Shown here: positions 1 through 64,000 of the stretch, piece after piece | Layout: each line of letters begins with the position of its first letter | Numbering within the stretch: the first letter of the stretch is position 1 | Source of the DNA: Bacteroidales bacterium | GTDB taxonomy: Bacteria > Planctomycetota > Planctomycetia > Gemmatales > Gemmataceae | NCBI GenBank assembly: GCA_026931725.1 | Contig: JAIXLE010000222.1 | Span: 1-64,000 of the forward strand | DNA: 64,000 nucleotides | Reading direction: 5' to 3' | Made by a program: the position numbers and the translations under genes | Notes under the pieces: generated by a model | What the model saw: the letters and a program-made list of their open reading frames with translations, nothing else | What the model was told of the DNA's origin: nothing | The model's database searches: none

Positions 1-1802
1 GGTTTCGGCTTGTATCGCGGCGGGTTCGTGGTTTGGTCCTGTTCACGCTCCCCCTCCGCGAGGTCTTCGGCAATATCGAGGCCATATTTCTTAACAACGT
101 AAGCATCCGCATTATTCAAGAATGTCGCCAAATCTGTGGTGTATCGGGCATCCACGGATTCCAGGTTGATGTTGGCGAGGTGCTGCGACAAATCATCGTC
201 GAATAGTTTTTCGAGGGGAATCCCTTCTTTCATCCGCTGGCGGTACTTGTTGTAGGCGAGTCGCCCTTCTTCGGTACTCCAGAATGGCAGTTGGTGTTCC
301 TCGATGAGGTTGCCATTCATGCCTCCATCACCGTGTCGCGGTAAAGCCGCCACGAGGACTTCGTTCAGGCGAATCCAGTTGAGCCGCTCATCGTTCCCGG
401 CAATGATCGTTTTGACTTCTGACGCAGTGGTATCGACCGTGGACTTCTTCGAGGATTTTTCCGAGTCCTGCTGCTTGGCTTGATCGACCACGGATTTACT
501 TTGCGTGAGAGTCTTTTCGATTTCGGAATCGGAAACCGCGGCAAAATTGCTGCCATATCCGAAGGCCAGTGCCCCAGTCCCGAGCAAGAGACACGCGGCA
601 GCCGCGGCGGCCCATGGTTTCTTGGCGCGGATCATCCGATCCACGCGGATTTCGTCCGGGAGGAGGTTCGTCTGAAGACGGGCCAACCCAATCCCCTGGA
701 GCGCCAAGCCCAGCGCCACTGGGAACGTCAAAACATTCTCTTTGAAGTTCAAATCATTCAGCACCGCATCGCCATAAAATCGATCGAGATTGGCAGGCTT
801 GCGCACATCCAATGAGAGCTTTTCGGCCATATATTTCTGTAGGCCGGGGAGTCGGAAGGCATTCCCCAAGCCCACCATGAAGGCGACGTGGGCATCCCGG
901 TGCGTATTCGTGAAATAGCCGAGCGACCGCTGCACTTCGCTGACGAATTCGTTCAGTACGGGACGCAAGGCTTTCAGAATGGTCGCCAACTCTGGAGACT
1001 TGGCGGCGTTCCGTTTCAGGTGTTCGGCCTTGGCGAAGGTGAGTTTCATCTCCTTCGTGAGTGCCCGCGTAAAGTTGTTGCCTCCGAGTGGCAGCGGTCG
1101 TTGCCAGATGATCTTTCCCCCATCAGTAATGATGAGGTTGGAGTTATCGGTGCCAACATCCAGAACCACGGCACAGCGACGTTTGCCCCGTGGCGTATCA
1201 TCGGTTTCGCCTTCGGCCAGTGGGATACCATCTCCCTCGACACCATCCGGCCCGCCTTTCTTCAACACCTCATAGGTGGCGAAGTTACACAAAGCCAACG
1301 AGGCCATCTGCACGAAGTGGACATCCGCCTTGACCGCCTGAAAATGGCTCATGAATCGGGCGATCACATCCCGTTTCATGGCAAACAGGCCCACTTCCGT
1401 CTCCATGGCGAACCCGCCAATGACCTCACCGCCCGCGATTTTCTGATAATCCCAGACAACATCTTCGAGAGGGAATGGAATTTGCTGCTTCGCTTCAAAC
1501 TTAACGATTTCTGGGATTTTCTTTTCTTCCACAGGTGGCAGTTTGACAAAGCGGGCCAATCCGCTTTGGCCGGGGATACCGACTGCGATCTGGTCTTTTT
1601 TGACCGGATTGCGTTCCAAAAACTTTTCCAGTGCCTCACGGGTCAGGGCATCCGGGTCTGCATCGGGTTGCGAGAGGATTTTCTGGTGTTCGATGTAATC
1701 AAATGCCGTGGCCGTTGGCAGCCCGTCGATGATTTCGAGGCGGACGGCTTTGAGGGCACACTGCCCAATGTCGATACCCCAGACACCGATTGGTTTGGCC
1801 AT
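1..1802 (-). CDS. pilM: Type IV pilus assembly protein PilM (3' end beyond window)
   Basis: Actin/FtsA-like ATPase of the type IV pilus/type II secretion inner-membrane platform. The translation begins GVWGIDIGQCALKAV, the PilM phosphate-1 motif. The second nucleotide-binding segment is VVLDVGTDNSNLIITDGG and the third is a glycine-rich FMVGLGNAFRLPGL. A hydrophobic segment (AACLLLGTGALAFGYG) near residue 400 is followed by a charged coiled stretch. Canonical PilM has about 350 residues; here about 600 are visible and the frame is still open at base 1, so this is the long planctomycete form, possibly with a PilN-like membrane segment fused on. The ATG at 1802 has GAGAG about 8 bases upstream. 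Any pilN/O/Q partners would lie outside the window. Confidence 0.88.
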   Translation of the reverse strand, partial: MAKPIGVWGIDIGQCALKAVRLEIIDGLPTATAFDYIEHQKILSQPDADPDALTREALEKFLERNPVKKDQIAVGIPGQSGLARFVKLPPVEEKKIPEIVKFEAKQQIPFPLEDVVWDYQKIAGGEVIGGFAMETEVGLFAMKRDVIARFMSHFQAVKADVHFVQMASLALCNFATYEVLKKGGPDGVEGDGIPLAEGETDDTPRGKRRCAVVLDVGTDNSNLIITDGGKIIWQRPLPLGGNNFTRALTKEMKLTFAKAEHLKRNAAKSPELATILKALRPVLNEFVSEVQRSLGYFTNTHRDAHVAFMVGLGNAFRLPGLQKYMAEKLSLDVRKPANLDRFYGDAVLNDLNFKENVLTFPVALGLALQGIGLARLQTNLLPDEIRVDRMIRAKKPWAAAAAACLLLGTGALAFGYGSNFAAVSDSEIEKTLTQSKSVVDQAKQQDSEKSSKKSTVDTTASEVKTIIAGNDERLNWIRLNEVLVAALPRHGDGGMNGNLIEEHQLPFWSTEEGRLAYNKYRQRMKEGIPLEKLFDDDLSQHLANINLESVDARYTTDLATFLNNADAYVVKKYGLDIAEDLAEGEREQDQTTNPPRYKPK

Positions 1803-2103
1803 TGCACGTTCTCTCGCTGGAAAATATCACGCAAACGCGGTCGGGGACTCACTGGGGCATGGTGACAGGGTTCGACCCCCAGAACCGCCGATCGCGGACG
1901 TTCATGGATTTGTCCTTGGTCATTCTACCCCGCGGGCAAACTGTCCGAACGGGGGAATGGGCAAAGTTTAGCGTCACGGTAACACGCCCAGGAACCGTGT
2001 GTCAACGAACATAACACGCGAAGTCGCGTTTTGTTTGTGCGCAGTAAGAATGATACCGAAAATGATGGGGACACCGCGCCGATTGCCCGAGCATGACCAT
2101 CAA
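1803..2103. other. Intergenic stretch, no gene
   Basis: About 300 bases between pilM and the methyltransferase gene, with no convincing coding frame. A short hairpin (ACGCG, loop AAGT, CGCGT) at 2016-2029 lies downstream of the methyltransferase in its direction of transcription and could be a weak terminator. The pilM promoter presumably lies here, but no clear -35/-10 pair is visible. Confidence 0.4.
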
Positions 2104-2703
2104 TTAGGGTTTCTTGGTAGGAATGGTCCAGAGGTAGATCGTGTGCTGGAAACCGCTTTCATCCGCAACTTCCCATTGCTTCTCCGCGGGCCAATCTTCC
2201 CCCATATCAAAATCATGCGAGACAATTCGCGCGCCCGGTTGGAGCGCCTTCCGCAACAGCGGTTTGATGCGTCGATTGATGTCAGGCAACATGTACAAAG
2301 TGACGACATCAACACCCGCAAGTTCCTTTTCCGTCAGTTTGAGAACATCACCCTGTTGGAAGGTGAGTTTCTTCTGCAACTCTGGCGAAAGCCGGCGAAG
2401 GTTCTTCTGACAGTCTTTCAAGCGATCTGCGTCAAAGTCGATCCCCAGCCCCTTCCCGGCCTGATAATCGCGTACGGCAGCAATCGCAATACGACCATCC
2501 CCACAACCCAAATCGTACACGGTATCTCCCGCCCGAACCGTCGCCAGTTTCAGCATCGCCGCTACGACCTTCTCCGGGGTGGGGACATATGGCACCACAA
2601 TTTCAGGAGAAGCGGGTTGCTCCAAAGGGGCAACGGCCCAGACGAACGCAGTCAACCCGCCCAGAAACCATGTCGTAGACAAACAGAGAAATAGCGAACG
2701 CAT
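2104..2703 (-). CDS. Exported or membrane-anchored class I SAM-dependent methyltransferase
   Basis: A 199-residue Rossmann-fold methyltransferase. Motif I is YDLGCGDGRIAIAA at residues 63-76, preceded by VPTPEKVVAAML, a pattern common in small planctomycete and cyanobacterial methyltransferases. The acidic residue after strand 2 is in GLGIDFDADRL, and VDVVTLYMLPDINRRI resembles motif IV and its following helix. The first 25 residues (MRSLFLCLSTTWFLGGLTAFVW) form a hydrophobic signal or anchor, which is odd for an enzyme that needs cytoplasmic SAM. Substrate unknown. It is encoded on the same strand as the LPS genes upstream, 74 bases after the GT4 gene. Confidence 0.78.
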   Translation of the reverse strand: MRSLFLCLSTTWFLGGLTAFVWAVAPLEQPASPEIVVPYVPTPEKVVAAMLKLATVRAGDTVYDLGCGDGRIAIAAVRDYQAGKGLGIDFDADRLKDCQKNLRRLSPELQKKLTFQQGDVLKLTEKELAGVDVVTLYMLPDINRRIKPLLRKALQPGARIVSHDFDMGEDWPAEKQWEVADESGFQHTIYLWTIPTKKP

Positions 2704-2777
2704 GTGAGGTTCTCCCAGATCGTATCCTCACAACTTTAAGAGGATTCTCCTCTCCGGCAAACCCTCATCATCAAAAG

Positions 2778-3947
2778 TCAGGCGGCATGCCGATGCATTC
2801 GCAACGACTGAAATAACCGAACAAGCGATTGATAGTGCTTTTCAAATGTCCAGCGAGCGGCCGCCTGGCGAGCAGAAACTGCGGCCGAACGGCGATAATT
2901 CGCATCAGTCATTCGTTCGATCGCTTGTCCCAATTCCTGACGATCATGGGGATCGGATACCACCAAACCATTTTCGGGGACCGTCAACAATTCACTGGCA
3001 CCATTGTACTGAGACGTGATGACAGGCAACCCGCACGCCAACGCCTCAAGGGCCACCAAAGAGCAAGGATCATAAAATGTGGGGTGAACCAAAAAGTCCG
3101 AGGCAAAGTAACAATCACGCGGATCCTGGCGATGTCCCAAAAAGAGGAACCGTTCCGCCACACCCAGACGGCTAGCCAGTCGGCGATACTGGGAGACTTT
3201 GGGATGTCCCACAACAGCAATACGGAATCGCCGAGATACCGGGACCACAGCGGCCGCTTCAATGAGAGGGGCCAACCCTTTGAGGCGATAGTTCATGGCC
3301 ACGAATAGGCCAACGGGTTCATCGGCGGAAACGCCCCATTTGTCCCGTTCCGCCTGACGACGGAGAAACCGATCCTCAGCGGCGAATCGCAGGGGGTCGA
3401 TCGCGCTGTACACAACGTGGACATCTTCAGCAGGAATACCGAGAAACCGCTCGAAATGACGCTGCACCATTCGGCTATTGACGACAATGGTGGGTCGTTT
3501 GGCTCCGAGATACTGTTTGCGTTCCAATCGGGAAAACGAGTAGCGCGCCAAGTCCAGTGACTTACCCACTTGGGCCATGAATCGGGACAGCGCATTGGGA
3601 CATTTCAACAAGTTGTGGTACTGGCTCGCCGCATGGAGCCCACCCTGGGGATAGAGGATGTCCTGCCCCCAGGTCTTGTCAAAACCGATACTGACATCGT
3701 GCTGATTGTGGGACAACGCCTCTTCACAAGCGGCCCCAAACCGCCACGGTCGCAGGAACCGGGGGCCACTGGGGACATCGAGACGATGATAATGCGTGGA
3801 GGCAGGAAGGGAACTCGCGTCCCAACGACACGCGTACAAATGCACGGCATGGCCATCGCACGCAAGTCGCCGGGCGAGATCACCGATATACGTTTCCGCA
3901 CCGCCCCGAGCAGGGAGAACGGATTCATAGCACAGTGCCACATCCAT
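2778..3947 (-). CDS. GT4-family glycosyltransferase, WaaG-like LPS core enzyme
   Basis: Retaining GT-B glycosyltransferase of 389 residues, the usual WaaG length. The N-terminal sugar-acceptor loop is ARGGAETYIGDLARRL. The C-terminal nucleotide-sugar motif is YDPCSLVALEALACGLPVI near residues 290-310, an E-x7-E type signature. The start at 3947 (MDVALCYES) is chosen because it falls 5 bases after the stop of the upstream kinase gene and begins directly with the first Rossmann strand; a longer in-frame extension upstream overlaps that kinase and looks noncoding. Being last in a chain of LPS genes (lpxK, heptosyltransferase, kinases) supports a role in adding hexose to the inner core. The exact sugar cannot be read from the sequence. 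Confidence 0.85.
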   Translation of the reverse strand: MDVALCYESVLPARGGAETYIGDLARRLACDGHAVHLYACRWDASSLPASTHYHRLDVPSGPRFLRPWRFGAACEEALSHNQHDVSIGFDKTWGQDILYPQGGLHAASQYHNLLKCPNALSRFMAQVGKSLDLARYSFSRLERKQYLGAKRPTIVVNSRMVQRHFERFLGIPAEDVHVVYSAIDPLRFAAEDRFLRRQAERDKWGVSADEPVGLFVAMNYRLKGLAPLIEAAAVVPVSRRFRIAVVGHPKVSQYRRLASRLGVAERFLFLGHRQDPRDCYFASDFLVHPTFYDPCSLVALEALACGLPVITSQYNGASELLTVPENGLVVSDPHDRQELGQAIERMTDANYRRSAAVSARQAAARWTFEKHYQSLVRLFQSLRMHRHAA

Positions 3948-3952
3948 GTGAG

Positions 3953-4882
3953 TCACTCCGGTTTCGTGGTTTGAGTCTGACGTTGCGCCCGTGCCGCCCG
4001 GCGGGCATGATGGCGTTGGTACAATTTCCATTTCCACTTCACCAGGATGCGGAGCCAGTCCGACGGCGCGGAGGCTGTGTCCCAATTCCCGGAACGATAG
4101 AGTTTCCAGAATCGCAACCGATCGCGGTGTGTCACTCCCTCGACAGCGGATGAATTCCACAACTGGGCCACATCTTTGATCTGATACCAGAGTCCCAATA
4201 TGGAATGCCGTCCCAGACGGTGAAAGTCAATCATCACAACGCGGCCCTGCCAGCCGTCCGGGACGTGCTGAGTGTCCGATTGCAGAATGTAAAAGTGGCA
4301 AAAGTAAAGGTCTTTATGAAACGCTCGGCGACGGTGCAATTCTCGACTGAGACGAGCCAGTTCCGCGACCAGCCCTCGTTTCCAGGTCGCGAACTGGGAC
4401 GCGGACAAGGACTGAGCAGCGAGCGGTACCGCCTCATGCAAGCCGATCATCCCAGTAAGTTCTTCCACCGCGATGAACCCTTGGACACGCAAACCCGGTG
4501 TCACCCATTGTCCCACGGCTTGAACGATGGGGACCGGCAACCCCTGGGACCGTGCCCAGTTGAGATTGTGCCATTCTTCCAACCCCGGTGACCAAGCCCG
4601 AGACGGGAAGAGCGCAGCCAGCACCCCCCGCCATCGGGGGAGCTGGTAATGCCGTTTCAGATAGACGACGAGGTCCGAACTTGAGACACGGGACAGCGTC
4701 CAACGAGCGATGGTCCGCCCTTGCTTGGCATGAAATCGGTCGGTCACCGATTCGGCCATGATGCGAGTTTCCCAGCCATCCCCAACGCATTCCTGCCACG
4801 CGGGGAGACAGTGAACAGAAGACCGGCGAGACAGGAAGCGATCCCGGAAGAGTCGAGCGAGTCCGCGTAAATCTGTTCGCAT
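3953..4882 (-). CDS. WaaP/InaA-family lipopolysaccharide core kinase
   Basis: Protein-kinase-like fold enzyme (309 residues) expected to phosphorylate core heptose at the cytoplasmic face. Seen: a candidate ATP-binding lysine in VVYLKRHYQ (K76), the catalytic loop AFHKDLYFCHFYI (H189-K190-D191), which closely matches the HRDCYICHF type of WaaP, and the metal-binding Asp in VMIDFHRLGR (D219). The C-terminus is very basic. The ATG overlaps the stop of the preceding dual-kinase gene (TAATG), indicating translational coupling; the GT4 gene starts 5 bases after its own stop. The substrate assignment to LPS heptose is inferred from family and neighbours. Confidence 0.85.
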   Translation of the reverse strand: MRTDLRGLARLFRDRFLSRRSSVHCLPAWQECVGDGWETRIMAESVTDRFHAKQGRTIARWTLSRVSSSDLVVYLKRHYQLPRWRGVLAALFPSRAWSPGLEEWHNLNWARSQGLPVPIVQAVGQWVTPGLRVQGFIAVEELTGMIGLHEAVPLAAQSLSASQFATWKRGLVAELARLSRELHRRRAFHKDLYFCHFYILQSDTQHVPDGWQGRVVMIDFHRLGRHSILGLWYQIKDVAQLWNSSAVEGVTHRDRLRFWKLYRSGNWDTASAPSDWLRILVKWKWKLYQRHHARRAARAQRQTQTTKPE

Positions 4883-6540
4883 TAAATGACCCTGGCCAAT
4901 AGCCGTTTGCGGAACTGTCGCACATCATGGCCATAGGAGGCGTAACCGTGGGCCATGCGAACATAATCCGTACGAGAGAGTCCCGGCAATACCACTCGGC
5001 ATAAGCGGACAAAGTCCGTGACCCGGCCCCGATCGCGGACCCGCTTGACAAGTCGTATCACGGATGGGGACTCGACAGCCAGTTGGAGTGGACGTGCGAG
5101 CGATGCCAGGAATACCGTGTCTCCAGGGCGAATCGCGCCAAGACGACATCGGGAATCATGCAATTTCCGAAGCATGGCTCCGACTTCTCGCAGGAATGTT
5201 CTCCGCTCATCTGAACATATTGGGAGATCATCTAATCGATCAAAAAGTGACTGGCTTTCTCGCAATGGTTCATAAGCGATAAAGGACATCGCCCGAGCAT
5301 ACGATTGGAGACGTTGGCCAAACCCGAGGAGTCGGGGGCCATCAATGTTGTGTCGGGCCAGATGAAAGAGAATTCTGGCCATTTTGGCAGCAGGGGACCG
5401 CCACGGTCGCTCCCGGATGGCCGCAACGGAACGGGCCAATGGGGCAACCGTCTGGAAGCGTTGCAGGATCGCACGGGTATTGTCCGCAAATGTCAACCAT
5501 TCTTCGGAATTCCCGGATTTCGCTGTGGGGACATCGTCGCGGTAAAAGGGTGAACCGGACACGGGACGCGGCCATAAATCCCGCATTTCGGGGACAATGC
5601 AGACCTCTTCACCATCCAACCAAATGAGACGTTGCGGGGCGGCCGGAGATGTCCGTTGATCTTGGCTGGATGAGCGATGACGGAGACGCACAACCTGGGC
5701 TGCAATGCGCCGAACGTATGCAGAGAATCGGGGTCGTTTTGCCGTCGCATCACGCCGATCGCATCGCTTGAGGACACGCCAATAGGACCACAAGCACCGC
5801 AGTTGCTCGGCTGGAGTCACAAGATGATCGGCCAGGGATGCGGACAATCCGGCCAGTTGCCGGACTCGTTCCGTGAGGTCCGGTATCGGACCTGGTCGCG
5901 CGGATTGCCAGTCCAACAGTGTGACCGCAAACGTCTCAGGATGGACTAGGACGTGTTTGGCGGCGAGGTCCGGCGTACTAAATCCGGCCCTGTGCAACTC
6001 GGCCAATGTCCTACCGATGGATTCCATCAATTGCCGGCGATCACTGACGGTGAGGGAAGGATGACCCAACACAGTTCTCAGATCATCTGCTCCTGAAACC
6101 TGATCGACCAGCAGGAATCCATGTCCTCGTTCATCTTCCCCATAGGCCAGCCATTGTGGACCCGGCAAACCGGCTTGTTCCAGTTGCTGCAGGATCATGG
6201 CTTCTCTTTCGGATCGTGAAACGGGGCCAAACCCGGCGAGGCGATTACGGACACGAGCGCGGACACCCACGACATGTTCCCGCTTCAAAAATGCAATCCG
6301 GCGATTTGTCCCGCGTCCCAGTTCTACTCGCACAACGTGCCGATCGGGGTGGCCGCAAACGATCTCACCGGGCAATGTGGACACGGTCGCGGGTGTGGTC
6401 AATCCACAACGCACGAGCCAAGCGCGATACCGCGGATGGTAAACGATGACCCCACCGTGTGAGTCATGCCCAGGCGGTGTTGGCGGTGCCACGGACACCG
6501 GACGATCGCGTAAAATCCATTGCCTCAGATTAACCGGCAT
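4882..6540 (-). CDS. Dual-domain LPS kinase-like protein (active-type N domain, degenerate C domain)
   Basis: A 552-residue protein with two kinase-like halves. The N-terminal half (about 30-260) has a lysine in IAFLKREH (K86), a catalytic-loop Asp in STPDLAAKHVLV (D191, with His where Asn is usual, as in WaaP) and a metal Asp in LLDWQSAR (D210). The C-terminal half (about 330-552) retains the overall pattern (LHDSRCRLGAIRPGDTVFL) but no HRD-like Asp or DFG-like Asp, so it reads as a pseudokinase half. The start at 6540 is supported by AGGAG 8 bases upstream; in-frame sequence further upstream belongs to the heptosyltransferase gene. It sits in the lpxK-waaF-kinase-kinase-GT4 run and is probably co-transcribed. 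Confidence 0.75.
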   Translation of the reverse strand: MPVNLRQWILRDRPVSVAPPTPPGHDSHGGVIVYHPRYRAWLVRCGLTTPATVSTLPGEIVCGHPDRHVVRVELGRGTNRRIAFLKREHVVGVRARVRNRLAGFGPVSRSEREAMILQQLEQAGLPGPQWLAYGEDERGHGFLLVDQVSGADDLRTVLGHPSLTVSDRRQLMESIGRTLAELHRAGFSTPDLAAKHVLVHPETFAVTLLDWQSARPGPIPDLTERVRQLAGLSASLADHLVTPAEQLRCLWSYWRVLKRCDRRDATAKRPRFSAYVRRIAAQVVRLRHRSSSQDQRTSPAAPQRLIWLDGEEVCIVPEMRDLWPRPVSGSPFYRDDVPTAKSGNSEEWLTFADNTRAILQRFQTVAPLARSVAAIRERPWRSPAAKMARILFHLARHNIDGPRLLGFGQRLQSYARAMSFIAYEPLRESQSLFDRLDDLPICSDERRTFLREVGAMLRKLHDSRCRLGAIRPGDTVFLASLARPLQLAVESPSVIRLVKRVRDRGRVTDFVRLCRVVLPGLSRTDYVRMAHGYASYGHDVRQFRKRLLARVI

Positions 6541-7593
6541 GGCGCGACTCCTGATTTGATCCTTTGGTTCGATCCAGAAGCGTTGTGACCGCGTTCCAGA
6601 CACGATGCGGGTGCAGTTCCGTCATGCACCGATGGTGTCCCAATGGACAAACGCGTTGCTGACACGGACCACAGGGGACTTTTTCTTGTAGATGGATCGC
6701 GCGCGGATAATACGTTTCCGTCCAGGCGATATGCGTACCACAACCACGACAGGTCTGTCAAAGGCCGCCGCGAAATGGCGTGGGCCACTATCCGTGGTGA
6801 CGAGAACTTGCAATCGGCGGGTGAGAGCTTTCGTCAAGCCGAGAGACAATGTGTCCTCACTGAGTCCGACCATATGTGGATGATGGGTTTGGGTAACAAT
6901 GTCCCGCGCAATGTCTCGCTCTGTGGGTCCGCATAAGACCAGGATACCGCAATTGTGGGATTGCACCAATCGGTGAGCCAGTTCGACAAAATGAGACACC
7001 GGCCAATGCTTGGCCGCACCGAAGGCACCACCAGGGTTGAAGCCAATGAGGACGCGGTGCCGACCCAGGTTGTACTTGTCCCAAATGGTGTTGGCAGCTC
7101 GTTCGTCCTCCGAGGTCGTGTGCAGTTCCATTTTATGGCCCGGATTGGGGACACCGAGCAACTGTACGATGCGGTTATAATCGTCGATGATGGGTGCCGG
7201 TTTGGGATGCCCGGTGTGATCCCGCAAGGGGTAAAGTCGCCGTGAAAGTAGGATGTTCCGCCCATACCGTGCGAAACCCACCACGGTCGAACAACCGCCG
7301 TGCCAAGCGAGCAATGCCGAACGGAATGAATTCGGAAATAGGACGGCCGTGTCCACTCGCTCTTGTCGCAAACGCGCTGCGACAGACAGGAAGCCACGCT
7401 CCCCCCTCCAGCGGCGATCGCAGAGTAAGACCTCATCAAACCACCGCGAACCGGCCAAGGTTTCGGCCACATAGGGCTTGCACACCGCATAGGTGCGAGC
7501 TTCCGGGAAGTGGTCCCGTACCGCCCGGATTGCCGGTGTCGCCATGACGACATCGCCGATCCAATTTGGGAGAAAGAGCGCAATCCGTCGCAT
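6530..7593 (-). CDS. waaF: ADP-heptose:LPS heptosyltransferase II, interrupted by an apparent frameshift
   Basis: GT9 heptosyltransferase that adds the second heptose to the LPS inner core. The N-terminus RRIALFLPNWIGDVVMATP is a textbook GT9 start, and TTDSGPRHFAAAFDRPVVV precedes the expected FGPT nucleotide loop. At about 6737 the frame shifts. Read straight through, the protein ends at 6622 with an unrelated tail. Two bases over, the family C-terminus reads on perfectly (THIAWTETYYP, then EKVPCGPCQQRVCPLGHH) to a stop at 6530, overlapping the next gene's start by 11 bases. FGP is missing at the junction, so about 7 bases appear lost. The start at 7593 has GAGG upstream and lies 23 bases after lpxK. 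The uninterrupted continuous frame is 6622-7593. Confidence 0.85.
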
Positions 7594-7616
7594 GCTTGCC
7601 TCGTGACACTCCATTG

Positions 7617-8687
7617 TCACTCATGTGTCATTGCGAGAATATTTTCCAATTGCTGACAAAACTCGGCTTCACCATCCCGGAACGTCATGCCGATTCGGAG
7701 GGCGTACAGTGGGACAGCATTCAGGTCCGCTAGTCGCACTTTTACCCAATCTTTTTGTGTCGTAATGACCCATGCGTCTGCGGGTAGCGTCTTCCCCCAA
7801 TGTCTCAGGTCTTCGACATCGTCACGAGTGTAAGCGTGATGGTCCGGGTAGGACCGAAACGCCGTGACCGTGGCACCGAGTGATTCCAAAGTCTGTTGAA
7901 AGGCCGCCGGGTTGCCGATGCCGCAGAATGCGCCCACAGTGCGACCACGCAGCAGGTCCACGGAAGACGGGGCTTCGTCTGCGCGGATCAATTCCGTGGG
8001 TTCGTGCCGTGCCGATGCCAGGACTTTGGTGGGGCATCGTTTTCGCCAGAAGGACTGCATTTGACCCAATGCGTCCGCTGGGACTTGGTCGCAGCGTGTG
8101 AGAATCAATGTGTCAGCTCGGCGCAGTTCGCGGACTGTCTCACGGAGTGTCCCGCGCGGGAACAGGTATGCTTGTTCCACGGGTTGCGTCGCATCTAATA
8201 GGACGACGTTGAGTTGCCGAACCAAGCGGCGATGCTGGAAACCATCATCCAGGACCAAGACTTCACATTCGAGTTCTTCCACGGCGGTCGTAGCCAATGC
8301 GGCGCGATCCGCCCCCTGGAGGTGTGGGACATCGGGGAGATTTTCTTCCAGCACCATCGCTTCATCATTGCGACCATCTTCCGCCCCATAGCCGCGGCTC
8401 AGGATCGCCACTTGCACTCCGCGTTCTCGGAAGAAACTGGCTACATATTCCACGCAGGGAGTTTTTCCGGTTCCGCCCAACGTCAGATTGCCAATGCTGA
8501 CCACGGGAGCGGGTGCCGTGGTTGATTTCAGTATTTTCAGATCAAAAAGACGATTCCGTGTCCATGCGATGATGCCGTATGGGATGCGGAGCCACCATAG
8601 CCCCCAGCGGATCAGAGTTGGACCCACTCCGCGATCTTTGCCGGTGATGATTCGGTGAAACCACGCTGCTCGATCGCTCACGCACAC
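7617..8687 (-). CDS. lpxK: Tetraacyldisaccharide 4'-kinase LpxK
   Basis: Phosphorylates the 4' position of the tetraacyl-disaccharide 1-phosphate to make lipid IVA, at the inner membrane. The Walker A motif GNLTLGGTGKTP is at residues 66-77, and the family signature DDGFQHRRL is at 147-155. LSRGYG follows the Walker A helix, and DHHAYTRDD and VITTQKDWVK, typical of the C-terminal half, are present. The length of 356 is normal. The start is GTG at 8687; a second GTG two codons on is equally possible, and no strong ribosome-binding site is visible. First gene of the minus-strand LPS run. It is direct evidence that the organism makes lipid A. Confidence 0.95.
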   Translation of the reverse strand: MCVSDRAAWFHRIITGKDRGVGPTLIRWGLWWLRIPYGIIAWTRNRLFDLKILKSTTAPAPVVSIGNLTLGGTGKTPCVEYVASFFRERGVQVAILSRGYGAEDGRNDEAMVLEENLPDVPHLQGADRAALATTAVEELECEVLVLDDGFQHRRLVRQLNVVLLDATQPVEQAYLFPRGTLRETVRELRRADTLILTRCDQVPADALGQMQSFWRKRCPTKVLASARHEPTELIRADEAPSSVDLLRGRTVGAFCGIGNPAAFQQTLESLGATVTAFRSYPDHHAYTRDDVEDLRHWGKTLPADAWVITTQKDWVKVRLADLNAVPLYALRIGMTFRDGEAEFCQQLENILAMTHE

Positions 8688-8789
8688 ACACCGCTAGAGA
8701 TTGCAAAATTCTGGTGGTGTGTTGTAACAGGTGAGAAAGTGAGCCGTCAACCGCAGGTCCGCCCGGCGGCGAAGACAGGTTTTACCCTG

Positions 8790-11700
8790 TTATGATTGTG
8801 GAAACCAAGCCTGTAGCGGGGTGACGGTAATTTCTCGCTCCCGCAGGGCTCGGCACGCTTCCACGGCGGCATAAGCGGCTGGGATGGTCGTGATGCAGGT
8901 GACGCGGTTCGCCACGGCAGCCGCGCGAATCTTCCCTTCATCGGTACGACTGCCCCGACCGCTGGGCGTGTTGATGATGAGCTGGACTTCCCCATTTTTC
9001 ATGTAGTCGAGCAAGTTAGGCCGGCCTTCTTGAATTTTGGGGACATCGGTCACGGGGATCCCCTGTTCCCGAAAATGGTTCGCGGTGCCGTGGGTGGCCA
9101 GGATGCGATAGCCCATCTCTGCAAATTGCCGGGCCACGGGTGCGATTTCCAGCTTGTCCGCGGATGTGACCGAAATGAAGATCGACCCTTTCACGGGTAG
9201 CGGGGCGCTGGCAGCCATCTGGGATTTCGCAAACGCCATCGGGAAATCCGCGTCAATCCCCATAACCTCGCCAGTGGAACGCATTTCCGGGCCGAGAATA
9301 ATGTCGACACCGGGGAACTTGTTGAACGGGAAGACACTTTCCTTTACGGAATAATGTGTCGGGATAATCTCATCGGCGACACCGAGTTCATCTAATGTTT
9401 TGCCCGCCATGACCAGTGCCGCGAGTCGGGCGATGGGCACGCCGGTCGCTTTCGAGACAAACGGCACGGTCCGACTGGCTCGGGGGTTGGCTTCCAGAAT
9501 GTAGACTTCGGGCTTGCCGCCGACTGAGCCCGGCCCGATTCCCGTGACCGCGAATTGGAGATTCATCAGCCCTTTCACCCGCAGTTCGGCGGCGAGTTTG
9601 CGGGCTTGCAGACGAATTTCCTCAATGACGGCAGCGGGCAAACTGTGCGGAGGAATGACGCAGGCCGAGTCGCCAGAATGGATGCCCGCTTCCTCAATGT
9701 GTTGCATCACGCCGCCGATGACTGTGCGTGTGCCATCCGAGAGGCAATCGACATCGACCTCCGTGGCATCCTCCAGGAACTTATCAATCAGAACGGGCTT
9801 TCCGGGTGAGGCATCTATGGCGCGAGCCATGTACCGCGAGAGCGATTCTTCGTCGTATACGATCTCCATGGCTCGGCCACCGAGAACAAAACTTGGCCGA
9901 ACCAGCACGGGGTAGCCGATGCGGGCTGCTTTGATGAGCGCACTCGGCAAGTCGTAGGCAATTTCGTTGGCGGGTTGCTTCAGGCCAAGACGTTCTACGA
10001 GTGCGGCGAACTCTTCGCGGTCTTCCGCCATGTCGATACTTTCGACACTGGTGCCGATGATGGGCACGCCGTTATTGGCGAGCGCCCGCGCCAAGTTGAG
10101 GGGTGTCTGTCCGCCGAACTGCACGATGACGCCATCCGGCTTCATCCGTTCGTAGATGTTGAGGACATCTTCCACGGTGAGCGGTTCAAAGAACAGGTGG
10201 TTACTGGTGTCGTAATCGGTACTGACCGTTTCGGGGTTCGAGTTCACCATAATGACTTCGTACCCGGCATCCCGCAGGGCGAAGGCGGCTTGCACACAGC
10301 AGTAGTCAAACTCGATCCCCTGGCCAATCCGGTTCGGGCCGCCACCGAGAATCATGATGCGGGATTTCCCAGTGAACGGGAGCACTTCATCTTCACTACC
10401 GTTGTGTATATCACCTGATGCAGCGGCTTCATAAGTGCTATAATAATACGGCGTATGGGCCTCAAATTCCGCGGCACAAGTATCAACGGATTTGAAAACA
10501 GCCGTCACCCCCATGGCCTTGCGGGTGGCACGAACTTCGGATTCACTGGCTTCCCAGAGATTCGAGAGTTGCTTGTCGACGAACCCGTTCTGCTTAGCCC
10601 GGAGCATTATTTCCGGGGTGATCCGGGCAAGCGGTCCCGCAGCACGGAACTCGTCTTCCATGCGGACCAACTCTTCCATGTTACGAAGGAACCACGGGTC
10701 GATCCGGGTGATGCGGTGAATTTCCTCGAGCGATAACCCGGCCAGCATCGCGTACCGGATGTACCAGATACGATCCGCGTTGGGCGTGGTCAGTTTGTTG
10801 TTGATTTCATCCAGCGTGGGTTGTTGAGGGGTCTTCCACTTGTCCGCACGATCCGCGCCGAGGCCGAAGCGGTTGACTTCGAGCCCACGCAGTGCCTTTT
10901 GCAAGGATTCTTTGAACGTCCGACCAATGGCCATTGTCTCACCGACGGACTTCATTTGTGTCGTCAGGGTCGGGTCGGCATCGGGGAATTTCTCAAATGT
11001 GAAACGGGGAATCTTCGTGACAACATAGTCGATGGTGGGCTCAAAACTGGCGGGGGTGTCGCGGGTGATGTCGTTCTGCAATTCATCGAGAGTGTAACCC
11101 ACGGCGAGCTTGGCTGCGATTTTCGCAATCGGGTAGCCTGTGGCTTTGGAGGCCAGAGCCGATGAACGACTGACGCGGGGGTTCATCTCAATGACAATCA
11201 TACGACCATCGACCGGATTGATGGCGAACTGAATGTTCGAGCCGCCGGTTTCGACACCGATTTCGCGGATGATGGCCTTGGCGGCATCCCGCATCCGCTG
11301 ATACTCTTTGTCCGAGAGCGTCTGGGCCGGGGCGACCGTGATGCTATCGCCGGTATGCACGCCCATCGGGTCGAAGTTCTCAATGGAACAGATGATGATG
11401 ACGTTGTCGGCCTTGTCGCGGATGACTTCGAGTTCGTATTCTTTCCAACCGATGACAGATTCTTCAATCAGAACCTCGCCCACGGGAGAGAGTTCGAGGC
11501 CGTGGGAGATGAGCGTGGTGAATTCTTCTCGGTTGTAAGCGATACCGCCACCGGAACCGCCCATCGTGAAACTGGGGCGCAGCACGCACGGCAACCCGAC
11601 TTGGTCCACGATGGCGAGGGCATCGGCCAGTGAGCGGGCCAAGCCGGATTTCGGCACTTCGACACCGATTTTGAGAACGGCATCCTTAAATTTTTGTCGG

Positions 11701-12083
11701 TCTTCCGCCTTGTCGATCACATCTGCACGGGCTCCAATGAGTTCGACACCGTACCGCTCCAGGACACCATGCTTGTGCAGGTCCATCGCGGTGTTGAGCC
11801 CGGTTTGCCCACCGAGTGTCGGGAGCAGAGCATCGGGCCGCTCTTGGGCGATGATTTTTTCGACGACCGGCCAGGTAATCGGTTCGATGTAGGTGCGATC
11901 CGCCGTTTCGGGATCGGTCATGATCGTGGCGGGATTCGAGTTGACCAGGACGACGGAGTACCCTTCTTCACGGAGTGCCTTGCACGCCTGGGTACCCGAG
12001 TAATCGAATTCGCACGCTTGACCGATAATAATCGGACCAGAGCCAATGAGAAGGATCTTGTGAATGTCGGTACGCTTCGGCAT
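8790..12083 (-). CDS. carB: Carbamoyl-phosphate synthase large subunit
   Basis: Makes carbamoyl phosphate from bicarbonate, ammonia (from the CarA glutaminase) and two ATP, for pyrimidine and arginine synthesis. It shows the two homologous synthetase halves: the first starts [20 protein letters not shown] and the second [20 protein letters not shown], each followed by an ATP-grasp domain with glycine-rich loops ([29 protein letters not shown]). The C-terminal MGS-like allosteric domain ends near [10 protein letters not shown]. At 1097 residues it is the normal length. The start is [10 protein letters not shown] at 12083, matching the family N-terminus. An in-frame upstream ATG would add 16 residues. 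The small subunit carA is not in the window. Confidence 0.97.
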
Positions 12084-12216
12084 GGCTCGGTGTGGGTCAG
12101 CTACGGTGTCGGGGAGTCCAATCTGGGACATCTTATGAATCGGTGGACGCAGTCCAAGTGCGTTTTGGAATGACTCTGGGGATACCGAGCCGGTTTCCAC
12201 CTGTGCAAGTGGCCGT

Positions 12217-12714
12217 TCATTCCGACAGGCCACGGAATATTCCGATCACGATATTTCCGATGAACTCCACGATGCAATCCCCGATGAACTTCCAGAAGTT
12301 CTCATTGGGGCGAAAGGACAATTCAAGAGTGGCCACAGTCGTTATGGCACCGCCAATCCATAAGATGGCTTTGGCGATTGTCCTGGCGATGGCACGACCA
12401 GTTGATGTGTTCGAGACGATGGCTTCTTTGGCCAAGATTCTAGCTTCTCGGGCCGCTTCGGCCTTTTGGGCTGCTTTGGCAGCTGCAATCTTTTGATAAA
12501 CCTGGTCGATTTTGGCGATTCTGGCGGCTTCTGCTTCCCAGGCCAATTTGGCGGCGTTGGCCTCTTCGGCGGTTCCGTAGTGGGCTACGAACCGGCACTT
12601 TTGGCATTCCTTCCCATCCCAACCGTGGTGGAACTGGCATCGGGGGCAACAGCCATCCACAATCACGGAGGGGCTCCCGGATCCCCGCGAAGAAACACAA
12701 CTGGAGCTGCGCAT
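12217..12714 (-). CDS. Small zinc-ribbon, coiled-coil, membrane protein of unknown function
   Basis: A 165-residue protein not recognised as a named family. Near the N-terminus two CxxC pairs (CPRC, then CQKC about 13 residues on) suggest a small zinc ribbon. An Ala/Lys/Glu-rich helical stretch follows (roughly residues 45-100), then two hydrophobic segments ([17 protein letters not shown] and [17 protein letters not shown]) that could be membrane-spanning. The start at 12714 is favoured over two upstream in-frame starts because GAGGAG lies 7 bases before it. It lies between carB and a DUF1559 gene on the same strand. Confidence 0.6.
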
Positions 12715-12774
12715 GTTTTGACTCCTCATCGTCTCGGAAACACACACTGTTGCAGGGTCAAGAAAGGTCGGGGA

Positions 12775-12796
12775 AAGAGTGAGCCGACAGGCTCAC
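12775..12796 (-). terminator. Probable intrinsic terminator after the DUF1559 gene
   Basis: A perfect 7-bp stem (GTGAGCC / GGCTCAC, loop of 4) at 12779-12796, followed on the minus strand by TCTTTCC. It lies about 30 bases past the DUF1559 stop. The T-run is short, so efficiency is uncertain. Confidence 0.45.
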
Positions 12797-12826
12797 CCCT
12801 CCCTGTTTTCTCACGGGCCATCCGGT

Positions 12827-14494
12827 TCAATCCAAGTTGACGACTTCTCCGCCATTACTCGTGATGGCCTTTTTCAGTTGCCCGGACTTCAGGAACTCCG
12901 GGCTCAGTACCCGCACCGATCCATCGCAGAACAACGCCAAGAGTTGCTGGAACGGTTGGGGCAGGTCCGGCAGTGGCTTTTTCGGGTCGAAGGGGATGTC
13001 TTCGGGTTTCGTCCAGATCACCGGATCACCACCGGCCACGGCCATAATCGTGACCCAGGTTCCATCGGTGATGTTGCGCAATTGGCTACCTTTCCCACTC
13101 TCCGGGAACGGTGTGTCTTTGCCGGTGAAGACTTTGTAATAGGTCATGTTCGGCGGTGCTTGGAAACGCGGATCCGCAAACACTTTCGGCATCATTTTAC
13201 TGAGCTTGAGGTTGTGTTCACTATCCCACGGTTCATCGAGTTTGAACTGCCGATAGAGAGCATCCTGTTCGATAAATGGCAGGATCGCCACACGCCAACT
13301 GAGCAGCTTCTTCCCATTCTTGTCCACGATCGCGGCGGGTAAGTTTCCGTAGGTATCATGGTAGATGTGCATTGCTAGGCCGATTTGTTTCAGGTTGTTC
13401 ATCGCTTGCGTGCGGGCGGCGGCTTCGCGGACCTTCTGCACGGCGGGGAGCAACAGGCCGATCGTCAAGGGACTGGGCACCACGAACTGAGCCACCCACG
13501 CAGGCATGGCGATGCGGGCCACGAGCGCGGAATCTTCACGCTGAATCGGCAAATGGGCCAGAATGTCATCAGCAAGGGCGATCGCGCCGAGCGCCCCCAC
13601 GGCTCCGATGGCTTCGGGGAGATCCCCCAGATCACGGGCTCCGTTTTTGGGGGCTTTGCCGTAGAGCAGTTTCTCGGCCTGAGCTTTCGGCATGGCCAGC
13701 GCGGCTCGGCCCATCTGAGCGGCTTGTTTCAACGCGGTTTCCGCAGCGGTGGAGGCATCCGCATCATCGTACATAGCTTTGACGGTTACGGTCGTGGTGT
13801 TGCCCAGATCCATCGTGAGGACGGCGAGCCGCGTTTTGAGCAGGGGGCGGAAGTCGGGCGGAATTTGCTGTTCAATCCCCGGTGGGATCGGCAACGCCGC
13901 GACATTCACGGCCGCGAGAACGGCCGCTTTGCTCTGAGCAGCCAGTTTGAGAGCCGGGGCCAGTCCACCTTCGGTTTTGGGTGCCCAGGTGAGATACGAT
14001 TCCAGTACGGCTGTCGTGGAAAAGACCAATGTTTGTTTATTCGGGAAATAGAGGGCACTGGTTGACTGCTCCGAGGCAAAGAACGCTTTGCCGCCTGCCT
14101 GTTTCTTCACAGCCTTCGGCATGAGTTCTTGCACGACCGCAGACGGATCGAATGGCTGGGAGAAATGCATAATTCCCAGGAACTGCGGTTCCGATTCGTT
14201 CGGCCCTGACGGTGGCAAAACGACAATCGTAACCGCTTGGGCCGTGGACGGTTTGAGGACGAACTGTTGATCGAGCGCGGCCAGAGCTTGCGGACCTGCC
14301 TTCTCAAAGAACATGCGTAAATTCGCGCTGGATTCATTCTTCCAAATGTCGACAAGGCGAATGTGGGCGAATCCGAGCGAGTTGGGATGAACCAACGTCA
14401 GATCGGGTTCCTGAGCCTGTGCCTGCGGTAAACTGCTGCACACGACCGCGCACACGACCGCCACGGTCCCGCGCCACCGAACAAAAGTGGACAT
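12827..14494 (-). CDS. Exported DUF1559 (H-X9-DG) domain protein
   Basis: A 555-residue protein with a signal peptide (hydrophobic stretch [18 protein letters not shown], cleavage near residue 28). The central region (about 30-330) is unrecognised. The C-terminal third has DUF1559 hallmarks: [23 protein letters not shown], then [42 protein letters not shown] and [12 protein letters not shown]1559 proteins are hugely expanded in planctomycetes and usually begin with a type IV prepilin helix. Here that helix is replaced by a classical signal peptide and a long extra domain, so it is probably not a pseudopilin. Function unknown; periplasmic or cell-surface location inferred. Confidence 0.8.
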
Positions 14495-14734
14495 GACCTA
14501 CTCCTGAATGCCGAGCAATCGAAACACAAGTGACCAGCAGGCAACATAACCGAATTCGCCGAAAGCTCGTCAGGATTTTGAGAGAAATCTCGAAAAAGCA
14601 TGACGAATGCCAGAGCATCGGGGTCGCGGTGGCTTCGACTGGTCTCCGTGTCGGCTTTCTCCCTCAGCATCTGATACAGTGATCGAGGCTGGGCATACCC
14701 GCCAGGGTCACGATTCGGCTTCGGGAGGGAACGC

Positions 14735-15058
14735 ATGAGTACCCCATCACCAGAACTTCTTCCCGTTGAGGAAACCGCAACACGCCGACAACCGCCGTAT
14801 GCGGTGATCTTGCACAACGATGACGTGAACACGATGGATTTCGTCATCCTCGTGCTGCGGAAAGTGTTCGGGTATACCGTCGAAAAATGTTTTGCCTTGA
14901 TGCTCGAAGCCCATGAAACCGGGCGAGCCGTGGTCTGGATCGGCGCATTGGAAGTGGCGGAACTGAAAGCGGATCAGATTCACTGTTGCGGCCCCGATCC
15001 GGCCCGGTTGGATGCGGGCGCCCAACCACTGGGGGTCACGGTCGAACCCACCGCATAA
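14735..15058 (+). CDS. clpS: ATP-dependent Clp protease adaptor ClpS
   Basis: Delivers N-degron substrates to ClpAP/ClpCP. The family core PYAVILHNDDVNTMDFV at residues 21-37 contains the NDD(V/F)NT substrate-recognition motif, followed by LRKVFGYTVEKCFALMLEAHETGRAVV, the second conserved helix region. The 107-residue length is normal. The C-terminus, EVAELKADQIHCCGPDP, fits the usual AE.K..Q...G pattern. It is a stand-alone gene here, with guaB 119 bases downstream. ATG start with GGAGGG upstream. Confidence 0.93.
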   Translation: MSTPSPELLPVEETATRRQPPYAVILHNDDVNTMDFVILVLRKVFGYTVEKCFALMLEAHETGRAVVWIGALEVAELKADQIHCCGPDPARLDAGAQPLGVTVEPTA

Positions 15059-15131
15059 TGTGATGTGCCCCTCACGCTTCCGAATGGGGCATCGTCGTTC
15101 TGCTCGCACTCCCCACACGGGGCTGGGTTCC

Positions 15132-15137
15132 TATAAT
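15132..15137 (+). promoter_or_regulatory. Candidate -10 box upstream of guaB
   Basis: A perfect TATAAT 40 bases before the guaB start codon. No clear -35 hexamer is visible 16-18 bases upstream, and a hairpin-forming GC-rich segment sits there instead. Reported as a candidate only. Confidence 0.3.
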
Positions 15138-15177
15138 TTGGTATCACCGATTTTCCGGCCAGCTTCACGGGGATGCC

Positions 15178-16677
15178 ATGCACGATCGCATTGCCTATCA
15201 GGGTATTACATTTGATGATGTGCTTCTGGAACCGGGTTACAGCGATTTGGTCCCCCGTGAGGTTGATGTCCGCACGCCGCTCACCCGCAACATTCGGCTA
15301 AACATCCCCCTCATTTCCTCGCCGATGGACACCGTCACCGAGAGTGAACTGGCCATCGCATTGGCCCAGGAAGGTGGAATCGGCTTCATTCATAAGAATC
15401 TCAGCATCGCCCAGCAGACCCGCGAAGTCGACAAGGTCAAGCGAAGCGAAAACGGCATCATCACCGATCCGGTCACGCTGTCACCGGATGAAACCGTTGG
15501 CCACGCCCGGCGGATCATGGAGCAGCAGCATATCGGCGGCGTTCCCATTACCACTGGCCCGGAAAAGCGGCTCCGTGGCATCCTCACCCGACGCGATCTG
15601 AAGTTCCTCACGGACAACAATCAGAAAATCAGTGAGGTGATGACCAAAGATGATCTCGTGACCGCACCGGAAAATACCACCCTGGATGACGCGGAACGGA
15701 TTCTCAACCGAAATAAAGTGGAGAAACTGCTCCTGGTAGACGATGAATACCGACTGAAGGGGTTAATCACGATCAAGGACATCGACAAGACCCAGAACTT
15801 TCCGAATGCGTGTAAAGATGATCGCGGACGTTTACGAGTGGGGGCGGCGGTCGGAGTTCATGATTATGAGCGGGCCGACTCGCTGATTCGGGCTGGCGTG
15901 GACGTGCTGGTGGTCGATAGCGCCCACGGCCACAGCCGCAATGTCATCGAAACGGTGCGGGAACTGCGGAAACGCACCAGCATCGACTTGGTGGCCGGGA
16001 ACATCGCCACAAGCGAAGGAGCCCGCGCCCTCGCCGATGCGGGGGCGGATGCGATCAAAGTGGGGATCGGGCCGGGGTCGATCTGCACCACTCGGATCGT
16101 TTCGGGGGTGGGTGTCCCGCAATTGTCCGCGATCACGGCGGCCGCGCGGGGTCTGGAAGGAAGCGACATCCCGCTGATCGCGGATGGCGGGATTCGCTAC
16201 AGCGGAGATATTACCAAAGCCCTGGCAGCGGGAGCCTATTCGGCCATGATCGGCGGGTTGCTCGCGGGACTGGCCGAGAGCCCCGGACAGATGATTTTGT
16301 ACCGGGGCCGGAGTTTCAAGGTTTATCGCGGAATGGGCTCAATGGGAGCCATGATGGCCGGTTCCGCCGACCGATACTCTCAGGGCGACCGGAACAGCCC
16401 CACCCCCACCGGGAACGGCAAGCTCGTTCCCGAAGGTGTGGAAGGCCGCGTACCGTACAAGGGGTCATTGGCCCCATTCGTGTTTCAGTTGATTGGCGGC
16501 CTCCGGGCCGGGATGGGATATGTGGGGGCGCGGACCCTGGAAGAACTTCGGACGAAAGCCCGATTCATCCAGGTTTCTGCCGCCTCGATGCAGGAGAGCC
16601 ACCCGCATGACATCGCTATTACGCAGGAATCGCCGAATTACAGCACCGTGGACCCCGCGTCCGCGGATGGGTTCTAG
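15178..16677 (+). CDS. guaB: Inosine-5'-monophosphate dehydrogenase
   Basis: Oxidises IMP to XMP with NAD+, the committed step of GMP synthesis; cytoplasmic tetramer. [12 protein letters not shown] opens the barrel, two CBS domains occupy roughly 95-205 ([19 protein letters not shown] and [21 protein letters not shown]), and the catalytic loop [17 protein letters not shown] places the nucleophile at Cys303. The flap motif is [18 protein letters not shown]. The length of 499 is typical. The next gene appears to start inside its last codons. Confidence 0.96.
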
Positions 16678-17515
16678 CCGGGCGGCCGCAGCGGCCCTGC
16701 TCACCCTGGCCGCTGTGTCCTTCACGCAGGCAGACCCACCAGCGATTCCCGCTGTGGACAATCTGCAACCCGTCATCGCACCCGCGGTTCGTGTGCCACC
16801 ACCGCGACCAATGGCGGCCCCCTGGCCCCAGCAACCAGGGACATTGCAACCCGCACCAGAAACGGCTGGGGGAGCCTACCTGCCCCCCGTGACCGAACAA
16901 CAACAGATTATCGTTCTCCAGAAACCCGAAGGGGCCACCACCCCGCAATCCGGTAGCCCCACACCCGCCCAGTCGGAAACAGAACGACCGAAAGGAGAAA
17001 TCCACTCCCAACCGTCCGGGCTCACAATTGGGCTCCCCACACGGAGTCGGGTTTTTCTCCTGGATGGGCCGGATGCCCTCGAACGCCGGATCATCAACGA
17101 TCTGGATCGACAAACCCGTCGGGCGGAAAGCGAATTCGAGGATTTGCCACCGCTCGCCCCCGTTGACGTGCAGTATCAGCCGAAAACGGCCTACTATCCA
17201 CCACTCAAGCTGGGAATCGAACCGGGCTATGTGGTTCACCGGCGGCTGATGTTCGAGGAGAAGAACGCCGAACGCTACGGCTGGGACGCGGGATTGGCCC
17301 AACCGCTGGTTTCGACCCTGTACTTCTACCGCGATACCTTATTGTGGCCTGCCAAACTGGCTTCCAATCGGCGGGAACGGTACGAAACCAGCCTCGGGAA
17401 ATGCCTGCCGGGTAGCCCGGTGCCGTATCGAGTCTATCCGTTGGAAATTGATGCCTTCGGAGCCGCCGTCGGCGTGGCCGGGTTCTACACTGGGATCGGT
17501 TATCTTCTGCCGTAA
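16607..17515 (+). CDS. Exported proline-rich protein of unknown function
   Basis: No family recognised. A hydrophobic signal peptide ([17 protein letters not shown]) is followed by a long Pro-rich linker (to about residue 150) and a C-terminal domain beginning near [20 protein letters not shown] and ending [14 protein letters not shown]. The start is uncertain. ATG 16607 has AGGAG about 10 bases upstream but gives a long basic n-region and a 71-base overlap with guaB. ATG 16667 gives a neater signal peptide with an 11-base overlap and no clear ribosome-binding site. The C-terminal domain is aromatic and charged with no cysteines, consistent with a periplasmic or outer-membrane-associated role. 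Confidence 0.65.
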
Positions 17516-17533
17516 CTCCGTTCGTGGAAAGTG

Positions 17534-17573
17534 CATTCCTCCTGCTCGCCCATCGTGTGTGGCAGGAGGAATG
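17534..17573. repeat. Perfect 12-bp inverted repeat (large hairpin)
   Basis: CATTCCTCCTGC at 17534-17545 pairs exactly with GCAGGAGGAATG at 17562-17573 across a 16-base loop, 18 bases after the stop of the exported protein gene. There is no T-run on either side, so it is more likely an mRNA-end stabiliser or factor-assisted terminator than an intrinsic terminator. Confidence 0.5.
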
Positions 17574-17701
17574 GGGCGTGCTGCGAAAATTGCATATCTT
17601 ATCACAGTTCTGCATTGGCCCGTTTGCCGTGGGGTACTTACAATTTGTGAGAGTATCCCGGACTCCTCCCGCCATTTCCGTCCTGGCCGAGACTCGAAGC
17701 G

Positions 17702-19465
17702 ATGACTTCTGCAGAAATTCAGTCTTTCCTCGATCTGGCCCGGATTCACAGGCTCCTGCAGCCGGGTGAAATGGACACGCTACTCCAGCAACCTGAGACT
17801 CCGCAGACGGATCGAGCGGCTTTTGGCGAGTTCCTGCGCCATCATGGCTTGCTCACAACCTATCAACTCGAAAATCTTTTGAGTGAAAATGGGCACGCTC
17901 TCAGTTGCGCGGGTTATCCGATCGTCGATGTCATTGGCCCCTGTCCGGGAGGCACCGCGTTTCGAGCGTTACACCCAACGTCCCGAACACCACTGGTACT
18001 CCGGCGGTTACGGACGGATTGGCTCACCTCGACCGATCATCCTGCAAACTATATTCTGCGTGCGCAAACCGCTTGCGCACTGACACACCCGCACATTGTA
18101 CCGTTGGTCGATGTGGGAGCCGATCAAGGAGAGGTGTTCATCGTCCAAGAACCGGATGAGGGTTCCAATCTGGGAACGCTCGTGGCGGACATTGGCGCAA
18201 TGCCCGCCAGCTTGGCAATGGAGTATGGCCGTCAGGCCGCCATCGCCTTACGAGTGATCCACGCGCGTGGTGACGTTCATGGTCACGTTCACCCCGGTAA
18301 TTTGTGGATTGGCCCACTGGTGGCGATGGCGAAATCCCGCCCTGATGGCAGCCCCCGGATGCGACCGGCCGCCTCCGCACGGGTGCGATTAGCCGAACTG
18401 GGATTACTCCCACTCCATCCCAGTCTCGCTACGGGAATGGAGGATCCGAATCGGGCGGTGATTCCCGAAGACCATCTGGCCTATCTGCCCCCGGAACGGG
18501 TCCATTCCGCCGAACGGACTTCCGCGGGTGATGTCTACGGTTTGGGCGCGACATTATACTTCCTACTGACGGGCAAAGCTCCCTACTCAGCAGAACGAAT
18601 CGGCGATTTACTCGACAAATTATCGCACAGTGAACCTGTCTCTTTATCGGCCATGCGGCCAGATTGTCCGAGCGAATTGATCGCAGGCATTCAACGGATG
18701 TTAGCGCGTGACCCCGCTATCAGACCGAGTGCCGCCGATGTTGAGGAACAGCTAAACCGCCTGATCGCCCCCAACCCCGCATCATCCCAGCCCGCGCCCA
18801 CCCGCGCAGAGCCAACCCCGCCAGAACCCGCGCCGGCCGCAACTCCACTAGCCGATGTAAGCCAGACTGAGCCCAACCCACATCGGGAAACTCCTCTTCC
18901 GAACACGCCAGCATTGCAACAGCCGATGCCGGTGGAGCCTGTGCTGGTCCCGGCTCCCCTGCCCTCTGGTAACCCCGCACCGGCGGTGAATTGGCCAGCA
19001 TCACCCTACTCCGGGAGTACCATTCCTCCCGCTCACCCTGGCTACACGCAACCCGCCAGCCCCGCGCCACAACCAGGCTATCCGCAACCTGTGGGCTACC
19101 CCCAACCTGTGGGCTACCCCCAACCTGTGGGCTACCCCCAACCTGTGAGCTATCCCCAACCGGGCTATCCGCAACCGCAGCCTATCGGTTATCCACCCCA
19201 ACCGGGATACCCGCAACCGCAGCCCATCGGTTATCCACCCCAACCGGGATACCCGCAACCGCAACCCGTCGCAATGGGCTGGAATCACCCCGGCGCGGCG
19301 TATGGACACGACGATTTTACCCAGGGCCAATCGGATGATGGGACACCGACTCGTGTACGACGACCCGTCGAAGACAAATCGGGGAATTGGGTAGTGTGGG
19401 TCATCGCAGGAGCGGTGTTGAATATCATCGCGGTAGCAGGTTGGTTCTACCTATTCATGAGGTAG
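17702..19465 (+). CDS. Tail-anchored pseudokinase with proline/tyrosine repeat stalk
   Basis: A 587-residue protein in four parts. Residues 1-65 carry [17 protein letters not shown], a helical motif frequent at the start of planctomycete Ser/Thr kinases. Residues 70-355 have the protein-kinase fold but lost catalytic residues: the ATP lysine is Arg (LVLRRL, R101), the catalytic-loop Asp is His (HGHVHPGN, H195) and DFG is ELG (232-234). Structural motifs survive (LPPERV for APE, DVYGLG, RPSAADV). Residues 356-540 are Pro-rich, with a YPQP-type repeat array. The C-terminus has basic residues and one membrane helix ([19 protein letters not shown]), so the kinase-like domain should face the cytoplasm. 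Likely a scaffold or sensor rather than an enzyme. Confidence 0.82.
19085..19267 (+). repeat. In-frame tandem repeats: four 18-bp units, then 2.6 units of 42 bp
   Basis: Four 18-bp units (CAACCTGTGGGCTACCCC; the first three identical, the fourth with two changes) at 19085-19156 encode QPVGYP. They run directly into a 42-bp unit at 19157-19198, a near copy at 19199-19240 and a partial third copy to 19267, encoding [14 protein letters not shown]. Both unit lengths are multiples of three, so copy-number changes keep the frame of the pseudokinase stalk. Confidence 0.9.
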
Positions 19466-19473
19466 TCGACGGC

Positions 19474-20289
19474 GTGAAACTTTGCATCAGTCAGTCTTCC
19501 ACAATGCCCGCGAGTTTTGCCGAAGATGTGGCAGGCTACGCGGATGGGGGATGTACAGCCCTCGAAGTGTGGTTGACCAAGCTCGAAACCCATTTGCAAG
19601 CCGCATCATTGGCGGAAACACGGCAACTACTGGCCGATCGCGGTGTGACGCTGCCCGTTGCCGCGTATCAAGGCGGACTGCTGTTGTCACAAGGAGAAGC
19701 CCGCAAAGCCCACTTCGACCATTTTCGCAAGCGACTCGATCTATGTCAGACGTTTGGCATCTCGACACTCATCCTCGTTGCCGATTTCGTCCAGAAACCG
19801 GACCCAACGGCCTTGCAACGCGCTCTGGTTTCACTGAATCAAGCCGCCGACTGGGCCGAAGGATACGGTGTCCGCCTCGCTCTGGAATTCCGCGGCACGG
19901 ACACCTTTTGCAACTGCCTCGATACGGCCGTCACGTTGGTCGAGAGTTGTGAACGCAACCAGGTCGGCGTGTGCCTTGATCTCTTTCACTTCTACAAAGG
20001 GCCGAGCAAGTCCGAAGACCTCGACCGTCTGACCGCTGCCAATCTGGCTCATGTGCAACTCTGCGATGTGGCGGGGTTGCCTCGTGAGTTCATGACCGAT
20101 GCGGATCGTGTCTTCCCCGGTGAAGGAGATTTCCGCATCCTCCCACTGATGGAACGGTTACGCGCGATCGGCTACACGGGCTGGGTGTCGTTGGAATTAC
20201 TGAACCCGATACTCTGGCAATCCAAACCCTCGCAAGTTGCCGAACTCGGGATGACCGCTCTGAAACGGTATCTAAATCACGATCGTTGA
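19474..20289 (+). CDS. Sugar phosphate isomerase/epimerase family protein (xylose isomerase-like TIM barrel)
   Basis: A 271-residue AP-endonuclease-2-type TIM barrel. Strand motifs with metal-ligand candidates are visible: RLALEFRGTD (Glu on a central strand), GVCLDLFHFYKGP (Asp and His), LAHVQLCDVAG (His) and WVSLELLNP (Glu near the C-terminus). This pattern matches hydroxypyruvate isomerase and inosose-related epimerases, but the substrate is not readable. The start is taken as GTG 19474 (VKLCISQSS), because the first barrel strand begins there and GAGG lies 11 bases upstream. It begins 8 bases after the pseudokinase stop, suggesting co-transcription. Confidence 0.75.
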   Translation: MKLCISQSSTMPASFAEDVAGYADGGCTALEVWLTKLETHLQAASLAETRQLLADRGVTLPVAAYQGGLLLSQGEARKAHFDHFRKRLDLCQTFGISTLILVADFVQKPDPTALQRALVSLNQAADWAEGYGVRLALEFRGTDTFCNCLDTAVTLVESCERNQVGVCLDLFHFYKGPSKSEDLDRLTAANLAHVQLCDVAGLPREFMTDADRVFPGEGDFRILPLMERLRAIGYTGWVSLELLNPILWQSKPSQVAELGMTALKRYLNHDR

Positions 20290-20290
20290 A

Positions 20291-20394
20291 GCCAACCATC
20301 GTGGTTCGACTCGGCGTAGCGGAAAAGGATCGTTGCTGGGTCCATTCATCGCAACCGAGGCCGGAATTATTAGACAGACGAACTTGTGTTCGGC
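20291..20394 (+). repeat. attC-like imperfect inverted repeat A
   Basis: The outer arms GCCAAC (20291) and GTTCGGC (ending 20394) pair with one bulged base. After unpaired spacers of about 7 and 4 bases, GTTCGAC (20304-20310) pairs with GACGAAC (20377-20383) apart from one A-A mismatch. The right end carries GAACTTGTGTTC, identical to the right end of site C. The R-spacer-L layout resembles integron attC sites. Read by eye; not folded computationally. Confidence 0.4.
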
Positions 20395-20435
20395 TGGGGA
20401 TGTGGGGAATGTGGAGAACATGTCGGGGGATGGAT

Positions 20436-20450
20436 GTTGTTCACAACAAC
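20436..20450 (+). promoter_or_regulatory. Palindrome overlapping a possible -35, candidate autoregulatory operator
   Basis: GTTGTT-CAC-AACAAC is a perfect palindrome 38 bases before the antitoxin start. A weak promoter can be drawn as TTGTTC (20437) and TAACAT (20459) with a 16-base spacer, so the palindrome would cover the -35. Toxin-antitoxin operons are commonly autorepressed through such sites; operator function here is inference. Confidence 0.35.
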
Positions 20451-20488
20451 AGATTGGGTAACATATTGGCATCTAATTGGAGGTCATC

Positions 20489-20683
20489 ATGAATGCACCC
20501 GTCCGTCAGTTGCTGGACCTGTTCGATGCTCTGCCCGAGCCAGACAAGCGATCGGCTGCGACTGAGATCATTCGGCGAATGCCGGGTGACGGCGAGCTGA
20601 CTGCGGATGACCACGATGCACTGACCGATGAGTTATTCGCTGCCCTCGACGCTGAGGAGGCGAACCGTGATGCGGTCCGCTGA
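20489..20683 (+). CDS. Probable antitoxin of a type II toxin-antitoxin pair
   Basis: A 64-residue acidic protein (MNAPVRQLLDLFDALPEPDK...) located directly before a PemK/MazF-type toxin gene, overlapping it by 14 bases. There is no visible AbrB/MazE or ribbon-helix-helix DNA-binding signature. The N-terminal helix LLDLFDALPEPDKRSAATEIIRR resembles small addiction-module antitoxin components, and the C-terminus ELFAALDAEEANRDA is acidic, suited to masking a basic toxin. The start at ATG 20489 has GGAGG 5 bases upstream; an in-frame TTG four codons earlier is less likely. Function inferred from position, size and charge. Confidence 0.65.
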   Translation: MNAPVRQLLDLFDALPEPDKRSAATEIIRRMPGDGELTADDHDALTDELFAALDAEEANRDAVR

Positions 20684-20987
20684 CCGTGGGGCTGTCTGGC
20701 TGGTCGATATGGGCATGACGGCCAAGATTCGCCCATGCTTGATACTCAGCGTACTGCCTGACCCGCAAGATCGGGTATTGGTCACAGTGGTTCCGCGGAC
20801 GACCAGCGTTCAGGGCACCCGGTTCGAGGTGGACGTGTCGGCCCATTTTTTCAAGTCCGGCGGGGTGTTCGATGCCCAGCAGGTGGCCACGGTTGCCCAG
20901 GTGCGGTTGATCCGACGGCTTGGTGATTTGGATTCGACCGGGATGGCTGCAGTCGAAGATGCCGTTCGCCGGTGGCTCGGGCTGTGA
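20670..20987 (+). CDS. PemK/MazF-family toxin, probable mRNA interferase
   Basis: A 105-residue SH3-like toxin. The opening RGAVWLVDMGMTAKIRPCLILS matches the MazF/PemK pattern G.iw.vd......RP.lils, and VLVTVVPRTTSVQGTRFEVDV matches the conserved second block (v.v.P.Ts...). The C-terminal block VATVAQVRLIRRLGDLDSTGMAAVEDAVRRWLGL fits the d.....l....G.l......v...l pattern. A strong GAGGAGG lies 9 bases before the ATG, inside the antitoxin gene. RNA cleavage specificity cannot be read. The pair lies between two attC-like repeats. Confidence 0.85.
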   Translation: MRSADRGAVWLVDMGMTAKIRPCLILSVLPDPQDRVLVTVVPRTTSVQGTRFEVDVSAHFFKSGGVFDAQQVATVAQVRLIRRLGDLDSTGMAAVEDAVRRWLGL

Positions 20988-20994
20988 CAGACAG

Positions 20995-21102
20995 GCCGAA
21001 CCAGGCGCTGCGGCCGACCCCGCCTCGTGGTTGAGTATCGTGCCTCGGTGGTCCTATTCGCTGTGAGTGTCCCGGCGGAGTTGCTGAGCGTGTGTGTTCA
21101 GC
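20995..21102 (+). repeat. attC-like imperfect inverted repeat B
   Basis: The outer arms GCCGAAC (20995-21001) and GTTCAGC (21096-21102) pair at 6 of 7 positions. Spacers of 4 and 5 bases follow, then CGCT (21006-21009) pairs with AGCG (21087-21090), and further in ACCCCGCC (21017-21024) pairs with GGCGGAGT (21074-21081) at 7 of 8. The unequal bases between paired blocks mirror the bulged arm of an attC. It lies between the toxin stop and the next gene. Confidence 0.45.
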
Positions 21103-21119
21103 AAAGAAAGAGTGGCCCG

Positions 21120-21542
21120 ATGCGCAGAAACGTAACTTTCCGCAGCACGGTGCCGGTTGATCTCGACCAACATCCGCCGGGTGAGGAACTTGCGGAGTAC
21201 ATTGCTGAAAAGATGACTGCCACCGGTCTGAAGGCACGTATCGTCGACGTTTACGCGAACTCCGCTTGGTGGATCAAATTAGAGGCGGAGCAGAGAATGC
21301 CGTGGGCGCTGCTCGGATACATCAACGACGGCCCCGCTGAGTGGTTGCTTCAGATCTACTCCAGCGTAGGGTGGTTCGGGTGGTTGCTCGGTCGGTCGGA
21401 CGAAAGTGAACGGCGACTCTTTACGGGACGGTTACAGGCGTTGCTAGTGGGTGATCCCCACTTCCGTGATGTGCGCTGGCATAGTGGAGTGTGGAGTGAT
21501 TCGGGATGGTCAAGCAACCCTGCCGAACAAGATGGCGTGTAG
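21120..21542 (+). CDS. Orphan hypothetical protein in the cassette-like region
   Basis: A 140-residue soluble protein with no recognised family. Visible features are an amphipathic N-terminal half (EELAEYIAEKMTATGLKARIVDVY), a Trp-rich middle (WWIKLEAEQRMPWALLGYI, then WLLQIYSSVGWFGWLLG) and a C-terminus rich in Asp, Trp and Ser. No signal peptide is present. ATG 21120 is preferred, with a purine-rich GAAAGAG upstream; an in-frame GTG at 21027 would run back through repeat B and is unlikely. It has its own flanking repeats, no obvious promoter and the same strand as the toxin-antitoxin pair, as expected of a gene cassette. Confidence 0.6.
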   Translation: MRRNVTFRSTVPVDLDQHPPGEELAEYIAEKMTATGLKARIVDVYANSAWWIKLEAEQRMPWALLGYINDGPAEWLLQIYSSVGWFGWLLGRSDESERRLFTGRLQALLVGDPHFRDVRWHSGVWSDSGWSSNPAEQDGV

Positions 21543-21569
21543 CCCAAAGAGTTGTTTAGCAAAGTGGTG

Positions 21570-21660
21570 TCGAACAAAGCGATGCAACAGATTGGGCGGT
21601 TATCACGGCTTTCCGAAGTGCGCTGTCTCTTCTGGATGCCCGACTGAACTTGTGTTCTGA
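21570..21660 (+). repeat. attC-like imperfect inverted repeat C
   Basis: The outer arms TCGAACA (21570-21576) and TGTTCTGA (21653-21660) pair with one bulged T. The inner arms AGATTGGGC (21589-21597) and GCCCGACT (21638-21645) pair along their length with a single extra base (A21591) on the left arm, as in the extrahelical base of attC L boxes. CAACAGATTGGG from the left arm recurs at 20447-20458, and GAACTTGTGTTC from the right arm recurs at 20380-20391 in site A. Confidence 0.5.
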
Positions 21661-21702
21661 GATAATATTTTAACATCCAGACTCGCCGAAAAGGTCAGAC
21701 AT

Positions 21703-23319
21703 ATGACTTGTCTCATCCGTCAGATCGTGACCCTATTGTTACTGGTGATTGGTACGCAACCTGTGCTTGCGGCGGACGCGGATGTCCTCGTGTATGGTGC
21801 GACTCCCGGCGGTTTCTGTGCCGCCATCGCAGCGGCTCGGGAGGGGGTATCGGTGATCCTTCTGGAACCAACCGACCATGTGGGGGCGATGAGTACAGGC
21901 GGCCTGAGCCATTGCGATTCCAACCAGATGGTTCGCAGCACTCTGATGGGGTTGTTCCACGAATGGCATCTGCGCGTAGTGAAGGATTATACCGATCGGG
22001 GACTCCCAGCCCCGTATGATCCCACGATCAAAGATCAATCCCGTTGGGTTTTCGAGCCCCATGTCGCCATGCGTGTGACGAAAAAAATGCTCGACGAAGC
22101 CCATGTCCGGGTGCTGACCAAGCAACCCATCCAGTCCGTCATTCGAGATGGTCAGCGTATTGTTTCTCTGGTGACACCGCAGGCAACGTATCGTGCCAAG
22201 GTCTTTGTCGATGGCACCTACGAAGGTGATCTCATGGCCGCCGCGAAAGTCGATTGGACGATTGGGCGAGAGGGTCGGGCAGAGTATCAGGAAACCCTGG
22301 CAGGCCAACGCTATCCGAAGCCGAAGATGAACATCAATGGATTCGATGATAATGGGAAAATTCTGCCTCTCATCACAACCGACATTCGCACGGCGGATGA
22401 AACGGGCGACCAGAACATCATGACGTTCAGCTTTCGCCTGTGTCTGACGACGGAACCGAAAAATCATCTGGCGATGCCAAAACCGGATCATTACGATCCG
22501 GTCCGCTTCGAGATTATCCGCCGTTACTTGCGAGCGGGCGGCAAGATTGAGCAGGTCGGGATGGATCTTTACCCCATTCCAGGCAACAAACTCGACGGCA
22601 ATAACTCGATTGGTCGACTATTCTCGATCGGTCTGATCGGTGGCGGCAAAGACTGGCACAAAGCCGATGCCGCGGGGCGGCAAGCCATCTGGGAGGCGCA
22701 TAAGCAGTACACGTTGGAATTCATCCACTTTCTGACAAATGACCCCGTCATTCCTGAGAAGGTGCGACAGAGCTACGCACGGCTCGGCTTGTGCAAGGAT
22801 GAATTCGCCGATTATGACCACTTCTCACCCGCGTTGTACGTTCGAGAATCTCGCCGCATGAAAGGGCTTTACGTCCTCAGTCAGAAAGACATTCTCAACA
22901 CGCCCCGAAAGGAAGATCCGATTGCCATTGCTTCGTTCCCAATTGACTCGCACGATTGCCAGCGTATCGCCTTGCGTGGTGGCGGCGTTCTCAACGAAGG
23001 CACCATCTTCCCCGTGCGGAAAACGCAACCGAAGCAAGGATATGCCTATCACGTTCCATACCGGGCGATCCTTCCGAAGCCGGGGCAGTGTACCAATCTG
23101 CTCGTACCCGTGGCGTTGTCCTGCACGCATGTTGGGATTTCCTCATTGCGGATCGAAGGTGCCTGGATGGTGATCGGCCAAGGTGCGGGCGTGGCGGCAG
23201 CGCTGGCAGCCCAAGCGGGTATCACCGTGCAGAAGTTGCCCTACGCCCAACTGGAAAAACACCTGCAGACTCAAGGGCAGGTTCTCGAACTCCCGGCAAC
23301 GGTGGATCACCAGAAATAA
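21703..23319 (+). CDS. Exported FAD-dependent oxidoreductase (FAD_oxidored family)
   Basis: A 538-residue protein with a signal peptide (VTLLLLVIGTQPVLAADA). The FAD-binding Rossmann motif comes immediately after it: VLVYGATPGGFCAAIAAAREG (GxxxGG type), then ILLEPTDHVGAMSTGGLSHCD. The C-terminal half returns to the FAD site (LVPVALSCTHVGISSLRIEGAWMVIGQGAGVAAALAA). This PF12831-type architecture is abundant in planctomycetes and usually annotated as xanthan lyase or a generic oxidoreductase; the substrate is unknown. Periplasmic location inferred. A single gene, with aroF 192 bases downstream. Confidence 0.82.
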   Translation: MTCLIRQIVTLLLLVIGTQPVLAADADVLVYGATPGGFCAAIAAAREGVSVILLEPTDHVGAMSTGGLSHCDSNQMVRSTLMGLFHEWHLRVVKDYTDRGLPAPYDPTIKDQSRWVFEPHVAMRVTKKMLDEAHVRVLTKQPIQSVIRDGQRIVSLVTPQATYRAKVFVDGTYEGDLMAAAKVDWTIGREGRAEYQETLAGQRYPKPKMNINGFDDNGKILPLITTDIRTADETGDQNIMTFSFRLCLTTEPKNHLAMPKPDHYDPVRFEIIRRYLRAGGKIEQVGMDLYPIPGNKLDGNNSIGRLFSIGLIGGGKDWHKADAAGRQAIWEAHKQYTLEFIHFLTNDPVIPEKVRQSYARLGLCKDEFADYDHFSPALYVRESRRMKGLYVLSQKDILNTPRKEDPIAIASFPIDSHDCQRIALRGGGVLNEGTIFPVRKTQPKQGYAYHVPYRAILPKPGQCTNLLVPVALSCTHVGISSLRIEGAWMVIGQGAGVAAALAAQAGITVQKLPYAQLEKHLQTQGQVLELPATVDHQK

Positions 23320-23511
23320 TCTGAAGTACGATAGTGGCCATCACGCGGGTATCCTACGATTAGAGATGGCGTGTGCAGGATGGTCAATGGACTCTCAAAA
23401 TGATCTCGCCGTGTCCCGGTTCGTGAAGCTCTCTCCATACAGTAATCCTCATTCCTCCCAAGCGGGCCGGAATCCGGGTTCGTTCCCTTTACGTCATAAA
23501 GGATTACGCTG

Positions 23512-24552
23512 ATGTTGGTTGTTATGCAATCGGACGCGACTGCACCCCAGGTCGACCGGGTGGTGGCAGTGATTCGTGAACGTGGGCTCACCCCGCATGT
23601 GCTGCCGGGAACAACTCGCACCGCGATCGGCATGACCGGGAACACCAGTGCGGTCGAAGCCGCTTTGTTCGAGTCGTTGCCGGGGGTCAGTGAGGCCATC
23701 CGCGTCACGAAGCCGTACAAGCTCGCCAGCCGGGAAATGCACCGTGATGATACGGCGATCCCACTGCCCCAGGGAACATTCGGCCCCGAAGCGTTTACAA
23801 TCGTGGCTGGCCCTTGCTCGGTGGAAGATGAAGCCCTGATTTTCCGTACCGCTGAGTTCCTTCTGGAAAACGGTATCACCTTCCTGCGAGCGGGCGCGTT
23901 CAAACCCCGTACCAGCCCCTACAGCTTCCAGGGACTCGGTCGAGAAGGGCTCGCCATCCTGAAGAAAGTCCGCGAGAAAACCGGCATCGCCGTCGTGACG
24001 GAATTGATGGATACCGATAACGCGGATGCCGTAGAAGAAGCCGTCGATGTCATCCAGATCGGCACCCGCAACATGCAGAACTTCGCGCTCTTGAAACGCG
24101 TCGGACTGGCCCGAAAGCCGGTGCTACTGAAACGGGGAATGAGCGCGACGCTGGAAGAATGGCTGATGGCGGCGGAATACATCATGGCCGGTGGGAACTA
24201 TCAGGTGATCCTCTGTGAGCGGGGTGTACGGACCTTCGCGGACCATAGCCGCAACACACTGGACCTGTCAGTCATTCCGCCTGCGAAAACGCAATCGCAC
24301 CTGCCGATCGTTGTCGACCCCAGCCACGGAACGGGAAAACGAGCGTACGTCCCCTCCATGAGCTTAGCGGCCCTGGCAGCGGGTGCGGATGGGCTGCTCC
24401 TGGAGATTCACCCGGACCCGGACAAGGCACTCTCGGATGGTGCCCAAACATTGGATTTCCCGACATTTGCGAAATTGCTGAATCAACTGCGTCAGCTGGC
24501 ACCGACCCTGGGTCGGTCGATTCCGTCGGGTCGATCAGAATCAGTCTGTTGA
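23512..24552 (+). CDS. aroF: 3-deoxy-7-phosphoheptulonate synthase (DAHP synthase)
   Basis: First enzyme of the shikimate pathway, condensing PEP and erythrose-4-phosphate. The 346-residue protein has an N-terminal ferredoxin-like regulatory domain (about 1-70, MLVVMQSDATAPQVDRVVAV...), as in the Thermotoga/Bacillus type. The catalytic barrel follows: IVAGPCSVED, FLRAGAFKPRTSPYSFQGLG, IQIGTRNMQNFALL, VLLKRGM, ILCERGVRTF, VDPSHGTGKRAYV and LLLEIHPDPDKALSDG. Metal-ligand Cys, His, Glu and Asp are all present. The ACT-like front domain suggests feedback control by aromatic amino acids. A strong terminator follows 12 bases after the stop. Confidence 0.95.
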   Translation: MLVVMQSDATAPQVDRVVAVIRERGLTPHVLPGTTRTAIGMTGNTSAVEAALFESLPGVSEAIRVTKPYKLASREMHRDDTAIPLPQGTFGPEAFTIVAGPCSVEDEALIFRTAEFLLENGITFLRAGAFKPRTSPYSFQGLGREGLAILKKVREKTGIAVVTELMDTDNADAVEEAVDVIQIGTRNMQNFALLKRVGLARKPVLLKRGMSATLEEWLMAAEYIMAGGNYQVILCERGVRTFADHSRNTLDLSVIPPAKTQSHLPIVVDPSHGTGKRAYVPSMSLAALAAGADGLLLEIHPDPDKALSDGAQTLDFPTFAKLLNQLRQLAPTLGRSIPSGRSESVC

Positions 24553-24564
24553 CCATCAAACACG

Positions 24565-24597
24565 AGAACCCACGGGCCATCACCCGTGGGTTCTTTG
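24565..24597 (+). terminator. Intrinsic terminator of aroF
   Basis: A perfect 12-bp stem (24565-24576 with 24583-24594), GC-rich, with a 6-base loop, followed by TTGTT. It may also slow transcription arriving from the opposing DUF1549 gene, which ends at 24616. Confidence 0.8.
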
Positions 24598-24615
24598 TTC
24601 ATCTCCCGAATCGGA

Positions 24616-26559
24616 TTAGTGATTCAGGATAAACTCATTCGTGTTGAGCAGCGCCCAGAAAACATCCTGGTAGAAGCCCAAATCATTCGGCCCAGCAGGC
24701 ATAATCCAGCCTGGCACTTCCACTGACTTCTGAGTCGGTGCGGGCTGAGGGCGAGTACCCGGACGAGTCGGGCGGGTCGGACGGGTCGGTTGCGGTTTCG
24801 CGGCCGATTGCGGTGCGGAAACTTCCACCTGGATCTTACGCCCCTTCATTTGCAGTTCCAAAAGGGTTTCCAGTTCCACACGGGACGGGTGCCGTGACAA
24901 CGCGGCCAAAAACAGTTCATCAATCACTTCACGGGCGTTGGTCTGACCATTTCGGGAGGTGTGCCGTGCGGCAATGGCACGAACCACACCGACATCCTTG
25001 GCCATTTTGCCATTCCGGTTAATTTCGGAGTTCAGTTCGGAACCGTTCAACATCAGCAGTGCTTGAATCACGGTTCCACTGAAGGTCAGTTCGTTCCCTT
25101 CATCATCGCCGAAATTGCGAACGAGTTTACCCATCCAGCGTTCACGCGCATCTTCAATGCGATCGTTCCCCCCCCCGAAAACCTCGGCTCGGGTGGCCAC
25201 CATCAGGGATTCAAACAGCACTTCCGGCGACATCGACTTCAGCGGCATCCGGGCAAAGTACGGAAGGTACTTCGGATCGGTATAGGCCGGGTTCGCTTCG
25301 TGACTCAGGCCGTAGACATCGCTGGTGCAGATCCACTCTAAGAGCATCTTGGAATCGTAGCCGGTGTTGGCGAAATCGCCCGCGATTTTGCTGAGGAGTT
25401 CTGGGTGAACCACTTCGTTGTGGCTACCGAAGTCCGCGAACGTGGCTTCCTGATTGAGCCCACGCCCGAATAAGTGGCCCCACAATCGGTTGACATAGGC
25501 TTTGGCGAAGTTGTCGTGGGTCGTAACATACTCGGCCATCACTTGACGGCGAGTTTTTCCACGGGCACCAGACAACGAAGCGAGTGTCTTGTTCGGCAAA
25601 ATTCCTTCCATGGCCTGAGCATAGTCTTTCAGGAAGTTTGGCCGAGCCGCCATCAGTTTCCCGTCACGGCGTTCATAGAAAACAATGCCCGAACGGTTGA
25701 GAGCGGGCTCATCCGAAAGTGTGACCTGAACGGGGTTATCCGTGATTTGTCGATTCCCCGTATTCGGTGTGGGGTTCCGATCACGAGTCACTTGGCGGAA
25801 GAAGGCATTCACACCCCAGAAATCGGACTGAATCCATTCTTTGTTGAAAGGGTGATCGTGGCACTGGATGCACTGTGTTTGCAGGCCGAGGAACAACCGT
25901 GTCACCCGAGACGTAATGGGAACGGCATCGAATCGCCCGAGTTCGGAACGCTTCTCACTGGGGACACTTTCACCGATGTGGGACACGATGAAATTCACCG
26001 CCCCGTTTTCATTGGTGGCCCCCGTGGCGGTGATGAGTTGCGTCACCATGTCGCGGTAGGGCACATTTTCCCGGAACTGACGGGCAAGCCACAAATGCAT
26101 CTGCTCACGGTAGAGTGGATGCGTGGAACGGGTCATCGTCCAGACGGTCCAGATATTCGCCCAATGGTTTGCATATTCGCTAGGGTAGTCAAAACTGATG
26201 GGTGTTCCCTTGGGAGCATCCAGTTTCTGAACGAACTGGTTATTCACTTTGGGCTTATAGTCCGCGTTGTAGAGCAATCGTCGAACCAGGCGGATCCGTT
26301 TATCAGCGCCGCGGTCTTGCTCGAAATCCAGGACTTCTTCTGGGAAGGGAATCCGCCCGATCAGATCAATAAAGACCCGCCGAATGAATTCGTGATCCGT
26401 CGCCCGTTTTGCGGGCTGTTTGATTTCCGCCTCTGCCCATTTGGCGGCAATCTGTTCATTGATTGCCGCGGCGTTTGGCGACAGGGTATCCGCATGAGCC
26501 CCAGGGGTGACAGCTAACAGTCCCCAGGTGGCCAATCCCAAAACAGTCAGGCGAAACAT
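24616..26559 (-). CDS. Exported DUF1549/DUF1553 planctomycete protein
   Basis: A 647-residue protein with a signal peptide (LTVLGLATWGLLAVTPGAHA). The DUF1549 domain follows (FIRRVFIDLIGRIPFPEEV, DKRIRLVRRLL), with a conserved CIQCHDHPF at 230-238. The CxxCH pattern is a typical heme c or metal site of this family. DUF1553 follows (AKAYVNRLWGHLFGRGL, DFGSHNEVVHPELL, ALLMLNGSELN). A Pro/Thr/Arg repeat (QPTRPTRPTRPGTRPQP) sits near the C-terminus. Such proteins are planctomycete-specific, normally paired with DUF1501 proteins, and of unknown function. No adjacent partner here. Confidence 0.88.
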   Translation of the reverse strand: MFRLTVLGLATWGLLAVTPGAHADTLSPNAAAINEQIAAKWAEAEIKQPAKRATDHEFIRRVFIDLIGRIPFPEEVLDFEQDRGADKRIRLVRRLLYNADYKPKVNNQFVQKLDAPKGTPISFDYPSEYANHWANIWTVWTMTRSTHPLYREQMHLWLARQFRENVPYRDMVTQLITATGATNENGAVNFIVSHIGESVPSEKRSELGRFDAVPITSRVTRLFLGLQTQCIQCHDHPFNKEWIQSDFWGVNAFFRQVTRDRNPTPNTGNRQITDNPVQVTLSDEPALNRSGIVFYERRDGKLMAARPNFLKDYAQAMEGILPNKTLASLSGARGKTRRQVMAEYVTTHDNFAKAYVNRLWGHLFGRGLNQEATFADFGSHNEVVHPELLSKIAGDFANTGYDSKMLLEWICTSDVYGLSHEANPAYTDPKYLPYFARMPLKSMSPEVLFESLMVATRAEVFGGGNDRIEDARERWMGKLVRNFGDDEGNELTFSGTVIQALLMLNGSELNSEINRNGKMAKDVGVVRAIAARHTSRNGQTNAREVIDELFLAALSRHPSRVELETLLELQMKGRKIQVEVSAPQSAAKPQPTRPTRPTRPGTRPQPAPTQKSVEVPGWIMPAGPNDLGFYQDVFWALLNTNEFILNH

Positions 26560-27002
26560 CCGTTACCCCCCTGAGGAGAGTTCAGAAATGGGCATCCTAC
26601 CACGGGTGTGATAGGCTTTATTCCCGACAATATGGCGTGAAACATTCCGTATAGACAGTTTACAACAGTTCGATGGCCGCGCCGAGAAAAACTTTGTTGC
26701 ACGTTACACATGGAAATGTTGGATTTGGTCCCCGTTATTTTCTGAGAGGTGGTTTCCACCCGAAAAGTTCCGAGAACTTGCGGCGAGTGGCTTCCCTTTC
26801 GGGGAACCGCTGCGGGGTTACCGGGTGCAGCCGACTCATCCCAGGGAAATGATTGGTGGACCAGCTGAGCGGGTCCAAGATCGCGGTGCCGTACCGATTC
26901 GGATTGCGACAACAACGTACAAACGAGGAACGCCCGCGTCACCGTGCCATCCCCGGTCATCTGGGAAATCCGGCATGCACGGGCGTTTGGAAGACTTGAG
27001 GT
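26560..27002. other. 443-base intergenic stretch
   Basis: No coding frame with family resemblance or convincing codon pattern. A long-looped inverted repeat (AACGCCCG at 26929 with CGGGCGTT ending at 26987) lies downstream of the 80-residue gene in its direction and may contribute to termination. The DUF1549 promoter should lie in the left part, but no clear boxes are seen. Confidence 0.4.
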
Positions 27003-27245
27003 TTAGTTCGCCAACGCGCGAGCTTCTTCCGCTGTGATGAGCGTGGTGGGTTTGTTCAGTTGGACACTCACCCAGCTCATAATCGCGGGAGTGTAAGGGA
27101 AAGTCCCTTTCTGCAACAGTTCCTTCATCCGGGCATCGCGGTTTTTGCGTTCTTTCCGTTTCAGCAGGCCGTTGACCGTGCGGGAAATCGCGGCTTTATC
27201 ACGCATCCGGTCCATCCGGGCCGCAGTCGACATTCGCTTCGCCAT
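27003..27245 (-). CDS. Small basic conserved-looking hypothetical protein
   Basis: An 80-residue, strongly basic, mostly helical protein (MAKRMSTAARMDRMRDKAAISR..., LLKRKERKNRDARMKELLQKG) ending LITAEEARALAN. No signal peptide or membrane segment. The start at 27245 is set by GGGGAG 8 bases upstream; an in-frame GTG three codons earlier is less likely. The charge suggests nucleic-acid or ribosome association, but no family is recognised. Confidence 0.6.
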   Translation of the reverse strand: MAKRMSTAARMDRMRDKAAISRTVNGLLKRKERKNRDARMKELLQKGTFPYTPAIMSWVSVQLNKPTTLITAEEARALAN

Positions 27246-27404
27246 AACTATCACTCCCCGTCATCCAGCAATGTGGGAAAACGTGTATCCTAGTATGGAA
27301 CCGGCCCTGCGGGAAGTCCGAAGTTGTGAGAACTCGAACACGACAAAAGGGAACGATCTTCGACACGCCCAACCTTGGAAAATCAGGCCATTCCCGCAAC
27401 CACT

Positions 27405-30095
27405 TTACCGCATGTCCCAATGGGCGATGGAGCCGAACAGTGTCCCAAAGTCTAGGAGTTGTGCCGGAGTATCCGTGTTCCAGCCATCCAGACGGATTTT
27501 GAGGCTGCTCGCTATGACCATGTGCCGATCGAGCCGCCAGAGGGGAATGAACGGCATGACCGTGTTGAACTGATGATGAATCTCGTGAGCCAATGGTAAG
27601 AGTTTCCCGTCCACATCCTGATAAAAGCGTGCCTGCGACAAGAGCCGCCCCAACGCATCATCCGCTGGTGTGGGATGTGTTCCCGGAACGAGATAGCCGC
27701 ACAGGTTCCGACCATGCGATTGCGCCGCATTCGGATCGAGTAGACTGGCCAGTGTTTGCGGATACCAGTCGTTCGGATAACGGAAAGGAAGATACGCCAA
27801 GTCATAAGCATGCAGCTGCTCGGTAGTCTCCACCAGTTTCTGAGGCGGCAACGGCACCAATTCGAGACGGACACCCGACTCGGTCGCGGACACGGCGGCC
27901 CGAATGGCTTCACACGCGGCTTGCGCGGAAGGGTCATCATTCGGGAAGGCCAGCGAAAGCGTTGCGGGGCCGCCCGCCATCCGATACGCCTTGAGCTTGG
28001 CGGTGGCCAATTCCCCATCATGCAGAGGGTCCAGGGGGACCGCTGGACTCGCCCAGCAACCGGGCAGGAACGGCCCTGTCATCGCCTTATGATACCGATT
28101 CTGACCCGCGCGAAAGACGGTATTCAAAATCTGTTCTCGGTCGATGGCCAGGGACAACCCCCGACGCAAATCGACAGACTGCAAAGCGGGTCGACGATGA
28201 TTCACGGCCAAATAATGAAATTGTCGGGGCGTTTGCGCGGTGACGATACGGACCCGGCCACCGAGAAACCCTTCGGCTTGATACCGCGGCAATTCGGCTG
28301 TGGGGACATCGGTAAGCAAATGCAGACGATCGCCCCGAAACTCGGCGGGTAAGTCCGGTTTGGCGGTGATGTCGGTGAAACGCACTTCCTTGATGAGCGG
28401 CAACCCCGCGCAACCGGGCCGACGACCATAACTGGGGTTGCTGACGAACACGACATCGTTTCCTGACCCCTTCCCACGTTCCAGGCGAAACGGCCCCGTG
28501 CCGACCGGAGCTTGGGCGAACTGGAGATCATCCGCACTGAAGCCGTGGGCTTGGAACCACCGCGCCGGCAAAATCTTGAACGTCAACAGCGAACGCGGAT
28601 CAGGATGACTCCGGCGGAAGTGCAGTTGGACGTGTGCGGGATGATGCGGGTCGATCGTGGGTTTGCCCAACCAGTCCGCCGCATCCGCCGCCCAGTTGCC
28701 GGGAGTTTGTTGGAGCAACGCGACCGTGTCCACCACATCGGCGGGGTCGAATCGACCGAAACTCGGGTTGGCCCACAACGCGGATAGCACCAGGGGAAAA
28801 TCGCGTGTCCCATCCGCGGCTTGGGGGCGATCCGCAGCCAGATGAGGGACATAGCGGATACCCAATCCTCCCGCATCATCGCCAGTGGCCGATGGCGGCA
28901 AATCCGGCACGGCGGCGAGCAATCCTTCAAACAGGAGTTCCACGGCCTGACGTTCACTGTCGAACCGGGCTGTCGCGGGAGACATCCGCTCGGGAAGGCG
29001 GCAAGTCCCGACGATGAGTATGGAGTACCCTGCTTTCAGGTCACGCTGCGTGTTCCGCAAACCGGGTTGATCGGGATTGAGCGCTTCGACGGTTTTGAGC
29101 AGATTCTGCGCTTGGCTGGGGTCCGTGGCCGCGATCCGCTCGGCTTCCTGGAACAGTTTATCCGCACGCTCATGCAGTTGGACACGCACGCGGACAGCCA
29201 CCGGATTTTTGGACTCGGGGAACTGGGCATCGTATGCGGTGAGCCGGTTCCGCAGTTGCTCCAGATCGGGGATTTTGCCGCTTTTCGCCACCGATTCCGC
29301 CTCGGCAAGGCGTGCCGCGAGTATCGGTTCGAGGACGGCCCGATTCCGAGCATACTGCGGATCGGCCAGCAACTCCGTCGCCAGGGTCCGCACCAAAGGC
29401 CAGTCCCGATCCTCCACGGCCCGATTGACACGGGCGATCCGCACGTCCGTCAACCGTGTTTGCAACGCATCCGCCAAGGGTTGCCATTCCTCACCCCGCC
29501 GACGGTTCTGGTCCCGTGCGGTGCTGTGGAAGAGGAGTACCCGCGCCAACACGATTTCACAGGCGGCCAACCGCACCGCCACGGATGGCCCATCCGGTTC
29601 GGCAAGCAGGCGATCGACCTCACTCACGGCAATCTGTTCAAAAGGTTCTATCCGACGCACCGATTTCACCGCCAGGGAATCCACTTCCCCCGGTTGTTGC
29701 GCGGAGTTGAGCGGGACGACTCCAAATGGGTCGGGGAACTTTTTGCGATCGTTCGGAAACAGCAAGGGCAACGGGGTGACACGCAGTACGCGGCCATCCG
29801 CCAAGGTCACGCGGTCAAATGCGGTGGTCAATCCGTTGAGAAATTGTTGAACCCGCCGATCCGTCGCCTGCGCCGCGGACTGGGCGATGGGACGGAGTCG
29901 AACAAAATACGCACCTTCCGGGATCTTTTCGGGAAGATCTTCATCAACGAGAATGGTCTGAAATTTCTTCGGTGGGTTGGGATCCAGTTCTTCTACGGGG
30001 AAACCAGAACGCGGTGGAACCTGGGCGAGCAAGGCCACGGAACCCAGTGTGATGAGCATCCCCAATATCAGAGGAAGTCGCGTTCGGCGGATCAT
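27405..30095 (-). CDS. Large family 5 extracellular solute-binding protein with N-terminal extension
   Basis: An 896-residue protein with an N-terminal hydrophobic signal (LILGMLITLGSVALLAQ). The C-terminal part (about 370-890) reads as an oligopeptide/dipeptide-type SBP_bac_5 domain: ERQAVELLFEGLLA, TFKILPARWF, VGTGPFRLERGKGSG, RRGLSLAIDREQILNTVF and GPFLPGCWASP. The N-terminal 350 residues are an extra Ala/Arg/Glu-rich helical region with TPR-like spacing (NLLKTVEALNPDQPGLRNTQRDL), not part of a standard binding protein. No permease or ATPase genes are nearby, and no lipobox cysteine is seen. It may be a fused sensor or chaperone rather than a transporter subunit. Confidence 0.8.
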   Translation of the reverse strand: MIRRTRLPLILGMLITLGSVALLAQVPPRSGFPVEELDPNPPKKFQTILVDEDLPEKIPEGAYFVRLRPIAQSAAQATDRRVQQFLNGLTTAFDRVTLADGRVLRVTPLPLLFPNDRKKFPDPFGVVPLNSAQQPGEVDSLAVKSVRRIEPFEQIAVSEVDRLLAEPDGPSVAVRLAACEIVLARVLLFHSTARDQNRRRGEEWQPLADALQTRLTDVRIARVNRAVEDRDWPLVRTLATELLADPQYARNRAVLEPILAARLAEAESVAKSGKIPDLEQLRNRLTAYDAQFPESKNPVAVRVRVQLHERADKLFQEAERIAATDPSQAQNLLKTVEALNPDQPGLRNTQRDLKAGYSILIVGTCRLPERMSPATARFDSERQAVELLFEGLLAAVPDLPPSATGDDAGGLGIRYVPHLAADRPQAADGTRDFPLVLSALWANPSFGRFDPADVVDTVALLQQTPGNWAADAADWLGKPTIDPHHPAHVQLHFRRSHPDPRSLLTFKILPARWFQAHGFSADDLQFAQAPVGTGPFRLERGKGSGNDVVFVSNPSYGRRPGCAGLPLIKEVRFTDITAKPDLPAEFRGDRLHLLTDVPTAELPRYQAEGFLGGRVRIVTAQTPRQFHYLAVNHRRPALQSVDLRRGLSLAIDREQILNTVFRAGQNRYHKAMTGPFLPGCWASPAVPLDPLHDGELATAKLKAYRMAGGPATLSLAFPNDDPSAQAACEAIRAAVSATESGVRLELVPLPPQKLVETTEQLHAYDLAYLPFRYPNDWYPQTLASLLDPNAAQSHGRNLCGYLVPGTHPTPADDALGRLLSQARFYQDVDGKLLPLAHEIHHQFNTVMPFIPLWRLDRHMVIASSLKIRLDGWNTDTPAQLLDFGTLFGSIAHWDMR

Positions 30096-30289
30096 GCGAT
30101 TTTCTCCCGATTCGTGCGAAACCCATTCGCCGATGGCGTGTTCATTCTATCGTCTGGTTCGGTCGGCATTCGCGAGCTCGCAAATTCAGCGAACCTCTCC
30201 GAAACAGCCTGCGTGCCAGATCGTGTCCCTCAACCTGTGGGCGAGGGGTTCACGGGTAATTCAGTTCTGGGTTCTTTCCGAGGTTTCCC

Positions 30290-30604
30290 ATGCGGAAATG
30301 TGTTCTGGCGGCCGTGGCGTTGGTATGCACGTTCAGCTACACAATGGCAAGTGAAGTGCTGTTTGTCTCATTTGATGCCGTGACCAAGGAACTGAAGGTC
30401 AAAGAGAACAAAGGTGCCCCGGAAACCACCTACAAAGTCACGGAAGGCACCCAGTTCAAAGTCGGCGACAAGGAGTTCCCGGCAGAAAAAGCGATGAAAC
30501 GACTTGAGAAACTGAAAAAGGGCAAACTGGAAGTCATCAGCGAGAAAGGCATCGCCAAGGAAATCAAGTTCGCCGCACCGAAACCGAAGGCCAACAAGAA
30601 GTAA
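30290..30604 (+). CDS. Small secreted lysine-rich protein
   Basis: A 104-residue protein with a short signal peptide (MRKCVLAAVALVCTFSYTMAS) followed by a predicted small beta domain (VLFVSFDAVTKELKVKENKG, TYKVTEGTQFKVGDKEFP) and a Lys-rich tail (KPKANKK). The strand pattern and length resemble small periplasmic beta proteins of planctomycetes. No catalytic motif seen. A terminator follows. Confidence 0.7.
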   Translation: MRKCVLAAVALVCTFSYTMASEVLFVSFDAVTKELKVKENKGAPETTYKVTEGTQFKVGDKEFPAEKAMKRLEKLKKGKLEVISEKGIAKEIKFAAPKPKANKK

Positions 30605-30623
30605 GAACCATTCGTAGAAACCG

Positions 30624-30669
30624 CCAATCCCGCGTCCTCTGCCTGGTGTCGGACGCAGGATTGGTTTTT
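30624..30669 (+). terminator. Intrinsic terminator after the small secreted protein gene
   Basis: The left arm CCAATCC..CGTCC (30624-30635) pairs with GGACG..GGATTGG (30651-30664), leaving a 2x2 internal mismatch, and is followed by TTTTT. The T-run touches the last codon of the convergent kinase gene. Confidence 0.75.
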
Positions 30670-31525
30670 AGCCTTCCAGGTCCACCGGGTCGAGTTGGTG
30701 GGAGTACGTATCCGCGAGGCGGTCGAGTACCCCCTGGATTTCGCTCATCCGTTCCGGTCGCTTGTGCGCATTGTAACTCAGACAGCGATAAATCAGATCG
30801 CACAGTTCTTTCGGGCAACCGGGGTTGATCTCCTGCACGGGTTGGAGCAAGGAGGCGTGCGTTTTCGCATCAATCGCGGAGCCGCCGTATTCGTCAATCA
30901 CAGCAGGGGGATGCTTGAAGGTGGCAAGCCGGTACGCGGTCGCTCCGAAATTGTAGATGTCCGTGCGTTCGTTGATGAGTTTATGCGAGGCGGTTTCCGG
31001 GGCCATGTACTCCGGCGTGCCTTGTACACGATTTTTCGGCGGATCGTCCTTCACCCGTGCTAAGCCGAAGTCGATCACTTTCACCATGAGTCGGGGGCCG
31101 AGAATGATATTATTCGGCTTCAGGTCGGCATGATACACCCCTTTTTTGTGCATATGCACCAATGCCGAGGCGACTTTCTCCAGTACCCGCAGAATCTTCG
31201 CGGGTTTGAGTAATGGGGACTTGTCGATCGTTGTACCGGGAATGAACTCCGTCAGGATTTTCACTTTTTTGATCCGAAAGAGCCAGTCACTCTCGGTTTC
31301 CAGTACATACACTTTCATCAGGTGTGGGTGGTCGAGCATCTGCCCGACCCGGTACTCATGTTTGGCCTGATCGAGATACTTTTTGTCCTCTTCCCCTGTG
31401 ATCGGGACAACCTTGAGCGCGTATTCCCGGCCATCCTCCTCTCGGCGGATGCGTAAAATGCTGCTGTGGGCACCGGCCCCGAGTGTGGCCAGGACCGTGA
31501 ATTTGCCGATGCGGTCCACCGACAT
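30668..31525 (-). CDS. Serine/threonine protein kinase, catalytic domain only
   Basis: A 285-residue soluble Hanks-type kinase with a nearly complete motif set: glycine loop LGAGAHSSI (15-23), ATP lysine YALKVV (K38), catalytic loop YHADLKPNN (D134, with Ala where Arg is usual, a non-RD kinase), DFG in VIDFGLA (152-154), GTPEYMAPE and DIYNFGATAYRL. There is no membrane segment or sensor domain. The start at 31525 (MSVDRIGKF) has GAGAGGGG upstream; a longer in-frame extension overlaps the divergent putA start and is not used. The non-RD loop means it may not depend on activation-loop phosphorylation. Confidence 0.88.
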   Translation of the reverse strand: MSVDRIGKFTVLATLGAGAHSSILRIRREEDGREYALKVVPITGEEDKKYLDQAKHEYRVGQMLDHPHLMKVYVLETESDWLFRIKKVKILTEFIPGTTIDKSPLLKPAKILRVLEKVASALVHMHKKGVYHADLKPNNIILGPRLMVKVIDFGLARVKDDPPKNRVQGTPEYMAPETASHKLINERTDIYNFGATAYRLATFKHPPAVIDEYGGSAIDAKTHASLLQPVQEINPGCPKELCDLIYRCLSYNAHKRPERMSEIQGVLDRLADTYSHQLDPVDLEG

Positions 31526-31611
31526 GAACGTCCCCTCTCCCGATAACCTGGAAATAGCACTAGCGTACTCCGGCGATGCCCCAGCGCCAAACGAGTACGG
31601 GGTGAGAATTC

Positions 31612-34600
31612 GTGGAAACCATGATTTCCTCCGCTTTGGACCAACGCGCACAGGCGTTCGGCCGCGAACTGTTCGCCCGGCTCGATCGCCAGGGGCCAAT
31701 CCCGCTCTCACGCGGTTGGCTCGACGATCAGCTCATGGGCCTCACGACGGCGAATGAGTCACTGAAAGTGCAACTCTTCCGCTTTGTGGATACGTTGCCG
31801 TATCTCATTCACGATCCCCGAGCGATTGCGCATCACCTGCGGGAATACCTGCACGAAGCCGATGCGAGCTTGCCGAGTTGGATCAAAGCCGCCACCCGCT
31901 ATCTTCCCGAAACGGGCCTCGCAGGCCGACTTCTGGCCGCCGCGACCCGGTCGAACGCCACCGCGATGGCCCGCAAGTTCATCGCTGGCTCCAACGTCCA
32001 GGAAGCCATCTCGGCGGTGGCCCGAATGCGCCAAGAAGGTCTGGCATTTACCGTCGATCTGCTCGGCGAAGCCACGATCACGGAACCCGAAGCCGCGCAT
32101 GTGCAAAAACAGTATCTCGATCTGCTCACAGGGCTGACCGCGTCGGTCAACCATTGGCCCGAAGTCCCGGAGATTGACCGCGACGACCGAGGACCGATTC
32201 CGCGCGTGAACGTCTCAGTCAAACTCTCCGCGCTTTACAGTCAATTCGACCCGATCGACCCCGCGGGCACTAGCCGCGCGGTTCTCGCACGGTTACGCCC
32301 GATCCTGAGTTTGGCGAAACAAACCGGAGCGTTCGTCAACTTCGACATGGAACAACACGCCTTCAAGGATGCCACGTTGCGGATCTTCCGGGATGTGCTG
32401 ATGGAACCGGAATTCCGCGACTGGCCGCACATCGGTATCGCCATTCAGGCGTACTTGCGGGATACCGAACACGATCTCGGACAGCTTCTCGCCTGGGCAC
32501 GCGACACCCGCAAAACTCCGGTCTGGGTACGGCTCGTCAAAGGTGCCTACTGGGATTACGAAGTGATCCACGCCGCCCAACAAGGTTGGCCCGTCCCCGT
32601 GTGGACGCAGAAATGGCAATCGGATGCGTGCTATGAGCGATGTAGTCGCTTCCTGCTCGAACATTACTCCTGGCTCATCCCGGCGTTTGCCTCGCATAAC
32701 ATCCGCAGTATCGCCCATGCGATGGCCGCTGCCGAAGCCCTCGGTGTCCCCGCTCGCCGCTACGAATTCCAGACCCTCTACGGCATGGCCGACCCGATCA
32801 AGGCCGCCATCCGCAGCCTGGATTACCGGGTGCGTGTGTACACTCCCTATGGTGAGCTGCTGCCCGGCATGGCCTACCTCGTCCGACGGTTGCTCGAAAA
32901 CACGTCGAATGATTCGTTCCTGCGGGCCAACTCGTCCGGGATCGACGAGGAACGCCTCTTGCGGAACCCGGCCGCGACACCCCCTGCCTCACGGCCACAG
33001 TTAGAAGATGCCAACACATCCGCTCCTTCACATGCGACACAGAACACAGGACATTCGGACATGGCCTCACACCATTTTTCCAACGAACCGCTGGCCGATT
33101 TCGCCCAAGCCGAGAACCGCGACGCGATGCAGGCAGCCCTCGACCGCGTGAAGGCCAGCGGCGGGAAAACCTGGCAACCCATCGTCGGAGATCAACCCGT
33201 TTCGACACCGTCGTTGCTAGATTCGCACAATCCCTCGAACATATCCCAAATCATCGGGCATGTGGGAATGGCCACTCCCGAACAGGCCCGACAAGCGGTG
33301 GCCGTGGCGTTGCAAGCGTTCGACAGTTGGCGTGATACCCCCGTTGCGGAACGGGCCGCGTTTCTACGCCGCATCGCGGACGGCCTGCGCCATCGCAAAT
33401 GGGATCTGGCGGCGTTGATCGTGCTGGAAACCGGCAAACCGTGGCGGGAAGCCGATGCCGATGTGGCCGAAGCCATCGACTTTTGCCGTTACTACGCGGA
33501 CGAAGCCGAACGCCTCTGGCACCCTCAACATCGGGATGTGGCCGGGGAAGATAACCGCTACTTCTATGAACCGCGTGGCGTGGCCGTGGTGATCGCGCCG
33601 TGGAACTTCCCCCTCGCCATTCTGACCGGCATGACCGTCGCCGCCGCCGTGACCGGGAACACGGTCATCATGAAGCCCGCCGAGCAATCCCCCATCATCG
33701 CGGCTCAACTGATGGATGTGATCCGTGCTGCCGGAGTGCCATCAGGGGTCATCAACTATCTCCCCGGTATCGGTGAGGAAGTCGGCCCCGTGCTGACCAC
33801 TCACCCGGATGTCGCCCTGATCGCCTTTACGGGTTCGCTCAAGGTGGCTCTGCTCATCAACGAACAAGCTGCACGGTTCCCCGCTGGCGCGACCCAGGTG
33901 AAAAAAGTCATCGCCGAGATGGGCGGGAAAAACGCCATCATCGTCGATTCGGACGCGGACCTGGACGAAGCCGTACGCGGTGTGGTCGATTCCGCGTTCG
34001 GCTACGCCGGTCAGAAATGCTCTGCTGGAAGTCGAGCAATTGTGGTGGAAGCCATTTACGAGCAATTTCTCAAGCGTCTGATTGAGGCGACGCAATCTCT
34101 CACTGTGGCTCCGGCGGAAAATCCCGGTGCCTCGCTTGGCCCCGTCATTGATGCCGAGGCCCGTGACCGCATCCTCCGCACCATCACTGCCGGTGAGCAG
34201 GAAGCCCGACTCGCCTTCCGTTACGATGTTGGCCCACTGGCCGAGCAGGGCTATTTTGTCGGCCCGACCATCTTTGCCGAGGTGCCCGAATCCTCGACAT
34301 TGGCTCAGGAAGAGATTTTTGGCCCGGTATTGACGGTCCTCAAGGCCAAGGACGTTACCGATGCCCTGCGGATCGCCAATGGCACCAAGTACGCTCTGAC
34401 CGGCGGGGTTTACAGCCGCAGTCCCTCGACTTTGGACTTGGTGAAACGGCGATTCCGTGTGGGGAATCTGTATGTGAATCGCAAGTGTACCGGAGCCTTG
34501 GTGGATCGTCAGCCATTCGGCGGGTTCAAGCTATCCGGCATCGGCTCGAAAGCGGGTGGCCCGGATTATCTGCTTCAGTTCGTCATTCCCCGAACGATCA

Positions 34601-34653
34601 CGGAAAACACCATGCGTCGCGGCTTCGCCCCTGAGGTCAACGAGGCGGAGTGA
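31612..34653 (+). CDS. putA: Bifunctional proline dehydrogenase / glutamate semialdehyde dehydrogenase
   Basis: Oxidises proline to glutamate. The N-terminal PRODH barrel (about 1-450) has VNVSVKLSALYSQFDP, MEQHAFKDATL, VKGAYWDYE and FASHNIRS (FAD site). A Pro/Ser/Thr-rich linker follows (about 455-490). The aldehyde dehydrogenase domain (about 500-1010) has VVIAPWNFPLAI, IMKPAEQSP, IAFTGSL, AEMGGKNA, GYAGQKCSAGS (nucleophile near residue 803) and PFGGFKLSG. There is no N-terminal DNA-binding domain and the length (1013) is short for PutA, so it is non-regulatory. GTG 31612 is placed 5 bases after GGTGAG; ATG 31621 is the alternative. The domain order matches the RocA-like fusion. Confidence 0.93.
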   Translation: METMISSALDQRAQAFGRELFARLDRQGPIPLSRGWLDDQLMGLTTANESLKVQLFRFVDTLPYLIHDPRAIAHHLREYLHEADASLPSWIKAATRYLPETGLAGRLLAAATRSNATAMARKFIAGSNVQEAISAVARMRQEGLAFTVDLLGEATITEPEAAHVQKQYLDLLTGLTASVNHWPEVPEIDRDDRGPIPRVNVSVKLSALYSQFDPIDPAGTSRAVLARLRPILSLAKQTGAFVNFDMEQHAFKDATLRIFRDVLMEPEFRDWPHIGIAIQAYLRDTEHDLGQLLAWARDTRKTPVWVRLVKGAYWDYEVIHAAQQGWPVPVWTQKWQSDACYERCSRFLLEHYSWLIPAFASHNIRSIAHAMAAAEALGVPARRYEFQTLYGMADPIKAAIRSLDYRVRVYTPYGELLPGMAYLVRRLLENTSNDSFLRANSSGIDEERLLRNPAATPPASRPQLEDANTSAPSHATQNTGHSDMASHHFSNEPLADFAQAENRDAMQAALDRVKASGGKTWQPIVGDQPVSTPSLLDSHNPSNISQIIGHVGMATPEQARQAVAVALQAFDSWRDTPVAERAAFLRRIADGLRHRKWDLAALIVLETGKPWREADADVAEAIDFCRYYADEAERLWHPQHRDVAGEDNRYFYEPRGVAVVIAPWNFPLAILTGMTVAAAVTGNTVIMKPAEQSPIIAAQLMDVIRAAGVPSGVINYLPGIGEEVGPVLTTHPDVALIAFTGSLKVALLINEQAARFPAGATQVKKVIAEMGGKNAIIVDSDADLDEAVRGVVDSAFGYAGQKCSAGSRAIVVEAIYEQFLKRLIEATQSLTVAPAENPGASLGPVIDAEARDRILRTITAGEQEARLAFRYDVGPLAEQGYFVGPTIFAEVPESSTLAQEEIFGPVLTVLKAKDVTDALRIANGTKYALTGGVYSRSPSTLDLVKRRFRVGNLYVNRKCTGALVDRQPFGGFKLSGIGSKAGGPDYLLQFVIPRTITENTMRRGFAPEVNEAE

Positions 34654-34826
34654 GTATCATCGCCCTGGGTTCTCCGCCCCAATCCCAGGGCCATCATGTC
34701 TTCACCCTGGCGAAAAACCGGCTCTCACATTCTCCGCGTCCGGGTGGTTGCATTCGGCTCCTCAACTGGCCACAATCACCAGCAGGAACTTCACCCACTT
34801 TCTCCCCAGCATCCCCACAGATTGCT

Positions 34827-35939
34827 ATGCCACCGGAAAAATACCGCGTTGCCATCATTGGCCGTACTGGGAAGGGGAACTACGGTCACGGACTCGATAC
34901 AGTCTGGGTCAACCACCCCCGCGCCGAGATTGTCGGCGTGGCGGATGAAGACGAAGCGGGACGGGCCGCGGCACAGAAACGACTCCACGCCCCCGCCGCG
35001 TTTGCGGATTACAAAGAGATGCTGGCGAAGACGAAACCGCACATCGTCTCGGTGGCCCCACGATTCCCGGATTGCCACCGAGACATGGTCCTCGCCTGTG
35101 CCGGGTATGGGGCCAGCATGTTCCTCGAAAAGCCTGTCTCCCGGTCCCTGTCCGAAGCCGATGAGATGGTGGCGGCTTGCGATCGGCACCATGTTCAGGT
35201 CGCCATCGCTCATCAAACGGTTTACAGTCCGCGCGTGAAGATGGCGAAGAAACTGATCGCGGATGGGGTCATCGGCGACCTGCTCGAACTCAACGGCTTT
35301 GGCAAGTGCGACCGTCGCGGCGGCGGGGAAGACCTGATGGTCCTGGGCACTCACACCTTCGACCTGATGCGGTTCCTCGCCGGTAATCCCCGTTGGGCTT
35401 TTGCCCGCATCAGTATGAACGCGGGCCGCCCCGCGGTTGCCGGGGACGTGAAGCAAGCTGGCGAGAACATCGGCCCTGTCGTCGGCGATCACATCGTGGC
35501 GCAGTATGGCTTTCCGGGAAACGCCGTCGCTCGGTTCACCACCCACCAACCGCGACCGGGAGCCGGGAGCAAATACTGGTTGGAGGTTCGCGGCACAAAA
35601 GGCGTGATTCAACTGGGTTACGGCATCCAACCGCCTGCGTACCTGTGCGCGGAACCGACCTGGATGACCGGAAAAGGTGCGCAGTGGCAGCCGATCACCG
35701 CGGCGGGCCTGGGTGTCGAAGAAAAACCGCTTCCCCCAGAATACGCGGCCCTCAACGGGAACCGCTTCATCGCGGATGATCTCATCGCCGCCATCGAGGA
35801 AGACCGCGAACCCCAGGACTGCCTCCGGGATGGGGTAGCCGCCCTGGAGATGATTATGGCGGTGTACGAATCGTTCCGACTGGGCCAACCCGTCAACTTA
35901 CCGTTGAAGAATCGCAAACATCCTCTAACGATGCTGTAA
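34827..35939 (+). CDS. Gfo/Idh/MocA family NAD(P)-dependent oxidoreductase
   Basis: A 370-residue protein with an N-terminal Rossmann domain (YRVAIIGRTGKGNYG, where the GxGxxG loop is modified; IVGVADEDEAGRAAA) and the family motif MFLEKPVSRSLSEADEM containing the conserved EKP. The C-terminal domain carries GGGEDLMVLGTHTFDLMRFL (the usual DxxxH.id helix). No signal peptide, so cytoplasmic. The start at ATG 34827 begins two residues before the Rossmann strand. In planctomycetes these enzymes often act on inositols or modified sugars, but the substrate is not readable. Confidence 0.85.
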   Translation: MPPEKYRVAIIGRTGKGNYGHGLDTVWVNHPRAEIVGVADEDEAGRAAAQKRLHAPAAFADYKEMLAKTKPHIVSVAPRFPDCHRDMVLACAGYGASMFLEKPVSRSLSEADEMVAACDRHHVQVAIAHQTVYSPRVKMAKKLIADGVIGDLLELNGFGKCDRRGGGEDLMVLGTHTFDLMRFLAGNPRWAFARISMNAGRPAVAGDVKQAGENIGPVVGDHIVAQYGFPGNAVARFTTHQPRPGAGSKYWLEVRGTKGVIQLGYGIQPPAYLCAEPTWMTGKGAQWQPITAAGLGVEEKPLPPEYAALNGNRFIADDLIAAIEEDREPQDCLRDGVAALEMIMAVYESFRLGQPVNLPLKNRKHPLTML

Positions 35940-36087
35940 ACGCAATCACGGTAGAAGGCCACACAACCGCAAGCGGCGGTACTCCCGTATCCCGGCTGCT
36001 TCCCGAGAATTCGCGCACGAATCGCGTTTTGCCGTTCCCGATCCGCGGAGATCTGTTTATAATTCCCACTGTTACGCTCATCAATTC

Positions 36088-36219
36088 CATCCGGGGTTCG
36101 GATGGGTGGGGGCCTGACCGACCTGACAGTATGAACCTGGTCAGGCCGGAAGGTGCAGCCATAAGTGCTCAAGGGTGCGGCTCAGGGCACCCCCATCCTT
36201 CCCAACCCCGGATGTTTTT
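36088..36219 (+). terminator. Outer helix and T-run terminating the SRP RNA transcript
   Basis: CATCCGGGGTT (36088-36098) is exactly complementary to AACCCCGGATG (36204-36214), which is followed by TTTTT. These arms enclose the whole SRP RNA, so the primary transcript probably ends in a long rod that doubles as an intrinsic terminator and is trimmed by RNases. Confidence 0.6.
36100..36198 (+). ncRNA. ffs: Signal recognition particle RNA, small bacterial type (4.5S)
   Basis: The apical domain shows the invariant SRP pattern GGTCAGGCCGGAAGG followed by GCAGCC, in which GGAA is the tetraloop and the flanks form the Ffh-binding symmetric loop. The 5' strand GATGGGTGGGGGCCTGA pairs with 3' TCAGGGCACCCCCATC to close the rod. 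The length of about 99 bases matches the 4.5S class without an Alu domain. The outer helix continues beyond these ends into the terminator stem described separately. It lies alone in a 416-base gap between two same-strand genes. Confidence 0.92.
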
Positions 36220-36355
36220 CGGTTTCTCTCCCTTTAATTCTTAATCGCTCACCTTCTATCCAATCCCATCGCGGATGATGGCAAATGGCCCGATGGCAAT
36301 ACAGTAACCTCCTAGCTGCTGATCCCATTTTTCTTTGCATTCCGTGAGGTGGATT

Positions 36356-36826
36356 GTGAATCCCACCACTATTGATCAATTTGAATCCGCCGTGTCGGCT
36401 GTCCGGGCAGCCATTATCGGCTTGAACCGGGAAGATCTGATCGCGCGACCAGGACCGGGTGACTGGTCGATTCAAGAAGTCATCATCCATCTGGTGGACA
36501 GTGATGCGATTGCCATCGACCGCATGAAACGGATGTTGACCGAACAGGAACCCCCGTTGCTGTACGCCGATGAAACCGCGTATGTGCGTTTGCTGCATCC
36601 GCATGAACAGGATCTGGAAGATGCGCTGACGCTCCTGGAAGTCGGACGGCGGCAGTGGGCGCGTGTGCTGCGGTTGCTTTCTCCGGCCGATCTGGAGCGA
36701 ACTGGGATGCACAATCTGCGTGGCCGAGTCACGATTCGTCAATTCATCGGCGATTACACCCAGCACATCCACGACCATCTGCAATTCGTCTACAAAAAGC
36801 GTGAACGCCTCGGGAAACCCTGCTAA
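36356..36826 (+). CDS. DinB-like four-helix-bundle protein
   Basis: A 156-residue DinB/YfiT superfamily protein. AAIIGLNREDLIARPGPGDWSIQEVIIHLVDSDAIAIDRM is the family pattern, with His (EVIIHLVD) on helix 2 as a metal-ligand candidate. Two more His residues near the C-terminus (DYTQHIHDHLQFV) complete the usual three-His metal site. The start is GTG 36356, with GAGGTGG just upstream; a GTG four codons earlier is also possible. Members are often metal-dependent thiol transferases or hydrolases; the reaction here is unknown. Confidence 0.8.
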   Translation: MNPTTIDQFESAVSAVRAAIIGLNREDLIARPGPGDWSIQEVIIHLVDSDAIAIDRMKRMLTEQEPPLLYADETAYVRLLHPHEQDLEDALTLLEVGRRQWARVLRLLSPADLERTGMHNLRGRVTIRQFIGDYTQHIHDHLQFVYKKRERLGKPC

Positions 36827-36977
36827 ATCGGGGCAAAAATCCTGCTCAGCCTGCCATCACAGCATCCGCTCGCGGTCAGGACCATGACCGTGCGGAACCT
36901 GTGTGAACAGATATTGGAACCACAACTCTCTATCGCTATCAGGTTGCCCGATTATCTGGGAAATTGTCACGGCATTG

Positions 36978-37745
36978 TCACGGCATGGAAGGGCGGAATT
37001 GGTGGCGCCCCCAACCGAACAGGCTCACCTGACCGATTCCAGCCCAGAATACCAAAAGCGTAATCCCCCCAGCGACTCCGAAAATCCAGCGACGTGTCAC
37101 CTGTACGGCGGCGGCCGTTTCGCTTCGTGCGTCGGCCACTTGTGTACGAATGGTTTCCAAACCCTCAGTGAGACGATCCAAACTCGGGCCAGAATCATCA
37201 ATCAGCTGAATAATGGTCTGAACCTGCGGATGTACCGTATTTTCACGCCATGCCACGGCTCGACCGCGTAAATCAGCCAGTGTGTCCGTGGCCTCGGTGA
37301 TGCGATCCGCAGCCGTGTGCAGACGGGCAACACGCTCGGACGAGCCGCCGAATTCCTCCAGCACATCCGCCCCCATCCGCAACAGTTGAGCCAGCGTGCG
37401 TAGTGAATCCGCCAGCGCCTCAGCCCGTTCCAGTAGCGGTGTCAGTTGTTGAGTCAGCGTGTCCGCCTGCTGACGGAGAGCAGGAGTATCGAGCTTGGCG
37501 GCCAGTCGCGTCGTCGCGGTTTGGCGTACCAGTGCCACGGCGGTTCGGGTGGTCCGTAATTTTTCGTGCAGACGAACCAGGGCTGCATCGGTTCGGTCGA
37601 ACCCCTGATCGACACGATCGGCAACCCGTCCGACCCGGCTATTCAGGTCGAATGCAGCCCACCAGACCCCCACGGTTACGACGATTGCGAGCAGCACCCC
37701 CACGATCCCCAACGGTAGGGCCAGCAGAGCCGCGATCGTTCGCAT
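36978..37745 (-). CDS. Membrane protein with long periplasmic or cytoplasmic coiled coil
   Basis: A 255-residue protein. The N-terminal membrane helix (IAALLALPLGIVGVLLAIVVTVGVWW) is followed by about 180 residues of helical coiled coil with heptad spacing (RVADRVDQGFDRTDAALVRLHEKL, QADTLTQQLTPLLERAEALADSL, HTAADRITEATDTLADLRG), and then a second membrane helix (IFGVAGGITLLVFWAGIG). The layout recalls chemoreceptor-like or MscS-accessory scaffolds, but no signalling domain is present. Function unknown. The gene 59 bases upstream on the same strand is the HExxH lipoprotein. Confidence 0.65.
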   Translation of the reverse strand: MRTIAALLALPLGIVGVLLAIVVTVGVWWAAFDLNSRVGRVADRVDQGFDRTDAALVRLHEKLRTTRTAVALVRQTATTRLAAKLDTPALRQQADTLTQQLTPLLERAEALADSLRTLAQLLRMGADVLEEFGGSSERVARLHTAADRITEATDTLADLRGRAVAWRENTVHPQVQTIIQLIDDSGPSLDRLTEGLETIRTQVADARSETAAAVQVTRRWIFGVAGGITLLVFWAGIGQVSLFGWGRHQFRPSMP

Positions 37746-37804
37746 GGTCGATGTCCTGGGCCACGCCGTGTGAAAAATGAGGAATGGAGACGGAAAGAAA
37801 ATTC

Positions 37805-38716
37805 CTACCGATCGGCCATGTGGCCGCGAGCCACCGGGCCAGGAAGTTCTGTCCGGGCTAAATGATCGAGAAGAGCCGGCCCCGGATGCGGGACCGCGGC
37901 TTGCAGTGCGGGCAGCAGCGGGCCGGGGTCCGCGTCTTCACGCAATCGGGCCATGTACGACAACAGGGCCGTTTTCGCGCCGGGGTTTCCCCGCAGGCAG
38001 AAATGGACCCAAGCCCAGGCTTCCCGATATTCGGCCTTTTCCATCTGCTTGACCTGACCGAGCTTTTCCAGTCGAGCCAGATCGGGCGTGAAGGTACTTT
38101 TCCGCAGCGTGTCCAGGTGCGAAGGATTGACACCATCATGGCCCACGGGTTGCTCGAAGAACCCGGCCAACCCTTCATCGAGCCACAACGGCACACCCTT
38201 TAACACGCCGTGCAAAATGGCATGAGTGAGTTCGTGCCGTAAATCCGTGCGGAGATGTTCGCCGAGCCAAGTATAAACAACCAGATCATCTTGCGTACCG
38301 GGCCGCTTCTGATCCGCAATGAAATACGCTCGCCGCACCGGCAACCACGGATACCGTTCCCGCATGAAGGATTCGTAGGCATCCTGTGAGTTAAACAGGA
38401 ATACCTGGATCACCTGGGTGCTGGGCGGTAGCTTCAATTCCCGTTGAATCTGTTCGGGTAAACCTTCCAGTTCCCGGAACAGAGGGTCATCAGCCGTGAG
38501 CGGCGCATCGGAGTAAAAGACATACTGAGAAAGCCGTAACCAGTGCTTACCGGGCTTGTGAACCGTGGTGGAGGTAGGAGGAGTCGGTGCAGGAGTCGTT
38601 CCCGCTGGCAACGTGGGCGCGAGCGTCCGCAGGGATTCGCAACCCGCACTAGCGGTCATCCCCACGGTCAAGCCGAGGAAGCCAGTGCGAATCAGATTGG
38701 GAAACCGGGTGAACAT
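37805..38716 (-). CDS. Exported HExxH zinc metallopeptidase-like protein, probable lipoprotein
   Basis: A 303-residue protein whose signal peptide ends in SAGC (Cys26), a non-ideal lipobox, so lipidation is likely but not certain. The zinc site is RHELTHAIL (H161-E162-L163-T164-H165), with the third ligand candidate in LWLDEGLAGFFE (E181), the gluzincin arrangement seen in DUF1570-type planctomycete peptidases. The Pro/Thr-rich segment after the lipobox is a tether. The C-terminal 100 residues are helical, with no known domain. Probably an envelope protease; the substrate is unknown. Confidence 0.78.
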   Translation of the reverse strand: MFTRFPNLIRTGFLGLTVGMTASAGCESLRTLAPTLPAGTTPAPTPPTSTTVHKPGKHWLRLSQYVFYSDAPLTADDPLFRELEGLPEQIQRELKLPPSTQVIQVFLFNSQDAYESFMRERYPWLPVRRAYFIADQKRPGTQDDLVVYTWLGEHLRTDLRHELTHAILHGVLKGVPLWLDEGLAGFFEQPVGHDGVNPSHLDTLRKSTFTPDLARLEKLGQVKQMEKAEYREAWAWVHFCLRGNPGAKTALLSYMARLREDADPGPLLPALQAAVPHPGPALLDHLARTELPGPVARGHMADR

Positions 38717-38816
38717 CCGTACTCCCTGTCGGCCTCCTGCCAGATGGTGCGGTAGAACTCTATTCGGTTCCCGGTCGGTCGAGACTTCATTCCTTCACAA
38801 GGAACGGCTGGCAATC

Positions 38817-40478
38817 TCAGGAGAGCGGTCGGCCTGTCCGGGTGTTCTTCGCCACCTTCGCACGGGTCGCCCGGTCCACGGCACCCCACCAGCGTTTCCA
38901 GTCACCCCGGCCATGCAGTCCCCAGTTCAGGTAAGAACGTAGGAATCGTAACCGATCCGACCGACTCACCGCGGAGGAATGGTGAAAGCTGGCATTCAAC
39001 CGGGCCAGATCACGGGTCCGTTCGGCAAAGGACACGGTTTGCCCTGTTATCACTCCCACCAGATCCAGCAACACGGGTTCCTGGTCGGCTCCACGGAGCA
39101 GGATATTCGCGGCTTTTAAGTCCCGGTGCGAGACTTGTCGATCGTGCATGTGCCGGATCAATCGGCCCAGTCGCTCGACCAGGGCGCGGGTCTGTTGGGG
39201 GTGCGTGCAAACCGTGGGGCCGAGTTCGACGGCCTCCATCACCTTCTCGAAGGCGATATAACCCTCTGCTGGGCAACCCCATCGGCGGCGTTGGAGAAAG
39301 ACTAACGGGCGTGGTGTGGGCAAATCCCGATCGCATAGCCCCTGACCCGCCAGCCAGGAACGGAGCCCCGGCGACGGACGCAACAGATTCTTCACCAGAC
39401 CGAACCACGACTTCACCCGGAAGCGTTTGTAAATAATCACGCGTGGCCCCGTGGGGGTGTCCAGCGTCAGTTCCGCAACCGTGGACGTGCGGGAATCCTT
39501 CCACAGTCGCACGCCGGGTTGCGTGAAGACGGCATCGGGATCGGCCAACCAAGGGCGGATCACTTCCAGCGGGAATTCTCGGAGGGCGTATCCAGAGGTG
39601 GTCGAACCACGGATGCGGTGATACTCTCGGTTGTTCCCGGTGTAGCGATCTCGTCGATTGGCCCAGAATCGAGCATTCGAGGCTGCCGTAACCCGCTCCA
39701 GTTCACGGGCTTGTGCATGAGTTAGGCCAGTTCCTGTTCGTCGTTCCGCGCAGTAAGCCCGCCAGAATCGGAGACGATCCCCACGGGTGGCCCGCAATTG
39801 GAAGAAGCGATTCAGTAACGTCAAGTTCTCCCGCGCCTGGGGCCAGTTCAACGGCGGGCCGAAGCGGATCGCGTGCAGATCGGTCAGGACGAAGGAGAGT
39901 TCCCCCTGTGGGGAGCGTTCGACCAGGAAGTTACCGGGGTGCGGGTCCGGGTGGGCAATCCCCGCATCGTGCAGGCGGGCCAGGAATCGCGCCAGAGCGG
40001 TCGCGCATTCTCGACGACGATCGGGAACGGACACGCTGTCCGCCAGTTCGGACAGAAAATCATGGCCGGGGTGGGCTTGCGTCACCAACGTGCTGGCACT
40101 GGGGAACCAACGGGAGGCGGAACCCCAAGCCACGGGCACAATGGCCGGGAGGCCGAGGGCGCGTAAGGCCAGGGCGTTCTCGAACTCCAGGCGGGCTTTG
40201 GCCGGGCGGAGCCACTCGCGGCACCACGCTCGCGGGGTATTGGCTCGACACAGTTTGACGAACAACACCCCTGATGGTAATTCCACCAGCGAGATCGTGC
40301 GTTGCAGATTCTGCTTGATGATCCGCAACTGTCGCTTGTTAGTCCATTCGGACAGATTCGGGGGAGATTGTCCGGGAACGACGTGCCAGATCGCCTCATC
40401 GGTGCGAACCGTCACCGTGGCCGGGCGCGGAAGACGGCTAGCAAACGGAAACAGTTTTCGCAGAAAGTGACTGAGCAT
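38817..40478 (-). CDS. Dual-domain LPS kinase (InaA/WaaP-like) with two active-type sites
   Basis: A 553-residue protein with two kinase-like halves. The first has VLFVKLCRAN (K75), AHPDPHPGNFLVE (D178, N183) and LTDLHAIRFG (D200). The second has VIIYKRFRVK, a full VSHRDLKAANILL catalytic loop and LLDLVGVITG. Both halves therefore keep catalytic Asp, Asn and metal Asp, unlike the 4882-6540 homologue, whose second half is degenerate. The start at 40478 lies 17 bases after the upstream glycosyltransferase gene; an earlier in-frame start would overlap it. The pairing with a glycosyltransferase argues for phosphorylation of an envelope glycan or LPS core. Confidence 0.8.
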   Translation of the reverse strand: MLSHFLRKLFPFASRLPRPATVTVRTDEAIWHVVPGQSPPNLSEWTNKRQLRIIKQNLQRTISLVELPSGVLFVKLCRANTPRAWCREWLRPAKARLEFENALALRALGLPAIVPVAWGSASRWFPSASTLVTQAHPGHDFLSELADSVSVPDRRRECATALARFLARLHDAGIAHPDPHPGNFLVERSPQGELSFVLTDLHAIRFGPPLNWPQARENLTLLNRFFQLRATRGDRLRFWRAYCAERRTGTGLTHAQARELERVTAASNARFWANRRDRYTGNNREYHRIRGSTTSGYALREFPLEVIRPWLADPDAVFTQPGVRLWKDSRTSTVAELTLDTPTGPRVIIYKRFRVKSWFGLVKNLLRPSPGLRSWLAGQGLCDRDLPTPRPLVFLQRRRWGCPAEGYIAFEKVMEAVELGPTVCTHPQQTRALVERLGRLIRHMHDRQVSHRDLKAANILLRGADQEPVLLDLVGVITGQTVSFAERTRDLARLNASFHHSSAVSRSDRLRFLRSYLNWGLHGRGDWKRWWGAVDRATRAKVAKNTRTGRPLS

Positions 40479-40495
40479 CACGGTTCCCGAAAAGT

Positions 40496-41515
40496 TCACC
40501 CCGCCCGGCGCAGGGGGTGGCCCCCGGCGAGTCGTTGGAGCAGTTCGACCCACATGGTCCCACCTACGGCCACACTGTATTTGTCGAGAACCTGAGTGCG
40601 TCCCGCTTGGCCCAACCGTTGCCGGAGGGCGGCATCCTCAGCGAGTTTCCGCACGGCGGCGATCCATTCTTCCGTCGTTTCCGCGCGAAAGCCGGTCACG
40701 CCATCCCGCACGAAATCGGCTTGAACCCCGACCGGATTGGCGATCACCGGCAACCCGGCCGCCTGATATTGCAGCACTTTGAGCCCGCACTTCCCCCGGC
40801 TCCACGGGTCATCCGGCACCCAACCAATCCCGATGTCTGCCGCAGCGATTTCCCCTGCTTCGGTCAGCGCCGACCACGGGACCGGATCAACGGGCAGATG
40901 CTGAAACTGGAGGAATTGATCGCAGACGAGCTTGAGTCGCACCCCCGGCACCGCCTGACCAATGGCTTCCAACGTACTGCGGAATCGTTCCAGTCCGCGG
41001 AGTGTACTCGACGACCCCACCCAAACCAATGTGAGCGACGGTTTGAGCGAATGCACGGCCACGGGATAAAATGATGGTTCGACACAAGTGGGGACCGTCA
41101 CCACCCGCCCTGGTATCGCATGACGGCGACCCTCAGCGGCGAGAACCGCGTTCCCCGCGACCATCAGATCCGCAACCTGGGCAATCGCTCGGAATCGGGC
41201 CGTGCGTCGGCGGCTGAAAAAACCTTTGGGAGAATAGGAATCGCGGAACCAGACCGCATCATCGTAGTCGAAAACCACCCGTTTCGCATAGCGGCGGAGC
41301 AGATTCACTTCCGTTGGTGGCAGCAGTTTCCGTTGGACAATCACCACGTCGGCGGAACGGAGGTGGCGGTAACTCGGCAGACGCGCAAATAAGTTTCGCG
41401 GCAAAGTCTGGTAGGTCAATGTGTGCCCAGCCGTTTCCAGTGCGGGCCGAAAGGCTTCCAGCCGATAACGGCAACACACATGATCCGGCGAACTGACCAA
41501 CGCGACGACATCCAT
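40496..41515 (-). CDS. GT4-like glycosyltransferase
   Basis: A 339-residue GT-B enzyme. The first domain runs from MDVVALVSSPDHVCCRYRLE to VVIVQRKLLPPTEVNLLRR; YDDAVWF is a strand end near the acceptor site. The second domain begins LTLVWVGSSSTLRGL, and the nucleotide-sugar loop is CGLKVLQYQAAGLPVIANPVG (E-x7-E replaced by K-x6-Q). The loss of the usual first Glu suggests a divergent donor site. It is encoded directly before the dual kinase, probably in one transcript with smpB upstream (36-base gap). Confidence 0.8.
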   Translation of the reverse strand: MDVVALVSSPDHVCCRYRLEAFRPALETAGHTLTYQTLPRNLFARLPSYRHLRSADVVIVQRKLLPPTEVNLLRRYAKRVVFDYDDAVWFRDSYSPKGFFSRRRTARFRAIAQVADLMVAGNAVLAAEGRRHAIPGRVVTVPTCVEPSFYPVAVHSLKPSLTLVWVGSSSTLRGLERFRSTLEAIGQAVPGVRLKLVCDQFLQFQHLPVDPVPWSALTEAGEIAAADIGIGWVPDDPWSRGKCGLKVLQYQAAGLPVIANPVGVQADFVRDGVTGFRAETTEEWIAAVRKLAEDAALRQRLGQAGRTQVLDKYSVAVGGTMWVELLQRLAGGHPLRRAG

Positions 41516-41551
41516 GTCGACCTCGGTTTTCTGGGTCCGGCACGAACTGGA

Positions 41552-42058
41552 CTACATCTCTCGCCGCCGCCGTGACGCGGACATCGCCCGGTCAATGTCT
41601 CGTTTGGCATCGGCTTTCTTGAGACTCTGGCGTTTGTCGTGGGTCTGTTTTCCACGGGCCACCCCGACTTCCACCTTGGCGATTCCGTTCTTGAAGTACA
41701 TCTGAGTCGGAACCAGGGTGAACCCTTTTTGCGTCGCCTTCGCGGCGATTTTGTTGATCTCGCGGCGATGCAATAATAGTTTCCGCGACCGTTTCGGTTT
41801 GTGGTTCAGTCGGTTGCCGAACGTGTATTCCTGAATCTCACAGCCCACGAGCCAGATTTCATTCTGGTCAATCCGAGCGTAGGCATCTTCGAGGTTGGCG
41901 TGCCCTTCCCGGAGGCTTTTGACCTCGGTGCCTTGCAGAACCACGCCACACTCGATCCGATCGAGAATTTCGTAGTCATGCGTGGCGCGGCGGTTCCGGC
42001 AAATGTTGACGATTTTGTCCGGCCCGTCCGATTTCTGTTTTTTATCCGCCTTCGCCAT
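41552..42058 (-). CDS. smpB: SsrA-binding protein SmpB
   Basis: Partner of tmRNA in trans-translation. The family core is visible: NRRATHDYEILDRIECGVVLQGTEVKSLREGHANLEDAYA, then EIWLVGCEIQEY, RKLLLHRREINKIAAKATQKGFTLVP and YFKNGIAKVEVGVARGKQTHDKRQ, and a basic tail. The length (168) is normal. No tmRNA gene is adjacent in the window. Confidence 0.95.
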   Translation of the reverse strand: MAKADKKQKSDGPDKIVNICRNRRATHDYEILDRIECGVVLQGTEVKSLREGHANLEDAYARIDQNEIWLVGCEIQEYTFGNRLNHKPKRSRKLLLHRREINKIAAKATQKGFTLVPTQMYFKNGIAKVEVGVARGKQTHDKRQSLKKADAKRDIDRAMSASRRRREM

Positions 42059-42151
42059 GATGTTGATGCCAGTAGAAAGATTCGCCCCCGCATCTTACCC
42101 GAAAGCAACCGTTCCGCGTAGCCCAACCCGAGAGACTGTGAACGCAAGATA

Positions 42152-42850
42152 CTAACGGATCAGATAGGCGAAATACACAACGATGAACAAGCAGGAAAGC
42201 AAGGTAATCAGTGCGCTCACGGCGGCAGACAGGAGCCATAACCCGGAGGGGTTCTCCGGTGTCACCACCTGGGCCAACCGAGCACGCAACGAGCGTTCCA
42301 GTTCTTCCCGGATCCGCGGATCGGCAATGAGAATCTGGACCGCGATGTGATGCCAAAGTGGAGTCGGGTCGATACGGACGAGTTCCCGCGTTTCCGACCA
42401 GACATTGCCACTACGATGGGCGGCGAAGCCCGCATCCGCCAATGCCCCTTCTACCGCTTCTTCCACAGCCCCACGGTCGACATTATACACGGAAAGCGTT
42501 TTCCCCCGGTTCAGCAGCGTAATCGTACTGAGCCCCACCACAATCAGCAGATACCCCAGAATCGACAAGGCCCAGTACAGTTGTTCATGCGTCCAGGCCG
42601 TGCGGAGGGCTTCCCAATCTTGTCGGAAGATATACCGAGCGTTCGACTGCACGATGAAAACGAAAACGACCATGCCCATCATCAGGAAGCCGGACAGCCC
42701 ACCGAGCAAGCCGAGGAAATCCCAGGCACCCGAGAGAACGACCGGACGATCCCGCTGATTCATCCGGGCCAGGATAGCGAGATAGACCATCATCGGGCCT
42801 AAACAGACGACCCCACAAACGCCAACGAACACAAGCATGGGCAGGAACAA
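42152..42850 (-). CDS. Multi-pass membrane protein of unknown function
   Basis: A 232-residue protein with about four hydrophobic helices: MLVFVGVCGVVCLGPMMVYLAIL, WDFLGLLGGLSGFLMMGMVVFVFI, WALSILGYLLIVVGLSTITLL and, at the C-terminus, LWLLSAAVSALITLLSCLFIVV. A soluble segment between helices 3 and 4 (about 115-200) contains VRIDPTPLWHHIAVQILIADPRIREEL. No family recognised. TTG 42850 is used because AGCAGG lies 7 bases upstream; ATG 42838 is the alternative and lacks a site. It follows no operon partner closely. Confidence 0.6.
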   Translation of the reverse strand: MFLPMLVFVGVCGVVCLGPMMVYLAILARMNQRDRPVVLSGAWDFLGLLGGLSGFLMMGMVVFVFIVQSNARYIFRQDWEALRTAWTHEQLYWALSILGYLLIVVGLSTITLLNRGKTLSVYNVDRGAVEEAVEGALADAGFAAHRSGNVWSETRELVRIDPTPLWHHIAVQILIADPRIREELERSLRARLAQVVTPENPSGLWLLSAAVSALITLLSCLFIVVYFAYLIR

Positions 42851-43031
42851 GCGAAAACCTGCTGTTGGGGAGGAAAGAAAGACGGATCGTGCCGCCCGGA
42901 ATGCTCATCCTAGCCGAGTACACGCTCAGGTCAAATTTCTCGCATCATCTCGGATGTACGGAGATTCGATATTATGTTGAACGCACGACCACTCACAGGG
43001 CGTGTATCCGACTGTATTGGGATCTGAACTC

Positions 43032-43658
43032 ATGCCCGCGTCGATCCATGTTTCCGAACACCCACTGGTGCAACACCGCATCGCGGTTCTGCGACACAAG
43101 GACACCCCGTGCGTCCATTTTCGCGCTTTGGTTCAAGAGATTGCACAGTTTCTCTTTTACGAGGCCAGCCGCGATTTTCGGTTGCGAACGATCACCGTGC
43201 CAACACCACTAGCCGAGGCCACCGGGCAGATGCTCGCGGAGAGAATCGGACTCGTGCCGGTGCTGCGGGCGGGGCTCGGGATGGCGCAAGCTCTGCTCAG
43301 CGCGATGCCCGAAGCGACCGTCTGGCACCTCGGACTGTACCGCGATCATGAAACGCTCCAACCGATCACCTACTACAACAAGATTCCCCAAAACCCCGGA
43401 TTGGATGTGGCCCTTGTCCTGGATCCGATGCTGGCCACTGGGGGTTCCGCCGTCGCTGCTTGTAACATTCTCAAAGCCGCCCAGGTGCCGCGTCTCAAGT
43501 ATATTGGTCTGATTGCCGCCCCCGAGGGAATCGCCGCGATGCAAGCCGCCCACCCGGATGTTCCGTTGTATCTCGGTGAGATCGACTCGCATCTGAACGA
43601 GATCGGCTACATTGTCCCCGGCCTGGGCGACGCGGGGGACCGACAGTTTGGAACGTGA
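43032..43658 (+). CDS. upp: Uracil phosphoribosyltransferase
   Basis: Salvages uracil to UMP with PRPP. Family motifs are PVLRAGLGMAQALL, the PRPP-binding VLDPMLATGGSAVAA and GLIAAPEGIAAMQAAHPDVPLY, then the C-terminal IVPGLGDAGDRQFGT. The 208-residue length is standard. ATG 43032 is chosen because the ten residues before it are not conserved and a weak GGGA lies upstream. It ends 8 bases before the convergent exported-protein gene. Confidence 0.95.
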   Translation: MPASIHVSEHPLVQHRIAVLRHKDTPCVHFRALVQEIAQFLFYEASRDFRLRTITVPTPLAEATGQMLAERIGLVPVLRAGLGMAQALLSAMPEATVWHLGLYRDHETLQPITYYNKIPQNPGLDVALVLDPMLATGGSAVAACNILKAAQVPRLKYIGLIAAPEGIAAMQAAHPDVPLYLGEIDSHLNEIGYIVPGLGDAGDRQFGT

Positions 43659-43666
43659 TGCGGTGA

Positions 43667-44215
43667 TTACTTCAATGATTTCAGCCATTGGATGAACGGA
43701 TCATACTGCTGGGCCACCACGGCAGCCGGGCCACTCAATCGCAGATGGCAAGCCGCATCGGGGCCAGCGACGACCACCCAAACGACCCGCGAATCGGGCC
43801 GTTCTTCGGTTTTGGAACGCGGATCGAACGGCCGTTCCTTGAATCGCCAGGTGCCGCTCATATCGAGCAGATGAATCGTCGTGCCACCGGGCAGATCGAA
43901 GTTACTGGTCTTCGCCAGATCATCAGCCGTTTTCCCTTCCGGAACCACGAAATCACGCTTCCAGCGGGTAAAATACTTCGCATAATCCGGGTTGCTATCC
44001 GGCATGACATACATTTCCCCGGTATGCCCGCCCGAGGTCGCTGCGGGAAGCCGGAACTGGAACGAGCGCAACCGATTCGCGGGTTTTTCGCTGACCCACC
44101 CCGCCGGAACCGGGGCGGCGAGTTTGTTGACTTTGACAATCACAGGTTTCGGATCCGCGGCCAGGGCGACCCCACTCACCAGAGCCATCAACGGCAAAGC
44201 GAACAGACAACGCAT
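43667..44215 (-). CDS. Exported small protein of unknown function
   Basis: A 182-residue protein with a signal peptide (MRCLFALPLMALVSGVALAADP). The mature part has an unusual run of short motifs (MYVMPDSNPDYAKYFTRWKRDF, FKERPFDPRSKTEERPDSRVVWVVVAGPDAACHLRL) without a recognised domain. One cysteine in the mature protein. The start at ATG 44215 is supported by GAGG 7 bases upstream; earlier in-frame starts overlap the divergent gene. Periplasmic location inferred. Confidence 0.7.
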   Translation of the reverse strand: MRCLFALPLMALVSGVALAADPKPVIVKVNKLAAPVPAGWVSEKPANRLRSFQFRLPAATSGGHTGEMYVMPDSNPDYAKYFTRWKRDFVVPEGKTADDLAKTSNFDLPGGTTIHLLDMSGTWRFKERPFDPRSKTEERPDSRVVWVVVAGPDAACHLRLSGPAAVVAQQYDPFIQWLKSLK

Positions 44216-44316
44216 TGGCGAACCTCGGCAAATAGCCTTTGGGTTGACGTGAGCAGACATTCCCCACATCCTAACAAGCAACCCGCCGCTCGACGCACGA
44301 GAATCTGAGGTTCCTG

Positions 44317-45576
44317 ATGACTTCACCCTCCCGGCGTGATTTTCTGGCCGCCACGCTAGCAATTACCGCCACACGGTCCAGTTTGGGCCAGACAATTCCG
44401 CGTTCCCCGGAAACGATCACGGTTCCGGCACGCGCCGTGACCCGCGGACCTTTGCACCATTTCTTCGGCTACTACGACAAGACCCCGTGGAATGCGGACG
44501 GTCGCTATCTCTTGGGCATGGAGTCCGCGTTCTGCGATCGCCAACCGAAACCGGGTGAAGAACTGACCGTGGGAATGGTTGATCTGAAGGATGGCGACCG
44601 CTACATCTCCTTGGACAAGACCGCCGCGTGGTGCTGGCAGCAGGGAACGATGTTGCAATGGCTCGGCAGCGCCCCGGATCGGGAAATCATCTATAACACC
44701 GTGGAAGACGGGCAGTACGTCGCTCGGATTCGAGACATCCACTCCGGCAAGACCCGGACGCTGCCCCGACCCATTTACGCACTGAGCCCGGACGGCCGAC
44801 AAGCCGTGACACTCGATTTTGCTCGTCTGAACCGTTTGCGGCCGGGTTACGGTTATGCCACTCTACCCGAAGTCCATGCGAGCAACCCGGCTCCGCGCGA
44901 ACTCGGCATCTGGCAAATGAACCTCACCAGCGGCAAAAATCAGCGGATCGTGTCCCTGGCCGATCTGGCGGCCTTCCGGCCCGATGACCGCTTTCGCGGG
45001 GTGGAGCATTGGGTCAACCACTTACAATTCAACCCTTCTGGCACCCGACTCATTTTCTTACATCGCTGGAAACCCCATGCGGCCCAGCGTGGCCAGACAC
45101 AAACTCGACTTTTCACGGTCAAACCCGATGGCAGCGACCTCCGCTTGCACCTCGACGACGGGATGACTTCGCACTTCGACTGGAAGGATGACCACACCAT
45201 CCTGGCTTGGGCTCGCACGAAGAAACGCGGGGATAAATTCTACGAAATTCCGATCGACGGCACGGAACCCAAAATCGTCTACGGAGATGTCACCGATCGG
45301 GATGGGCACTGCTCCTACTCACCGAACCGCGAGTGGGTACTCAACGACACCTACCCGGACAAGCAGAACTTTCGGCATCTGATGTTGCTACGCGAATCCA
45401 ATGGCCGCCGTTACGATTTGAACAAGTTTCATTCTCCGCCGCGGCTCACTGGCCCGTTTCGTTGTGATTTGCACCCGCGTTGGAACCGTACCGGAACCCA
45501 AGTCTGCATCGACTCCGCCCACGAACCCACTCGGCAACTCTACATACTCGATGTAAGCGAGATCGTCCGAGCGTAA
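44317..45576 (+). CDS. Tat-exported TolB/oligogalacturonate-lyase-type beta-propeller protein
   Basis: A 419-residue protein with a Tat signal (SRRDFLAATLA, residues 5-15), indicating folded export. The mature protein shows repeating propeller-like strand motifs (YYDKTPWNADGRYLLGMES, HHFFGYYD, DGHCSYSPNREWVLNDTYP) and the spacing of WD40-like PD40 blades, as in TolB and oligogalacturonate lyase. HHFFGYYDKTPW near the start resembles the substrate loop of the lyase family. No catalytic assignment is possible from the sequence. It is divergent from the small exported protein gene and not in an operon. Confidence 0.75.
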   Translation: MTSPSRRDFLAATLAITATRSSLGQTIPRSPETITVPARAVTRGPLHHFFGYYDKTPWNADGRYLLGMESAFCDRQPKPGEELTVGMVDLKDGDRYISLDKTAAWCWQQGTMLQWLGSAPDREIIYNTVEDGQYVARIRDIHSGKTRTLPRPIYALSPDGRQAVTLDFARLNRLRPGYGYATLPEVHASNPAPRELGIWQMNLTSGKNQRIVSLADLAAFRPDDRFRGVEHWVNHLQFNPSGTRLIFLHRWKPHAAQRGQTQTRLFTVKPDGSDLRLHLDDGMTSHFDWKDDHTILAWARTKKRGDKFYEIPIDGTEPKIVYGDVTDRDGHCSYSPNREWVLNDTYPDKQNFRHLMLLRESNGRRYDLNKFHSPPRLTGPFRCDLHPRWNRTGTQVCIDSAHEPTRQLYILDVSEIVRA

Positions 45577-45643
45577 CGGAGTGTTACGCTTCCGATCGGG
45601 GTGGCTCTCGGCGAGCCGCCCCCACATGGCCGTTTTGGGAAAA

Positions 45644-48274
45644 CTACTTGTTCAGCACTTCATCCAGGTTCAGAATCAAATTTCCGATGACCGTGTAAGC
45701 GGCCAGTTCATCGGGGTGCAGTTTTCCATCAGGAACGGTTGCTCCGACGGAAATCAGCTTCTTCGCCGCGTCCGGGTGTGCGCGATACTCCGCTTGCTGT
45801 TCGACCAGCAGGCTCCGTAGGACGGCGAGTTCCTGGGAAGTCGGTAGCCGCAGCGTGGCTTCACGGAACATCCAATTCAACCGATCATCGACACTCGGGG
45901 CCGCGGCAAGCAACGCCCGCTGGGCCAACGCACGGGCACACTCGACGAATTGTTCCTCGTTCATCAGCAGAAGTGCCTGTAGTGGCGTGTTTGTCCGTTC
46001 CCGCCGCACGACACAGGCTTCCCGGCTAGGAGCATCGGTGACGCTCATTTGCGGAGGCGGTGAGGTCCGTTTCCAGAACGTGTACAAACTCCGGCGATGC
46101 ACCTTCTCCGGGCCGGTGTCCGCGTGGAACTTCGCGGTGTTGCTGCTGGTGTAGCCGACCGCCTCCCACAACCCAGCCGGTTGCGGCGGTTTGACACTGG
46201 GGCCGCCGACTTTCTCGAATAGCAAACCGCTGATGAACAGTGCCTGATCGCGGATCGCTTCTCCATCGAGTCGGAATCGTGGCCCACGGCTCAGCAAGCG
46301 GTTCGCGGGGTCGATTGTCAGTTTTTCTTGCGTCACCCGTGTGGACTGTTTGTAGGTCGCGGAGGTGACGATTGTTCGCATCAGTTTCTTGACATCCCAG
46401 CCGGATTCGCGGAATTCGACGGCCAGCCAGTCGAGCAGTTGCGGATGGCTTGGCGGTTCGCCTTGTGAACCGAAATCATCCGCTGTCCGCACAATCCCGG
46501 TGCCGAAGATCGACTGCCAGAAACGATTCACTGCCACCCGTGCCGTCAGTGGATGCTCAGGCGTGATGAGCCAGCGTGCAAAACCGAGGCGATTTTGCGG
46601 CGCACCGGCTGGGAACGGCGGCAGAAACGCGGGTGTCCCCCGTGTGACGGGCGTGGTCCGTTGGTCGTATTCCCCCCGATTCAGCACGAACGCGGGTTTC
46701 GGTTGTGGCAACTCTTTGAAAATCAGCGTCGTTGGCAATTTTTGGTCCAAGTCTCGGAATGCTTTTTCCGCAGCTTGCCGGGCGTGTTCGAGTTGGTGGA
46801 ATTGCCCGCGTGTCGGCGCGTAGGCATGTCCGACGAAATAATCGCGTAACTGTTTCGTTTGGGCGGGCGACCGCTTCTCGTCAGCAATGCGGGCGAGATT
46901 CTGGATGTCGCGGGGAAGGTTCGGTAATCCGAGAATCCGTTGCACCCGCAGCCATTCGGGCATGGCATCGTAACCGCGTGTCTGGGCGAATCCGATGGCC
47001 GCCGCTTCGCCACTGAGTCCGGCATGTGGCAATACTGGGGACCGCGCTGGGTCGTAGGGCACTTTCCGCAACGCGGTCTGAATCGCGTGTTCTGCCGTCT
47101 GCACTTGCTTTTGTAGTCGTTCCCATTCCGCCAGCATCTGCGGCCCCGCCACCTTGGTCACGGGAGCAGGGCGAGCGTTGTTTCCGTCCAAAGGTGAGCC
47201 ATCCATACTGTTGAAATAGGCAAACAACGCATAGTAATCTTTCTGGCTCACCGGATCGTATTTGTGATCGTGACAGCGTGCGCAACCGATCGTCAAACCG
47301 AGGAAAACGGTGCCCGTGGTGTCGGTGCGATCCACGACATTGCGGACATACACTTCTTCCGCAATGGATCCGCCTTCGCTGGTGGTGACATGGCAACGGT
47401 TGAAGCCCGTGGCCACCAGTTGACGGAGTGTCGGTTTGGGGAGCAAGTCACCCGCGAGTTGTTCGAGGATGAATTGGTCAAACGGCTTGTTCTCGTGAAA
47501 GGACTGAATGACCCAATCTCGGTACGGCCAGATTTCCCGATAGTTATCGAGGTGCAGACCGTGGGTATCCCCGTAGCGAGCCGCGTCAAGCCAGTAGCGA
47601 GCGCGATGCTCACCGTACCGCGGTGAGGCCAACAAACGATCGACGACTTTCTCATAGGCATCCGCGGCAGAATCAGCCAGAAACGCATCCACATCACGCG
47701 GGGTGGGTGGCAATCCGGTCAGGTCGAGCGTCACCCGGCGAATCAACGTGACTTTGTCCGCAACGGGGTTCGGCTGCAGCCCAGCCAATCGCAGTTGCGC
47801 CTGCACGAAATGGTCGATGGGGTTCTGCCCTGCTGGCACGGTCGGGCGTTGTGGCGGAATGTAGGCCCAATGGCTCCGATATTCAGCCCCTTGTTCAATC
47901 CACTTGCGGATGGTGGCAATCTGATCGGCTTGGAGTTTCTTGCCGGATTTGACCGGCGGCATCAAACTGGAATCATCCGCCGGTGCGGTGATGCGGGCGA
48001 ACAATTCGCTCTCATCCGGTGTCCCCGGCACGATCACCGTGGCCCCGGATTTTCCCGAGTTGTACAAACCGTCTTTGGTGTCGAGCCGGAGTTCTCCCTT
48101 GCGGGTTTTCGCATCCGGCCCGTGGCAGGCGAAGCAATACTCAGACAGAATCGGAAGAACGTGCCGGTTGAAATCGAGTTTCCCGTCTGCTGGGGCAGTT
48201 GGCCCATCGGCAAAACTCGGGGAAGCGATGATGCAACCGATCAGCGTGGACACGGCACAGAGAAGCCGAGGCAT
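45644..48274 (-). CDS. PSCyt1/DUF1549/DUF1553 planctomycete cytochrome protein
   Basis: An 876-residue exported protein. After the signal peptide (LLCAVSTLIGCIIASPSFA) comes a PSCyt1 cytochrome domain with a CFACH heme site at 47-51 and the usual downstream pattern LRLDTKDGLYNSGKSGATVIVPG. DUF1549 follows (LIRRVTLDLTGLPPTPRDV) with a second CARCHDH motif (C-x2-CH), then DUF1553 (RVAVNRFWQSIFGTGIV, DFGSQGEPPSHPQLLDWLA, ALLLMNEEQFVECARALAQ). Start ATG 48274 with GGAGG upstream. Such proteins often accompany DUF1501 proteins and sulfatases; the catalytic role is unknown. Confidence 0.92.
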   Translation of the reverse strand: MPRLLCAVSTLIGCIIASPSFADGPTAPADGKLDFNRHVLPILSEYCFACHGPDAKTRKGELRLDTKDGLYNSGKSGATVIVPGTPDESELFARITAPADDSSLMPPVKSGKKLQADQIATIRKWIEQGAEYRSHWAYIPPQRPTVPAGQNPIDHFVQAQLRLAGLQPNPVADKVTLIRRVTLDLTGLPPTPRDVDAFLADSAADAYEKVVDRLLASPRYGEHRARYWLDAARYGDTHGLHLDNYREIWPYRDWVIQSFHENKPFDQFILEQLAGDLLPKPTLRQLVATGFNRCHVTTSEGGSIAEEVYVRNVVDRTDTTGTVFLGLTIGCARCHDHKYDPVSQKDYYALFAYFNSMDGSPLDGNNARPAPVTKVAGPQMLAEWERLQKQVQTAEHAIQTALRKVPYDPARSPVLPHAGLSGEAAAIGFAQTRGYDAMPEWLRVQRILGLPNLPRDIQNLARIADEKRSPAQTKQLRDYFVGHAYAPTRGQFHQLEHARQAAEKAFRDLDQKLPTTLIFKELPQPKPAFVLNRGEYDQRTTPVTRGTPAFLPPFPAGAPQNRLGFARWLITPEHPLTARVAVNRFWQSIFGTGIVRTADDFGSQGEPPSHPQLLDWLAVEFRESGWDVKKLMRTIVTSATYKQSTRVTQEKLTIDPANRLLSRGPRFRLDGEAIRDQALFISGLLFEKVGGPSVKPPQPAGLWEAVGYTSSNTAKFHADTGPEKVHRRSLYTFWKRTSPPPQMSVTDAPSREACVVRRERTNTPLQALLLMNEEQFVECARALAQRALLAAAPSVDDRLNWMFREATLRLPTSQELAVLRSLLVEQQAEYRAHPDAAKKLISVGATVPDGKLHPDELAAYTVIGNLILNLDEVLNK

Positions 48275-48430
48275 CAACGATCCTCCAGCGGAGGGTATTT
48301 TGTGCGGTGAAGCATCAATCTCATGGCGAGGCAGGTACACCCAGTGTAACCGATGCCCAACACGACACAAGCGCGGACCACAGCACGATCACTTCCCGCA
48401 TGTTTGGCCGCAGGTTGCGGATTCGGTCGC

Positions 48431-49306
48431 CTAGCCGGAAACGGGCCGCTGCCCCCAGGGAATCGGCATGGTCGGCGGGGTCCGGTGGCGGTCTTGCCGC
48501 ACGTCTTTGGGCCGTTGATGGAACCAACTGGCGAACCGCGTCAGTTGCTTCACGGCTTCCTCGTACACTTGCCGCCCCTTCTCTTCGGTGGCCAGTTCCG
48601 CATCGCCGAGTACGCCGGTTTCGGAATAGCTGCTGGTCCAAGAAACCACGGTTGCCGGGCCAGCGGCGAAGAGGTCGACCCACTGGAACGGGCTGTTCTC
48701 GTCGTTAAAGCTGATGGTTCCACTCTTGATCTGATCCTTGCGGACATTGTCACCATCGAGGTACAGGTACAACGAGGTTTCGAGTTCGCAGGCATGGGCA
48801 CAACCACCGGGGAACTTGCTTTGCCGCCAGCGTGGCAAGAACTCTTTATCCACGGTGAGCAGATTCCACCAACCCGCCAAGACGCATTCCGCATCCGTTT
48901 CCAAGTTCGTCCGTCGAGCTACGAGGTCCAGATTCGGCATGTTGGAGCCGTGGCCATTCAAAAGAATAATCTTCTTGAAGCCGTGATAGGCTAAAGATTT
49001 CGTGATGTCGAGGACATGATGCATGAAATGTTCAAAATCGTTGTTGATCGTGCCGGGAAAGTCCATGACGTGCCCGGTGTAGCCATACGCCACGACCGGC
49101 AACACCAGCACTTTGTCGGGGATAGCCTGCCCGGCACCGTTGGCGATGCCGACCGGGCAGATGAGGTCCACATCCAACGGTAAATGCGGCCCATGCTGTT
49201 CCACCGCACCACACGGCACGATGCAGACTTTCCGCAAGTCGACAGCATCGTTGATTTCGGGCCAGGTCAACTTCTCATAACGGTACTCGGTCGCGGCTCG
49301 GCTCAT
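48431..49306 (-). CDS. Creatininase family protein (creatinine amidohydrolase-like)
   Basis: A 291-residue metal-dependent amidohydrolase. The N-terminal metal site is PCGAVEQHGPHLPLDVD (Glu and His), the second is LLNGHGSN and the third HACELETS. MDFPGTINNDFEHFMHHVL is also typical. AAGG-AG 9 bases upstream of ATG 49306. Creatininases, mycofactocin MftE and 3-dehydro-scyllo-inosose-type hydrolases share this fold, so the substrate is open. It is divergent from the M28 peptidase gene with an 86-base intergenic region. Confidence 0.88.
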   Translation of the reverse strand: MSRAATEYRYEKLTWPEINDAVDLRKVCIVPCGAVEQHGPHLPLDVDLICPVGIANGAGQAIPDKVLVLPVVAYGYTGHVMDFPGTINNDFEHFMHHVLDITKSLAYHGFKKIILLNGHGSNMPNLDLVARRTNLETDAECVLAGWWNLLTVDKEFLPRWRQSKFPGGCAHACELETSLYLYLDGDNVRKDQIKSGTISFNDENSPFQWVDLFAAGPATVVSWTSSYSETGVLGDAELATEEKGRQVYEEAVKQLTRFASWFHQRPKDVRQDRHRTPPTMPIPWGQRPVSG

Positions 49307-49392
49307 CGGGAACGCTCCTTCTGGTGCTTTCGTGTCCACCGTCTGTTTTGTACGATATGCTGCAAGGCTGAACGTGGCACGGAGAGTGACGT

Positions 49393-50481
49393 ATGGGACG
49401 GACAACCCGATGGATTCTGGTAGGAATCGCCGTGATGGCGCTCGTGGTCGGGCTGGTTTGGCAACCCTGGACTGCCACGGCCGAACCGCAACAACGTGAC
49501 CGCTTCGCGGATGATCGCCCAGTTCCTTCTTCCGAAAGTTCTCCTATGTCCCGCGATCAGTTCGGTCAAGACCGTGCGGGAACCGTTGCACCGGGGAAAG
49601 CCATTCCGTTCGATGGCAAACGCTCCCTTCAATATCTGACGGAACTGTGCGACATCGGCCCGCGTGTCAGCGGCACCGCAGGGATGGCGAAACAGCAGAA
49701 ACGACTTGTCGACCACTTTGAAAAGCACGGAGCCAAAGTCACCCGCCAAGAGTTCCCCGCCCGCCAGCGGAGCCAAAAAGACGCGGTGACGATGACCAAC
49801 CTCATCGCCTCCTGGCACCCGGATCGGAAGCAGCGTATCATCCTCTGCTCGCACTACGACACCCGCCCCGCCGCCGACCAGGAACCGAACCGCCGCGATT
49901 GGCACAAGCCGTTCGTCAGTGCCAACGATGGGACATCCGGGGTGGCCTTCCTGATGGAACTCGCCCATCACATGGCGGACATCCCCACGGGTGCCGGAGT
50001 CGATTTCGTGCTGTTTGATGGGGAAGAATATATCTTCGACCCCGGCGTTCCGGGCATCCGGGAAGGAGACAAGTATTTCTTCGGAAGCGAGCATTTTGCC
50101 CAGGATTACGCCAAGCAGCGGGGGCAACTCCCGTACCGTTACGAAGCCGCCGTGCTGTTGGACCTATTCGCGCACGCCGACGCTCGCCTTGCGGTAGAAG
50201 GATACTCATTTGCGTTCGCGCCGGGACTCGTGACGCAAATCTGGAAGATCGCGGAATCCGTGGGGGCGAAGTCTTTTCGATTCGAGCGAGGGTTTGGCCG
50301 ATCTCTCGACGTGTTGGACGATCATGTAGCCCTCAACCGGGCGGGCATCCCGGCGGTGGACATCATCGACTTCGACTACGAGCACTGGCACCGACTCTCG
50401 GACACGCCCGAAAAATGCTCGCCACAACAGATGGCCGAAGTGGCCAAGGTCATCACCACTTGGCTACAAGGATGGAAGTAA
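49393..50481 (+). CDS. Exported M28-family zinc hydrolase, glutaminyl-cyclase-like
   Basis: A 362-residue protein with an N-terminal hydrophobic signal or anchor (ILVGIAVMALVVGLVW). Zinc-site motifs are SHYDT (H154, D156), SANDGTSG (D179) and FDGEEYI (E211-E212), then DDH and WHRLSDTPEKCS (H333). The combination of DDH...AGIPAVDIIDFDYEHWH with a single-zinc arrangement is closer to glutaminyl cyclase than to classical aminopeptidases. An acidic, Ser/Gln-rich linker lies between signal and domain. Either a secreted aminopeptidase or an N-terminal pyroglutamate-forming cyclase; cyclase is favoured but unproven. Confidence 0.8.
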   Translation: MGRTTRWILVGIAVMALVVGLVWQPWTATAEPQQRDRFADDRPVPSSESSPMSRDQFGQDRAGTVAPGKAIPFDGKRSLQYLTELCDIGPRVSGTAGMAKQQKRLVDHFEKHGAKVTRQEFPARQRSQKDAVTMTNLIASWHPDRKQRIILCSHYDTRPAADQEPNRRDWHKPFVSANDGTSGVAFLMELAHHMADIPTGAGVDFVLFDGEEYIFDPGVPGIREGDKYFFGSEHFAQDYAKQRGQLPYRYEAAVLLDLFAHADARLAVEGYSFAFAPGLVTQIWKIAESVGAKSFRFERGFGRSLDVLDDHVALNRAGIPAVDIIDFDYEHWHRLSDTPEKCSPQQMAEVAKVITTWLQGWK

Positions 50482-50567
50482 CATCCGTTCACACCCACCC
50501 AGCGCGAAATGAGTAGGGGGACGGGGAACGAGAGGATTCTTGCTGGCACGGCCCCGGCCTCGGGAAG

Positions 50568-50573
50568 TATAAT
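50568..50573 (+). promoter_or_regulatory. Candidate -10 box before the DUF1501 gene
   Basis: A perfect TATAAT 36 bases before the DUF1501 start, in otherwise GC-rich sequence. No good -35 at 16-18 bases. Candidate only. Confidence 0.25.
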
Positions 50574-50608
50574 CCATTGGCTTTCTCCACCCCTAACCCG
50601 TGCGCATC

Positions 50609-52066
50609 ATGACCCCTCATCACGAATTTCTCACGGCTCAGACACGCCGACACTTCTTCCGAGCGGGGGCGATGGGCCTTGGCACTGCGGCCCTGACGAG
50701 TCTGCTTCCCACTCCCACCGTTGCCGCGGAATCCCCGGTAATCGGCGGGTTGCCGGGGTTGCCACACTTCGCCCCGAAAGCGAAACGGGCCATCTATCTA
50801 TTCATGAATGGCGGACCCGCGCAGCAGGATTTATGGGATTACAAGCCGAAGATGCACGATCTGTTCGACAAGGATTTACCCGATTCGATCCGCAAGGGAC
50901 AGCGACTCACCACGATGACCAGCGGGCAAGCCCGTTTCCCGATCGCACCCTCGAAATACACGTTCACCCAACACGGCAAGGCTGGCACCTGGGTCAGCGA
51001 ACTCCTTCCCTGGACCGCGAAACTCGTCGATGACATTGCCCTGGTGAAATCGGTCTACACCGAAGCGATAAACCACGACCCCGCCGTCACCTACATCTGC
51101 ACCGGCAACCAGATTCCCGGTCGCCCGAGTCTCGGAGCTTGGCTGAGCTATGGCCTCGGGACGATGAACGCGAACCTGCCCGCCTTCGTGGTCATGACGG
51201 CTACCTGGAGTGGCCGCCGCGATGCTCAAGCCATCTATAACCGCCTCTGGGGGTCGGGCTTTCTGCCCAGCAAACATCAGGGGGTGGCCTTGCGGTCCCA
51301 GGGCGACCCGGTGTTGTTCCTCTCGAACCCGGATGGCCTCTCCCGTCAGACTCGGCGCAAAATGCTCGATGCCCTCGGTCAACTGAACCAGAAGACGTTC
51401 GACACCGTGGGCGACCCCGAAACCCAGGCCCGCATCGCCCAGTACGAGATGGCTTTCCGTATGCAAACGTCCGTCCCGGAACTGGCGGACATCTCGCGGG
51501 AACCCAAATCCATCCTGGATCTGTACGGCCCGGATGTCACCAAACCCGGCACCTTCGCGGCGAGTTGCCTACTGGCTCGGCGTCTGGCCGAACGGGGAGT
51601 ACGGTTCACCCAGATCTTCCATCGGGGTTGGGACCAACACGGAAACCTCACCGGCGACTTGCCAAAACAGTGCCAGGATGTGGACCAAGCGTGCTACGCC
51701 TTGGTTACGGACTTGAAGAACAGAGGGTTACTCGACGATACGCTCGTCATTTGGGGCGGGGAATTCGGTCGCACGGTGTATTGCCAGGGTCGTCTCACAC
51801 GGGAGAACTATGGCCGGGACCATCACCCCCGCTGTTTCCCGACCTGGCTTTGCGGTGGCGGAGTGAAACCCGGAATCGTCTACGGGGAAACCGACGATTT
51901 CAGCTACAACATCACGGAGAACCCGGTTCACATTCATGATTTGAATGCCACCATCTTGCACTGCCTCGGGATCGACCACAAACGGCTCAGCGTGAAGTTC
52001 CAAGGACTCGATGTCCGGCTCACCGGCGTGGAGGAACAGCACGCCGTAACAGGAATTCTGGCATAA
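50609..52066 (+). CDS. Tat-exported DUF1501 protein
   Basis: A 485-residue protein with a Tat-like signal ([22 protein letters not shown]) and the DUF1501 pattern: [20 protein letters not shown] near the mature N-terminus, [27 protein letters not shown], then [12 protein letters not shown] and [20 protein letters not shown], the sulfatase/alkaline-phosphatase-superfamily-like metal site, and [19 protein letters not shown] at the end. Planctomycete DUF1501 proteins usually accompany a PSCyt1/DUF1549 protein; the nearest here (45644-48274) is two genes away on the opposite strand. ATG 50609 is preferred over a GTG three codons earlier. Confidence 0.9.
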
Positions 52067-52081
52067 TCGCTCGGCAAAATG

Positions 52082-52852
52082 TTATTCCCTCGGGATCGCC
52101 CCGGCGGGGATTTGTCGAGCGATGGTCCGATCGGGTGCCCATTTTGCCAGCCACATCAGGAACCGCATCCGCTTCGGGAAATCGTAGACAGCGGGTCTGC
52201 GTTCCAAAGCGCGGAGGATTCGCCGTGCGGCGCGGTCCGCGCTCATCAGAAACGGCATCGCCCGATCATTTTTCGCGGTCATGGGTGTGTCGATGAAACC
52301 AGGGCACACCGTCGTCACCGCCACGCCTCGGCTTCGCAATTCGATCCGCAATCCTTCACAGTAACTGCTCACCGCTGCCTTGGAGGCACAATACCCCGCG
52401 GAACCGGGCAGCCCCTTGTAAGCCGCCATGCTGGAGATTGCCACCAAGTGCCCCGAACGCCGTCGCAGCATCTCCGGCAGGACGGTTTCCAAGCTATAAA
52501 CAACTCCCAGAAAGTTCACGCGCATCATGGTTTCCACATTGTGAACCTGCATGGGGTCGGCTCCGCTGGGGACACCGACTCCGGCATTGGCGATCATCAC
52601 ATCAATCGGGCCGAGCTTTTCCGTCAGCGACCGAACGGCGGCGTGGATCGCCTCCCGATCGCCGACATCTCCGACCGCCGTGGCGATGGTCCCTCCGGTC
52701 ATGCGGACGGATTGTTCCAGTTCCGCCAACTGTTCCGCACGCCGGGCGATGGCTCCGACCCGTGCCCCTTGCGCGGCCAATTGCTGAGCCAACGCCCAAC
52801 CAATCCCCCCGGATGCTCCCGTTACGATCACCGCCCGGTTCGCAAAACTCAT
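52082..52852 (-). CDS. Short-chain dehydrogenase/reductase
   Basis: A 256-residue classical SDR. NAD(P) loop VTGASGGIGWALAQQL near residue 10, IANAGVG (NNAG motif), SSMAAYKGLPGSAGYCASKAAV (catalytic Ser, then Tyr and Lys as YxxxK in YCASK), and the PG motif in VCPGFIDTPM. The C-terminal basic segment (FPKRMRFLMWLAKWAPD) could contact membrane. Start ATG 52852 with GAGGAAAA upstream. Substrate unknown; general lipid or sugar reductase. Confidence 0.9.
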   Translation of the reverse strand: MSFANRAVIVTGASGGIGWALAQQLAAQGARVGAIARRAEQLAELEQSVRMTGGTIATAVGDVGDREAIHAAVRSLTEKLGPIDVMIANAGVGVPSGADPMQVHNVETMMRVNFLGVVYSLETVLPEMLRRRSGHLVAISSMAAYKGLPGSAGYCASKAAVSSYCEGLRIELRSRGVAVTTVCPGFIDTPMTAKNDRAMPFLMSADRAARRILRALERRPAVYDFPKRMRFLMWLAKWAPDRTIARQIPAGAIPRE

Positions 52853-53025
52853 CGTGGTTTTCCTCGTCGAAAAGGTTGTCCCGTTCGGTATGACCCGCGT
52901 GGTTCGGTCAAATAGCCTCCGCGTGGGACGGGGACAGAGGTAATTCGTGCGGAGACGCTTGGCAAGGCCGCTTCTCGCTGACATGCTGAAGGTGCCGTTT
53001 CGCGCTACCGGCCCAGAGGAGCATC

Positions 53026-55701
53026 ATGTCTATTCGTCAACTTGTCCTCGCCGTGGCTCTCCTGGTTCCGTCTATGGGATCTGCCCAAGTGGTATATCCC
53101 CAAAAGTCGGATCAATCCGATGTCTGGATTCATTATCGGATTCGGGCCGATCAGGCCGAGCGAATTCGGCAATATCGGGCCATGACGGCGTACTTTCAAT
53201 CCTTAAAGTTTGCCCCCGCCGAACGGGAAGACGCGGACCTGGACATTTTTGACCCCACCGCGGAATACACGCACGGCAGCATTCCCACCGCGAATGCCGC
53301 GAAACTGCTTGGTGATCCACGGGTCATCACGATTGTGACCGCGCCGACCGGCTGGGCTCAACCGGCGGCGGATCAGAAAATCCCTGTACAAATGCGACTT
53401 GCCGGGCCACTCGCCCCGCGCGAACAGCGGATGCTCCACGAACAAGTGGCACGGCACCTGGGTCTACTCGGGTTCACAGAAGGGATTTCTTACGATCATC
53501 TCGGCTATACCCTGATGCGCGGCACGTTGCCCGCTGGGAATCTCTTCAAACTGCTGCGGGACTTGCGTGGCCAGCCGAGCGGTTGGTTCCTGACCGAGGT
53601 GCCGCCGCGTTACCTGCCGGCCCCGTTGCGGAACATCGTGCCGATTAAACTTGTAGAAGTTCTCCCCGAACCGATGGAAGCCGTTCCTGCGTTCCAACCA
53701 CCCGCGAAACCGACCGGGAAGCTGACCGAAGACCTTCAAGCCGTTGTCTCCGATCCCGCCCGACAAACGGAACCCCTCCGAGTGGAAGCCGTTCTAGAAA
53801 CGGTGCCGGTCGGCGCGGCGCGGGATGTCCGATTCGTGCTGCAAAATCAGGTCAGCGGCGCAACGCTGGAAGGGATCATCGGGACCGTCGCAACGATCCG
53901 TCTGCAAAAGGTGGCCGATGTCTCTCTGTTGGCGGTGCTGCCGAACATTCGCACATTACGTCTACCGCGTGCGGGGCATGATACGCTAACATCGCAAACA
54001 GCAAACGCTCTTGATCCGGTACAGTTGAACAATCTGATGGCTTCTAGCAAGGTGTCCGAACTGCACCGCCTGGGCTATCGTGGGGAAGGCCTGCATATCG
54101 TGGTCATCGGCACCGGGTTTCCAGGGGTCGATGACCAGATTGGACGGGAACTTCCCCACACAACCCAAGTCATCGACTTGACGGCGGAATTGCAACCGAG
54201 CCTCAAACCACTGCCAGCTGCTGCTGCCACGGCACCAGGAAAGCTCGTGGCGCAAACAGCCCATCTCGTTGCGCCAGCGGCTCGGCTCACTCTGGTGCGG
54301 GTGGATCCGAACGCCTTCCACCAATTGCTCACCGTAGCCCGTGCCGTGGTCGGTCGACAAGAATACTCGGTGGCCATGCTCACCCGTTCGGTCGAACTGG
54401 TCCGGCGGGGTGAAGAATTGCAGTTTCTCCGTCGGAAAGTCGTTGAAGAATACCGCGATGCCTTTTCCAACCTGAGCGACGATCCGCAACCGACCGCCCG
54501 CCGAGAAACCGCCGCCAAGGCCATGCAGCAACTGCAAGACGATGAACGCGATGTTCGGGACCGTTTCGCACGATTGACCGCATTGAAGAACGCCATCGAC
54601 GGACTCGCTGGCGCGCAAGTGGTCATCAATACGCTGGTCTGGGAGAGCGGGTATCCGCTGGATGGTCTGAGTGCCGTGAGCGAATATCTGACCGCACGAT
54701 TTGCCGGGCAGCCACCCCATGTGTCGATTGGTCAACCGAAACGTCCTGACATTCCGGTTTGGGTGCAGGCGGGCAGCAATGCGGTGGGTCGAGTCTGGGC
54801 CGGGCCATTCCGGGACCACGACGGCAACGGCATCATGGAGTTCACCGATGCGAAAGCAGCACTCCCCCAGAAACGCTGGACACCCGAACTCAACTTCCTC
54901 CGTTACGTCCCCCAGGACGGTATGCCGGGGTTGGTCATCCCCGCCGAGACACAAATCCGGTTCACCGTGCAGTGGCGGGAACCCCACCCGACCGACCAAC
55001 TGTTACCCGCGGAACCCGTGTTCCCCCTGACGTTACGGCTACTGCGACAACTCGACCCGGAAGGCAAGACGCGAGCCAGCGATGAGATGGTGGAAGTGGC
55101 CCGTTCATCCGTGCCGCCGACACGGCTGATGCGAACATCGGGCAGCGGTGTGTACGAGGTATCGTTGGATGTCACAATCCCGGCGGATGGGGTCTACGCG
55201 CTGCGAGTCGATGGGAAACCCGCCGCCAACCCGGCCATCCCCGCACTGGAAACCGGCTGGGAACTGTATCCGCGTATCGTCATCGACCCGGTGAACGCGG
55301 CGGCGGAGTCGGGACTAGTCCTCTTCGATTCGTTCGCTCCGCGTGCCGCGGGGGTGGGCATCCCCGGCGATTCCCCGGCGGCGTTGACGGTGGGTGTTGG
55401 CAAACCGGCCGCCTACCAGGAACCGTTGTCTCTCTCGACTGGCGGCCCTGGCCTGGCACTCTCGACGAAGCCGGATCTGCTTTCCGCCGGAACGATCCTT
55501 ATTGACGCAACGGGTGGCACGGGGCCGGGCATGGCGACAGGGTTTGCCGGTGGAACCGCGGCCCTGTTGGGGTCCGCTGGGGTTCGGGGCTCAGAATTGG
55601 TCCGGGCGGTGAACCTGCGACCAGGCGGCCCGTTGGTGTTGCCGAGTTACTGGTTGTCGCATTTGCGCCCACGCACCGCGAAAGTCGGCTCCGAACGATA
55701 A
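53026..55701 (+). CDS. Exported subtilisin-like protein lacking the catalytic triad
   Basis: An 891-residue protein with a signal peptide (VLAVALLVPSMGSAQ). A subtilase-like core is visible, but each catalytic position is changed: GYRGEGLHIVVIGTGFPGVD has Gly362 where DTG Asp belongs, PGKLVAQTAHLVAPAARL aligns with HGTHVAG.. and has Leu407 for His, and TGPGMATGFAGGTAALL aligns with GTSMA.PHVAGAAAL and has Gly835 for Ser. A coiled-coil insertion (about 450-520) and an EF-hand-like loop DHDGNGIMEFTD lie inside the fold. It is likely a pseudo-protease acting as a binding or structural protein. Alignment was by eye. Confidence 0.7.
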   Translation: MSIRQLVLAVALLVPSMGSAQVVYPQKSDQSDVWIHYRIRADQAERIRQYRAMTAYFQSLKFAPAEREDADLDIFDPTAEYTHGSIPTANAAKLLGDPRVITIVTAPTGWAQPAADQKIPVQMRLAGPLAPREQRMLHEQVARHLGLLGFTEGISYDHLGYTLMRGTLPAGNLFKLLRDLRGQPSGWFLTEVPPRYLPAPLRNIVPIKLVEVLPEPMEAVPAFQPPAKPTGKLTEDLQAVVSDPARQTEPLRVEAVLETVPVGAARDVRFVLQNQVSGATLEGIIGTVATIRLQKVADVSLLAVLPNIRTLRLPRAGHDTLTSQTANALDPVQLNNLMASSKVSELHRLGYRGEGLHIVVIGTGFPGVDDQIGRELPHTTQVIDLTAELQPSLKPLPAAAATAPGKLVAQTAHLVAPAARLTLVRVDPNAFHQLLTVARAVVGRQEYSVAMLTRSVELVRRGEELQFLRRKVVEEYRDAFSNLSDDPQPTARRETAAKAMQQLQDDERDVRDRFARLTALKNAIDGLAGAQVVINTLVWESGYPLDGLSAVSEYLTARFAGQPPHVSIGQPKRPDIPVWVQAGSNAVGRVWAGPFRDHDGNGIMEFTDAKAALPQKRWTPELNFLRYVPQDGMPGLVIPAETQIRFTVQWREPHPTDQLLPAEPVFPLTLRLLRQLDPEGKTRASDEMVEVARSSVPPTRLMRTSGSGVYEVSLDVTIPADGVYALRVDGKPAANPAIPALETGWELYPRIVIDPVNAAAESGLVLFDSFAPRAAGVGIPGDSPAALTVGVGKPAAYQEPLSLSTGGPGLALSTKPDLLSAGTILIDATGGTGPGMATGFAGGTAALLGSAGVRGSELVRAVNLRPGGPLVLPSYWLSHLRPRTAKVGSER

Positions 55702-55706
55702 TGGCA

Positions 55707-55784
55707 TCATCCTGTTGACCAGGATGAATCTTTGTTCCCGATCCCGATCCGTTGGGCGTACTCTTCCCGCAAGATACGCCCAAC
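55707..55784 (+). terminator. Two hairpins downstream of the pseudo-subtilase gene
   Basis: TCATCCTG (55707-55714) pairs with CAGGATGA (55720-55727), followed by ATCTTTGTT, a weak intrinsic terminator. A second perfect 10-bp stem, GTTGGGCGTA (55751-55760) with TACGCCCAAC (55775-55784), follows without a T-run. Confidence 0.45.
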
Positions 55785-55901
55785 ATCTTCCCAACAAAAT
55801 CCTCCCCATCGCACCCGCATTTTTTGCTGACGCAGGCATGGCCCGACACATCGAAATTTACCGACCGGAACCACACGCTCAGGGGGACCACCAAGCCCTG
55901 A

Positions 55902-55986
55902 TACACAAACCCGATGTGGGTGTCTCAAGATCTCCGTTTATCGGACAACCGGGGACTGTCGTCCCCGGTTGTGTTCCTCTATTGTG
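55902..55986 (+). repeat. REP-like palindromic repeat, left copy
   Basis: Contains the palindrome AACCGGGGAC-TGTC-GTCCCCGGTT (55947-55970), preceded by TGTCTCAAGAT and followed by GTGTTCCTCT. About 85 bases align to the right copy beyond the NHL gene. It begins just after the terminator hairpins and ends 5 bases before the NHL gene's stop. Confidence 0.7.
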
Positions 55987-55990
55987 AAAA

Positions 55991-57079
55991 TTAGCCCGCA
56001 ACCGGGGAGAACTTCCGTGGACGGCCAAACGGAACCCACTCGATCACGAACAGCTCGCCTCGGGAAGACAGCGTCAAAGCGTGCGGCAAGGCAAACAGTT
56101 CCGGTCGGGTTTGATTCTCTTTGATACCGTTACCATCTCCGAGATGCGTGACAATTTTGTCGTCCGCATCCAGGATTGTGACGCGGGACTTCAATTCTGG
56201 AACGTACATCAAACCGCCGTGCTGGTAGAAACAGCAGGGGGCCAGCACGCCGGAGATGGTCCGTTTGTATTCCAGCTCTGGGGAAAAGACCTCAATCCGG
56301 TCGTTCGCTCGGTCGGCAATGTAGACCTCCGGCTCTTGGCGGAGTGTACTGACCCAGATGCCATGACAAGTGTTGAACTGCCCGTGTTCCTTCCCCCGGC
56401 CACCGATGGTTTTGAGGTGTTTGAAGTTCTTGTCCAGTCGATGCACTTTCTGGCTGCCGTAACCATCGACAATGTAAATGTCTCCGTTCGGGGCCACGGC
56501 AACATCTGTGGGATTCGTCATCGGGAGTTGTTGAACATGTGTGCCTTCTGGGACATTATTCCCAATCGTGTGCAGCACTTTCCCGCGTAAATCGGTCTTG
56601 TAGACCCGCGCACCGATCTTTGGGCCATCTTTGGGACCGGCCACATTTTCCGTCCAGTAAAGAAACTCGCCGCCTGGTTCTTTGCTCCAGTAGAGGCCGT
56701 GTGCCGTGGATTTCACCTGATCCGGTGAATAGCCGACACCTGTGGCAAATTCTTGCGTCCAGGTTTCGAGGAGTTTCCCTTGCGTATCGAAGATGGCCAC
56801 GCAAGGGCTGCTGGAACGCGAGGTCACGAAGACACGGTCTTGGCTATCGACCACGATGGCACATCCGAGGCCATAACTCATACCCGCGGGGAGTTTCCCC
56901 CAGTTCGGGTCCAACCGGAACGCGGCTTTTCCGGTGCCGAGTGTCACGGGCTTGCCATCAACGGCAGCGGCGGATGCGGCCTGATGGGTAACACCCGTCA
57001 AGCCCAGCGCCACGCCAGCCGAGGCGGCCAAAAAGTCACGGCGAGTCCGACGCACGGGGAAGAGATACTCATGGTTCAT
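55991..57079 (-). CDS. Tat-exported NHL/6-bladed propeller protein
   Basis: A 362-residue protein with a strong Tat signal (RRTRRDFLAASAGVALGL). The mature protein has NHL-type repeats: PTDVAVAPNGDIYIVDGYGSQKVHRLD, HGIWVSTLRQEPEVYIADRANDRIEVFSP and PHALTLSSRGELFVIEW. CCFYQHGGLMYVPEL breaks the last blade. No catalytic residue is assigned; NHL propellers usually bind ligands or peptides. Start ATG 57079 is chosen because it places the twin Arg 11 residues in. The gene is flanked on both sides by the same palindromic repeat in direct orientation. Confidence 0.8.
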   Translation of the reverse strand: MNHEYLFPVRRTRRDFLAASAGVALGLTGVTHQAASAAAVDGKPVTLGTGKAAFRLDPNWGKLPAGMSYGLGCAIVVDSQDRVFVTSRSSSPCVAIFDTQGKLLETWTQEFATGVGYSPDQVKSTAHGLYWSKEPGGEFLYWTENVAGPKDGPKIGARVYKTDLRGKVLHTIGNNVPEGTHVQQLPMTNPTDVAVAPNGDIYIVDGYGSQKVHRLDKNFKHLKTIGGRGKEHGQFNTCHGIWVSTLRQEPEVYIADRANDRIEVFSPELEYKRTISGVLAPCCFYQHGGLMYVPELKSRVTILDADDKIVTHLGDGNGIKENQTRPELFALPHALTLSSRGELFVIEWVPFGRPRKFSPVAG

Positions 57080-57222
57080 GGCGTGATCCGAGAAGGGGCA
57101 CGAGGAGAGAGCTGATCGCCACAATACCCACTGGAACCACGTGTGGAAAGTCGTCACTCAGAATTTCCTGAATCGGGAATCCGCCCGCGTCCTGTGTTCT
57201 CTCGCTTCACCCATCCCTCAGA

Positions 57223-57346
57223 AACAAAACCGATGCGAGTATCTCAAGATTTGCGCTTGTCGGACAACCGGGGACGACAGTCCCCGGTTCGGTGTGCCCT
57301 ACTGAACCGGGGACGACAGTCCCCGGTTGTGTTCCTCTCCGATTGT
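57223..57346 (+). repeat. REP-like palindromic repeat, right copy with doubled palindrome
   Basis: The same unit as the left copy, with the palindrome present twice: AACCGGGGAC-GACA-GTCCCCGGTT at 57266-57289 and again at 57305-57328. It lies in the otherwise empty 57080-57473 region, which also holds the divergent promoters of the NHL and BBP7 genes; no clear boxes were seen. Confidence 0.7.
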
Positions 57347-57473
57347 GCCGCTTATTCTGATCGAAATGATTTGAGAAACCTTGCGGATTGCGCGGGCAAA
57401 TTGCCGATTACAGTTCTGAACCGAAATGGAACGGCCAGAAGTCTTTCGCCTGCGCGGTCTGGGGAGGTTGGCA

Positions 57474-59201
57474 ATGAACAGTGCGCGGGCTGGTATTGTG
57501 CTGGGACTCATCACGCTGGTGGGACTCGCCCAGGCGGATGATGTCTCCTGGAAGCCAGCTGCACAAACCACACAAGCCGCACAAACCACGCAAGCCGCAC
57601 AGGCTGCGTTCCCGGCCCCGGTCAAGGCTGCGACTCCACCGACTTCCTCGCAAGGGTTGGTCTTCACTCCGGTGGCCCATCCCACGCCAATGCCATCGAA
57701 TGCGCCATCATTTGGGGCCGCCCGTCCGGCTGAGCCAGGGTTGACATGGGTTCCGGCACGCACACCGACCGTGCCCGTTCAGATGCCGTTACCCGCACCG
57801 CGACCGCTCATTCCCGATGCGTTCCCGGAACCCGCGCTCCCCAAGCCGATGCCGCCGCTCCATCCGCAGCTCACACCGCCAGAGCCAGTGCCCGCGCCCG
57901 CGGCGGGTTGGTCCAATGAAGTTTGGGGCACACGCACGGCCACGGATGTGATTGCCGAGACAGTTCCAGAAGGGGTCATCCTCGAAGCCCCGGCGAATAT
58001 CCGATCCAAACCTGTCCGTTATCACGGTGTCAGTTCCCCGAACGTGACGCTCAACCGCGATCATCACTTTTTGGACATCTTCGGCCTGCCACTCTTGGGG
58101 GATGATGGGAACTCCATCATCCTCGGCGAAGGCGCGCCGGTGACGAATTCCTACGTTCAGGTGGAGTATCTGCTCTGGTGGCTCCAGACCGGCACGATTC
58201 CGGTGCTGGCCTCAACTTCCAACAATGGCGGGTTCGGCTTCCTGAACAATCCGGGTTCCACCGCGATTCTGGGACCAGGACGGTTCGGAACATCGCTCAT
58301 GGATGGGATGCGGATTCGTGCGGGCACTTGGTTCCACGGCGGTGGCACTGGGCTCGATGCCAGTTTCTTCTTCCTGGGAAGACGAAACGCGGGCTTCGCG
58401 GTGGGTTCCGATACCACGCCGATCATCACTCGACCATTCTTCGCGCCGAATCCGGGAGTCAACAGCGAGTTCGGCGAACAGGTCGCCTATCCCGGCCAGT
58501 CGACCGGCTCCCTGGCGGTGGAGAGCAGTACCGCACTCTGGGGGGCAGACATCAACTTGTTGAACTGCGTTTGCCGCACCTGCGATTCACGTTCCAACTG
58601 GTTCCTCGGTTTCCGGCACCTCAACATGCAAGAAGGGTTGCGGATCACGGAAACGCTGACCGCCGGGCCGATGGCTTCCCAACCACTCGGAACATCCATC
58701 GTCGTTCAGGACTCGTTCCAAACACGGAACCGCTTCTACGGTGCCCAACTGGGTTGGGCCGTGGGCCGCACCCGTGGCCGGTTCGACATTGATGGCCGTG
58801 TCTCCGTGGCGCTCGGTTCGACGCACCAGGAACTGGAAATCGCCGGGTTCCAAGGCGTGACCCCGCCAGGCGGTCAGACGGCTACCTACACGGGCGGATT
58901 GCTCGCCACCGGCCCGAACCTGGGCACGTTTAGCCGGAATCGGTTCGCGGTGGTTCCCGAGTTCACATTGAATCTCGGTTATCTGTTCTCGCCGAACTTC
59001 CGCACCTACATCGGTTACAACCTGATTTACTGGTCGGATGTCATCCGCCCCGGCGAGCAGATCGACCGCACGGTTGATCTGACCTACGTCCCGAACGGCC
59101 CCGCGGTTCCGTTCTCGGGGCAAGTGCGGCCACAACCACTCTTCCGGTCCTCGGATATGTGGATTCAAGGGATTCAGTTCGGAGCCGAGTTCCGCTGGTG
59201 A
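57474..59201 (+). CDS. BBP7-family outer membrane beta-barrel protein
   Basis: A 575-residue protein with a signal peptide (IVLGLITLVGLAQA), an Ala/Pro/Thr-rich spacer (AQTTQAAQTTQAAQAAFPAP and a Pro-rich run to about residue 150) and a C-terminal planctomycete BBP7 (DUF1551) barrel: YVQVEYLLWWLQTGTIPVLA, GMRIRAGTWF, ADINLLNCVCR, NWFLGFRHLNMQEGL, GAQLGWAVGRTRGRFDIDGRVSVALGS, LNLGYLFSPNFRTYIGYNLIYWSDVIRPGEQID. It ends in FGAEFRW, an aromatic C-terminus suited to BAM insertion. GGGGAGG 6 bases before ATG 57474. Confidence 0.88.
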   Translation: MNSARAGIVLGLITLVGLAQADDVSWKPAAQTTQAAQTTQAAQAAFPAPVKAATPPTSSQGLVFTPVAHPTPMPSNAPSFGAARPAEPGLTWVPARTPTVPVQMPLPAPRPLIPDAFPEPALPKPMPPLHPQLTPPEPVPAPAAGWSNEVWGTRTATDVIAETVPEGVILEAPANIRSKPVRYHGVSSPNVTLNRDHHFLDIFGLPLLGDDGNSIILGEGAPVTNSYVQVEYLLWWLQTGTIPVLASTSNNGGFGFLNNPGSTAILGPGRFGTSLMDGMRIRAGTWFHGGGTGLDASFFFLGRRNAGFAVGSDTTPIITRPFFAPNPGVNSEFGEQVAYPGQSTGSLAVESSTALWGADINLLNCVCRTCDSRSNWFLGFRHLNMQEGLRITETLTAGPMASQPLGTSIVVQDSFQTRNRFYGAQLGWAVGRTRGRFDIDGRVSVALGSTHQELEIAGFQGVTPPGGQTATYTGGLLATGPNLGTFSRNRFAVVPEFTLNLGYLFSPNFRTYIGYNLIYWSDVIRPGEQIDRTVDLTYVPNGPAVPFSGQVRPQPLFRSSDMWIQGIQFGAEFRW

Positions 59202-59416
59202 GAACCGCCATTGTGGAATGGGCCGAAGTTCGTTATGCCCAGCTCCCAGCGCCCAGAACGGATCGTGAGAAAACAGCGGATCGCCCGCGCAAGCCCAGCA
59301 CGGAAAGGGGGAGGCGGGTCGATTCTGTCCGCGAACTTACCCGCGAATCAGTCCGCGAAGCCGTTGAGGATCAACGGGCCGCGTATTGCCTGCGTATTCT
59401 GCTGAGGTCCGCGACC

Positions 59417-61117
59417 ATGTGCCGATTCACTGCCCGAATGGGTTCCTTCCCCATCGCCGCCATCACGTTCCTGGCCGGGCTGGCGATGGCCGCGTGGGCG
59501 ATGACCGGGAACGCCCACGCGGCCCCGACTCCGGGAACCGGCATCGAGATTCTCACGCGCGGCCCCGTTCACGAAGCCTTTGCCCGCTCCCCCGAACCGA
59601 TCACGCAGGGCGGAAACGTGGTAAAACCGTTGCCACCGGACCCGATTCCAGAACTTCCACCCGATCAGAAGCCAAACCGGAAGAACGTGCAGTGGATTCC
59701 CGGTTACTGGCACTGGGACGAGGAACAGAGTACGTTCCTGTGGGTCAGCGGCATCTGGCGAGTCCCGCCGCCGGGGCACGTCTGGATTCCGGGAAGTTGG
59801 CACACCGTTCACGGCGGCCATCAGTGGGTGGCGGGTTTCTGGCAATCCACCGCGACTCCGACCGCGTCACAATCCGCACCGACTTCCTCAGCCGAGATGC
59901 GGTATCTGCCGCCACCACCGTCGAACGAACCCCAGGAAGCCGCGGCAAAAATTGCGACACCATCAGATTCCCCATCATCCGATGCGACGTTCTGCGTTCC
60001 GGGGCACTGGGTCTGGCGGGAACGCTACGTCTGGCAACCGGGATTCTGGACCGATCACCGCCCCGGTTGGGTCTGGGTGCCCGCTCAATATTCCTGGACC
60101 CCGGCTGGCTACCTTTTCGTCAACGGATATTGGGACTATCCCCTGGCCGAACGCGGAATGCTTTTCGCCCCGGTGCGCTTGGCTCCCGCAGTCGCGGCCC
60201 GGACGGATTTTGTTTTCACCCCCAGTCACACCGTTTCCCAGAATGGCTTGATCGCGGCGTTGTTCATCCGTCGAGGTTGTGGGAACTACTTCTTTGGCGA
60301 CTACTTTGATACCCACTACACAGCCGCCGGGTATCGAGACTTTGGAGGAACGAACAGCGACTCCGGGTTTGCCACGGTGAACCGAAGTCTCCGCATCGCC
60401 CGTGTCGATCCGCTCTGGTTTGCCGTGCGGTTTCAGCATCGCGCGGATGCGACATGGTCCCAGGATTTGATGGAATTGTATCAGGCCCGTTTACGCGGTG
60501 AGCTTCCTCGACCACCACGGTCATTCGCGCAGCAGACGCGATCATCGGGCGAATCTGAGAAAATCCACACTCACGGAACCCGTACTCCCCGCACGAATCG
60601 GTTGCTTGCGGAAGCCCGCGTGATGGTGCAAGCCCTCGCACAAGATGAACCATCAACCGATCGGCAAACCGTTCCACAAGCCGAGCGGCTCCGCGAACAG
60701 CAACTCGCCCGTGAGATGCGCACTCTGGCACTCCAGCGTCAGCGGATGGAAACGCAGCTCGTGGATCGGGGGCAAGCCGTGACATCTCCCGGATCAGCGC
60801 CCCGGTTGGCGCAATGCCTGATTTCACCTGCTGTGATGGCGCGTGTGCCAGATTCTCGCAGTGTGCCGCCCTTGCCTACGCAATCGACACGGAACGAACT
60901 CCACAGCACCGCCAGCACCCCGGCACCGGAAACCCTGCCCGCGATCACCCTCGCAGCTTCACCGAATGCGCAAGTCGCCGTGATCACCGCACATGGGTTT
61001 GCCAAACCCGCTCCGGTGGATACCCCGGCGACTCCCAAGGCCGCTCCGCAACTCCCGCAACCCCGCACGATTCCGATTCCGCCGCCGTTGTCGCTTCAGG
61101 TGCCGAATCGGAAGTAA
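59417..61117 (+). CDS. Exported Trp-rich repeat protein (WxPGxW type)
   Basis: A 566-residue protein. A signal peptide (AAITFLAGLAMAAWAMTGNAHA) is followed by repeated short Trp motifs: WIPGYWHWDEEQ, LWVSGIWR, VWIPGSWHT, QWVAGFWQS, then FCVPGHWVW, VWQPGFWTD, WVWVPAQYSW and LFVNGYWDYP. These match the YXWGXW/WxPGxW repeats of planctomycete envelope proteins. The C-terminal half is a helical Arg/Gln/Glu-rich region with a Pro-rich tail. It probably binds polymer or coats the cell surface; function unknown. It is directly downstream of the BBP7 gene with a 215-base gap and may be co-expressed. GAGG upstream of ATG 59417. Confidence 0.7.
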   Translation: MCRFTARMGSFPIAAITFLAGLAMAAWAMTGNAHAAPTPGTGIEILTRGPVHEAFARSPEPITQGGNVVKPLPPDPIPELPPDQKPNRKNVQWIPGYWHWDEEQSTFLWVSGIWRVPPPGHVWIPGSWHTVHGGHQWVAGFWQSTATPTASQSAPTSSAEMRYLPPPPSNEPQEAAAKIATPSDSPSSDATFCVPGHWVWRERYVWQPGFWTDHRPGWVWVPAQYSWTPAGYLFVNGYWDYPLAERGMLFAPVRLAPAVAARTDFVFTPSHTVSQNGLIAALFIRRGCGNYFFGDYFDTHYTAAGYRDFGGTNSDSGFATVNRSLRIARVDPLWFAVRFQHRADATWSQDLMELYQARLRGELPRPPRSFAQQTRSSGESEKIHTHGTRTPRTNRLLAEARVMVQALAQDEPSTDRQTVPQAERLREQQLAREMRTLALQRQRMETQLVDRGQAVTSPGSAPRLAQCLISPAVMARVPDSRSVPPLPTQSTRNELHSTASTPAPETLPAITLAASPNAQVAVITAHGFAKPAPVDTPATPKAAPQLPQPRTIPIPPPLSLQVPNRK

Positions 61118-61123
61118 GACAAC

Positions 61124-62002
61124 TCAGTCCGCGACACGCCGAGTGATGCCCGCGTAGGCATCAATACGGCGGTCGCGGAAGAACGGCCAGTTTCGGCGGG
61201 TGTCTTCCATGAGTCGGCGACTGCACGGAACGATGAGGGTTTCCTCTCGATCCGGGCTAGCTTTGGCAAGAATGCGACCAAACGGGTCCGCCACGAACGA
61301 ACCGCCCCAAAATTCTAATCCATCTCCGACAATCACTTCATGCCCAACCCGGTTCACGGCCGCGACGTAGGTGCCATTCGCAATGGCGTGACCTCGCATT
61401 GACGTTTCCCAGGCCGATTGTTGGGCCTCACCGTATTCGGCTTTCTCCCGTGGGTGCCAGCCGATCGCCGTTGGGTAAAAGATTACCTCTGCCCCTTGCA
61501 AGGCCGTCAGGCGAGCCGCTTCGGGATACCACTGATCCCAGCAGATGAGCGTACCAACTCGGGCCGCCTCGGTGGGAAAGACCCGGAAGCCCAGATCACC
61601 CGGCGTGAAGTAAAACTTCTCCAGAAACAGCGGATCATCAGGAATGTGCATCTTGCGGTAAAGCCCGAGCGATTCGCCCGTCCGATCGAATACCACAGCG
61701 GTATTGTGATAGACACCCGGCATTCGTCGCTCAAACAGAGAGCCAACAATCACCACCCCTGCTTTTCGCGCCACGGCGGCCAATCGCTCGGAGGATGGCC
61801 CCGGTATCGGTTCCGCGAGGTCGAAGAGCCGAATATCTTCCTGCTGGCAGAAATACGGCCCGGTGAACAGTTCGGGTAGGCAGACGATTTCCGCCCCTTG
61901 TTTCGCCGCGTCGAGGATGGCCGCTTCAGCATGGGCCAAGTTATCCGCAACGGACCGATTGCACTGCATTTGCACAAGTGCGAGGGTGAACGTATCCGGC
62001 AT
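61124..62002 (-). CDS. aguB: N-carbamoylputrescine amidase (carbon-nitrogen hydrolase)
   Basis: A 292-residue nitrilase-superfamily amidase that converts N-carbamoylputrescine to putrescine. The catalytic Glu-Lys-Cys triad is in order: CLPELFTGPYF (E44), LYRKMHIPDD (K117) and LICWDQWYPE (C154). The stretch FTPGDLGFRVFPTEAARVG and the C-terminal EVIVGDGLEFWGGSFVADPFG match AguB proteins, as does the length. Start ATG 62002 with GGGAA upstream. The paired agmatine deiminase (aguA) is not in the window. Polyamine biosynthesis is the likely pathway. Confidence 0.88.
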   Translation of the reverse strand: MPDTFTLALVQMQCNRSVADNLAHAEAAILDAAKQGAEIVCLPELFTGPYFCQQEDIRLFDLAEPIPGPSSERLAAVARKAGVVIVGSLFERRMPGVYHNTAVVFDRTGESLGLYRKMHIPDDPLFLEKFYFTPGDLGFRVFPTEAARVGTLICWDQWYPEAARLTALQGAEVIFYPTAIGWHPREKAEYGEAQQSAWETSMRGHAIANGTYVAAVNRVGHEVIVGDGLEFWGGSFVADPFGRILAKASPDREETLIVPCSRRLMEDTRRNWPFFRDRRIDAYAGITRRVAD

Positions 62003-62048
62003 CAGATCGGGTTCCCAAAAAGATAGAAGCCAACGGCACACGCCCTAG

Positions 62049-62086
62049 AAAAAGTATAACGGAGGCGGCGACCACCTCCGTTATAC
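62049..62086 (-). terminator. Intrinsic terminator of the second epimerase gene
   Basis: A perfect 12-bp stem: 62054-62065 with 62075-62086, loop of 9, followed on the minus strand by TTTTT (62053-62049). It lies 22 bases beyond the epimerase stop and before the AguB gene, so the two minus-strand genes are likely separate transcripts. Confidence 0.85.
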
Positions 62087-62107
62087 CACAAGCGATTCGG
62101 GATGATT

Positions 62108-62869
62108 TCAGATCAGAGATTCGAGCAGATATTTCATCTTGCGGACTTCCGGTTCGACCGGGAACGCGTTGTCAGCCACATCGCGGATGTCGACGGTGAG
62201 GGCACGCCCATATTGGAAGCGTTCGAGTTGACCGATGATCCGGCTATACTCCAACTCTCCTTGACCCACGCGGACCTGGAACAATTCGGGTGCGGCCCCG
62301 GAATCCCGCAACCGGACATGCCGCGTGTATTCGTAGAGACGGTCGTGGTCGATCGGCCCCTGTGCGGTGGCATGGTAATGACTGGGATCGAGCGTGATCC
62401 CAAGCCCCGGCACGCGTTGACAAAGCATGGCCGCCGTGGCCGGGTTTTCCGTCAATGTCCCGCGTGCGGTTTCCACGCACAAAATCACGCCTTCCGCCGT
62501 CACGATTTCCGACCATTGTAGCAGTCGGCGCACTTCTTCATCCTCATCCGCTCCCACGGTCGCTGCCGGAACCGTCATCACGGGCACCGTGAGCAACCGC
62601 GCCACCCGCGCGATGGCGAGCAACTGCATCAATGTCTGACGATCACACACGGGCGGAAGATCCAGATGAAACGCGGCAAACCCCATGTTTGAGGCGCGCA
62701 ATCGCTGACTGACCCGAACCGGATCGGCCACGACTTCTTCCGGCGTGAGATGCGGCCCATCAGAATGAATGGCCAAATCCGCCTTGGTGAATCGCAACGT
62801 CCGAATCGACTGCAATGCTTCTTCTAACGAACGCTTGGCAAAACACAGTGTCGAACAGGTGACATACAC
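62108..62869 (-). CDS. Sugar phosphate isomerase/epimerase family protein (second copy)
   Basis: A 253-residue TIM barrel. It shows MGFAAFHLDLPPVCDR, GVILCVETARGTLTE (Glu), GITLDPSHYHA (Asp, His) and ALTVDIRDVADNAF. It is distinct from the 19474-20289 gene: the metal-site strands differ. GTG 62869 starts 8 bases after GGAGG, and MYVTCSTLCFA is the usual first strand. The substrate is not readable. Confidence 0.75.
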   Translation of the reverse strand: MYVTCSTLCFAKRSLEEALQSIRTLRFTKADLAIHSDGPHLTPEEVVADPVRVSQRLRASNMGFAAFHLDLPPVCDRQTLMQLLAIARVARLLTVPVMTVPAATVGADEDEEVRRLLQWSEIVTAEGVILCVETARGTLTENPATAAMLCQRVPGLGITLDPSHYHATAQGPIDHDRLYEYTRHVRLRDSGAAPELFQVRVGQGELEYSRIIGQLERFQYGRALTVDIRDVADNAFPVEPEVRKMKYLLESLI

Positions 62870-63110
62870 CGTACCACCCTCCCCATGTCAACGGCACGCC
62901 CCCCCGGACGCGCCGAATCCATTCCGCCCCCATTCGCAAACGCGAAGTGGTGAGGCCGAACCGTTCCCCCAATGACAATGCCGGGCTCATACCGTGGTCG
63001 AAGCCGTAATGCAAGTGTCTTGCCAGAAAAATCAGAAGTGGGTATGAGCCGCACATTCACGCTGTGCGGGTCTGTTCCGTGTACGCTCAGAGTTCTCAGG
63101 GATGGCCAAC

Positions 63111-63452
63111 ATGATGCCAGAACGCACCACCCCGGACTGGGAAAGTACCCTCCACTCTGTCGAAGTCTCCATCCAGAACTGTTTGAGGGAACTGGATCAG
63201 TACGAATCCCGATTTGCCAGCATTCTCACAGCGGAGACTTCTGCGCCGCCACCCAGAACGACACCGGATGATCTGATGCCCCACGCCGCGCCGGATGGCT
63301 GGGAAGCCCGCATCACGCATGCGAATGCCCGCACTCATGAGATTGAACAGGTTTTGCGCGAGCATCAGGAAGCGTGGAGCCGTTGGCGAGAATCGTTCAC
63401 GGAATGGCAGCAGTCCCTACAACAGCCACCAGGAAGCCAACCCCCACGATAA
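63111..63452 (+). CDS. Small coiled-coil hypothetical protein
   Basis: A 113-residue helical, acidic/polar protein (STLHSVEVSIQNCLRELDQYESRF, ITHANARTHEIEQVLREHQEAWSRWRESFTEWQQSL) with no known domain, ending in a short Pro-rich tail. ATG 63111 is preferred because AGGGA lies 8 bases upstream; ATG 63102 would place that site inside the start. It is 39 bases upstream of ispD and possibly co-transcribed. Confidence 0.6.
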   Translation: MMPERTTPDWESTLHSVEVSIQNCLRELDQYESRFASILTAETSAPPPRTTPDDLMPHAAPDGWEARITHANARTHEIEQVLREHQEAWSRWRESFTEWQQSLQQPPGSQPPR

Positions 63453-63491
63453 CAACTGTCGGGGTAGCGATTCTGGGATGGGGAAGGTGTG

Positions 63492-64000
63492 ATGTCGCAG
63501 TTCGCCGTGATTTTGCCTGCCGCCGGACAATCCCGCCGATTCGGGGGGCTGGAGAAAAAGCCGTTCGTCTCACTGCAAAGCCGACCTGTCTGGCAACGCT
63601 CCGCGGAATTATTCTGGAATCGCCCCGATGTTTCGCAAGTGTTGCTGGTCCTCGATCCCCAGGACCAGGACGAATTCCGCAGCCGCTTCGGACACCTGCT
63701 CGCCTTCACGAATGTCACCATCGTCAACGGTGGCCATGAACGGTTTGCATCCGTGGCCAACGCACTGGAAAAGCTCAACGAGACGGCCGAATTTGTCGCC
63801 ATTCACGATGCCGTGCGACCGTTATGCCCACCGCGTTTGGTGGATGCGGTCTTCTGCCAGGCCCGCGCCACCGGGGCGGCTCTGGCGGCGATCCCCGTGG
63901 CCGACACGCTGAAACGCGTGGAACCCACGACCCAGCAGATCACCGACACGCTGCCCCGCGCGGGATTGTGGCAGGCACAGACTCCCCAAGCGTTTCGGCG
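63492..64000 (+). CDS. ispD: 2-C-methyl-D-erythritol 4-phosphate cytidylyltransferase, 5' part
   Basis: Enzyme of the MEP isoprenoid pathway, transferring CMP to methylerythritol phosphate. The window ends in the middle of the gene. The visible 169 residues begin with QFAVILPAAGQSRRFGG, the CTP-binding loop, with the usual KPF (KKPFVSL). VTIVNGGHERFASVANAL carries the second conserved segment and AIHDAVRPLCPP is the hallmark of the family. ATG 63492 has AAGG 5 bases upstream. Good evidence for the non-mevalonate pathway in this organism. Confidence 0.93.
   Translation, partial: MSQFAVILPAAGQSRRFGGLEKKPFVSLQSRPVWQRSAELFWNRPDVSQVLLVLDPQDQDEFRSRFGHLLAFTNVTIVNGGHERFASVANALEKLNETAEFVAIHDAVRPLCPPRLVDAVFCQARATGAALAAIPVADTLKRVEPTTQQITDTLPRAGLWQAQTPQAFR

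Follow-up and report, generated by a model that had tools for sequence, protein, structure and literature searches.

A frame-split, heptosyltransferase II-like gene in an assembled Gemmataceae genome

The closest described counterparts of the gene considered here are the heptosyltransferases WaaF/RfaF of family GT9 (TIGR02195, PDB 1psw), with which it shares the body fold and motifs. Passages of PMC12844343 describe small indels and substitutions in waaF of phage-stressed, phage-coevolved Escherichia coli, including Y287N, and in alignment numbering Y287 is the first residue of the E. coli WaaF YGP, the turn that is missing from the present gene. By analogy, and as far as those passages go, Y287N hints that this turn may matter. 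For HepI, a passage of PMC8124905 places loop residues 282-284 among the hinge anchors in simulations, and in the alignment the HepI GPT ends at 282. A literature search for heptosyltransferase with Planctomycetes returned nothing on topic, as judged by titles and the starts of abstracts. The E. coli mutants were, according to the passages cited above, obtained by laboratory selection and resequencing, whereas the present gene is an assembled sequence alone. Unlike WaaF/RfaF, the gene in the window (the whole 64,000-nucleotide stretch of DNA that was analyzed) is split between two frames, and its body alone scores below the TIGR02195 cut-off.

The gene was located on the minus strand as a GT9, heptosyltransferase II-like ORF of 332 amino acids (6622..7620), identified by homology and by Pfam and NCBIfam profiles. 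Judging by relatives, which start with M-x-x-I-A-L-F-L-P, translation of the homologous protein probably begins at the ATG at 7593. The family match runs to RPVV (about 6745-6739), and the last ~38 residues (6622..6738, minus strand), an out-of-frame end with a low-confidence model, have no significant match among 29 relatives, the single match having an E-value of 0.85. The displaced family C terminus (6530..6736, minus strand) lies in another frame as 68 codons plus TAA, reading from THIAWTETYYP through CGPCQQRVCPLGHHRCM to RHAG and the stop; it matches all 29 relatives with E-values of 1e-30 to 5e-16 and identities of 54-73%, so that the match is not due to chance. Residues 79-293 of the 332-aa ORF match Pfam PF01075 (Glyco_transf_9) with 88.8 bits, well within the gathering cut-off of 22 bits. 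With the NCBIfam heptosyltransferase II profile TIGR02195, residues 14-295 score 112 bits as encoded, falling short of the equivalog cut-off of 134.6 bits, which is a whole-protein score; the displaced tail alone scores 24.1 bits at the end of the profile (positions 300-338), and all three intact relatives tested lie above the cut-off (138.9-151.8 bits). The earlier note, which had read a heptosyltransferase II in family sequence to RPVVV and then onward in the THIAWTETYYP frame, was right as to coordinates and frames, both frames being matched to relatives, and the profile scores of ORF, tail and relatives bear out its naming of the gene, here worded as heptosyltransferase II-like. In planctomycetes, this identity rests on homology and operon context, with putative transfer of heptose to heptose I.

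The two frames meet at the junction GTGGTTGTGGT (6737..6747, minus strand), as placed by sequence and alignment. Between the PVV codons and the T of THIAW lie 15 nt in all 29 relatives but 8 nt in the window, a net change of -7 that agrees with the loss of about 7 bases proposed earlier. The conserved piece missing from the gene is [TSA][LI][FY]GP, present in all 29 relatives, and the conserved FGP previously noted as absent is indeed lacking. The indel falls right after the DSGPRH segment, with DSGPRH and everything N-terminal of it intact. Among the 11 junction bases, GTGGT occurs twice, six bases apart, as read directly from the sequence, and this direct repeat is suggestive of slippage during replication or of a templated micro-indel. 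Simple-repeat phase variation was rejected, since the repeat unit seen is six bases long (GTGGTT GTGGT) and gain or loss of a GTGGTT unit keeps the frame. Translation restart for the tail was also ruled out, as no ATG, GTG or TTG precedes its internal Met.

To judge whether the short ending is a normal variant, the condition under which the earlier note would have withdrawn its reading, relatives were compared across the cross point. The first search covered 59 genomes, including the window's own genome and without a congener; the best matches from 29 other genomes (L002-L030) all run unbroken in frame through PV[VI][TSA][LI][FY]GPT to the end. Six of the 58 other genomes (G005, G011, G018, G034, G045 and G058) have no close match, three of these six being at least 90% complete, and G002 has fragments only. 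A single-protein scan of genome contigs found no relative, whereas an alignment-based scan did, yielding 80 further loci (L071-L150, the best 80 of 567 relatives), many of them from Gemmataceae, Gemmata, Fimbriiglobus or Planctomycetota. The two sets together comprise 109 loci with L002 included, 97 of them distinct and 12 duplicated between sets, all chosen by similarity to the body and not to the tail. When the intact L002 protein served as query, the alignment passed the point in a single frame at 106 of 108 loci (28 plus the best 80 of 567), and at the other two, L091 and L149, a contig end interrupts the gene; the window locus is the only split one, its two adjacent frames matching residues 1-283 and 289-357, consecutive parts of one intact protein, as in a frameshift pseudogene. 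A motif regular expression was passed by 64 of the 80 loci (best 80 of 567), and inspection of the 16 failures revealed 10 motif variants in one frame, four loci with DSGPRF for DSGPRH in one frame and two contig-end cuts. These data show that the assembled gene is frame-split and that its relatives are not, with the short form in none of the 108 loci (28 plus the best 80 of 567).

The same comparison bears on programmed or tolerated frameshifting, in which ribosomes would change frame at the junction and so produce an almost full-length protein whose turn is altered. A one-base backward shift, as read from the sequence, would bring the two frames together again with a loss of two residues, and the tail is conserved, as such a mechanism would predict; nevertheless, neither of the features sought for a programmed -1 shift, an X-XXY-YYZ slippery heptamer (none in 6700-6800) or a split conserved in relatives (0 of 108), was found, the latter count implying that the family has no programmed frameshift site, and the [FY]GP that is near-invariant elsewhere would stay missing. 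Frameshifting is therefore considered very improbable. The idea that the short form still functions, as a variant ending in a new C terminus, is held to be equally improbable: the intact state of DSGPRH and of all that precedes it could speak for such a product, but the new end has neither homology nor a confident fold, the last helix and four invariant cysteines are gone, and the short form does not recur among the relatives surveyed.

Structure prediction illustrates what the assembled product lacks. The model of an intact relative, whose best match is E. coli WaaF (1psw, E-value 4e-20), has a mean pLDDT of 90.2 and contains a helix at 291-297, a strand at 301-303 and a helix at 331-344, with pLDDT of 67-96 over the corresponding residues 291-350. 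The model of the window protein drops to pLDDT 37-52 in blocks after residue 300, remaining below 50 at 301-326, and the product is without the last helix and the four cysteines of the intact protein; those cysteines, invariant across all 29 relatives, belong to a stretch that lies wholly inside the displaced tail. A truncated product without the FGP turn, this stretch and the C-terminal helix would be expected to be inactive or unstable, and if so, the LPS core would be without the HepII-added sugar and anything built on that sugar.

The stretch is itself a characteristic of the planctomycete members, in which CGPCQxRxCP..H.CM near the C terminus (L002 residues 310-326) has four cysteines and one histidine invariant in all 29 relatives; in the alignment, the cysteines of this CGPC..R.CP..H.CM stretch are absent from E. 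coli WaaF. The arrangement is reminiscent of the iron finger of TibC, also built on four cysteines, as described in part of PMC4358343, although the spacing differs, and putative metal binding may be proposed by analogy.

The displaced tail bears no mark of decay: its mean identity to the 29 relatives is 62.1%, against 53.9% for the window body, and the corresponding values among the relatives themselves are 62.6% and 55.3%. Thus, the tail looks as constrained as in intact relatives, which implies that the change is either recent or an artifact. With modest confidence, the locus is read as a waaF/heptosyltransferase-II-like gene (GT9) from an uncultured member of the Gemmataceae, with a real, recent, net -7 nt out-of-frame indel that exists in the DNA of the assembled strain at least. 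The competing explanation, which is possible but considered less probable, is an assembly or consensus error, in which the organism carries an intact gene and bases were lost or wrongly joined during metagenomic assembly, either at the short GTGGT repeat or at a position that varies among strains. Such an error would be in keeping with a single draft genome of 284 contigs, with a close match in most of the 58 other genomes, and with the intact remainder of the operon and the undecayed tail, a state compatible with an error and with a young mutation alike; the one Kdo transferase gene of the own genome and a heptose-kinase gene that scores over its family cut-off, both intact, would also be left so by an error. 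Interrupted ORFs serve as an indicator of indel errors in the methods section of a paper on such errors in MAGs.

On the other side, no homopolymer of at least five bases occurs within 6700-6800, and the own genome's 56 ABC_tran and 66 Pkinase matches (short domains only) included no complementary pieces in different frames, nor was any other window gene matched by relatives' ORFs frame-split. The lack of other frame-splits in these two large families and of such a homopolymer at the site tips the balance slightly from an assembly error toward a genuine loss-of-function allele of recent origin. Assembly k-mers are far longer than the GTGGT repeat, which also counts against an error. Contigs of the own genome span 2-86 kb among 20 sampled, lengths that look like those of a short-read assembly, and 7-nt consensus indels are unusual in short-read assemblies. 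Of the short Pkinase matches fetched, three lie at contig ends and one, on contig C248, is a truncated gene. There (28400-30200, L155), the protein kinase domain stops after HRDIKPANVLID and unrelated sequence follows; the three reading frames inspected show no kinase C-lobe.

Annotation of the HepII-like gene should mark it as a waaF-like gene with a disrupted frame rather than as a 332-aa enzyme. If the allele is real, loss of the HepII-added core sugar would be tolerated, which fits the genomes without a close match. It is rather unlikely that the allele is both real and selected, for example by phage with the LPS core as receptor, such that a Gemmataceae population with a truncated core would represent a natural deep-rough planctomycete. 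Otherwise, the import is small: the finding is correct as described and ordinary in kind, a recent mutation or an assembly slip of the usual sort, the two not being fully separable from sequence alone.

The surrounding operon, on the minus strand throughout, is intact: domain matches identify lpxK upstream (7617..8687) and, following the split gene, a Kdo/WaaP-type kinase (4882..6603, with a likely start at the ATG at 6540), a second such kinase (3953..4882) and a GT4 glycosyltransferase (2778..4160). The order lpxK, HepII-like gene, kinase, kinase, GT4 recurs in relatives, and the other four genes are single-frame in the window. The TAA of the tail and the ATG of the following gene share an overlap of 11 nt, and 9 of 29 relatives have an identical one, in accord with the operonic overlap proposed in the earlier note. 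When relatives' ORFs were matched to window genes, 12 split rows were obtained, nine of them for the HepII-like gene; the remaining three (L032 761-1474, L035 17934-18395 and L045 16511-18424, all plus strand) stem from antisense shadow ORFs and were left out of the count. The own genome has no second copy of the gene; a total of two GT9 genes are present, this one and a distant paralogue with 29% identity. In two other genomes, a heptose-kinase (rfaE domain I) gene lies directly upstream of the HepII gene (G008:C1 near 1936174-1938520 and G015:C100 near 7414-9742), unlike in the window's genome, where the heptose-kinase gene is on a separate contig, C69.

Follow-up and report, generated by a model that had tools for sequence, protein, structure and literature searches.

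The 891-aa protein under study, whose complete frame runs from ATG to stop within the 64,000-nucleotide stretch of DNA analysed here (the window), almost certainly descends from the subtilisin-like S8 peptidases and has lost their catalytic triad. It is predicted from its sequence to be exported and soluble, and the sequence comparisons together with the predicted structure suggest that it probably acts as a pseudoprotease, binding a peptide or protein partner. A first-pass annotation had proposed that this planctomycete protein is exported and has a subtilase fold in which none of the three catalytic residues remains; this is borne out by profile comparisons, the predicted structure and a 34-member clade of triad-lacking homologues to which the window protein belongs (hereafter the dead clade).

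When searched as a single sequence, the protein matched no Pfam or NCBIfam family (Pfam up to E 10) and gave no significant match in the PDB sequence set. The S8 relationship was seen with profiles, built from the family (A1), from dead-clade members only (A2) and from short, intact S8 paralogues of Gemmataceae (A4; L111-L122). A1 matched subtilisin BPN' with an E-value of 3.9e-11, with residues ~341-430 (Asp-His part) and ~777-855 (Ser part) aligned, and matched A4 with 6.2e-28 in a profile-profile comparison (HHalign), so that the three segments that had been assigned by eye to the Asp, His and Ser motifs do correspond to these regions of S8. The match is independent of the intact relatives, because the dead-clade-only profile still gave 1.1e-11 against A4 across the whole S8 domain (HHalign) and 1.6e-4 against subtilisin in the PDB. 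A search with the Peptidase_S8 profile (PF00082), as suggested in the first-pass annotation, gave a divided result: the window protein itself was not matched, but 15 of 30 homologues were matched individually (best 1.2e-9). None of 30 dead-clade members reached the PF00082 cut-off, which is a detection threshold and not a property of the fold, and this explains the missing annotation of the window protein.

The AlphaFold (AF2) model of the protein (pLDDT 86.9, pTM 0.85) has a predicted subtilisin-like fold, as had been anticipated. Its best PDB matches in Foldseek were the Clostridioides difficile pseudoproteases CspC and CspA (E 1.2e-12 to 7e-10), with low TM-scores over the whole query (0.32-0.36) and 10-12% identity in the fold alignment, followed by pro-subtilisin E (E 4.1e-6, TMt 0.64).

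The coordinates of the gene and of its parts are listed in Table 1. The catalytic columns can be regarded as well identified, because Asp, His, the oxyanion Asn and Ser are invariant in all 12 short intact paralogues. Glycine had already been placed at the Asp and Ser positions, and both the family and HHalign alignments agree with this. The His position, however, had been read as Leu407, which is three residues too far; Leu407 aligns with the second His of GHGTH, which is not catalytic. Around the oxyanion column the context is also altered, to AGSN in place of AAGN.

Table 1. Features of the pseudo-subtilase gene in the window (residue numbers refer to the 891-aa protein).
Feature	Residues	Coordinates	Strand	Basis
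Whole gene, pseudo-subtilase predicted to be exported	891 aa	53026..55701	+	ORF, homologues, AF2 (pLDDT 86.9, pTM 0.85)
Putative Sec-type signal peptide, ...MGSA/Q	1-20	53026..53085	+	By inspection only
Ferredoxin-like repeat 1, beta-alpha-beta-beta-alpha-beta	~27-112	53104..53361	+	AF2 secondary structure; only weak Foldseek matches
Ferredoxin-like repeat 2	~116-215	53371..53670	+	AF2 secondary structure
Ferredoxin-like repeat 3, S8-prodomain position, directly before the S8 domain	~249-315	53770..53970	+	AF2 secondary structure
S8 fold, Asp-His part	332-441	54019..54348	+	A1 vs subtilisin BPN'; HHalign
Catalytic Asp column	Gly362	54109..54111	+	Alignments (VIGTGF vs VLDSGF / VIDTDF)
Catalytic His column	Pro404	54235..54237	+	Alignments (APGK vs QHGI / GHGT)
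Helical hairpin (coiled-coil) insertion	449-525	54370..54600	+	AF2; length table; HHalign gap
S8 fold, middle part, with NTLVWESGYPLDGLS segment and oxyanion strand	527-612	54604..54861	+	Alignments
Oxyanion Asn column, after Ser584 (Gly outside the clade)	Asn585	54778..54780	+	Alignments
EF-hand-like Ca loop	D597HDGNGIMEFTD608	54814..54849	+	Column counts
Jellyroll-like beta-sandwich insert, between oxyanion and Ser parts	~618-755	54877..55290	+	AF2 strands; alignment to short-paralogue insert; Foldseek
S8 fold, C-terminal part with Ser helix	763-885	55312..55680	+	A1 vs subtilisin BPN'; HHalign
Catalytic Ser column	Gly835	55528..55530	+	Alignments (TGPGMATGF vs SGTSAAAPQ / GTSLSASF)
Terminator-like stem-loop just 3' of the stop codon		55707..55727	+	No excess over shuffles

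At the N-terminus the model has a hydrophobic helix of low pLDDT (residues 3-12). The N-terminal 302 residues, modelled separately, matched tandem ferredoxin folds of ACT type in Foldseek with E 2e-3 or worse, which indicates the fold class only. The third repeat resembles a prodomain by its beta-alpha-beta-beta-alpha-beta shape only, and Inhibitor_I9 was not matched in 40 homologues. The S8 fold is interrupted in the ways that had been noticed from the sequence. A coiled-coil insertion is present as a predicted helical hairpin (helices at 449-479 and 487-525), which has a near-constant length across the family and is absent from the short S8 paralogues. A calcium-type loop is present as an EF-hand-like sequence with the pattern D597-x-D599-x-N601-G-x-x-E605-x-x-D608. 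In the dead clade Asp597 is found in 34/34 members, Asp or Asn in 31/34 at 599 and in 34/34 at 601, and Glu605 in 31/34, while position 12 of the loop (608), an Asp in the window protein, is usually Pro in clade members. The jellyroll-like insert, with strands at 623-755 in the model, and the three-repeat N-terminus are additions to the earlier description. The stem-loop behind the stop codon is only suggestive of a single-gene transcript.

Searching with the single sequence detected homologues in 40 of 59 relatives, and searching with the profile did so in 92 of the 102 genomes of the order, including 70 of the 71 high-quality ones. In a class-wide sample, the family was present in 65/68 genomes inside the order and in 0/181 outside it at E <= 1e-10. 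Matches in a scan with one Gemmata homologue included Gemmata sp. IIL30 and other planctomycete MAGs. A contig of a Caldarchaeum MAG (L128:4064-4249) had 35% identity to residues 740-807 of the Gemmata homologue, and this may be just an S8 segment.

In a tree of 86 homologues, from which the catalytic columns were excluded, the window protein fell within the dead clade, which has an SH-aLRT support of 100 and spans seven genera. The Asp is absent from all 34 members, the Ser from all 33 that could be read at this column and the His from 33 of 34, with one member retaining only the His. The sister of the clade in this tree is L006, which has Asp, His and Ser (support 94, and 95 in the core tree); support is moderate around L006 and at the deepest branches. 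The three residues are kept in 11 homologues (L006, L009, L016, L020, L021, L025, L042, L053, L057, L058 and L062), in three of which (L006, L021 and L025) the oxyanion Asn is replaced by Asp. The proposal that relatives be inspected for the triad therefore has two answers: dead-clade members lack Asp and Ser throughout, but 11 orthologues outside the clade keep Asp, His and Ser, an observation that the first-pass annotation had named as a refutation. These intact orthologues show the ancestral state and do not rescue activity in the window protein; their retained residues need not mean that they are active.

With the short, intact S8 family as the outgroup, 'triad present' was the most economical state at the root, and the ancestor of the family was probably a protease. 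Under irreversible loss, the rooted quick tree requires eight or more losses of the triad, a number that is approximate. Some lineages have gone further. The Ser half is absent from L027, L028, L030, L092, L097, L098, L102, L103-L106 and L109; in the order's second family, as in genera g20, g28 (L102) and g29, the gene stops short of the Ser part. These short forms retain the Asp-His half and the hairpin, together with the domains N-terminal to them and most of the jellyroll. A split gene as their source was rejected: in a search of both strands of the flanks with a C-terminal profile, the controls matched and none of the short forms did. The S8 domain is thus apparently reduced in them to its Asp-His half plus the jellyroll. 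Members from g15, g22 and g25 (L093-L095, L099-L101, L108 and L110) keep the N-terminal and middle parts, but the C-terminal profile did not match the stretch that follows, or matched only ~20-25 residues of it. In one genome (G027) two divergent members of the long family occur together: L024, which is full-length but has no triad, and L102, which is without the Ser half.

The gene context was compared at 23 loci in addition to the window. A divergent gene of the SDR family lies directly upstream in both the window and the L006 genome, and because it is common to both, the intact and the dead copies are likely to be positional orthologues. A gene of the same SDR family also flanks the homologue in L131, L140, L144 and L145. 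The recurrent neighbours, with functions read from their sequences, are SDR, M20 peptidase and enolase; as these are of housekeeping type only, operon context was discarded as a clue to function. Just upstream of the SDR gene in the window are genes for a creatininase, an M28 peptidase and a DUF1501 protein (48431-49405 on the minus strand, 49393-50481 and 50600-52066 on the plus strand), which did not recur around most of the homologues examined. Downstream, a BBP7 (beta-barrel porin-7) gene (57426-59201, plus strand) overlaps the start of an ORF for a WXXGXW-repeat protein (59159-61117, plus strand), so that envelope-type genes are found just downstream.

Among full-length members, W539, G542, W579, Q581 and W591 are conserved in the dead clade and outside it, and no domain is less conserved in the dead clade than in the remaining full-length members. 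Fixed differences between the two groups are confined to ten columns. Residues fixed in the dead clade that lie near the old active site, as judged by sequence, are Val580, Ser584, Gly781, Gly807 and Gly842, and the changes include G584S, A781G, P807G and A842G.

From this architecture, the window protein should be unable to cut itself or other proteins, and the ferredoxin-like N-terminal domains, including the prodomain-like third, would therefore remain covalently linked to the rest. The cleft, remodelled and without its nucleophile, could then join with the insertions to offer a surface outside the cytoplasm to which a peptide or protein partner binds, with the jellyroll, the hairpin and the calcium-type loop as additional contact or stabilising parts; calcium could possibly stabilise the protein through the 597-608 loop. 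Its role might be that of an adaptor, receptor or scaffold, with a working principle comparable to that of CspC and CspA. The function suggested in the first-pass annotation, ligand binding or assembly, is plausible.

CspC and CspA of C. difficile are S8 pseudoproteases with a jellyroll inserted in the S8 domain and a prodomain that is not released by self-cleavage (PMC6636752, PMC12880746), and their heterodimer transmits signals by binding (PMC12880746). The window protein resembles them in the S8 fold, the loss of catalytic residues, the S8-inserted jellyroll and, presumably, the unreleasable N-terminal prodomain. They differ from it in that two triad residues are lost there and all three in the dead clade, and in having one N-terminal domain where the window protein has three ferredoxin-like ones and, in addition, a helical hairpin and an EF-like loop. 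They also belong to spores in a different phylum, while the window protein is a planctomycete protein predicted to be exported, and no CspB-like partner was found in the window genome. The layout of prodomain, S8 domain and inserted jellyroll is general to clostridial Csp proteins (PMC3567191, PMC6636752), including CspB of Clostridium perfringens, which is active through Asp126, His183 and Ser494 and has an inserted jellyroll of ~130 aa (PMC3567191); CspB shares this layout with the window protein but is catalytically active and has neither the hairpin nor the triple N-terminus. The window protein is not a member of the Csp group, as its sequence relation to it is weaker than to subtilisin (0.017 for A2 against the Csp chain 9pr8_A), its context is different and the candidate active partner was not found in the window genome. 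The nearest relatives found by sequence are the Gemmataceae S8 proteins (A4, HHalign). With subtilisin BPN' and PF00082 the window protein shares the core fold and, by profile, the Asp, His and Ser motif regions; it differs in lacking the triad and in lying below any Pfam threshold. PCSK9, a subtilase that is secreted and works through binding while its prodomain stays on, cleaves itself once and keeps its catalytic residues (PMC8551645), and is compared here at the level of the S8 class. In a literature search, no described Gemmata subtilase or bacterial pseudopeptidase of this kind was found.

The main rival to binding is a purely structural role, for which the sequences would be expected to look very similar: the protein would be a building block of the envelope or matrix, with the S8 part as an inherited scaffold and the former cleft without a ligand. 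Such a role is favoured by the lineages whose Ser half is deleted while the hairpin, the Asp-His half and the domains before it remain, and by the near-universal presence in the order; the hairpin and the three ferredoxin-like repeats would also lend themselves to oligomerisation. However, full-length members keep the motifs of the cleft region and a consistently changed pocket, and neither a surface-layer signature nor a repeat signature was found. A structural role is less likely than binding. A hydrolytic or other enzymatic activity with new catalytic residues could be imagined from Asn585 at the oxyanion column and from the polar residues D384, D677, D686 and E652, which are invariant in the dead clade. 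It is improbable, since Asn occupies column 585 in only 3 of the 34 dead-clade members, and the four polar residues look structural because they are also present in intact-triad members and lie mostly in the jellyroll.

Another possibility is that the protein regulates an active S8 paralogue of the same architecture, as CspC and CspA regulate CspB. The order does contain an active-looking candidate in the short A4 family (for example L114:1161-2471), in which Asp, His, Asn and Ser are invariant; its insert lies between the oxyanion Asn and Ser, in a layout like that of clostridial CspB. It shares with the window protein the S8 core and a beta-sandwich-type insert at this place, but lacks the helical hairpin and the triple ferredoxin-like N-terminus. 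A4 paralogues were found in 32 of the 102 genomes of the order, but not in many dead-clade genomes among those searched, nor in the window genome, where the absence is uncertain because the assembly consists of 284 contigs and is 93.95% complete. Where both genes occur they are far apart, e.g. ~100 kb in G062. Such regulation is thus very improbable, and for the window genome the idea was largely rejected. Decay into a gene without function could be suspected from the repeated loss of catalytic residues and the missing C-terminal part in some lineages, but the 891-aa frame is intact and the family is retained in nearly all high-quality genomes of the order. Decay is also disfavoured because dN/dS, by a simple counting method, was 0.06 (L003/L067) and 0.10 (L069/L071) in the two closest dead-clade pairs. 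It was about 0.06-0.39 in less close dead pairs, for which high dS makes the error larger, and 0.17 in the intact pair L020/L042. Constraint and distribution together essentially refute decay, and the pattern in the dead clade reads, at the level of sequence, as remodelling under constraint.

Returning to the binding reading, it can be extended tentatively to the family as a whole. An order-wide family of binding proteins may have arisen from an ancestral secreted subtilase, with the triad lost repeatedly and independently, with the active site of the dead clade changed in a fixed way (Gly of the oxyanion strand to Ser, catalytic Ser to Gly or Ala) into a recognition site, and with some lineages cut to half of the S8 fold. 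If true, a single gene family would hold a natural gradation that leads from protease through pseudoprotease to half-domain, in part at one conserved locus. Most of what is known of non-catalytic S8 proteins comes from a handful of examples, such as CspC and CspA, or PCSK9, which acts without cutting its target. Here, intact, partly lost, fully lost and half-deleted states of the triad coexist in one near-order-wide family, some of them at matching loci, so that the step from enzyme to binding protein becomes directly testable. For Gemmata-type bacteria, whose envelope biology is debated, it would also provide a candidate function for an exported protein without any Pfam or NCBIfam match.
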